Source: Mycobacteriales bacterium (GTDB taxonomy: Bacteria; Actinomycetota; Actinomycetes; Mycobacteriales; SCTD01). From it: a stretch of DNA of 39,531 nt. The stretch lies in contig JBBDWV010000017.1 in NCBI GenBank assembly GCA_040902655.1, positions 1-39,531 of the forward strand. Direction: 5' to 3'. The notes beneath the pieces were generated by a model that saw only the letters and a program-made list of their open reading frames with translations, had not been told where the DNA came from and made no database searches. A program made the position numbers and the translations under genes. Each line of letters begins with the position of its first letter. The first letter of the stretch is position 1. Positions 1-39,531 of the stretch are shown one piece after another.

Positions 1-47
1 GAAAGGGGAAACAGGCCGCCACGGCGGTACTGCGCCCCGGACTACCA

Positions 48-1445
48 ATGGCCGCCTCCTGGGACCGACGTCCGCCCGCGCAACTCGACAGGACCCGGGA
101 CGCCGCGGTGCGCACCCAGGTGGTGAACGCCGTGGCGCCGTTCTCGCCGTTCTGGCGCGGCCGGCTGCAGGCGCTCGGCCGCCGGGCGTCCTCCGTCGCC
201 TCCGTGTCCGGCCTGACCGGGCTACCGGCCGCCGGCGAGCGAGACCTGTGTCCGGACGGCGACCCGCGGGCGGCGGCCGCCCTGGTGCTGCAGGCGGGGG
301 AGAACGGCTACGCGCTGCACGCCGAGGGCCCCCAGCTGCGCAGGGCGCTGGTCCGGCGGTTGACCGCGCCCGGGTCCTACAGCGCGGTCGTGGAGAACGA
401 CACCCGGCCGACGTCCTACGTCTGGGCCGGCCTCGCGCTGAGCTTCCCGCTGGCGAGCACCCGCAGCGACCTGGACGTCGTCGCGCGCGCCGGCGCCCGG
501 CTGTGGCAGGTGCTCGGCCTGTCCCGCGCGGACATCGTGGTGAGCGCCCTGCCGACGCTGCCCACGGCTCAGACACAGGCGCTGCAGCTGGGCGCCCTCG
601 GTGCGGGCTCGCCGCTGCTCGCTCCCGGCCCGCAGGTGGAGGCGGTGGCGGCGGCGCTGAGCCTGGTGCCGGCCAGCGTCCTGGTGGTCCCGGCGACCGG
701 CGGCGCCGACCTGCTTGCGGCCCTGGTCGCGGCCGGCGTCGAGTGGGCGGGCCTCACGACCCTGCTCGTGGCCGGCGCCCCGAACGAGCAGGAGCGTGCC
801 GCGTTGCGCCAGGCGCTCGACCGGGCCGGGCTGCAGCAGGTCGTCGTACTGGCCGTGCACGTGCCGGACGGGCACCGTGTGATGTGGGGCGAGTGCCGCG
901 AGTCGGCCGGTTCCGCCGGGCTGCACACCTACCCCGACCTCGAGGTGGTCGAGCTGGTGGACCCGGAGAGCGGCGAGCACGCCAGTCGCCCGGGCGAGGT
1001 CGTGGTCACCCAGCTGGGCATGCGCGGGAGCGCGCTGCTGCGCTGGCGGACCGGTGATGTGGCCGACTCCGTGGACGAGGGCGCCTGCCCGAGCTGCGGC
1101 CGGACCGTCCCGCGGGTGGTCGGGGTGCGCCGCGGCGTGCTCGTGCCCGAGCTGGCCCTGCGCACCGGAAGGGCTCCGGTGGACCTGCGCGCCGTCGCGT
1201 CCGCGGTCGGCGGGCGTACCGACGTGGCCGACTGGCGGGTGGTGCGCGGCCGCAGCGGCCGCGACGACAGCGACGAGCTGCTCGTGCACGTCGCGCCCAC
1301 GTCCGGCGCGGACCCGGCCGTGGTCGCCGAGGGGGTGGCGCACGACGTGCGGGTGGCCTGCGGGCTGCTGCCGACCCAGGTCGTGGTCACCGAGCCGGCA
1401 GAGCTGCCGACCGGCGCCGGCCCCACCCGCCGCATCCTGGCCTGA
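48..1445 (+). CDS. Adenylate-forming enzyme homologue (phenylacetate-CoA ligase-like), probably degenerate
   Basis: A 465-residue protein of the ANL/PaaK superfamily, judged from its C-terminal half. RWRTGD (about residues 340-345) matches the Arg-Tyr-Arg-Thr-Gly-Asp core motif of phenylacetate-CoA ligases and is followed by a [10 protein letters not shown] segment like the PaaK Cys-rich hinge. The usual Ser/Thr/Gly-rich P-loop is not recognisable near residue 90; the corresponding stretch is LVLQAGENG. The C-terminal lysine motif (normally GKxxR) reads GAGPTRR, so the catalytic lysine seems absent. It may therefore be a non-catalytic homologue. It lies 34 nt upstream of the cysteine desulfurase gene, which has its own promoter. 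ATG 48 has no good ribosome binding site and is taken as the first in-frame start. The upstream 47 bases hold nothing else I can identify. Confidence 0.72.
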
Positions 1446-1467
1446 GCGCAGGCACCGCCGACGCGGC

Positions 1468-1479
1468 TACGCTGAGGTC
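1468..1479 (+). promoter_or_regulatory. -10 box TACGCT of a leaderless promoter for the cysteine desulfurase gene
   Basis: TACGCT (1468-1473) fits the actinobacterial TANNNT -10 consensus. It ends exactly 6 nt before the GTG start at 1480, and there is no purine-rich ribosome binding site. This suggests that transcription starts at or next to the start codon. Confidence 0.6.
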
Positions 1480-2658
1480 GTGGCCTACCTCGACCATGCG
1501 GCCTCGACGCCCATGCTGCCCGAGGCCGTCGACGCCGTGACGGCGGCGCTGCATCGCTCGCTCACCGCCGCCGGCAACGCCTCCTCGCTGCACTCCGCCG
1601 GCCGCCGTGCGCGGCGGGTGGTGGAGGAGTCCCGCGAGCAGCTGGCCGATGCGCTGGGCGCCCGACCGTCCGAGGTGGTCTTCACCGGCAGCGGCACCGA
1701 GAGCGACAACCTCGCGGTCAAGGGGATCTGGTGGGCCCGGCAGGCCGCCGAGCCGCGCCGCACCCGCATCCTGGCCAGCGCCGTGGAGCACCACGCGGTG
1801 CTCGACGCCGTGGAGTGGCTGGTCGCCCATGAGGGGGCGACGGTCGACTGGCTCGCGGTCGACGCCGAGGGCCGGGTCCACCCGGACGTGCTGCGCGAGG
1901 CGATCGAACGCGATCCCGGCGACGTCGCGCTCGTCACGGTCATGTGGGCCAACAACGAGGTCGGCACCGTGCAGCCGGTCCGCCGGCTGGCCGACCTCGC
2001 CCACGAGCACGGCATTCCGCTGCACAGCGACGCGGTCCAGGCCGTCGGCCAGCTGCCCGTCGACGTGGCGGCCGGCGGCGTCGACGCGCTCACGCTGACC
2101 GGCCACAAGCTCGGCGGCCCGCTCGGCGTCGGTGCGCTGGTGCTCGGCCGCGACGTCGGCTGCGTCCCGCTGCTGCACGGCGGCGGCCAGGAGCGCGACG
2201 TGCGCTCCGGCACCCTCGACACGCCCTCCGTAGCCGGACTCGCGGTCGCCGCCTCGCTGGCCGTCGAGCGCCAGCCCGAGCTGCACGCGCGACTGAGCGG
2301 TCTGCGCGACGATCTCGTCCGCCGGGTCCGCGAGGCGGTCCCCGAGGCGGTCCTGAACGGCCCCGACGGACCGGACCGGCTGCCCGGCAACGCCCACTTC
2401 TCCTTCCCGGGCTGCGAGGGCGACTCGCTCCTGCTGCTGCTCGACGCGCGCGGCGTCGAGGTGTCCACCGGATCGGCCTGCTCGGCCGGTGTCGCCCGCC
2501 CGAGCCACGTGCTGCTCGCGATGGGCGCCAAGGAGGACGACGCCCGCAGCTCCCTGCGATTCTCGCTGGGACACACCTCGACGGCCGCCGACGTCGACGC
2601 GCTGGTCGACGCGCTCCCGGCTGTGGTGGAGCGGGCGCTGCGGGCGGCACTGCGATGA
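1480..2658 (+). CDS. Cysteine desulfurase (IscS/NifS family)
   Basis: PLP-dependent class V aminotransferase-fold enzyme that takes sulfur from L-cysteine and hands it on as persulfide. It has 392 residues, normal for the family. The N-terminus [14 protein letters not shown] (72-77) and the PLP lysine in TGHK (K210) are present. The catalytic cysteine is C334 in GSACSAG. The stop overlaps the start of mnmA (ATGA), so the likely job is to supply sulfur to MnmA for 2-thiouridine in tRNA; it may also serve other sulfur acceptors. The GTG start is chosen because the conserved YLDHAAST must be at the N-terminus and a -10 box sits 6 nt upstream. The open frame extends further 5' but only as a shadow of the previous gene. 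Confidence 0.93.
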
Positions 2659-3704
2659 GGCTGCTCGCCGCGCTGTCCGGTGGCGTGGACTCCGCGGTCG
2701 CCGCGGCGCTCGCCGTGGAGGCGGGCCACGACGTCACCGGGGTGCACCTCGCGCTGGCCACGTCGCCCGCGACACTGCGTAGCGGCTCGCGCGGCTGCTG
2801 CTCCAAGGAGGACGCGCGGGACGCGTCGCGGGTGGCCGACGTGCTCGGGATCCCCTTCTACGTCTGGGACTTCGCCGACCGCTTCCGCGAGGAGGTGGTC
2901 GACGACTTCGTCGCCGAGTACGCCGCCGGTCGGACACCGAACCCCTGCCTGCGCTGCAACGAGAAGATCAAGTTCGCGGCGGTGCTGGATCGCGCGCTGG
3001 CGCTCGGGTTCGATGCCGTCGTGACCGGGCACCACGCCCGGCTGTCGGACGGGGTGCTCCGCCGCTCGGTCGACGACGCCAAGGACCAGTCCTACGTCCT
3101 TGCGGTGCTCACCCCGGAGCAGCTCGCCGGCACGGTGCTGCCACTCGGCGGGCTCACGAAGGCGCAGGTCCGGGACGAGGCGGCGCGGCGGGGGCTCGCG
3201 GTGGCGGACAAGCCGGACAGCTCCGACGTCTGCTTCATCGCCGACGGCGACACCGCCGGCTTCCTGCGCGACCGGCTGGGCGCGCAGCCGGGCCCGGTCG
3301 TCGACGCGCTGACCGGTGCGGTGGTCGGCCGGCACGACGGTGCCTACGCCTACACCGTCGGCCAGCGCCGCGGCCTGGCGCTGGACGTGCCGGCGGCCGA
3401 CGGCCGGCCGCGCTACGTGCTGTCCGTCGAGCCGGTCAGCCGCACCGTCACGGTCGGTCCGGGCCAGGCGCTGGACGTCTCCGCCGTACGTGCGGACCGG
3501 CCGCTGTGGCTGGAGCCCCGGCCGCTGCCGCTGTCCTGCGCGGTCCAGCTTCGGGCGCACGGCGCCGTGCACGACTGCGTCGTGCGGGGGGACGGGCCGG
3601 GGTGGCGGCTGGAGCTGGCGAGCCCGGTCCGCGGCGTGGCGGCAGGTCAGGCGGCGGTGCTGTACGAGGGGGACCGGGTGCTGGCCAGCGCCACCCTGGC
3701 CTGA
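2655..3704 (+). CDS. mnmA: tRNA-specific 2-thiouridylase MnmA
   Basis: ATP-dependent enzyme that thiolates U34 of tRNA-Lys, -Glu and -Gln, using sulfur relayed from a cysteine desulfurase. It has 349 residues. The PP-loop motif SGGVDS is at residues 8-13. The catalytic cysteine pair is conserved: C98 in NPCLRCN and C193 in [14 protein letters not shown] segment and a C-terminal beta-barrel region follow. The ATG overlaps the cysteine desulfurase stop codon (ATGA), indicating translational coupling. The 3' end overlaps the convergent phosphatase gene tail-to-tail by 58 bp. Confidence 0.96.
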
Positions 3705-4519
3705 ACCGCCCTGGCCTGGACGACCGCCTGCAGCGCCGCGACGGCGAGGACCAGCAACACCCCGGCCACTGCGTCGAGGTACCAGTGGTTCCCGGTGACC
3801 AGCACGACGACCAGCGTCAGCACCGGGTGGGCGACCGCGACCGCGCGCCAGGCCCGCGGCCGGCCCGCGTCCCGCGCCAGCACCCAGAGCACCAGCGCGC
3901 ACCAGGTGGCCCAGGCCAGGTGCAGGCTCGGCATCGCGGCGAACGGGTCGCTGATCCGCTCGAGCACCCCGTGGTCGTAGGACCAGATGCCGCCGACGCT
4001 GGCCAGCGTGTCGACCGTCTGCTGTCCGGGCGGCATCAGCCGCGGCGGCGCCACCGGATAGAGCGCGAAGACGCCGACGGCGACGAAGGTGCTCAGCCCG
4101 AGCGTGCTGCCCAGGCGGGTCAGCAGACCGGGCCGGCGCAGCGCCAGGAGCAGCAGCACACCGGCCGTACCGAGGAAGTGCGCGCTGCCGTAGTAGGCGC
4201 CGCTGGCGCGCACCAGCCACTCGGAGCCCAGGACCAGCTGCTGCAGCTCGCGCTCGTGCGGCAGGTGCAGCGCCTGCTGCAGCGCCAGCACCGCATCCGC
4301 ATGCCGCTGCGCTGCCTCCCACGCCGCGGTCGAGGCCAGTCCGTGCTGGTTGCGGGCGTAGGCGTACAGCGCGTAGATGACGGCGACGGCGGCCAGCCGC
4401 AGGACGGCCGCGGCCGGCCGCGGGAGAAGTGCGGGGTCGACGGCCGGCAGCCGTCGACCCCGCAGCTCGGCAGTGGTCACGCCACCACCTTCCCACCACC
4501 GTCGTTCCGGCAGCGGCAC
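3647..4519 (-). CDS. PAP2_3-type membrane phosphatase / inositol phosphoceramide synthase-like protein
   Basis: Integral membrane protein of 290 residues with about six hydrophobic segments. It carries the lipid phosphatase motifs of the PAP2_3 (Aur1/Ipt1-like) group: YPVAPPRL (154-161), AMPSLHLAW (195-203, with the catalytic-type Ser-Leu-His) and GNHWYLD (243-249). In Actinomycetes such proteins act on phospho-lipid or phospho-sugar-alcohol substrates at the membrane; the substrate here is unknown. Two starts are possible: GTG 4519, preceded by GAGGG, or GTG 4480, preceded by GAAGGTGG. The short extra N-terminus is polar and does not decide between them. The last 58 bp are shared with the end of mnmA on the other strand. 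Confidence 0.85.
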
Positions 4520-4535
4520 CAGGCCCTCGTCCCGT

Positions 4536-4547
4536 TAGGCTTCGGGC
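4536..4547 (+). promoter_or_regulatory. -10 box TAGGCT of a leaderless promoter
   Basis: TAGGCT (4536-4541) ends 6 nt before ATG 4548, and no ribosome binding site intervenes. It would drive the small gene, the MetE-like gene and ligA as one overlapping unit. Confidence 0.6.
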
Positions 4548-4795
4548 ATGACCGGCGACGACGTGCAGCTCACCGACCTCGAGGTCATCCAGCGCTTCAG
4601 CCTGGCGGTGCGCGGCGCGACCGCCTCGCGGGCGGCGGTCGTCGCGGCGCTGCAGGCCGACCTCGACTGGCTCACCGGAGCTCGCCGCGCCGCGCCGACC
4701 GAGCCCGCCGTGAAGAGCCCGAAGCGCACGCCCACCGCCGCCAGCCGGACCGGGAGCGCCCGGGCCAAGGCTGCGCCGAGTCGGCGTCCGACGGG

Positions 4796-4799
<4 letters not shown>
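4548..4799 (+). CDS. Small protein of unknown function
   Basis: An 83-residue protein I do not recognise. The first 45 residues are a plausible helical region (LTDLEVIQRFSLAVRG onward, then AAVVAALQADLDWL), and the C-terminal 35 are Lys/Arg/Ala/Pro-rich and probably disordered. It starts with ATG, 6 nt after a -10 box. Its TGA stop overlaps the TTG start of the following MetE-like gene (TTGA), so the two are probably translated in a coupled way. The basic tail might bind nucleic acid, but nothing specific supports that. Confidence 0.65.
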
Positions 4800-8210
<3,411 letters not shown>

Positions 8211-8241
8211 CTACTCTCCTTTGTCGGCCGGTCGGCCGCCG

Positions 8242-8267
8242 CTGCACAGGGACGGCGTCCTGTGCAG
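8242..8267 (-). terminator. Hairpin between the ACT-domain gene and the hypothetical gene
   Basis: CTGCACAGG and CCTGTGCAG form a perfect 9-bp stem around an 8-nt loop. There is no T-run. It could terminate the ACT-domain transcript or form part of the 5' untranslated region of the downstream reverse-strand gene. Confidence 0.45.
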
Positions 8268-8295
8268 GTATCGGCAGGGCCGCCGCCCCGCCGCA

Positions 8296-8309
8296 CACCC
8301 GATCGGGTG
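8296..8309. promoter_or_regulatory. Perfect 14-bp palindrome CACCCGATCGGGTG
   Basis: A gapless palindrome about 90 bp upstream of the reverse-strand gene starting at 8210 and just after the ACT-domain stop. It is followed directly by a second small palindrome, GTGATCAC, at 8307-8314. It may be a protein-binding site; no regulator is identified. Confidence 0.35.
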
Positions 8310-8322
8310 ATCACGCGGAACG

Positions 8323-8973
8323 TCAATCGAGGGTGGATTCCACCGTCGCGACGATGCCCGCGAGATGGCCCAGCCGCAGCACCTCGGAGGCCCGGAAGCG
8401 CGGCCCCCCCGGCCGGCCGACCAGCACGACCCGGTCGGAGCTGCCGACCGCGGCGGCGATCAGCTCGGTGCCCAACACCTGCCATCCCTCGGGCACCCAC
8501 GGGTCGTCCGGCTGCAGCCGGCGCGCGCCCACCATGGGCAGCCAGGACAGCGCCAGACCGGCCACGTCGGGCGCACCCGGGCTGGCCTGCAACAGCCGGG
8601 GACCGCTCTCCAGCAGCAACGCCCAGCCGGCCCGGAAGACCCCCGGCAGGTGTTCCACCAGCAGCTGCGGAGCGCGATGCGGGTCTGCGGCCACCGCGTC
8701 GACCAGCTCGAGATCGCGGTGCAGGTCGGGGCCGCCGTGATAGGGGCGCAGCGACTCGACGACCACCCCGGGTACCGACTGCGCGCTGGTGATGAGGGCG
8801 TCCGCGAGCCCGCCGGGCGGCAGCGCGACGATCAGGTCGTCGACGGCGCCGTCCGGCCCGCGCTCGACGACGTCGAGGGACAGGATGTCGGCGCCGGACC
8901 CGCCCAGCGCCGTCGCGACAGCGCCGAGCATGCCCGGGCGGTCGGGCAGCACCAGCCGCAGCAGGTAGGACAT
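8323..8973 (-). CDS. ACT-domain amino-acid-binding protein
   Basis: A 216-residue protein. The N-terminus is an ACT domain ([20 protein letters not shown], then [15 protein letters not shown]), the fold that binds amino acids as effectors. The C-terminal 110 residues look like a GAF-type regulatory domain ending in [17 protein letters not shown]. Similar proteins sit divergently to gatCAB in other Actinomycetes, so an amino-acid-sensing role is plausible, but no output domain (kinase, HTH) is present. The ATG at 8973 is chosen because GAGGAGG lies about 9 nt upstream and MSYLLRL begins the ACT strand. The open frame continues upstream only antisense to gatC. Confidence 0.8.
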
Positions 8974-9021
8974 CCGGTCGGGCCTCCTCGGGGGAATCCT
9001 CGGGGATCCGCGCCACGACCC

Positions 9022-9027
9022 TAGACT
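9022..9027 (+). promoter_or_regulatory. -10 box TAGACT upstream of gatC
   Basis: TAGACT matches TANNNT and lies 34 nt before the gatC ATG. Here a ribosome binding site (GAGGAG, 9052-9057) is present, so this promoter is of the leadered type. No clear -35 is seen. Confidence 0.5.
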
Positions 9028-9061
9028 CACCGACGTCCCCACCGCCGTGCCGAGGAGCCGC

Positions 9062-9391
9062 ATGCCCGAGATCACCCGCGAGGAGGTCGCACACCTCGCG
9101 CGGCTGTCGCGGCTGGCCCTGGACGACCACGAGCTGGACGGTCTGGCCGCCCAGCTCGACGTCATTCTCGGCGCCGTCGCCCAGATCTCGCAGGTCTCGG
9201 ACGCGGCCGACGTGCCGCCGACGACCCACGCGGTGCCGGTCGAGAACGTCACCCGGCCGGACGTCGTCATGCCGTCGTTGCACCGCGACGACGTGCTGGC
9301 CGGTGCTCCGGCTGCCGAGGACGGCCGCTTCCGGGTGCCGCGGATCCTGGACGCCGAGGAAGTCCGCGGACAGGAACAGCGTCATGAGTGA
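9062..9391 (+). CDS. gatC: Asp/Glu-tRNA amidotransferase subunit C
   Basis: The small GatC subunit, which wraps around GatA and stabilises the GatCAB complex that amidates Glu-tRNA-Gln and/or Asp-tRNA-Asn. It has 109 residues, with the typical start [20 protein letters not shown], a middle [11 protein letters not shown] and a C-terminal FRVPRIL. ATG 9062 follows GAGGAG at a good distance; an earlier in-frame start five codons upstream would overlap that site. The end overlaps the gatA start by 8 bp. Confidence 0.94.
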
Positions 9392-10871
9392 CCTCACCCG
9401 GCTGACGGCCGTCGAGACGGCCGCCGCCATCGCGGCCAGGGACGTGAGCGCCGTCGAGGTCGCGCAGGCGCACCTGGACCGGATCGGCGCCGTCGACGGT
9501 GACGTGCACGCCTTCCTGCACGTCGACGCCGAGGGCGCGCTGGCGCAGGCCGCCCGCGTCGACGCGGGTGAGGTGACCGGTCCGCTGGCGGGTGTGCCGC
9601 TGGGGCTCAAGGACGTGATCGTCACCAAGGGTGTGCCGACCACCGTCGGCTCACGGATGCTCGAGGGCTGGCGCCCGCCCTACGACGCCACCGTCACCGA
9701 GCGGCTGCGCGCCGCCGGCGTCGTCGTGCTCGGCAAGACGAACATGGACGAGTTCGCGATGGGCTCCTCCACCGAGCACAGCGCCTACGGCCCGACGTCC
9801 AATCCCTGGGACCTCGGCCGCATCCCGGGAGGCAGCGGGGGCGGCTCGGCCGCGGCCGTCGCGGCGTACGAAGTCCCCCTGGCGGTCGGCACCGACACCG
9901 GCGGGTCGATCCGCCAGCCGGCGGCGGTCACCGGGACTGTCGGCGTGAAGCCGACCTATGGCGGGGTCTCCCGCTACGGGCTGGTCGCCTTCTCCAGCTC
10001 GCTGGACCAGGCGGGGCCGTGCGCCCGCACGGTGCTGGACGCCGCGCTGCTGCACGAGGCGGTCGCCGGCCACGACCCGCGCGACTCGACCTCCATCGAC
10101 GCGCCGGTCCCGCCGGTCGTCGCGGCCGCACGTCACGCGGACGTGACCGGGCTGCGGGTCGGCGTGGTCAAGGAGCTGTCCGGCGAGGGCTACGAGAGCG
10201 GTGTGCAGGAACGCTTCGACCAGGCCGTCGCGCTGCTGCAGGAGCTCGGCGCCACGGTGACCGAGGTCAGCTGCCCGCACTTCGCGTACGCGCTGCCGGC
10301 CTACTACCTGATCGCGCCGTCGGAGGCGTCGAGCAACCTCGCCCGGTTCGACAGCGTGCGCTACGGCCTGCGGGTCGGCGACGACGGCGACCGCAGCCTC
10401 GAGGAGGTCATGTCGCTGACCCGGGCGCAGGGCTTCGGCGCCGAGGTCAAGCGCCGGATCATGCTGGGCACCTACGCGCTGTCCAGCGGCTACTACGACG
10501 CCTACTACGGCCAGGCGCAGAAGGTCCGCACCCTCGTCACGCGTGACTTCGCCGAGGCCTTCGGCTCGGTCGACGTGCTGGTGTCGCCGGCCTCGCCGAC
10601 CGTCGCGTTCCCGCTGGGGGCCAAGCTGGACGACCCGCTGGCGATGTACCGCCAGGACCTCGCGACGATCCCGAGCAACCTCTACGGCGGCCCGGCCATG
10701 TCGCTGCCGGTCGGCCTGTCCGACGGGCTGCCGGTCGGCCTGCAGGTGATGGCGCCGACGATGCGCGACGATCTGCTCTACCAGGTCGGCGGCGCCCTCG
10801 AGGCCGCGCTGCACGACCGCTGGGGCGGCCCGCTGCTCGCCTCCGCCCCCGAGTTGGAGGTGCAGGCGTGA
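9384..10871 (+). CDS. gatA: Asp/Glu-tRNA amidotransferase subunit A
   Basis: The glutaminase subunit, which frees ammonia from glutamine and passes it to GatB. It has 495 residues. The amidase-signature catalytic triad is intact: K76 in GLKDVIV, cis-Ser S151 in [12 protein letters not shown] and nucleophile S175 in [13 protein letters not shown] 9384 lies inside the end of gatC, and the TGA overlaps the GTG of gatB (GTGA), so the three genes form one translationally coupled operon. Confidence 0.96.
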
Positions 10872-12367
10872 GCGAGCGTGTCCCGTACGCCGAGGCGCTG
10901 GAGGAGTTCGAGCCGGTGATCGGCCTCGAGACGCACGTCGAGCTCGGCACCGTCAGCAAGATGTTCTGCGGCTGCGACACGACGTTCGGCGCCGAGCCGA
11001 ACACGCACACCTGCCCGGTCTGCCTCGGCCTGCCCGGGGCGCTCCCGGTCGTCAACGCGCAGGCCATCGAGTCGACGATCAGGATCGGCCTGGCGCTGCA
11101 CTGCGACATCGCGAGCTGGTGCCGCTTCGCCCGCAAGAACTACTTCTATCCCGACATGCCGAAGAACTTCCAGACCTCGCAGTACGACGAGCCGCTGTGC
11201 ACCGACGGCTATCTCGACGTGGACGTCGACGGCGAGGTCGTGCGGGTGCCGATCGAGCGGGTGCACCTCGAGGAGGACACCGGCAAGTCGCTGCACGTCG
11301 GCGGCGCCACCGGCCGCATCCACGGCGCGTCCCACTCCCTCGTCGACTACAACCGGGCCGGGATCCCGCTGGTCGAGATCGTCACCAGGCCGGTGGTCGG
11401 CACCGGCCGGCGTCCGGCGGAGGTGGCGAAGGCCTACGTCACCGAGCTGCGCGACGTGCTGCGCGGCCTCGGCGTCTCCGACGTGCGGATGGAGCAGGGC
11501 TCGCTGCGCTGTGACGTCAACGTCAGCCTCAACCTGCCGGGCGAGGACTGGGGCACCCGCTCGGAGACCAAGAACGTCAATTCGCTGCGCAGCGTCGAGC
11601 GCGCCGTCCGCTCCGAGGTCGAACGGCAGGCCGGCAGGCTCCGTGCCGGGGAGCGGATCGTCCAGGAGACCCGGCACTTCCACGAGGACACCGGGATGTC
11701 GACCTCCGGCCGCTCGAAGGAGGAGGCGACCGACTACCGCTACTTCCCCGAGCCCGACCTGGTGCCCGTCGCCCCCGACCCGGCCTGGGTCGCCGCGCTG
11801 AAGGCCGCACTCCCGGAGGCGCCGTCCGTACGACGTAAGAAGCTCACCGGGGAGCTCGGGCTGTCCGACCTGGACAGCCAGGCGATGGTCAACGCCGGCG
11901 TCCTGGACGTCGTGCTCGCCACCGTCGAGGCCGGCGCGCCGGCGGCCGAGGCCCGTAACTGGTGGCTCGGCCACCTCGCCCAGGCCGCGAACACCCGCGG
12001 GGCCGATGCCGCCGACCTGCCGATCACGCCGGTGGAGGTCGCCCGGGTGGTCGCGCTGGTTGCCGAGGGCGCGCTCAGCGCGGGGCTCGCGCGTCAGGTG
12101 GTCGACGGGGTGCTGGCCGGCGAGGGCTCGCCCGACCAGGTCGTGCAGGCCCGGGGCCTCGCGGTCGTGTCCGACGAGGGAGCCCTCGGCGAGGCGGTCG
12201 ACGCCGCCCTGGCGGCGCAGCCGGACACCGCGGAGAAGATCCGGAGCGGCAAGGTGCAGGCCGTCGGCGCGCTGGTCGGCGCCGTCATGAAGGCGACCCG
12301 TGGGCAGGCGGACGCCGCCGTGGTCCGGCGCCTGCTGCTCGAGCGCCTGGGCGTCAGCGAGCCGTAA
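10868..12367 (+). CDS. gatB: Asp/Glu-tRNA amidotransferase subunit B
   Basis: The kinase/transamidase subunit, which activates the Glu (or Asp) on the mischarged tRNA and amidates it. It has 499 residues. GLETHVEL opens the catalytic cradle, and FCGCDTTFG with [11 protein letters not shown] gives the zinc-type cysteines. [20 protein letters not shown] is the family hallmark. A helical domain and the C-terminal YqeY-like tail (residues 350-499) follow. The GTG start overlaps the gatA stop. No glutaminyl-tRNA synthetase is seen in this window, which fits the indirect Gln-tRNA pathway. Confidence 0.96.
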
Positions 12368-12387
12368 CGGACGCCGGACCCATGGGG

Positions 12388-12403
12388 GCCGACCACTGTC
12401 GGC
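12388..12403 (+). terminator. Short hairpin after gatB
   Basis: GCCGAC and GTCGGC form a perfect 6-bp stem around CACT, 20 nt after the gatB stop. There is no T-run, so at best it is a weak terminator. Confidence 0.35.
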
Positions 12404-12439
12404 ACGACCGCCACTTGCTCGGTCAGACAGTCAGCGGGG

Positions 12440-12451
12440 CACAATGCGGCG
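12440..12451 (+). promoter_or_regulatory. -10-like CACAAT of a leaderless promoter for the restriction-modification gene
   Basis: CACAAT (12440-12445) ends 6 nt before GTG 12452. TTGCTC (12415-12420) is a possible -35 with a 19-nt spacer. No ribosome binding site precedes the start codon. Confidence 0.5.
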
Positions 12452-15400
12452 GTGAGTGCCTCTCCTGCCGTCGACGAAGCTGCGGCGACCTACCTGGAGC
12501 GCCTCGCGTTGCTGGCCGGCACGACCGTGGACGCCGAGCCCGAGGCGCAGCTGACGACGCCTGTCGCCCTCCTGCTGGAGTCTCTGGGAGCCGACGCCGG
12601 GCTGGCCCTGCGACTGGTACGCGAGGTCCGCCTGCCGGGTGTGCGGCCGGACTTCGCCGTGCTCCTGAACGAGCGGCCGACGGGGTGGGTGGAGCTGAAG
12701 GCGCCGTCGAAGAACGTGGACGGCCGGTCCTGGCGGGGTCGCGACGGCCGGCAGTGGGAGCGGCTGCGGGAGCTGGACGGTCTGCTCGTCTGCAACGGCC
12801 GGCAGGCACAGCTCTTCTCCTCGGGCGAGCCGATCGGTCAGCCGTTGTCGCTGCCGGGAGAGCCCGGCTGGGACCCGCCGGCGCTACAAGCGGTTCTGCG
12901 GACGCTGGTCGAGGCGCGCCCGGTGCCGGTGCGCCGCGTCTCCGAACTGGCCACGAGGCTCGCCCCGCTCGCCCGGATGCTGCGCGAACGGCTGCTCGAC
13001 GCGCTGCGCACGGCGCCACCGGTTCCCGCGGCGGTGCGTGCCCGCACGGTGTGGTCGGCGCACGTGCACACGACGCCCGACGACAGCAGCTTCAGCAACG
13101 AGATCGCCCAGGTCATCACCTACGCCCTGGCCATCGCCGCCCTGCGCGGCGGAGCCGATCGCAACGCCGATGGCCTGCTGACCCTGGACGAGGCTCGCGA
13201 GGCGCTGCGGGCACCCGCCCGCGTCCTGGCCGCCGCGCTGGGCCCGGTCCTCGACGTCGCCGGGCTGCTGGACGTCATCGGCCCCGAGCTGGCGGCTGTC
13301 GAGCGGCTGGTCAGCGTGGTGGACGTCGACCGGCTGCGGCGCTCGCGCGACCCGCGCGGTGAGCCGTGGCTGTACTTCTACGAGGACTTCCTCGCCGCCT
13401 ATGACCCACAGGCCCGCCAGGCAGCCGGCGTCTACTACACCCCCACGGCGGTCGTGCAGTGCCAGGTGCGCCTGGTCGACCACGTCCTGCGCGAGGTCTT
13501 CGGCCGCCCCTTGGGCTTCGGCGCGAAGGAGGTGGTAACGCTCGACCCGGCCAGCGGCAGCGGCACCTACCCCCTCGCGGTCATCGACCAGGCCGAGGCG
13601 GTGGCCCTTGCCGAACGCGGCGCGGGAGGCCCGAAGCAGATCGCACCTACGCTGGCCCAGAACCTGCTGGCCTTCGAGCTGCTGCCGGGACCGTACGCCG
13701 TCTCGCACCTGCGCATCGGTGAGCGCTTCGCCGAGCTGGCCGGTGTGTTGGCGGCGGACATGGACCGCCGGCTGGCTCCCCAGGTGCTGCTGACCGACAC
13801 GCTCGACAGCCCGTACGGCGAAGCGGCTCGCGACGACCTGTTCGGCGACTCGCTGGTCCTTGCCGAGGAGCGGGCGGCGGCGCGCGTCGTCAAGGCGGAC
13901 CGACGCATCACCGTCGTCCTCGGCAACCCGCCCTACGACCGTGTGGCCCGCGAGGACGCCGGCGGCTGGGTGACCGAGGGCGACCAACGCGCCCGGGGCA
14001 TCTTCGAGGACGTCCTGGACGACGCGCGCCAGCACACGATCTTCAGCCACCACGCGAGCCTCTACAACCTCTACGTCTACTTCTGGCGCTGGGCGTTGTG
14101 GAAGGCCTTCGAGCAGCAGGGGCGTGGCCCTGCGGTGGTCTCCTTCATCACCGCGTCGTCCTGGCTGACCGGGCCCGGCTTCGTGGGGCTGCGGCGGCTG
14201 GCGCGGGAGCTGGCCGACGAGATCTGGGTGATCGACCTCGGCGGGGACAACAAGGGAGCCCGGCCGGAGGAGAACGTCTTCGCGATCGAGACCCCGGTGG
14301 CGATCGTTACCCTCGTGCGCAAGGCCGCCAGTGACCGCGGCACCCCCGCAGCGGTGCACTACCGCCGCCTGCGCGGGACCCGCGCCGACAAGTTCGCGGC
14401 ACTCGACCGCGTCGAGCCGCCGGCCCAGGATCCGCCGGCCTGGAGAGAGGTGGTCGCGGGGTGGCGTGAGCCGCTCGTGCCGCCGGCCGGTGGCGCCTCC
14501 TGGCTGCGCATGCCCTTGCTGACCGACGTCTTTCCCTGGCAGCAGCCAGGCTGCAAGATGGGGAGGACCTGGCCCATCGCCACCGACCCCGACGTGCTCC
14601 GGCGGCGATGGCAGGCTCTGGTGTCCGAGAGTGATCTGGACGCACGTGCAGCCGCACATGTGACACCTCGCAACGGACGCACCATCTTCACGTCGGTGGC
14701 GGGGTTGCCGCGCCTGGCTGATCTTCGTCCGGATGCCGCACCGCCGCCGGTCGTCCGGTACGGCTTCAGAAGCTTCGACCGAGAGTGGATCTTGGCCGAT
14801 CCGCGTCTGGCAAAGACCGAGAGCCCCTCGCTGTGGACCACCTCAGGGAGGCGACAGGTCTACCTGACCACGCTGACGTCGACGGCTCTCGGCCCCGGTC
14901 CGGCCGCGACTGTGACTGCCGCCGTTCCGGACCTGCACCACTTCAGCGGTCGGGGAGGCAAGGACGTCATCCCGCTCTACCGGGACGCCGCCGGCCAAAC
15001 GCCGAACGTGCACCCGGCCGTGCTGGAGCAGCTCACGCAGCACCATCGCGCTGCGGATCCACAGGCCGAGCCCGTCTCCGCCGAGCGGCTGTTCGCCTAC
15101 GCGTACGCCGTTCTCGCCGGCGCCGACTACGTGGAGCGGTTCGCCGAGGCGCTGGAGACCCCAGGTCCGCGTCTCCCGCTCACCCTCGATCCGGCGTTGT
15201 TCGCCGAGCTGGCCGAGCACGGAGAGCACCTGCTGTGGCTGCACACGTTCGCGGAGCGTTTCCGCGGGACCGCCCGGGGCCCCCGGCTGCCTCGCGGCCG
15301 CGCTCGCTGGCAGGCTGCGGTGACTGCTCCCCCCCGCACGCTGGAGGAGGTGCGCTACGACCCGCACACGCACGAGCTGCGCATCGGGAACGGCGTGGTC

Positions 15401-15910
15401 AGCGGCGTCCCCCCGGAGGTCTGGACATTCTCGGTGAGCGGCTTGCAGGTGCTGCGCAAGTGGCTCGGCTACCGCACCGTCCGCGGCACGGGTCGCGCCG
15501 CAAGCAGCGCCAGCCCGCTCGACGCGCTGCGTCCGGACGGCTGGCAGGACGAGTGGAACGACGAGCTCCTCGACCTCGTCGAGTGTCTCGCCCAGACGAG
15601 CGCCCTGCTGTCGACCGGCGCCCTGCTGCTCGACCGCGTGATGGCAGGTGAAGTCCTCGACGGCGCGCAGCTGCCTCCGGTCGCTCAGGAGCTTCGCCGG
15701 CCGGGAGCGGCGGCCGGCCCAGAGCCCGCGCCCTTCGACGATGCGGAGGATCTGGACGCGATGGAGGAGACGCTGGAGATCCTCGCGGACGTGGAGACGA
15801 TGCGGGCGCTCGCCGAGTCTCACGACGACCTGGCGCACGGGCGGGTGAGCACCGCCGAGGAGCTTGCAGCGGCCATGGCGCGGCGAGCCGGGCGCGCCCG
15901 TGGTGCCTGA
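12452..15910 (+). CDS. Single-chain restriction-modification protein (nuclease + N6-adenine methylase + type ISP-like specificity domain), with antitoxin-like C-terminus
   Basis: A 1152-residue protein. Residues 60-82 carry a PD-(D/E)xK nuclease pattern (PDFAVL, then VELKAP: D66, E80, K82), followed by QWERLREL...VCNG as in type I/ISP nucleases. A helical spacer leads to WLYFYEDFLAAYD. The methylase core has a SAM motif LDPASGSGTY (from 364) and the catalytic NPPY (492-495), giving N6-adenine methylation. RYGFRSFDREW (about 769) begins a type ISP-like target-recognition region. I find no helicase/ATPase motifs, unlike true type ISP enzymes, so it would act more like a type IIG enzyme. The last 50 residues resemble a RelB/YefM antitoxin tail, and a RelE remnant overlaps the stop. 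It interrupts an otherwise conserved housekeeping neighbourhood, so it was probably acquired horizontally. Confidence 0.85.
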   Translation: MSASPAVDEAAATYLERLALLAGTTVDAEPEAQLTTPVALLLESLGADAGLALRLVREVRLPGVRPDFAVLLNERPTGWVELKAPSKNVDGRSWRGRDGRQWERLRELDGLLVCNGRQAQLFSSGEPIGQPLSLPGEPGWDPPALQAVLRTLVEARPVPVRRVSELATRLAPLARMLRERLLDALRTAPPVPAAVRARTVWSAHVHTTPDDSSFSNEIAQVITYALAIAALRGGADRNADGLLTLDEAREALRAPARVLAAALGPVLDVAGLLDVIGPELAAVERLVSVVDVDRLRRSRDPRGEPWLYFYEDFLAAYDPQARQAAGVYYTPTAVVQCQVRLVDHVLREVFGRPLGFGAKEVVTLDPASGSGTYPLAVIDQAEAVALAERGAGGPKQIAPTLAQNLLAFELLPGPYAVSHLRIGERFAELAGVLAADMDRRLAPQVLLTDTLDSPYGEAARDDLFGDSLVLAEERAAARVVKADRRITVVLGNPPYDRVAREDAGGWVTEGDQRARGIFEDVLDDARQHTIFSHHASLYNLYVYFWRWALWKAFEQQGRGPAVVSFITASSWLTGPGFVGLRRLARELADEIWVIDLGGDNKGARPEENVFAIETPVAIVTLVRKAASDRGTPAAVHYRRLRGTRADKFAALDRVEPPAQDPPAWREVVAGWREPLVPPAGGASWLRMPLLTDVFPWQQPGCKMGRTWPIATDPDVLRRRWQALVSESDLDARAAAHVTPRNGRTIFTSVAGLPRLADLRPDAAPPPVVRYGFRSFDREWILADPRLAKTESPSLWTTSGRRQVYLTTLTSTALGPGPAATVTAAVPDLHHFSGRGGKDVIPLYRDAAGQTPNVHPAVLEQLTQHHRAADPQAEPVSAERLFAYAYAVLAGADYVERFAEALETPGPRLPLTLDPALFAELAEHGEHLLWLHTFAERFRGTARGPRLPRGRARWQAAVTAPPRTLEEVRYDPHTHELRIGNGVVSGVPPEVWTFSVSGLQVLRKWLGYRTVRGTGRAASSASPLDALRPDGWQDEWNDELLDLVECLAQTSALLSTGALLLDRVMAGEVLDGAQLPPVAQELRRPGAAAGPEPAPFDDAEDLDAMEETLEILADVETMRALAESHDDLAHGRVSTAEELAAAMARRAGRARGA
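15746..15907 (+). other. RelB/YefM-like antitoxin C-terminal segment fused in frame to the restriction-modification protein
   Basis: Residues 1099-1152 of the restriction-modification protein read EDLDAMEETLEILADVETMR and then ALAESHDDLAHGRVSTAEEL. This follows the pattern of the toxin-binding half of actinobacterial RelB/Phd/YefM antitoxins (xDLxxxEETLxxLxD, then xxAEAxxDIAxGRVxxxEEL). A Pro/Ala/Gly-rich stretch separates it from the methylase. The antitoxin's N-terminal DNA-binding half is missing. The match is from memory of the family, but it is reinforced by the RelE fragment that follows immediately, just where a toxin gene would be. Confidence 0.62.
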
Positions 15911-16034
15911 CGATTTGGAGGACGACCACAGCGCACGGCGAGGCGACTACCGCGTGATCTACCGGATCGACGAGCAGCGGCGAACAGTGACCGTGCTCAG
16001 CGTCAGCCACCGCAGCGTCGCGTACCGGGCATGA
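15903..16034 (+). pseudogene. RelE-family toxin remnant (C-terminal half only)
   Basis: A 43-codon frame starting at GTG 15903, overlapping the preceding stop. It encodes DDLEDDHSARRGDYRVIYRI and then VLSVSHRSVAYRA. This is the C-terminal half of actinobacterial RelE toxins; M. tuberculosis RelE has NDLEGLHSARRGDYRVVY at the same place. A normal toxin is about 85-95 residues, so roughly 45-50 N-terminal residues (helical hairpin and first strands) are gone, and there is no space for them upstream. It is very unlikely to be an active toxin. It could be translated by coupling to the upstream gene, but it has no clear ribosome binding site. It ends 6 bp before the convergent BrkB-family gene. 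Confidence 0.82.
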
Positions 16035-16040
16035 AGCGCG

Positions 16041-17126
16041 TCACCCCGTCGCGCGCCGCCGCAGGACCGGCGCCCGGTCGGCCGGCTCGCTGTCCCCGCG
16101 CGCGCCCGGGGCGGGCAGCGTCACCGTCTCGCACTCCTCGCCCGCCGCCTCCGCGCGGAGGACCGCGCGATGACGCCGGCGGGCCAGCAGGATCGCGTTG
16201 AGCTCGGCTCCGGCGAGCAGCGCGACGCACAGCAGGTAGAACCAGCTCATCAGGATCAGCCCGCCACCGAGCGCCCCGAACACCGGTGAGCTGCGGACGG
16301 CGGTCTCGAGATAGACGTTGAGGCCGTAGGAGGCGAGCAGCCACAGCAGCGCGGTCAGCAGGCCGCCCGGCAGGTCGTCGCGCCATCGCGCGCGCCGGGC
16401 GGGCGTGAGGTGCTGCATCGTGGTGGCCCACAGGACCAGCGACAGGAAGGCCACCGGCCAGCGGGCGAGCGCCCAGACGAAGGAGTACTCCGGACCCAGG
16501 CCGATGCGGTCGACGACCTGCTCGGCGCGACCGAACAGCGGACCGATCACCAACAGGGTGACCGCGAGCGCGCCGGTCAGGACCGTCCCGACGCCGAGCA
16601 GCAGACCCAGCCACCGCCGGCGCCACCAGCCCCGCGTCTCCGGCACGTCGTAGGTGATGTTGACGGTGTTGATCAGCGTCGAGAAGGCCGTCGACAACGA
16701 CAGCAGCGCCAGCAGGCCGGCGATGGTCAGCGCGTTGCCGCTGCTGTCGAACAGGTCTCGTACGGTGTCGACCGCGGGGGACGCGGTGTCGGTGAGCAGC
16801 GAGTCGAGGAAGTCCAGCACTCCCTGCTCGACGCGTACGGCGTTGTCGTCGCCGATGATGATGCGCAGCTGGCCGAGGACGGCGGCCACGACCAGCAGCG
16901 CGGGGAACAGCGTGAGGACGGCGAAGAAGGCCGTCTCCGCCGCGAGCCCGAGCAGCCGGTCGCGGTCGGCCTTGTGGACCACCTCGACGACGAGCCGCCC
17001 GAACCAGCGCGCGGGATCGCCGGCGGGTGTGCGCGCCGCCTCCTGCGTCGTCACCGCGGCACGCAGCTCGCTGGCCTGCCGGCTCACCACGGAGGTCGGG
17101 ATCAGCGGCTCGGGGCGGGTGCTCAC
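16041..17126 (-). CDS. YihY/BrkB-family inner membrane protein
   Basis: A 361-residue polytopic membrane protein of the YihY/UPF0761 family (often mislabelled ribonuclease BN). After a 60-residue cytoplasmic N-terminus there are about six membrane segments. The first is AAETAFFAVLTLFPALLVVA, and the last lies in GGGLILMSWFYLLCVALLAG. A conserved TAFSTLINTVNITYDVPETR loop and LTPARRARWRDDLPG are typical. The C-terminal 50 residues are charged and cytoplasmic. The function of the family is not established. The GTG start (VSTRPEPLIP) lies 36 nt downstream of the sugar dehydrogenase stop on the same strand, so the two may be cotranscribed. Confidence 0.88.
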   Translation of the reverse strand: MSTRPEPLIPTSVVSRQASELRAAVTTQEAARTPAGDPARWFGRLVVEVVHKADRDRLLGLAAETAFFAVLTLFPALLVVAAVLGQLRIIIGDDNAVRVEQGVLDFLDSLLTDTASPAVDTVRDLFDSSGNALTIAGLLALLSLSTAFSTLINTVNITYDVPETRGWWRRRWLGLLLGVGTVLTGALAVTLLVIGPLFGRAEQVVDRIGLGPEYSFVWALARWPVAFLSLVLWATTMQHLTPARRARWRDDLPGGLLTALLWLLASYGLNVYLETAVRSSPVFGALGGGLILMSWFYLLCVALLAGAELNAILLARRRHRAVLRAEAAGEECETVTLPAPGARGDSEPADRAPVLRRRATG

Positions 17127-17161
17127 CCGACCATGGTGGCCGATCCGCCGCGAGCGCGCCG

Positions 17162-18277
17162 CTATCGGACCCCGAGCCGCAGGATCCGGTCGTCCTGGCG
17201 GACCGGGTCGCCGCGGCCGTCGCGGTTGCTCGTGAGGACCCAGAGCGAGCCGTCCGGCGCCCTTGCTGCCGCCCGCAGCCGGCCGAACTCGCCCTCGTAG
17301 AGCGCCCGCGGGTTGCCGGGATCTGCCAGCGGCACCTGCCAGAGCCGCTGCCCGCGCAGCGCCGCGACGTAGAGCGTGTCGCCGACGACCGCAGCGCCGC
17401 TGGGTGAGGCCTCGGAGGTCTCCCAGGTCGTGATCGGGGCGAGGAAGCGGCCGCCGCCGTCGCCCGGCCCCTCGACGTCCGGCCAGCCGCCGTTGCTGCC
17501 CCGCTCGACCCGGTTGACCTCATCGAAGCGGTTCTGGCCGAACTCGACGGCGTACAGCCGGTCGTCCGGGCCGAACGCCAGACCCTGCACGTTGCGGTGA
17601 CCGCGGGAGAACACGAGCGAGTCCTCGCCGGGTACCGGCTCGCCGTCGAGGGTCATGCGGAGCACCTTCCCGCCGAGCGACTCCGGGTCCTGCGATCGCG
17701 TCGGCTGGCCCGCGTCGCCGGTGCCGGCGTAGAGGTGGCCGTCGGGCCCGAAGGTGATCCGGCCGCCGTTGTGGACACTCGAGGCTGGGATGCCGGTGAG
17801 GACCGGCTCCACGTCATCGGGATCCGAGAGGGGGAAGCGGACGATGCGGTTGTCCTGCGCCGTCGTGACGTAGGCGTAGACGGTCTCGCCGTCGGGCGCG
17901 ACCGCGAGGCCGAGCAGCCCACCCTCGCCCCGGGGCCGGGCCTGGGCCACCGTCGTCACCTCGACCGGGTCGCCGCCGGCGGCCGGCACCCGCAGGATCC
18001 GGGCGCTGTCCCGCTCCGTCACCAGCGCGTCGCCGTCGGGGAGGAAGTCGATCCCCCACGGGGCCTCCAGGCCGGTCACCAGCACCTCGGGCGGGCCCGT
18101 GTCCAGCGTCGTCGCCGTCGGCGCGGCCGGCGTGGGAGCGGCCGTGGTGGGAGCGGCCGTGGTGGGAGCGGCCGTGGTGAACGGCGTCGGCGCCGCCTGC
18201 TCCGGGCCGTTGCCGCAGGCGCTCAGCACCGCGGCGGTGACCAGCCAGGCGAGGCGGAAGAGCGGCGGTGCAACCAC
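17162..18277 (-). CDS. Lipoprotein PQQ-dependent sugar dehydrogenase (glucose/sorbosone dehydrogenase family)
   Basis: A 371-residue secreted lipoprotein. GTG 18277 gives a short signal peptide with the lipobox LSAC (C21 lipidated). A Pro/Thr/Ala linker (about 22-52), made partly from an exact 15-bp triplicate, follows. The rest is a six-bladed beta-propeller of the soluble aldose sugar dehydrogenase family: [69 protein letters not shown] and [10 protein letters not shown]. Members oxidise aldoses with PQQ or an unknown acceptor; substrate and cofactor cannot be read here. It is divergent from ilvD, with about 87 bp between the starts. Confidence 0.9.
18132..18176. repeat. Three exact 15-bp tandem repeats in the lipoprotein linker
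   Basis: The unit GTGGGAGCGGCCGTG is repeated three times without change. On the reverse strand it encodes the TTAAP repeats of the lipoprotein linker. The unit is a multiple of three, so slippage would only change linker length. Confidence 0.9.
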
Positions 18278-18352
18278 CCCGGGACCGTACGCGGGGACCC
18301 GACGGTGGGCGAGTCGGCGCGCAAGGCCGGCGGCTCGGGGCGGCACGCGGCC

Positions 18353-18364
18353 TACGCTGACCGG
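18353..18364 (+). promoter_or_regulatory. -10 box TACGCT of a leaderless promoter for ilvD
   Basis: TACGCT (18353-18358) ends 6 nt before GTG 18365; no ribosome binding site is present. The same hexamer and spacing occur before the cysteine desulfurase gene. Confidence 0.6.
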
Positions 18365-20068
18365 GTGAGCAGCCAGCAGCCGCACAGTCGCAAGCCCCGC
18401 AGCACCGACGTCACCGAGGGCGACCAGCGCGCGCCCGCCCGCGCCATGCTGCGCGCCGTCGGGATGACCGACGAGGACATGAGCAAGCCGCAGATCGGGA
18501 TCGCCTCGTCCTGGAACGAGATCACTCCGTGCAACCTCTCGCTCGACCGCCTGGCGAAGGCGTCGAAGCAGGGCGTGCGCGCGGCCGGCGGCTTCCCGAT
18601 GGAGTTCGGGACCATCTCGGTCTCCGACGGGATCTCGATGGGACACGAGGGGATGCGCGCCTCGCTGGTCTCCCGCGAGGTCATCGCCGACTCGGTCGAG
18701 ACCGTGATGTTCGCGGAGCGGCTCGACGGCTCGGTCACGCTCGCGGGCTGTGACAAGTCGCTGCCCGGGATGCTGATGGCCGCCGCACGGCTCGACCTCG
18801 CGAGCGTGTTCCTCTACGCCGGCTCGACGCTGCCCGGCAAGCTTGCCGGGCTGAACGGTGTCGACCGTGACCTCACCATCATCGACGTGTTCGAAGGCGT
18901 CGGGGCGCTCGCGCGCGGGCTCATCACCCGGGAGGAGCTGACCGCGATCGAGAAGGCGACCTGCCCGGGCGAGGGCGCCTGCGGCGGCATGTACACCGCC
19001 AACACCATGGCCAGCGCCGCCGAGGCGCTCGGCATGTCGCTGCCGGGAAGCGCCGCCCCGCCCGCCGTCGACAAGCGCCGCGACGCCTACGCGATCGCCT
19101 CCGGCGAGGCCGTCGTCCGGCTCGTCGACGCCGGCATCACCGCGCGGCAGATCCTCACGAAGGAGGCGTTCGAGAACGCCATCACGGTGGTGATGGCGCT
19201 CGGCGGGTCGACCAACGCGGTGCTGCACCTGCTCGCGATCGCGCACGAGGCCCGGGTCGAGCTGTCCTACGACGACTTCACCCGGATCGCGGCGCGGGTG
19301 CCGCACCTGGCCGACGTGAAGCCGTTCGGCCGCTACGTCATGACCGACGTCGACCGGATCGGCGGCATCCCCGTCGTGATGAAGGCGCTGCTCGACGTCG
19401 GTCTGCTGCACGGCGACGTGCTGACCGTCACCGGCAAAACGATGCGCGAGAACCTCGAGGCGCTCGACATCCCGCCGCTCGACGGGGAGGTGCTGCGGGC
19501 GATGGACGACCCGATCCACCGCACGGGCGGCATCACGATCCTGCACGGCTCGCTGGCCCCCGACGGCGCTGTCGTGAAGAGCGCCGGCTTCGAGGCGCAG
19601 GTCTTCGAGGGCACTGCCCGCGTCTACGACGGCGAGCAGGGCTGCATGGACGCCGTCGTCGACGGGACGCTGAAGGCCGGCGACGTCTGCGTCATCCGGT
19701 ACGAAGGGCCCAAGGGCGGGCCGGGCATGCGCGAGATGCTGATGGTCACCGGCGCCATCAAGGGAGCGGGCCTCGGCAAGGACGTGCTGCTGCTCACGGA
19801 CGGCCGCTTCTCCGGCGGCACCACCGGCCTGTGCGTCGGTCACGTCGCGCCGGAGGCGACCGACGGCGGGCCGATCGCGCTGGTGCAGGACGGCGACCGG
19901 ATCCGCCTCGACCTGCAGACCAGCACCCTCGATCTGCTCGTCGACGCCGAGGAGCTCGAGCGCCGGCGGGCCGGCTGGAAGCCGCTGGAGCCGCGCTACA
20001 CCACCGGCGTCCTCGGCAAGTACGCCAAGCTCGTCGGCTCGGCCGCGCAGGGCGCCATCACGGGATGA
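18365..20068 (+). CDS. ilvD: Dihydroxy-acid dehydratase
   Basis: The third common step of valine and isoleucine synthesis, dehydrating 2,3-dihydroxy acids to 2-keto acids. It has 567 residues, normal for the long Fe-S type. Key motifs are [34 protein letters not shown] (cluster cysteine), [16 protein letters not shown] (second cysteine), [14 protein letters not shown] and the C-terminal [20 protein letters not shown]. The GTG start is set by the -10 box 6 nt upstream and the N-terminus [12 protein letters not shown] that leads into the family core. It lies apart from ilvBNC: the attenuator-controlled ilvB promoter follows its stop by about 15 bp. Confidence 0.96.
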
Positions 20069-20083
20069 CCGTGGTCCCTCGGC

Positions 20084-20112
20084 TTGACAGCGGCGGCTGC
20101 CCCTAGCAGTCT
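20084..20112 (+). promoter_or_regulatory. ilvB leader promoter (TTGACA, 17 bp, CAGTCT)
   Basis: A consensus -35 TTGACA (20084-20089) is followed after exactly 17 bp by CAGTCT (20107-20112). CAGTCT ends 6 nt before the GTG of the leader peptide, so the leader message is probably leaderless. Confidence 0.65.
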
Positions 20113-20118
20113 GGTGGG

Positions 20119-20145
20119 GTGCTCAGCGTCCTCGTAGTTCCCTAG
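20119..20145 (+). CDS. ilvBNC leader peptide
   Basis: An eight-codon frame: GTG CTC AGC GTC CTC GTA GTT CCC then TAG (MLSVLVVP). Two Leu and three Val codons out of eight, with GTA and CTC among the scarcer codons in such GC-rich DNA. It is followed by a pause-type hairpin and an intrinsic terminator before ilvB. This is the standard layout of ribosome-mediated attenuation, in which shortage of charged tRNA-Val or tRNA-Leu stalls the ribosome and lets transcription read on. Confidence 0.75.
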
Positions 20146-20171
20146 CGCGCCTGCCGCCCCGGCAGCCGCGC
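20145..20171 (+). promoter_or_regulatory. Hairpin 1 of the ilvB attenuator
   Basis: CTGCCG and CGGCAG pair around CCC (20151-20165). Flanking GCGC sequences can extend the stem. It begins at the leader peptide stop codon, as expected for a pause or anti-antiterminator hairpin. Confidence 0.55.
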
Positions 20172-20173
20172 TC

Positions 20174-20209
20174 ACCCCTCCGTGCCCTGGGCACGAGGGG
20201 TTCTTTTTT
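20174..20209 (+). terminator. Intrinsic terminator of the ilvB attenuator
   Basis: CCCCTCCGTGCC and GGCACGAGGGG pair as an 11-bp stem with one bulged C and a 3-nt loop. It is followed directly by TTCTTTTTT. This is the best T-tailed terminator in the window, and it lies 40 nt before the ilvB start, so it must act as a conditional terminator. Confidence 0.85.
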
Positions 20210-20249
20210 GCCCGAACCCGCTCCGCCCGCCAGAAGGAAGTCGCCTGAG

Positions 20250-21995
20250 ATGACCGAGAGCCTCACCGGAGCCCAGCTGCTCGTCCGCTCGCTCGAGGGC
20301 GTCGGTGCCGAGGTCGTCTTCGGCATTCCGGGGGGCGCGATCCTGCCGGCCTACGACCCGCTGTTCGACAGCCGGACCGTGCGCCACATCCTGGTCCGGC
20401 ACGAGCAGGGCGCCGGCCACGCGGCCGAGGGCTACGCGCAGGCGACCGGCAAGGTCGGCGTCTGCATGGCGACCAGCGGCCCCGGCGCGACCAACCTCGT
20501 GACGCCGATCGCCGATGCCTACATGGACAGCGTCCCGATGGTGGCCATCACCGGGCAGGTCCCGAGCGCGGCCATCGGCACCGATGCGTTCCAGGAAGCC
20601 GACATCGTCGGCATCACGATGCCGATCACCAAGCACAACTTCCTGGTGCAGTCCGTCGACGACATCCCGCGCACCATCGCGGAGGCCTTCCACCTGGCCA
20701 GCACCGGCCGGCCGGGTCCGGTGCTCGTCGACCTGCCCAAGGACATCCTGCAGGCACACGGCGAGTTCAACTGGCCGCCGCAGCTCGACCTGCCCGGCTA
20801 CCACCCCACCACCCGCCCGCATGCCAAGCAGATCCGCGAGGCGGCCAGGCTCATCGCCGGGGCGAAGCGTCCGGTCCTCTACGTCGGCGGCGGTGTCCTC
20901 AAGGCGCGCGCGGCCGCCGAGCTGCGGGTGCTGGCCGAGCTGACCGGCATCCCGGTGGTGACGACCCTGATGGCCCGCGGCGCCTTCCCCGACAGTCACC
21001 CGCAGCACGTCGGCATGCCCGGCATGCACGGCACCGTCGCCGCGGTCACCGCGCTGCAGAAGAGCGACCTGCTCATCTGTCTGGGCGCCCGCTTCGACGA
21101 CCGCGTCACCGGCAAGCTGGACTCCTTCGCGCCGGGCGCCGCCGTCATCCACGCCGACATCGACCCAGCCGAGATCGGCAAGAACCGCGCCGCGGACGTG
21201 CCGATCGTGGGCGACTGCCGGGAGACCATTGCCGACCTCGTGGTGGCCGTCGGCGAGCTGTACGACGCCGGCACCCGCGCCGACCTCACCGGCTGGTGGA
21301 CCGAGCTCGACGGCTGGCGCGAGCGCTACCCCCTCGGCTACGCCGAACCCACCGACGGCTCGCTCGCGCCCCAGCACGTCATCACCCGCATCGGCCAGCT
21401 CGCCGGGCCGGAGGCGATCTATGTGAGTGGTGTCGGCCAGCACCAGATGTGGGCCAGCCAGTTCATCTCGTACGAGAACCCCTACACCTGGCTGAACTCC
21501 GGCGGCGCCGGGACCATGGGCTACGCCGTCCCGGCCGCGATGGGCGCCAAGGTCGGCCGTCCGGAGGCGACCGTGTGGGCGATCGACGGCGACGGCTGCT
21601 TCCAGATGACCAACCAGGAGCTCGTCACCTGCGCGATCGAGGGGATCCCGATCAAGGTCGCCATCATCAACAACGGCAACCTCGGCATGGTGCGCCAGTG
21701 GCAGACGCTGTTCTACGGCAGCCGCTACTCCAACACCGTGCTGCAGAGCAAGCGCATCCCCGACTTCGTCAAACTCGCCGAGGCGATGGGCTGCATCGGC
21801 CTGCGCTGCGACAGCAAGGCCGACATCGATGCCACGATCGAGAAGGCGATGGCGGTCGACGACGCGCCGGTCGTCGTCGACTTCGTCGTGGGGGAGGACG
21901 CCATGGTGTGGCCGATGGTCCCGGCCGGCACCAGCAACGACGAGATCCTCGCTGCTCGCGACACCCGCCCGGTCTGGGACGCCACCGATGTGTAG
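20250..21995 (+). CDS. ilvB: Acetolactate synthase large (catalytic) subunit
   Basis: A thiamine diphosphate enzyme condensing two pyruvates, or pyruvate with 2-ketobutyrate, at the start of Val/Leu/Ile synthesis. It has 581 residues. The N-terminal domain has [14 protein letters not shown] and the catalytic glutamate in [15 protein letters not shown] central FAD-binding domain follows. The C-terminal ThDP-Mg motif is [20 protein letters not shown] through [15 protein letters not shown] 20250 has a ribosome binding site (AGAAGGAAG, 20232-20240). An in-frame TTG at 20208 lies inside the terminator T-run and is not used. Controlled by the attenuator upstream; first gene of ilvBNC. Confidence 0.97.
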
Positions 21996-22037
21996 GACGG
22001 CCGGACGTCCCCGTCCCCACCCCGCCCAGGAGCACTG

Positions 22038-22565
22038 ATGGCCCTCACCCGCCACACCCTGTCTGTTCTCGTCGAGAACAAGCCGGGGGTCCTCGCTCGC
22101 GTCGCGGCCCTGTTCAGCCGCCGTGGCTTCAACATCGAGTCGCTGGCCGTCGGGCCGACCGAGCACCCGACCGTGAGCCGGATGACGATCGTCGTCGCCG
22201 TGGAGGACCTGCCGCTGGAGCAGGTCACCAAGCAGCTCAACAAACTCGTCAACGTGCTGAAGATCGTCGAACTCGACCCGGGAGCGAGCGTCCAGCGCGA
22301 GCTGCTCCTGGTGAAGGTCAGGGCCGACCTGACCAGCCGCAGCCACGTGCTCGAGACGGTCCAGCTCTTCCGGGCCAAGGTGGTCGACGTCGCCGCCGAC
22401 GCCGTCACCGTCGAGGCGACCGGCACCACCGAGAAGCTCGCCGCCCTGATCCGGGTGCTCGAACCGTTCGGCATCCGCGAGCTGGTGCAGTCCGGCATGG
22501 TCGCCGTCGGCCGCGGTTCCCGGTCGATGACCGGTGCCGAGGCCCGCCTCCGCAACGCCTCCTGA
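22038..22565 (+). CDS. ilvN: Acetolactate synthase small (regulatory) subunit
   Basis: Binds IlvB, raises its activity and gives valine feedback inhibition. It has 175 residues. The N-terminal ACT domain (TLSVLVENKPGVLARVAALF, then FNIESLAVGPTEHPTVSRMT) is followed by the ALS_ss C-terminal domain (REL.LVKVRAD, then VDVAADAVTVEATG). AGGAG lies about 6 nt before the ATG. It is 42 nt after ilvB and 57 nt before ilvC. Confidence 0.97.
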   Translation: MALTRHTLSVLVENKPGVLARVAALFSRRGFNIESLAVGPTEHPTVSRMTIVVAVEDLPLEQVTKQLNKLVNVLKIVELDPGASVQRELLLVKVRADLTSRSHVLETVQLFRAKVVDVAADAVTVEATGTTEKLAALIRVLEPFGIRELVQSGMVAVGRGSRSMTGAEARLRNAS

Positions 22566-23624
<1,059 letters not shown>

Positions 23625-23637
23625 TCCAAGAACGCAG

Positions 23638-23670
23638 ACGGCCCGGTCCCCGCGAGGGAGCCGGGCCGTC
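23638..23670. terminator. Bidirectional hairpin terminator between ilvC and the metalloprotease gene
   Basis: GACGGCCCGG and CCGGGCCGTC pair perfectly, with a further TCCC/GGGA pairing inside and a small loop. There is no T-run. It sits between two convergent genes, 13 bp from each coding end or stop. Confidence 0.8.
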
Positions 23671-23684
23671 GTGCGTGCCAGGGA

Positions 23685-26012
23685 CTAGCTCGCCGGGCCG
23701 AACCAGCCGGCGACGTCGGCGAGCAGGGCGACCGACCCGGCGGCGTTGCGCAGCCGGACCGAGCGGTTGCCCAGCTTGACCACGACCAGGTCGGCCGCGG
23801 TCTGCCCGGCCGCCAGGTTGAGGTTGGACACCTCCGGCACACTGCTCGCCGTGGCCGGGTAGACGCGCACGTCCGTGCTCGCGGTGGCGCCGACGCCGGT
23901 CACGTTGAGCACCGCCGCATCAGCCAGACTCGGCACCTGTGCGACGCCGCCGACCCGCAGCGCGAGGGACGACCCCGGCCCCACGGTCGTGGGAGCGGTG
24001 GCGCTGGTGCCCAGGCGGGTGCGGGTGTCCAGGATGCGCGAGGGGTTCACCGGCCGGAACACCGAGCCGGCGGTGCTGTCGTCGTACCACCCGGCGACGT
24101 CGGCCAGCAGGTGCACAGCTCCGGTCTGGTTGCGCAGCCGGACCTTGCCGTCCTGACCCACCTTGACGAGAACGACGTTGGCAACGGCGGCGCCCGGTCG
24201 GACGTTGATGTTGCTGACGACCGGTGGTGCGGTCTCGACGAGCGGGGTCGGATAGACGCGGACGTCCGTCGAGGTGGTCGCGTGCACCGCCGTGACCGTC
24301 AAGGCGACGGCGGACGCGCCCGCCGGGACGGGACTGGGTCCGCCCGACACCGACAGGTCGACCACCTCGCCGGGCCCGACCGGGGTCGTGCGGGTGGTGC
24401 CCAGCTGCGCGCGGGTGTCGAGGATCCGGACCGGGTCGGCGGGAGTGAAGGTCGCCGCGGCGGCCGGCGCGTAGTAGCCGGCCAGGTCGGCGAGCAGCTG
24501 GACGGCGCCCGCCTGGTTGCGCAGCCGGACGCGGCCGTTGTTGCCGACCGGCACCGTGACCAGGTTGGCCCGGGTGATGCCGCGCGCCAGGTTGAGGTTG
24601 GACACCTCGGGCACCGCCGAGAGCACCACCGGGGTGGGGTAGACGCGGATGTCGGTGCCGCTGGAGGGCGCCACCCCGGTCACGTTCAGGACGACGGCGG
24701 TCGCCCCAACCGGCACGCCGTGGTGACCGGCGACCTGCAGGTCCACCACGCCACCGGGCTGGACGGCGGCTTTCGGCGCACCGACGCCTTCGCGGGTGTC
24801 CAGCACGCGCACCGGGTCGATCGCGGAGTACCGCACTCCGCGCAGCGCCGGCACGGCATAGCCCATGTCGGCGAACATCCCCATCGCGATCTGCCCCGGG
24901 TCGGCCAGCGACTCGCCCGGATCGATGAACGGCGTCATCAGCCCGTCGGCGTCCTCGCCGGGATAGCTGGCCTCGTCGAGGTGGCCGTAGGACGTGCCCC
25001 ACAGGAACGACTCGGGCGCGTACAGGCGGACCTTGCCGCCGCCCGCGGCCGTCCGCCCGAGCTGACCGGCCCAGTACAGCCGGTCGCCGGTGAGCGCGTT
25101 GCGCAGCTCGGCCGAGCCGTCCGGCAGCGACAGGATGCGCGTGCCGCCGTTGCCGGCCTGCGCCTGCGTCGTGGCGTAGGTGAACGCGTCGAAGGAGACC
25201 CCGGAGCGCACGCCGGAGGAGCCGTTGACCGAGCGGTCGCCGACGGTGGCGGTGCCGGAGGCGTCGACGTTCGCGGTCCCCACCAGACCGAGCCCGTGGC
25301 CGATCTCGTGCAGCACCACGGTCGCGAAGTCGTACTGGTCGGCGGGCGGGTTGCCGTCGAGGCCGAAGTAGAGCCCGGGGGCCTGCGGGTTGAAGGCCGC
25401 TTCGATGTCCGGTTCGCCCGGCAGGCCGTCGACGCCACGGCGGGCGTTGCTCAGCGCCACCGGCTCGAACACGTCGTCGCTGAAGGCCGCGGTTCCCTTG
25501 TCGTTGCGCAGGAAGTCATAGGGCCCGGCGCCGCCGAGGATCGCCGGGTCACCGAAGGTGGTGGCTGTGGCCTCCACCTGGATCGGCACCGGCGACTCGA
25601 TGATCCGCTCCCACACCTGCACGGCCTGCTCGAACGCCGCCTTGGCCGGCTCCGTCCAGATCGCGCCGTCGCTCCGGTAGGTCACGACGATGTCGGAGAC
25701 CGGTGCGGCCGCCAGCGAGCCGCTCGCTGCCGGGCCGGTGGTCGTGGGGCCGGAGCTCGGGGCCGCCGTGCCGGTGCGCAGGTCGGCACCCGGCCGCAGC
25801 TCGCCCCGGCGGACGATTCCGCGCGGGAGCTCGCCGTAGCTCGTGTCGCCGGCCGCCAGTGCGGCTCGAAGGCTGACCGGAGCGTTGCGCAGGCTGTCAG
25901 AGCCGGCGCCGGGGCCGGCGCTGGCCGGGACTGCGGCGGCCAGGCTGGCCGCCGTCACGGCCGCGGCGAGCAGGGCGGCGGCGACGGGACGGCGGAGGGG
26001 GTGGGCGCGCAC
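23685..26012 (-). CDS. Secreted matrixin-like metalloprotease with three C-terminal repeats
   Basis: A 775-residue exported protein. GTG 26012, preceded by AGGAG, gives a signal peptide of about 32 residues ending ASA. Residues 105-390 form a metalloprotease domain with VVLHEIGHGLGLVG (H235, E236, H239) and a Met-turn-like DGLMTPF (356-362). The position of the third metzincin histidine is glycine (G245); H344 in SYGHLDEASYP could be the alternative ligand. Residues 394-772 are three repeats of about 125 residues, each with DPVRxLDTR, VLNVTGV, DxRVYPT, SNLNLA and VRLRNxAGxVxLLADxAGW/Y. They are probably beta-rich modules for binding the cell surface or substrate. It is divergent from serA and convergent with ilvC. 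Its placement among biosynthesis genes suggests insertion rather than functional linkage. Confidence 0.85.
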   Translation of the reverse strand: MRAHPLRRPVAAALLAAAVTAASLAAAVPASAGPGAGSDSLRNAPVSLRAALAAGDTSYGELPRGIVRRGELRPGADLRTGTAAPSSGPTTTGPAASGSLAAAPVSDIVVTYRSDGAIWTEPAKAAFEQAVQVWERIIESPVPIQVEATATTFGDPAILGGAGPYDFLRNDKGTAAFSDDVFEPVALSNARRGVDGLPGEPDIEAAFNPQAPGLYFGLDGNPPADQYDFATVVLHEIGHGLGLVGTANVDASGTATVGDRSVNGSSGVRSGVSFDAFTYATTQAQAGNGGTRILSLPDGSAELRNALTGDRLYWAGQLGRTAAGGGKVRLYAPESFLWGTSYGHLDEASYPGEDADGLMTPFIDPGESLADPGQIAMGMFADMGYAVPALRGVRYSAIDPVRVLDTREGVGAPKAAVQPGGVVDLQVAGHHGVPVGATAVVLNVTGVAPSSGTDIRVYPTPVVLSAVPEVSNLNLARGITRANLVTVPVGNNGRVRLRNQAGAVQLLADLAGYYAPAAAATFTPADPVRILDTRAQLGTTRTTPVGPGEVVDLSVSGGPSPVPAGASAVALTVTAVHATTSTDVRVYPTPLVETAPPVVSNINVRPGAAVANVVLVKVGQDGKVRLRNQTGAVHLLADVAGWYDDSTAGSVFRPVNPSRILDTRTRLGTSATAPTTVGPGSSLALRVGGVAQVPSLADAAVLNVTGVGATASTDVRVYPATASSVPEVSNLNLAAGQTAADLVVVKLGNRSVRLRNAAGSVALLADVAGWFGPAS
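23697..24833 (-). repeat. Three tandem ~125-residue protein repeats (RVLDTR modules)
   Basis: Protein repeats at about residues 394-515, 522-643 and 652-772 of the metalloprotease. Each opens with DPVRVLDTR, DPVRILDTR or NPSRILDTR and closes with LLADLAGYY, LLADVAGWY or LLADVAGWF. They are clearly homologous but diverged at the DNA level, so the duplication is old. Confidence 0.9.
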
Positions 26013-26124
26013 GAAGGCTCCTGGAGGGACTGCGAGAGGGGGAGGGCGCACAGCTTCCCAGGTCAGGAGGTGCTGCGGGCGGACCTTCGGAAAATCGGGT
26101 GGGTCGGGCCGAGGGGCCCGCCGG

Positions 26125-26130
26125 TACGCT
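26125..26130 (+). promoter_or_regulatory. -10 box TACGCT upstream of serA
   Basis: TACGCT lies 89 nt before the serA GTG. The intervening leader can form a hairpin at 26141-26160 (CCTGC with GCAGG enclosing CCGCGCGG). I see no leader peptide there. Confidence 0.45.
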
Positions 26131-26219
26131 CGGCCGCGAACCTGCCCGCGCGGGAGCAGGTGCCCGCCGATCCGGCAGCCCCACCCGAGGCCCCGCCCGC
26201 CACAGCCCGAGGACCGACC

Positions 26220-27824
26220 GTGACCGTCGTGACCCCTGCTCGCCCCGTCGTCCTGCTCGCCGAGGAACTGGCGCCGTCCGTGGTCGCCGTCCTCGGCGCC
26301 GGCGTGGAGGTCCGCTCCGTCGACGGCGCCGACCGCGCGGCGCTGCTGCCGGCGTTGGCCGAGGCGGACGCCCTGATCGTCCGCAGCGCGACCCGGGTGG
26401 ACGCGGAGGCGCTCGCCGCGGCGCCCGGACTGAAGGTGGTCGCCCGCGCCGGCATCGGGCTGGACAACGTCGACGTGCCCGCGGCCACCGCCCGCGGGGT
26501 GATGGTCGTCAACGCGCCGCAGAGCAACATCGTCAGTGCCGCCGAGCAGGCGGTCGCGCTGCTGCTGGCCTGCGCCCGCAACACCGCGCCGGCCAACGCA
26601 GCGCTCAAGTCCGGCCGCTGGGAGCGCAGCCGCTGGACCGGTGTCGAGGTCGCGGACAAGGTCGTCGGGGTGGTCGGTCTCGGCCGCATCGGCGTGCTGT
26701 TCGCCCAGCGCATGTCCGCCTTCGGCACGCAGCTGATCGCCTACGACCCGTACGTCTCGGCGGCTCGTGCAGCGCAGATCGGGGTGCGGCTGGTCGGCCT
26801 GGACGAGCTGCTGCGGGAGAGCGACTTCATCTCCGTCCATCTGCCGAAGACGCCGGAGACCGTGGGGCTGATCGGGGAGAAGGAGCTCGCGCTCTGCAAG
26901 CCCACGGTGCGGATCGTCAACGCCGCACGGGGTGGGCTGCTCGACGAGACGGCGCTCGCCCAGGCCCTGGAGGCCGGCACGGTGGCCGGCGCGGGGCTGG
27001 ACGTCTTCGCCAGCGAGCCGTGCACCGACTCACCGCTGTTCGCCTTCGACTCCGTGGTCGTCGCCCCGCACCTGGGCGCCTCGACCGTCGAGGCGCAGGA
27101 CAAGGCCGGTATCGCGGTCGCTCGTTCCGTGCGCCTGGCGCTGGAGGGCGACTTCGTGCCCGACGCCGTGAACGTGCAGGCTGCCGGGGCGGTCGCCGAG
27201 GAGCTGCGGCCGGCGCTGCCGCTGGTCGAGAAGCTCGGCCGTGTCTTCACCGCGCTGGCGGGAGGGGTGGCCGCGAGCCTGGAGGTGCTGGTGCGCGGCG
27301 AGATCGCCGAGCTGGACGTCTCGGTGCTCCAGCTGGCCGCGCTCAAGGGCGTCTTCGAGGACGTCGTGGAGGAGCAGGTCACCTTCGTCAACGCCCCCGC
27401 GCTGGCGGCCGAGCGTGGTGTGGAGGTGTCCTTGACGACGGACCGGGAGAGCCCGGAGTACCGCAACGTCATCACCCTCCGCGGCGTGCTGCCCGCAGGT
27501 GACCCGATCTCGGTGTCCGGGACGCTCGTCGGCACCCGCCAGGTCGAGAAGCTGGTGGAGATCGAGGGCGTGGACGTGGAGCTGCCGGCGACCGGTCATC
27601 TGGTGTTCTTCCGGTACGAGGACCGCCCCGGCGTCGTCGGTCAGGTCGGCGTGCAGCTCGGCGCAGCCGGCATCAACATCGCCGGCGCCCAGGTCGGCCG
27701 GGACAAGCAGGGTGGCCACGCTCTGATGGCGGTGACGGTCGACGAGGCGGTGCCGGCGGATGTCCTGCAGGGCATCTGCACGGCCATCGACGCCGGGTCG
27801 GCGCGCACGGTCTGGCTGCCGTGA
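26220..27824 (+). CDS. serA: D-3-phosphoglycerate dehydrogenase
   Basis: First step of serine synthesis, oxidising 3-phosphoglycerate with NAD+. It has 534 residues, the long actinobacterial form with an extra substrate-binding domain and an ACT domain. It has GIGLDNVDVPAAT, the Rossmann motif VGVVGLGRIGVLFAQRM, and the catalytic Arg in NAARGGLLDE, Glu in ASEPCTD and His in APHLGAST. The allosteric domain spans about 310-455, and the C-terminal ACT domain (FFRYEDRPGVVGQVGVQLG) probably senses serine. GTG 26220 follows GAGGA. The stop overlaps the next gene (GTGA). Confidence 0.96.
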   Translation: MTVVTPARPVVLLAEELAPSVVAVLGAGVEVRSVDGADRAALLPALAEADALIVRSATRVDAEALAAAPGLKVVARAGIGLDNVDVPAATARGVMVVNAPQSNIVSAAEQAVALLLACARNTAPANAALKSGRWERSRWTGVEVADKVVGVVGLGRIGVLFAQRMSAFGTQLIAYDPYVSAARAAQIGVRLVGLDELLRESDFISVHLPKTPETVGLIGEKELALCKPTVRIVNAARGGLLDETALAQALEAGTVAGAGLDVFASEPCTDSPLFAFDSVVVAPHLGASTVEAQDKAGIAVARSVRLALEGDFVPDAVNVQAAGAVAEELRPALPLVEKLGRVFTALAGGVAASLEVLVRGEIAELDVSVLQLAALKGVFEDVVEEQVTFVNAPALAAERGVEVSLTTDRESPEYRNVITLRGVLPAGDPISVSGTLVGTRQVEKLVEIEGVDVELPATGHLVFFRYEDRPGVVGQVGVQLGAAGINIAGAQVGRDKQGGHALMAVTVDEAVPADVLQGICTAIDAGSARTVWLP

Positions 27825-28693
27825 GCCTGTTCTCCTCGTACGACGGGACCCGGCTGGCCTGCACCGAGCTCGGCAGCGGGCCGCGGCTGGTCTGCCTGCC
27901 CGGCGGCCCGGGTCGCGCCAGCGCCTATCTGGAGGACCTGGCCGGGCTCGACGACGTGCGCACGCTGGTACTGCTCGACCCGCGCGCCACCAGGCGCAGT
28001 GAGGTGCCGGCCGACCCCGCGTCGCTGCGCTTCGACCGGCTGGCCGAGGACGTCGAAGCCCTGCGCGAGCACCTGGCCGTCCAGGATCCACAGTGCGAGC
28101 GGATCGACCTGCTCGGCCACTCTGCGGGCTGCCTGGTGGCGCAGGCGTACGCCGCGACGCACCCGGACCGGCTGCGCTCGCTGGTGCTCGTCACACCGAG
28201 CGACCGGCTGCAGGGCGGCACGCGCGAGGACGTGGCGGGCATCCGCGCCGCCCGTTCCGGCGAGCCGTGGTACGCCGAGGCTGCCGAGGCCCAGGAGGCG
28301 CTGGCGTACGCCGCGCCGGCCCAGCAGCAGGCGCTGGTGCGGGCCACCCGGCCGTTCTTCTACGGCCGCTGGGACGAGCGGACCCAGGCGCACGCCGCCA
28401 CCGCCGACACCCAGAGCAGCAAGCGGGCCGAACTCGGCTTCGGTGCCGGCATCGAGCAGGTCGACGTCGCCGGGATCCGGGCGGCGCTCGCGAGCCTGGA
28501 CCTGCCGGTGCTCGTCGTCGGCGGTGAGCGCGACGCGCTGACCGGCGTCGCGTCGGTGCACACCGTGGCGGCGGACTTCCGGCGCGCGCAGACCGTCGTG
28601 CTGCCGCGGGCCGGCCACTTCCCCTGGGTCGACGAGCCGGAGGCCTTCCGGGCGGCGGTAGAGGAGTTCCTGCGCGTCGCCGCCCGAGGTTAG
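27821..28693 (+). CDS. Alpha/beta hydrolase (proline iminopeptidase-like)
   Basis: A 290-residue alpha/beta hydrolase. It has CLPGGPGR (the oxyanion-type HGGPG region), the nucleophile elbow GHSAGC (S101), an acid in VVGGERDALTG and the catalytic histidine in RAGHFPWVDEP. The GGPG and overall order resemble proline iminopeptidases, but substrate specificity cannot be told. It is translationally coupled to serA (GTGA overlap). There is no signal peptide, so it is cytoplasmic. Confidence 0.87.
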   Translation: MSLFSSYDGTRLACTELGSGPRLVCLPGGPGRASAYLEDLAGLDDVRTLVLLDPRATRRSEVPADPASLRFDRLAEDVEALREHLAVQDPQCERIDLLGHSAGCLVAQAYAATHPDRLRSLVLVTPSDRLQGGTREDVAGIRAARSGEPWYAEAAEAQEALAYAAPAQQQALVRATRPFFYGRWDERTQAHAATADTQSSKRAELGFGAGIEQVDVAGIRAALASLDLPVLVVGGERDALTGVASVHTVAADFRRAQTVVLPRAGHFPWVDEPEAFRAAVEEFLRVAARG

Positions 28694-28740
28694 GGCTGGC
28701 CCGACGATCCCGACGAGGGGCCGGGGCCACTCGCACATCG

Positions 28741-28828
28741 ACATGTGCCGCCCAGCGGGTGTTGCACCACAGGTCAACTTTTTGCGATTGTTGACCTGTG
28801 GTGCACACCGCCCGGACGGCACACGTGT
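28741..28828. repeat. Long inverted repeat with a perfect 16-bp core
   Basis: TGCACCACAGGTCAAC (28763-28778) and GTTGACCTGTGGTGCA (28790-28805) are perfect reverse complements around an 11-nt loop TTTTTGCGATT. Pairing continues imperfectly outward to about 28741 and 28828 (ACATGTGCCGCCC against GGACGGCACACGTGT). The core has lower GC than its surroundings, and there is no T-run after the right arm. The 28694-28956 interval contains no gene I can support. It may be a terminator, a protein-binding site or a small mobile-element relic. Confidence 0.85.
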
Positions 28829-28956
28829 CTGCGGAGCGACGCGCCCGTGGTCCATGAGCAGGCAGCCACCGACGTCGGGTGACGTGCCGCCGAAGCTGAG
28901 CCTGGCGGGCGGCTGCCGGATCACTCCCCTGCCGCCTGCCCCACCCCGGGGCGTCG

Positions 28957-28969
28957 TAGGATGGTCCCC
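28957..28969 (+). promoter_or_regulatory. -10 box TAGGAT for the leuA leader
   Basis: TAGGAT (28957-28962) matches TANNNT and ends 7 nt before the GTG of the Leu-rich leader peptide. No convincing -35 is seen. Confidence 0.55.
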
Positions 28970-28998
28970 GTGTTCCTGACGAGGCTGCTGCTTACCTG

Positions 28999-29020
<22 letters not shown>
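28970..29020 (+). CDS. leuA leader peptide
   Basis: A 16-codon frame MFLTRLLLTCRGGALS ending in TAG, starting 7 nt after a -10 box. It has five Leu codons, three of them consecutive (CTG CTG CTT), the last followed by ACC TGC. A GC-rich hairpin overlaps its 3' end. This is the layout of a leucine-responsive attenuator; leader peptides of this kind are known upstream of leuA in Streptomyces. An in-frame ATG at 28961 lies inside the -10 box and is less likely to be the start. Confidence 0.68.
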
Positions 29021-30796
<1,776 letters not shown>

Positions 30797-30798
30797 AA

Positions 30799-30814
30799 TG
30801 GGACGGCCGTCCCA
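30799..30814. promoter_or_regulatory. Perfect 16-bp palindrome over the leuB -35 region
   Basis: TGGGACGGCCGTCCCA is a gapless palindrome, 3 bp after the leuA stop and 7 bp before the leuB -10 box. With a 17-bp spacer the -35 hexamer would fall at 30799-30804, inside it. A repressor binding here could block RNA polymerase. With no loop it is a poor terminator. Confidence 0.5.
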
Positions 30815-30821
30815 CGTTCGT

Positions 30822-30833
30822 TAGGCTCGGCCG
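30822..30833 (+). promoter_or_regulatory. -10 box TAGGCT of a leaderless promoter for leuB
   Basis: TAGGCT (30822-30827) ends 6 nt before ATG 30834; no ribosome binding site lies between. The hexamer and spacing are identical to those before the gene at 4548. Confidence 0.62.
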
Positions 30834-31853
30834 ATGAGCACCCGGCTGGCGGTCATCGGCGGCGACGGCATCGGCCCCGAGGTGGTGGCGGTGGGCCTGC
30901 AGGTCCTCGACGCCGTCCTGCCCGGCGTCGAGCGCACCGACTACGACCTGGGCGCCCGGGCGTACGCCCGGACCGGCGAGGCGCTGCCGGACGGCGTCCT
31001 GGACGAGCTGCGCGGCCACGACGCGATCCTGCTCGGGGCGATCGGCGACCCGAGCGTGCCTCCCGGGGTGCTCGAGCGCGGCCTGCTGCTCACGCTGCGC
31101 TTCGCCCTCGACCACCACGTGAACCTGCGGCCGGTGCGGCTGTTCCCGGGCGTGCCGAGCCCGGTGGGTGACCGGGCGATCGATCTGGTCGTCGTGCGCG
31201 AGGGCACCGAGGGGCCCTACGTCGGCAACGGCGGACGGCTGCGCCAGGGGACGCCGCACGAGGTGGCCACCGAGGTCAGCCTCAACACGGCGTACGGCGT
31301 GGAGCGGGTGGTGCGGGACGCGTTCGTGCGGGCGCAGGCGCGGGAGCGCCGGCACCTGACGCTGGTGCACAAGACCAACGTCCTGGTCCACGCCGGTGGC
31401 CTGTGGAGTCGGATCTTCGACGAGGTGTCGGCCGGCTTCCCCGACGTCAGCACCGACTACGCGCACGTCGACGCGGCGTCGATGTTCTTCGTGACGCAGC
31501 CCGAGCGGTTCGACGTCATCGTCACCGACAACCTGTTCGGCGACATCCTCACCGACATCGGTGCCGCCATCGGCGGCGGCATCGGCCTGGCGGCCAGCGG
31601 CAACATCGACGTGACCCGCACCAACCCGTCGATGTTCGAGCCCGTGCACGGCAGCGCACCGGACATCGCCGGACAGGGCAGGGCAGATCCGACCGCCGCC
31701 GTGCTGTCGGTGGCGCTGCTGCTGGAGCACCTGGGACATGTCGACGCCGCCCGGCGGGTCGAGGCGGCGGTCGCGGCCGACCTGCTCACCCGCGGCACGA
31801 CCGCGCGCTCGACGTCGCAGGTCCGCGACGCGCTGCTGGCTCAGCTGGCCTGA
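30834..31853 (+). CDS. leuB: 3-Isopropylmalate dehydrogenase
   Basis: NAD-dependent oxidative decarboxylation of 3-isopropylmalate. It has 339 residues, the actinobacterial short form. It has [14 protein letters not shown] at the N-terminus, the substrate-binding [25 protein letters not shown], the metal-binding [20 protein letters not shown], and [18 protein letters not shown] for the cofactor loop. It is transcribed from its own promoter with a palindrome over the -35 site. ilvE follows 78 bp later. Confidence 0.96.
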
Positions 31854-31865
31854 GCCCGTTTCGGA

Positions 31866-31871
31866 TACGGT
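31866..31871 (+). promoter_or_regulatory. -10 box TACGGT upstream of ilvE
   Basis: TACGGT matches TANNNT. It lies 60 nt before the ilvE ATG, which has its own ribosome binding site. Confidence 0.4.
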
Positions 31872-31931
31872 CAGGGCGGCGGCGCGGGCGGTCCCTCGAC
31901 CGCGTCGGGACGGACGGATGGAGAGAGCCGC

Positions 31932-33035
31932 ATGACTGTCACAGCCGGCATCGAGAAGGTGCCGAGCAGCTCGCCGCGCAGCGACGCCGAGCGTGCGGCG
32001 CTGATGGCCGACCCGGGGTTCGGGCGGGTCCACACCGACCACATGGTGGCGATCCGCTGGAGCATCGACAAGGGTTGGCACGACGCCAGACTGACGGCGT
32101 ACGAGCCGCTGCAGCTCGACCCGTCGGCGATGGTGCTGCACTACGGCCAGGCCATCTTCGAAGGGCTCAAGGCCTACCGCCAGCCGGACGGGGGGGTCGC
32201 CGTCTTCCGGCCGGAGGAGAACGCCCGGCGCTTCAACCGCTCCGCCGCCCGCCTGGCCATGCCTGAGCTGCCGGCCGAGCTGTTCCTGTCGTCGGTCGAC
32301 GCGCTGGTCGAGGCCGACCGCGCCTGGGTGCCGACCGCCGAGGGCCAGAGCCTGTATCTGCGGCCCTTCATGATCGCCACCGAGGGGCAGGTCGGCATGC
32401 GCCCCGCGCAGGAGTACCTCTTCCTGCTGATCGCCTTCCCGGTGACGCCCTTCTTCCCAGGCGAGGTCAAGCCGGTGACGGTGTGGCTGTCCGACGAGTA
32501 CGTCCGCGCGGCCGTCGGCGGCACCGGCGAGGCCAAGTGCGCCGGCAACTACGCCGGCAGCCTGCTGGCCCAGCGCCAGGCAGCCGAGCAGGGATGCGAC
32601 CAGGTCGTGTGGCTCGACGCGGTGGAGCGGCGCTGGGTCGAGGAGATGGGCGGGATGAACCTGTTCTTCGTCCTGTCCGGGGCGGACGGCGGGGCCCGGC
32701 TGCTCACTCCGGCGCTGACCGGCACGCTGCTGCCCGGCGTGGTCCGCGATTCGTTGCTCCGGCTCGCGCCGGAGCTCGGGCTCCCGGTCGAGCAGGGGCG
32801 GCTGTCGGTCGACGACTGGCGCAAGGGCGTCGCGGACGGTTCGCTGACCGAGGTCTTCGCGTGCGGTACGGCAGCGGTCATCGCGCCGGTCGGGCACGTG
32901 AAGGGCCCGACAGGCGAGTGGACGATGGGCGACGGCTCGCCCGGCCCGGTCACGCTCCGGCTGCGCGCGGCGCTGCTCGACCTGCAGTACGGCCGGGCCG
33001 CCGACCCGCACGGCTGGATGCGCCGGGTGGGCTGA
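31932..33035 (+). CDS. ilvE: Branched-chain amino acid aminotransferase
   Basis: PLP-dependent transaminase for the last step to Val, Leu and Ile. It has 367 residues, type II BCAT. The fold-type IV core includes LHYGQAIFEGLKAYR, the PLP lysine K202 in GEAKCAGNYAGSLLAQ, and WVEEMGGMNLFFV. The C-terminal EVFACGTAAVIAPVG binds the cofactor phosphate. ATG 31932 is preceded by GGAGAGAG. The FAH-family gene begins 1 nt after its stop, so ilvE, this gene and gltX form a tight unit. Confidence 0.96.
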   Translation: MTVTAGIEKVPSSSPRSDAERAALMADPGFGRVHTDHMVAIRWSIDKGWHDARLTAYEPLQLDPSAMVLHYGQAIFEGLKAYRQPDGGVAVFRPEENARRFNRSAARLAMPELPAELFLSSVDALVEADRAWVPTAEGQSLYLRPFMIATEGQVGMRPAQEYLFLLIAFPVTPFFPGEVKPVTVWLSDEYVRAAVGGTGEAKCAGNYAGSLLAQRQAAEQGCDQVVWLDAVERRWVEEMGGMNLFFVLSGADGGARLLTPALTGTLLPGVVRDSLLRLAPELGLPVEQGRLSVDDWRKGVADGSLTEVFACGTAAVIAPVGHVKGPTGEWTMGDGSPGPVTLRLRAALLDLQYGRAADPHGWMRRVG

Positions 33036-33036
33036 G

Positions 33037-33822
33037 GTGCGCATCGCCCGTTACGCCCGCTCCGGCGACATCGCCTTCGGCCTGGTGGAGGGCTCCGGTG
33101 CGGACCTGTCGCTCGCGCCCCTGCAGGGCCACCCGCTGTTCGACCCGACGCCGACGGGCGAGGTCGTCGCGTTGTCCGCCGTCCGCCTGCTCGCTCCGAC
33201 CCAGCCGATCAACGTCGTGTGTATCGGCAAGAACTACGCCGACCACGTACGCGAGATGGCCGGCCTCACCGCCGGGCCGGCCGATCCGGGCATCCCCACG
33301 GTCTTCCTCAAGCCGGCCACCTCGGTCATCGGCGCCGGGGACCCGATCCGGCTGCCGGCCGCCGCCGGCCGGGTCGAGCACGAGGCGGAGCTGGCCGTCG
33401 TCATCGGCAAGCCGGCGCGGGACCTGTCCACCGGCAACGCCCTGGCCCACGTGTGGGGCTACACCGCCGCCAACGACGTCACCGCGCGCGAGCAGCAGAA
33501 GAGCGACGGGCAGTGGACCCGCGGCAAGGGCCACGACACCTTCTGCCCGCTCGGGCCGTGGATCGAGACCGACCTCGACCCGAGCGACCTGCGGGTGCGC
33601 TGCGAGGTGGACGAGGTGCTCCGTCAGGACGGCAACACCCGCGACCTGCTGCACGACGTGCCGGCGATCCTGGCGTTCGTCACCTCTTTCATGACGCTGC
33701 TGCCCGGTGACGTCGTGCTCACCGGGACCCCCGCGGGCGTCGGGCCCCTGGTGCCGGGTGAGCAGGTCGCCGTCGAGGTCGAAGGGATCGGCACCCTCAC
33801 CAATCCGGTGGTGGCGCGGTGA
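33037..33822 (+). CDS. Fumarylacetoacetate hydrolase (FAH) family protein
   Basis: A 261-residue protein. A short N-terminal DUF2437-like domain (about 1-55) is followed by the FAH fold: CIGKNYADHVREM, PTVFLKPATSVIGAGDPI, the metal-binding glutamates in VEHEAELAVVIGK, GYTAANDVTARE, KGHDTFCPLGPWI and DVVLTGTPAGVG. Such enzymes are hydrolases, hydratases or oxaloacetate decarboxylases, and the substrate cannot be told. GTG start 1 nt after ilvE; the stop overlaps gltX (GTGA). This position before gltX is common in Actinomycetes. Confidence 0.88.
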   Translation: MRIARYARSGDIAFGLVEGSGADLSLAPLQGHPLFDPTPTGEVVALSAVRLLAPTQPINVVCIGKNYADHVREMAGLTAGPADPGIPTVFLKPATSVIGAGDPIRLPAAAGRVEHEAELAVVIGKPARDLSTGNALAHVWGYTAANDVTAREQQKSDGQWTRGKGHDTFCPLGPWIETDLDPSDLRVRCEVDEVLRQDGNTRDLLHDVPAILAFVTSFMTLLPGDVVLTGTPAGVGPLVPGEQVAVEVEGIGTLTNPVVAR

Positions 33823-35309
33823 GCGTGCGCGTGCGCGTCGCGCCCTCGCCGACGGGCGACCCCCACGTCGGGACGGCGTACATGTCCCTGTTCAACCTGG
33901 CCTTCGCCCGGCAGCAGGGTGGGCAGTTCGTGCTGCGCGTCGAGGACACCGACCGGGCGCGTTTCCGGGCCGACAGCGAGCAGCAGGTGTACGACACGCT
34001 GCGCTGGCTCGGCCTCGACTGGGACGAGGGCCCCGACAGGGGCGGCGCCTACGCGCCGTACCGGCAGAGCGAGCGACTCGACACCTACCGGCCGCACGTC
34101 GACCGGCTGCTGGCGGAGGGGCACGCCTACCTGTGCTGGTGCAGCGGCGAGCGGCTGAAGGCGATGCGCGAGGACCAGCAGAAGCGCAAGGTGCCGACCG
34201 GCTACGACCGGCTGTGCGTCGGCAAGGTCGAGACCGAACGCGCGGCGCTGCCAGGTTTCTCGCCGACTCCGGTGGTCCGCATGCTGGTGCCGGAGGACCC
34301 GCCGCTGTCCTTCGTCGACCTGATCCGGGGGCAGGTGTCGGCGCCGCGACCGGACGACCAGGTGATCCTCAAGGGGGACGGCTTCCCGACCTACCACCTG
34401 GCCGTGGTCGTGGACGACCACCTGATGGGGATCACCCACGTCGTCCGCGGCGAGGAGTGGATCTCCTCCACGCCCAAGCACCTGCTGCTGTTCGACTGGC
34501 TGGGCTGGGAGCGGCCGCAGTTCGCGCACATGCCGCTGCTGCGCAACATCGACAAGAGCAAGATCTCCAAGCGGAAGAACCCCGCGGCCCGGCTGACCTG
34601 GTTCCAGGAGCAGGGTTACCTGCCGGAGGCGCTGCTGAACTTCCTCGGGCTGCTCGGCTACTCGCTGCCCGAGGCGGAGAAAGAGATCTTCTCCTTCGCC
34701 GAGATGTCCGCGAGCTTCGACTGGACGCGGGTCAACACGGTCGGGCCGGTGTTCGACCTCGACAAGCTGGGCTGGCTGAACGGCCACTACGTCCGGGAGC
34801 TGTCCGAGGCCGATTTCGCCTCGCGGGTGCTGCCGTTCCTGCAGCGTGCGGGTCTGGTCGCCGATCCCGCCGGGGCCGGCGAGCTGGCGCTGGTGTCGGC
34901 GATGGTGCCGGCCGTGCAGACCCGGGTAGCAGTGCTGAGCGAGTTGCCGGAGCTGGTCGGCTTCCTGTTCGTGCCGGAGGAGGACTTCGCCGTCGACCCG
35001 GCGGCTGCGGCCAAGGCACTCACGCCGGCGAACGCGCCGGTGCTCACGGCCGCGGCGAAGGCCCTCGAGGGCGTGGGGGAGTGGACGGCGACCGCTGTCC
35101 AGGCGGCCGTGGACGCCGCGCTGCTCGAGGGCGGGCTGGGCCTGAAGCGCAACAAGGCCTACCTGCCGCTGCGCGCCGCCGTCTGCGGGCGGGCGATCGC
35201 GCCGCCGCTGGACGAGTCGATCGCGCTGCTGGGGCGCGAGCGGGCGCTGCGACGGCTGCGGGCGGCGGCGGTCGCGGCTGCGGGCGAGCCGGCCGGCGAC
35301 GTCGGCTAG
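33819..35309 (+). CDS. gltX: Glutamyl-tRNA synthetase (probably non-discriminating)
   Basis: Class I synthetase charging tRNA-Glu and, in organisms with GatCAB, probably also tRNA-Gln with glutamate. It has 496 residues. It has the HIGH-type motif PSPTGDPHVGTAY at the N-terminus, FVLRVEDTDRARF, and the KMSKS-equivalent KSKISKRKNP (about 245-254). An alpha-helical anticodon-binding domain follows. The GTG start overlaps the preceding stop. The stop codon TAG itself is part of a TAGACT -10 box for the downstream tRNA genes. Non-discrimination is inferred from the indirect pathway, not from a diagnostic residue. Confidence 0.95.
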   Translation: MSVRVRVAPSPTGDPHVGTAYMSLFNLAFARQQGGQFVLRVEDTDRARFRADSEQQVYDTLRWLGLDWDEGPDRGGAYAPYRQSERLDTYRPHVDRLLAEGHAYLCWCSGERLKAMREDQQKRKVPTGYDRLCVGKVETERAALPGFSPTPVVRMLVPEDPPLSFVDLIRGQVSAPRPDDQVILKGDGFPTYHLAVVVDDHLMGITHVVRGEEWISSTPKHLLLFDWLGWERPQFAHMPLLRNIDKSKISKRKNPAARLTWFQEQGYLPEALLNFLGLLGYSLPEAEKEIFSFAEMSASFDWTRVNTVGPVFDLDKLGWLNGHYVRELSEADFASRVLPFLQRAGLVADPAGAGELALVSAMVPAVQTRVAVLSELPELVGFLFVPEEDFAVDPAAAAKALTPANAPVLTAAAKALEGVGEWTATAVQAAVDAALLEGGLGLKRNKAYLPLRAAVCGRAIAPPLDESIALLGRERALRRLRAAAVAAAGEPAGDVG

Positions 35310-35312
35310 ACT
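35307..35312 (+). promoter_or_regulatory. -10 box TAGACT for the tRNA-Gln/tRNA-Glu unit
   Basis: TAGACT overlaps the gltX stop codon and lies 39 nt before tRNA-Gln. No strong -35 is visible in the GC-rich gltX end. The tRNAs could also be read through from gltX. Confidence 0.5.
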
Positions 35313-35351
35313 CTCTCGCGGACCGCAGGGGCGACCCCCCGGCGGCTCCTG

Positions 35352-35423
35352 TGGGGTATGGGGTAATTGGCAGCCCGGCGGTTTCTGGTTCCGTTAGTCT
35401 TGGTTCGAGTCCAGGTACCCCAG
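35352..35423 (+). tRNA. tRNA-Gln (anticodon CUG)
   Basis: A 72-nt cloverleaf. The acceptor TGGGGTA pairs with TACCCCA (35416-35422), with discriminator G, U8 present and a T-loop TTCGAGT. The anticodon loop TTCTGGT gives CTG. The closing anticodon pair is an unusual U31-U39 apposition and position 27-43 is G-U. The weak first pair U1-A72 is normal for tRNA-Gln. CCA is not encoded. Confidence 0.93.
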
Positions 35424-35469
35424 CGTAGGACCGGTCTTCTCGGCTGACCGGACAAGTTCATCTTCCTAG

Positions 35470-35542
35470 GGCCCCGTCGTCTAGCGGCCTAGGACGCCGC
35501 CCTCTCACGGCGGTAGCGCGAGTTCGAATCTCGTCGGGGCTA
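35470..35542 (+). tRNA. tRNA-Glu (anticodon CUC)
   Basis: A 73-nt cloverleaf. The acceptor GGCCCCG pairs with CGGGGCT (G1-U72), U8 is present, and the D-loop includes TAGCGGCCTAGGA. The anticodon arm CGCCG/CGGCG has the loop CCCTCTCA region giving CTC. The T-arm GCGAG/CTCGT has loop TTCGAAT. The discriminator is A and CCA is not encoded. A 46-nt spacer with a small GACCGGTC-type hairpin separates it from tRNA-Gln. Confidence 0.93.
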
Positions 35543-35552
35543 CGTGCAGCAT

Positions 35553-35597
35553 GGCCGGAGAGCCTGTCGTCCTTCTCGGACGGCAGGCTCTCCGGCC
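35553..35597. terminator. Long hairpin terminator after the tRNA genes
   Basis: A 20-bp arm (35553-35572) pairs with 35578-35597 around TTCTC, with a single G-U pair. The arms start GGCCGGAGAGCC and end GGCTCTCCGGCC. There is no T-run. It lies between the tRNA genes and a convergent reverse-strand gene, so it can serve both. Confidence 0.8.
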
Positions 35598-35603
35598 GAT
35601 GTG

Positions 35604-35834
35604 CTACCCCGCGACGAGCCGCAGCGGCGGCTGCGCGGGACGGGCCGGAGCCAGCTCCTGCGGAGTTCCCCAGGAGCCGTGCAGGGCGTCCAGCAGCGCC
35701 GCAGGCACGTGCCGTACCGGCGCCGCCGCCATCGCGGTCACCGCCCGTTCGCCGCCCATCCGCACGACGTGCAGGTCCAGCACGTCGGCAGCGGGGCGCG
35801 GGGACGGCAGGACGGCGCGGTGCGAGGCGGTCAC
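35604..35834 (-). CDS. Small hypothetical protein
   Basis: A 76-residue frame with strong GC at third positions and no resemblance to anything I know. A segment ADVLDLHVVRMGGERAVTAM looks like beta-strand plus turn, then RHVPAALLDALHGSWGTPQ. The frame is open further upstream into ndgR. A GGAGG site at about 35874 is not followed by a usable start codon. GTG 35834 is the best start but has no good ribosome binding site, so the true 5' end is uncertain. Same strand as ndgR, 77 bp after its stop. Confidence 0.45.
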   Translation of the reverse strand: MTASHRAVLPSPRPAADVLDLHVVRMGGERAVTAMAAAPVRHVPAALLDALHGSWGTPQELAPARPAQPPLRLVAG

Positions 35835-35911
35835 GTCACCGGTCTCGACCTGAACGTCGCAGCCCTTGACCCTCCAGCGTCGTCCTTCCTCGTCCGACCG
35901 GGACGTACGGC

Positions 35912-36604
35912 TCAGGCGCGCGCCAGCTCCGCGGCCGCGCCGAGCACCGCCTCGGCGTGCAGCCGGCCGGGGAAGCGGGTGAGGCGCTCCAGCGGCCCGC
36001 TCACACTGACGGCGGCCAGCACCCGGCCGTCGCGGGTCCGCACCGGCGCGGAGACCGAGGCCACGCCGGACTCCCGCTCGGCCACCGAGTGCGCCCAGCC
36101 GCGCCGGCGCACCTCCGACAGCGTCCTCGGCGTGAAGGCTGCCGACCGCACCAGCGGGTCCTCGGGCGCCCACGCCAGCAGCACCTGGGCGGCCGACCCG
36201 GCGGTCATCGGCAGCGACGTACCGACCGGAACGGTGTCGCGCAGGCCGCTGCCGCGTTCGGCCGCCGCGACGCAGACCCGCCGGTCACCCTGCCGCCGGT
36301 AGAGCTGGACGCTCTCCCCGGTGGTGTCGCGCAGCCGGGCCAGCACGCCGGCGGCCCGGTCGAGCAGCGCGTCGCCCGCGGATCCGCCGGCCAACTCGGC
36401 CAGCCGTGACCCCAGTCGCCACCGGCCCTCCCGGTCGCGGGCCAGCAGCCGGTGCACCTCGAGCGCGACCGCCAGCCGGTGCACCGTCGCCCGGGACAGC
36501 CCCGTGTGCTCGACGAGAGCGGCCAGGCTTCCCGCCCCGGCCTGCACCGCCCCGAGCACGAGCACGGACTTGTCCAGGACGCCGACTCCGCTAGTCTGTT
36601 CCAC
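35912..36604 (-). CDS. ndgR: IclR-family regulator NdgR/LtbR (leucine and amino-acid biosynthesis)
   Basis: A 230-residue IclR-type regulator divergent from leuCD, the position of NdgR in Streptomyces and LtbR in Corynebacterium. The N-terminus [16 protein letters not shown] and winged-helix [20 protein letters not shown] (about 23-42) are followed by the IclR effector domain ([54 protein letters not shown]). The GTG at 36604 is chosen because a -10-like CAGTAT ends 6 nt upstream and the family starts with this core. A perfect palindrome sits between its -35 and -10, implying autoregulation together with control of leuCD. Confidence 0.9.
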
Positions 36605-36610
36605 GTCGTG

Positions 36611-36640
36611 ATACTGCCATCTCACAATGTGAGATGCCAA
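36611..36640 (-). promoter_or_regulatory. ndgR promoter (TTGGCA, 18 bp, CAGTAT)
   Basis: On the reverse strand TTGGCA (36640-36635) and CAGTAT (36616-36611) are 18 bp apart. CAGTAT ends 6 nt before GTG 36604, so the transcript is probably leaderless. Confidence 0.55.
36618..36636. promoter_or_regulatory. Perfect 19-bp palindromic operator in the ndgR-leuC intergenic region
   Basis: CATCTCACAATGTGAGATG has 9-bp perfect arms around one base. It fills the spacer of the ndgR promoter and lies 15 bp before the leuC start. IclR-type regulators usually bind such sites next to their own gene, so NdgR is the expected ligand. Confidence 0.75.
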
Positions 36641-36651
36641 GGAGGTCGGTC

Positions 36652-38052
36652 ATGGGACGCACGCTCGCCGAGAAGGTCTGGGACGCCCACGTCGTCCGGC
36701 GCAGGCAGGACGAGCCCGATCTCCTCTACATCGACCTCCACCTCGTGCACGAGGTGACCAGTCCGCAGGCCTTCGACAGCCTGCGGCTGGCCGGCCGCGG
36801 CGTCCGCCGCCCGGACCTGACGCTGGCGACGGAGGACCACAACGTCCCGACGACCGGACTGCAGATCGACGACCCGATCAGCCGCAAGCAGGTCGAGACC
36901 CTGCGCGCGAACTGCGCGGAGTTCGGCATCCGGCTGCACCCGATGGGCGACGCCGGCCAGGGAATCGTGCACGTGATCGGCCCGCAGCTGGGGGTCACCC
37001 AGCCCGGCATGACGATCGTCTGCGGAGACAGCCACACCAGCACCCACGGCGCCTTCGGTGCGCTCGCCTTCGGTATCGGCACCAGCGAGGTGGAGCACGT
37101 CCTCGCGACACAGACCCTGCCCCTGGTGCGCCCGCGGACGATGGCCGTCACCGTCGAAGGTCAGCTGCAGCCCGGCGTCACGGCCAAAGACCTCGTGCTG
37201 GCGCTCATCGCCCAGGTCGGGACCGGCGGCGGCCAGGGCCACGTCGTGGAGTACCGCGGGGAGGCCATCCGGTCGTTGTCCATGGAGGGCCGGATGACGG
37301 TCTGCAACATGAGCATCGAGTGGGGTGCGCGGGCCGGGATGATCGCACCGGACGAGACGACCTACGGCTACCTGCAGGGCCGTCCGCATGCCCCACGGGG
37401 GGCCGACTGGGACACCGCCGTGCAGACGTGGGAGCAGCTGCGCACCGACGACGACGCGAGCTTCGACCGCGAGGTGTTCCTCGACGCCTCCGCCGTCACC
37501 CCCTTCGTCACCTGGGGCACCAACCCCGGACAGGGCGTCTCCCTCGGCGCGCGCGTCCCGGACCCGCAGGCGATGCCGGCCGGCAACGAACGTGAGGCGG
37601 CCGAGCGCGCGCTGACCTACATGGGGCTGAAGGCCGGCACGGCGATGCGTGACGTCCGGGTGGACTCGGTGTTCCTCGGCTCGTGCACGAACGGCCGGAT
37701 GGAGGACCTGCGCGCCGCAGCCGAGGTGCTGAGGGGCCGCAAGGTCGCCGACGGTGTGCGCGCGATGGTCGTCCCCGGGTCGATGCTCGTGAAGCTGCAG
37801 GCCGAGCAGGAGGGCCTGGACGAGGTCTTCCGCGCTGCCGGCTTCGACTGGCGCAACGCCGGGTGCTCGATGTGCCTGGGCATGAATCCCGACATCCTGC
37901 AGCCGGGCGAGCGCAGCGCCTCCACGTCAAACCGCAACTTCGAAGGGCGGCAGGGCCGCGGCGGCCGCACCCATCTCGTCTCACCCGAGGTCGCCGCGGC
38001 CACCGCCGTGGTCGGCCGCCTGGCCGCTCCCGCCGACCTGCAGGAGGTCTAG
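36652..38052 (+). CDS. leuC: 3-Isopropylmalate dehydratase large subunit
   Basis: Aconitase-type isomerase in leucine synthesis, working as a heterodimer with LeuD. It has 466 residues. It has [60 protein letters not shown] and the [4Fe-4S] cysteines C345 ([11 protein letters not shown]), C405 and C408 ([12 protein letters not shown]). ATG 36652 follows AAGGAGG (36639-36645). Expression is probably controlled by NdgR at the palindrome upstream. Confidence 0.97.
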
Positions 38053-38055
38053 GAC

Positions 38056-38649
38056 ATGGAAGCCTTCACGACGCACACCGGCCGGGCGGTCCCGCTGCGC
38101 CGCAGCGACGTCGACACCGACCAGATCATCCCCAGCGACTGGCTCAAGCGGGTCGAGCGGACCGGCTTCGGTGCCGGCCTGTTCAGCGAGTGGCGCGAGG
38201 ACCCCGACTTCGTCCTGAACGCCCCTCGGTACCACGGCGCGAGCATCCTGCTGGCCGGGGAGAACTTCGGTACCGGCTCGTCCCGGGAGCACGCCGCATG
38301 GGCGCTGCAGGACTTCGGCTTCCGCACCGTCGTCAGCCCCCGCTTCGGTGACATCTTCCGCAGTAATGCCCTGAAGACCGGCCTGGTCCCGGTCCAGCTC
38401 CCCTCCGACGTGGTCGAGCAGCTCATGGCCCTGGTCGAGCAGGACCCGGAGGTCGAGGTCGTGGTCGACCTCGGTGCCCGCGAGCTGCGGGCCCCCGGCC
38501 TGGTGGCAGCCTTCCCCCTCGATGACTTCACCCGGTGGCGGCTGATGGAGGGACTGGACGACATCGGACTCACCCTGCGTGTCGAGCAGGACATTTCGAC
38601 CTTCGAGTCCTCGCGGCCGGGACACCTGCCCACGACGACCAGTGCATGA
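38056..38649 (+). CDS. leuD: 3-Isopropylmalate dehydratase small subunit
   Basis: The swivel domain of isopropylmalate isomerase. It has 197 residues. It has [39 protein letters not shown] (the substrate-binding loop) and [17 protein letters not shown]. Its AGGAGG ribosome binding site lies inside the end of leuC. The stop overlaps the start of the next small gene (ATGA). Confidence 0.97.
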
Positions 38650-38879
38650 GCGACGACCTCGCCGCCGACCTGGCGGTGCGGCTGCGCGATGCCCACCGGC
38701 GGGTCAGCTCCCTCGAGCTGCCGGAGGATGAAAAGTCCTGCGTCGCAAGAAGACTCATAGCGCTCACCGACGCGTCGAAGCGCGATCTCGCTGCGGCCTC
38801 GCGTCGCCTGGATCTGCTGCTGGCCGATCTGGACGCAGGTCGTGCTCCCACTGCTGAGGAGCCACAGGGGTCCTGCTAG
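38646..38879 (+). CDS. Small hypothetical protein, helical
   Basis: A 77-residue protein coupled to leuD by an ATGA overlap. It is nearly all charged helix ([20 protein letters not shown] and [20 protein letters not shown]), suggesting a coiled coil or helical hairpin, with a short tail ending in Cys. I do not know a function. Its place between leuD and hup and the tight coupling support a real gene. Confidence 0.7.
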
Positions 38880-38920
38880 CGCCTGCGAAGACGGGCAAAG
38901 TCCCTGCGACACAAGGAAGT

Positions 38921-38965
38921 GTGGTCGCCGTGGTCGTTGTGGTCGGCGCTTCAGGCGCCTACCGT
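38921..38965 (+). promoter_or_regulatory. hup promoter with repeated GTGGTCG motif
   Basis: TTGTGG (38937-38942) and TACCGT (38960-38965) are spaced by 17 bp. GTGGTCG occurs three times at a 9-bp step (38921, 38930, 38939), the last overlapping the -35. GGCGC and GCGCC around TTCAG (38945-38959) form an inverted repeat inside the spacer. Confidence 0.6.
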
Positions 38966-39016
38966 GCGCGATCAAGGGGCAGAGCGCCTCGGCAGTTCCA
39001 GTGAAGGGGACCCGTC

Positions 39017-39531
39017 GTGAACAAGTCCGAGCTGATCGAGGCGGTCACCGAGAGGCTCGGTGACCGGAAGACCGCGAGCAACGCTGTCGAGGCCTTCGTC
39101 GACGCCATCACCCGCGCCGTCGCGAAGGGCGAGAAGGTCGGCATCAGCGGCTTCGGTGTCTTCGAGCGTGTCGACCGGGCCGCCCGCACCGCGCGCAATC
39201 CGGCCACCGGCGCTGCCGTGAAGCTGAAGAAGACGTCGGTGCCGAAATTCCGCCCGGGCCAGGGCTTCAAGGACATCGTCAGCGGCGCCAAGAAGGTGCC
39301 ACCGCCGGCGGCGTCGGCCTCCCGTGCGGTGACTGCCCGGGCCGGCAGGCCGGCCACGGAGGCCCCGGCCAAGGCGGCGAAGGCTCCGGCCAAGGCGGCG
39401 AAGGCTCCGGCCAAGGCGGCGAAGGCTCCGGCCAAGGCCCCGGCCAAGACGACCGTGAAGGCTCCGGCCAAGAAGGCCGTGAAGGCTCCGGCCAAGAAGG
39501 CCGTGAAGGCTCCGGCCAAGAAGGCCGTGAA
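39017..39531 (+). CDS. HU-family nucleoid protein with Lys/Ala/Pro-rich tail (3' end outside the window)
   Basis: Two-part actinobacterial HU (HupB/HupS type). GTG 39017, preceded by GAAGGGG, opens a 90-residue HU domain: NKSELIEAVTERLGDRKTAS, VGISGFGVFERVDRAARTAR, NPATG, VPKFRPGQGFKD. After a linker the tail has three KAPAKAA-type and then at least three KAPAKKAV-type repeats, with no stop before the end of the window (171 codons seen). The tail resembles histone H1-like tails and would bind and bridge DNA. The position after leuCD matches hupB in mycobacteria and hupS in Streptomyces. Confidence 0.93.
   Translation, partial: MNKSELIEAVTERLGDRKTASNAVEAFVDAITRAVAKGEKVGISGFGVFERVDRAARTARNPATGAAVKLKKTSVPKFRPGQGFKDIVSGAKKVPPPAASASRAVTARAGRPATEAPAKAAKAPAKAAKAPAKAAKAPAKAPAKTTVKAPAKKAVKAPAKKAVKAPAKKAV
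39368..39430 (+). repeat. Three exact 21-bp tandem repeats in the hup tail
   Basis: The 21-bp unit beginning GCCAAGGCGGCGAAGG is repeated three times identically, coding for AKAAKAP. Confidence 0.92.
39455..39531 (+). repeat. 24-bp tandem repeats in the hup tail, continuing past the window
   Basis: The 24-bp unit beginning GTGAAGGCTCCGGCC is present three times identically (39455, 39479, 39503), with a fourth copy cut by the window edge. It codes for VKAPAKKA. Confidence 0.92.

Follow-up and report, generated by a model that had tools for sequence, protein, structure and literature searches.

A predicted leaderless, ribosome-mediated attenuator upstream of ilvBNC in a Mycobacteriales genome, and related elements before cimA and leuS

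The window analyzed here, the whole 39,531-nucleotide stretch of DNA, carries ilvD (stop codon at 20068), the element under study, ilvB (ATG at 20250), ilvN (22038 to 22565), and ilvC (22623 to 23624), in that order. More broadly, positions 18500 to 35543 form a branched-chain amino acid cluster of ilvD, ilvB, ilvN, ilvC, leuA (29084 to 30796), leuB (30834 to 31853), and ilvE (31932 to 33035), with gltX and the genes for tRNA-Gln and tRNA-Glu downstream of ilvE. The element and the gene behind it comprise the following features.

20084 to 20089, plus strand: -35 element TTGACA, read from the sequence, with similar -35 boxes in relatives
20107 to 20112, plus strand: -10 element CAGTCT (NANNNT), read from the sequence, with CAGGCT, CACCCT, and CACTCT at the same place in relatives
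20119 to 20145, plus strand: predicted transcription start and leaderless leader open reading frame (ORF), GTG to TAG, MLSVLVVP and stop, from the sequence, relatives, and promoter spacing
20131 to 20139, plus strand: sensor codons CTC GTA GTT (Leu-Val-Val), from the shared register with the cimA and leuS sensors and from Val codon usage
20144 to 20172, plus strand: hairpin P1, with foot AGCGCG/CGCGCU starting in the stop codon, from folding and covariation
20174 to 20201, plus strand: intrinsic terminator hairpin T, 1 nt (C20173) after P1, from a terminator scan, folding, and covariation
20202 to 20209, plus strand: terminator T tract TCTTTTTT, read from the sequence
20232 to 20240, plus strand: ilvB ribosome binding site AGAAGGAAG, read from the sequence
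20250 to 21995, plus strand: ilvB, acetolactate synthase large subunit (NF005860, 1109.4 bits; cut-off, 881)

The -35 and -10 elements are separated by 17 nt, and GTG 20119 lies 6 nt 3' of the -10 element. This arrangement had been described in the first-pass annotation of this DNA and was found again, as were the eight-codon Leu/Val-rich peptide MLSVLVVP at 20119 to 20145 and the ilvB ribosome binding site at 20232 to 20240. CAGTCT matches TATAAT at 2 of 6 positions, and a generic promoter scan called no promoter at the element because this hexamer falls below the -10 cut-off of the scan (4 of 6). The leader reads GTG CTC AGC GTC CTC GTA GTT CCC TAG, and GTG 20119 is its sole possible start, since an in-frame TAG is found at 20104 to 20106 with no other start codon between them. 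No Shine-Dalgarno sequence was seen by eye at a usable distance from this GTG. The first 29 nt of the transcript were predicted to be nearly unstructured (-2.1 kcal/mol, not better than shuffled sequences), a condition for ribosome entry at the 5' end. Given the 6-nt discriminator, the transcript would begin on the G of GTG. On the 5' side of the -35 element, a palindrome like TGGGACGNNCGTCCCA was observed in relatives L005, L006, and L008, with a loose resemblance by eye to the S. coelicolor NdgR motif as excerpted from the literature; its counterpart in the window (20060 to 20083) appears degenerate and shares positions with the ilvD stop codon.

The element was sought upstream of ilvB in 110 loci, which are not independent and include many close kin; 81 of them yielded curated P1 and T pairs. 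Dropped rows were L031 and L032, which duplicate L003 and L015, and L037, L060, L069, L074, L077, and L086, whose picks were wrong or ambiguous; another 21 loci yielded no candidate, and L002 was re-anchored by hand. When the best promoter was picked blind to start codons, an open start codon was found 6 to 8 nt 3' of it in 77 of the 81 loci; L036 and L059 were without a promoter call, and at L053 and L099 the box picked was 20 nt away from an open start codon. This choice removes the circularity of an earlier scan, in which 78/79 leaders had a 6- to 8-nt distance (a count that, like its repeat, was circular because leader starts had been chosen partly by a promoter 4 to 9 nt upstream) and 77/79 had a promoter spacer of 17 to 18 nt; its leader picks at L033, L034, L042, L071, and L080 were doubtful, and that at L070 was wrong.

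According to excerpts of published work, transcription of the ilvB leader begins at its start codon in C. diphtheriae (PMC5784534) and one nucleotide from it in C. glutamicum (PMC11857589), and S. lividans ilvL is described as "transcribed leaderless," together with six more of the eight leaders of that organism (PMC8079986). These reports and the 77/81 loci suggest that a leaderless start is typical of the group, and leaderless leader starts look like the rule among actinobacterial ilvB attenuators. The comparison thus supports the leaderless leader peptide proposed in the first-pass annotation, but its label "unusual" applies only relative to E. coli.

P1 pairs A20144 to G20149 with C20167 to U20172 below an upper stem (-21.1 kcal/mol; 0/200 shuffles as stable), so that a hairpin does begin at the leader stop codon, as had been noted. 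T had been described as an 11-bp terminator with a T-run; the terminator and its tract are present, but the stem folds into 12 bp interrupted by one bulged C (-20.4 kcal/mol; 0/200 shuffles as stable). In an alignment of P1 and T from 29 loci, 96.0% of cells were paired and 10 of 24 pairs had changed on both sides. None of 500 shuffles matched the alignment in either respect, and slid structures paired 31 to 47% of cells. Judged from this alignment, the conservation of P1 and T is not due to chance. The five foot pairs of P1, GCGCG/CGCGC (20145 to 20149 and 20167 to 20171 in the window), were invariant in 29/29 loci, and the upper pairs covaried. P1 spanned 26 to 68 nt among the 81 curated elements. 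One relative, L002, had a weak terminator tract (TTCTTTCATG) despite an intact leader and P1.

A covariance model of the 29 loci, which include the window, scored the window copy at 97.8 bits and matched 207 of 296 genomes of the class at an E value of 0.01, representing 89 of 115 genera; the downstream gene was traced for some of these matches only. Two other hits in the same genome were weak (E values of 0.085 and 0.46), and the better of them, on contig C45, was rejected as a second copy, showing no visible leader or terminator. No Rfam family reached its gathering score at the element. Like actinobacterial ilvB attenuators, the window element lies before ilvB and has a Leu-Val-(Val/Leu/Ile) sensor, P1, and T; like ribosome-mediated attenuators generally, it has a short leader ORF, codons for pathway products, and an intrinsic terminator before the first gene. 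Comparison with actinobacterial ilvB leaders therefore supports its assignment as an ilvB attenuator. Taken alone, the window copy is an ordinary member of this group, and the switch type is known; published accounts run from a 2005 prediction of actinobacterial ilvB attenuators to later work in Corynebacterium, as far as the excerpted sources go.

GTA and GTT, the Val codons of the sensor, are the rarest Val codons in the sampled ilv genes, on which rarity was measured. Window ilvBNC contains no GTA and 1 GTT among 109 Val codons, and the ilvB genes of the window's family contain 5 GTA and 6 GTT among 941, versus 18 and 16 of 42 in the leaders of that family. Across all loci, GTA accounted for 85/179 Val codons in leaders and 51/3865 in the matching ilvB genes. 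At least two Val/Leu codons were present among the last four before P1 in 75/78 ilvB leaders, in a survey that favored Ile-rich ORFs for cimA (a later finder, below, was blind to amino acids). Ile codons are missing from the window copy, as had been noted, and are present in some relatives (e.g., L002, L009, L018, and Streptomyces ILVL). A theoretical treatment, as excerpted, has the best sensor codon set by tRNA supply versus codon demand and not by rarity alone (PMC1183508); since sensor quality would depend on that balance, the Val isoacceptor sensed is worth measuring.

Covariance-model hits beyond ilvB included citramalate synthase genes (cimA; NCBIfam TIGR00977 above cut-off in 5/5 tested), whose leaders include MTAVIIII and MHRTAIIIN, each followed by a stop codon. 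Other hits of the model, in which the leaders have Leu runs (such as MRRTLLLT and MHRSLLLPEPR, likewise followed by stop codons), precede a gene that we take from its sequence to be that for leucyl-tRNA synthetase (leuS). Loci were then scored with an amino-acid-blind finder that sought a -10 element, 6 to 8 nt, a start codon, an ORF, a hairpin, and a terminator. At ilvB, the element was found in 88/108 loci and was not found by this finder at 20/108; at least two Ile codons were present in 2 and at least two Val/Leu codons in 71. At cimA, represented by the 30 best-scoring loci of the class, the element was found in 25/30, with at least two Ile codons in 21 and at least two Val/Leu codons in 0. 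At leuS, represented by 23 of 30 fetched loci (L237 and L242 to L247 not counted), it was found in 17/23, with at least two Leu codons without Val in 17/17. Leaders with at least two Ile codons were thus 21/25 at cimA versus 2/88 at ilvB (Fisher test, P = 8e-17). This finder set the P1 foot too early, so that true leaders scored as empty, at ilvB loci L001, L004, L007, L008, L010, and L029 and at cimA loci L160, L161, and L166.

In 37 chosen sequences, the sensors stood in one register and were followed by P1 (CTC GTA GTT/CCC, CTG CTC CTT/CCC, and ATC ATC ATT/AAC). This natural codon swap at cimA and leuS supports ribosome sensing and, with the 75/78 ilvB leaders, supports the Val/Leu sensor proposed in the first-pass annotation. 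It also suggests, from sequence comparison, a portable cassette reused for isoleucine and leucine genes. In the window's family, too, copies are found before genes reading as cimA; cimA was looked for in the genome of the window and was not found. The leuS of this genome (L222, contig C16) is without the leucine leader that is present at 17 of the 23 readable leuS loci (own and relatives), and by eye the start of this gene appears to be 8 nt 3' of TAGGAT. In a single example (L283; G022:C91:5232-5313), a copy of the element with the leader MSPTTIIARRVV and a stop codon lies upstream of a small protein, presumably an ACT-domain acetolactate synthase subunit from the way it reads. A literature search that covered few subscription journals returned no such cimA leader in Actinobacteria among the matches listed. 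A Streptomyces leuS attenuator is already published, according to excerpts of two papers (PMC1262725 and PMC8079986).

In 63/79 leaders, the foot of P1 was located 7 to 8 nt 3' of the final branched-chain codon, and the leader stop codon was -5 to +39 nt from the foot (79 leaders, with the misread ORF L070 excepted). This steady distance to the sensor, against a variable stop position, indicates that P1 seems anchored to the sensor. The front edge of a ribosome extends roughly 11 to 16 nt, and the P1 foot seems to lie near the front edge of a ribosome stalled on the sensor. P1 and T were separated by 0 to 1 nt in 67/80 ilvB folds and by 0 to 3 nt in 77/80, compared with 38% and about 62% of shuffles, so shuffled leaders also often end near T. 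L109 was omitted from the gap, flank, and arm-pairing tests. The initial P1 picker required a C-rich stretch soon after P1, which biases it to small gaps; the gap test folded more freely yet used the T chosen by that picker. Among the chosen sequences, the gap was 0 in 11/13 cimA and 12/12 leuS elements and 1 in 11/12 ilvB elements. P1 overlapped T in 10/81 elements, by 1 nt in L002, L009, L011, L013, and L070 and by 2 to 5 nt in L055, L062, L065, L066, and L100; four of these overlaps, of 1 nt each, fall in the window's family. Ordinary exclusion between P1 and T may operate at these 10 elements.

The element is probably a leaderless ribosome-mediated transcription attenuator of ilvBNC that senses charged Val and Leu tRNA. 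Its leader ORF, Val/Leu codons, P1, T, start spacing, and sensor-P1 register are supported by comparison. We infer the exact start, stalling, premature termination, the response to Val and Leu, and the action of P1 on T, as follows. Transcription would start at or beside G20119, and a ribosome would load on the 5' end without a Shine-Dalgarno sequence and read the eight codons. With Val and Leu plentiful, the ribosome would reach the stop codon and cover the 5' arm of P1, T would close, and transcription would end before ilvB. With Val or Leu short, the ribosome would stall on CTC GTA GTT, P1 would form, and ilvBNC would be transcribed. In the least certain step, a formed P1 abutting T (1 nt) would prevent closure of the T base within the RNA polymerase exit channel. 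Several observations count against this reading or call for caution. In a transcript reading through from ilvD, which ends at 20068, the leader would have no ribosome site. Removal of the leader start codon in C. glutamicum lowered expression by 80%, as reported in excerpts of PMC11857589; this mutant counts against the simple model because antitermination by P1 alone would predict higher expression without translation. The 20/108 ilvB loci at which the amino-acid-blind finder gave no element and the 10/81 elements with a P1-T overlap also count against it. The closeness of P1 to T is to be read against the 38% of shuffled leaders ending within 1 nt.

It is doubtful that the element is instead a classical attenuator in which the pairing of a competing antiterminator, of the kind proposed in the three-hairpin C. 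glutamicum model, was overlooked here. In that species, the AT and T hairpins are described as having a common GCC trinucleotide, where mutations acted largely as predicted; the Morbach mutants and the S. coelicolor results are taken here from citations in later papers. Elements in which P1 and T overlap would fit such a model. The 5' arm of T, however, gained a mean of -0.66 kcal/mol of pairing from P1 across 80 ilvB elements (shuffled, -0.55), with 0/80 at -4 kcal/mol or better and -0.5 in the window from P1 or the whole leader, unlike E. coli trp and thr, which gained -9.4 (shuffled, -5.1) and -12.6 (shuffled, -2.2) in the same test; at elements with a P1-T overlap, the test was confined to the part of T outside P1. 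When 11 nt of the leader were included, -4 was reached in 8/80, with a mean of -2.1 versus -2.8 for shuffles. Three candidate pairings were tried and rejected. The P1 loop with the 3' arm of T gave a mean of -1.3 (shuffled, -1.7), with 4/80 at -4 or better, and lengthening of P1 into T by way of the P1 5' flank was no better for natural flanks than for swapped ones (-2.6 versus -3.2). The leader codons can pair with the 3' arm of T (CCUCGU/ACGAGG; -8.2 in the window [shuffled, -5.9]; 80-locus mean, -8.3 [shuffled, -7.4]), at -6 or better in 54/80, which would suit a classical antiterminator; this pairing was rejected because complementarity is lost where T differs (by eye, e.g., in L025, L029, and L045) and the mean is barely above shuffles. 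A ribosome stalled on the sensor would, moreover, cover the leader stretch able to pair with T. By these arm and flank pairing tests, no antiterminator mutually exclusive with T was found in the window, and the element is therefore filed as a variant attenuator. The first-pass reading stands as to the attenuator, the leaderless leader, and the Val/Leu sensor; "unusual" does not, nor does "complete" in the classical sense, which would call for a T-sequestering antiterminator.

P1 could alternatively be a pause hairpin that synchronizes ribosome and polymerase, with T controlled otherwise, e.g., directly by the stalled ribosome. P1 is stable, local, and near the sensor, and the apex of C. glutamicum H1 has been proposed, in the excerpts consulted, to pause polymerase, but pausing needs no tight spacing between P1 and T, and this explanation is unlikely. 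T lies 105 nt 3' of the ilvD stop codon and might be a mere ilvD terminator beside an accidental short ORF, an explanation made very improbable by the start codon 6 to 8 nt from the promoter in 77/81 loci, the rare sensor codons, and the codon swap at cimA and leuS. Least credible is control of ilvB by a ligand-binding riboswitch: ppGpp riboswitches are described before ilvB in some other bacteria, but no Rfam family was called at the element, what is conserved in it amounts to codons and two simple hairpins, and C. ulcerans ilvB-II RNA is reported in part of that literature to be unresponsive to ppGpp.

Known systems were compared from excerpts of the papers cited above and of PMC10272879, PMC13236596, PMC3890552, and PMC4340878. 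Like the proposed attenuator, that of Corynebacterium ilvBNC (ilvL; ilvB-II motif) lies before ilvB, with the start codon at or one nucleotide from the transcription start (a predicted position in the window), Leu/Val codons, hairpins, and a terminator. Its leader is usually 15 to 17 codons long and in C. glutamicum and C. diphtheriae contains Ile, whereas the window leader has 8 codons and no Ile; its antiterminator is described as overlapping T, whereas P1 and T in the window are adjacent without overlap. Streptomyces ilvL (MRTRILVLGKRVG) shares a leaderless leader (predicted as such in the window), a terminator, and a P1 foot placed 7 nt 3' of the final branched-chain codon, but it has the stop codon 11 nt inside P1, an Ile-Leu-Val-Leu sensor, and a longer P1. 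Codon substitutions in S. coelicolor had no reported effect on ilvB regulation, as cited in PMC1262725, a result that counts against the proposed attenuator. The M. tuberculosis ilvB1 attenuator is similar in its LVVI regulatory codons, the short premature transcript seen there, and its terminator, but a mutually exclusive terminator and anti-terminator have been proposed for it. Streptomyces leuS attenuators (Seliverstov 2005; S. lividans leuL2) also have a leader (here with a Leu run), hairpin, and terminator, and leuL2 is leaderless; they differ in regulating leuS and in a predicted antiterminator. E. coli trp and thr share a leader peptide, regulatory codons, and an intrinsic terminator, but there the antiterminator sequesters T, as the pairing controls confirmed.

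Tentatively, the leaders may constitute a widespread actinobacterial, antiterminator-free cassette with exchangeable codons (Leu-Val-Val at ilvB, Ile-Ile-Ile at cimA, and Leu-Leu-Leu at leuS), in which the ribosome would govern only the formation of P1, and P1, touching T end to end, would physically block its closure in RNA polymerase. The interest of the element lies in this cassette view and the missing antiterminator and not in the window copy itself; rare-codon choice, reuse before cimA and leuS, and the near contact of P1 with T had been missed in the first-pass annotation. If the touching-hairpin reading is true, the element would be a textbook attenuator cut to its minimum and of modular design, in which changing three codons would change the amino acid sensed. 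Because ilvB, cimA, and leuS form a natural series, this codon rule can be tested immediately, and the rarity of the Val codons poses the question of which tRNA isoacceptor is sensed. Even if that reading fails, cimA is added to the genes that are likely attenuated, and the survey still points to leaderless leaders as the norm for the group.
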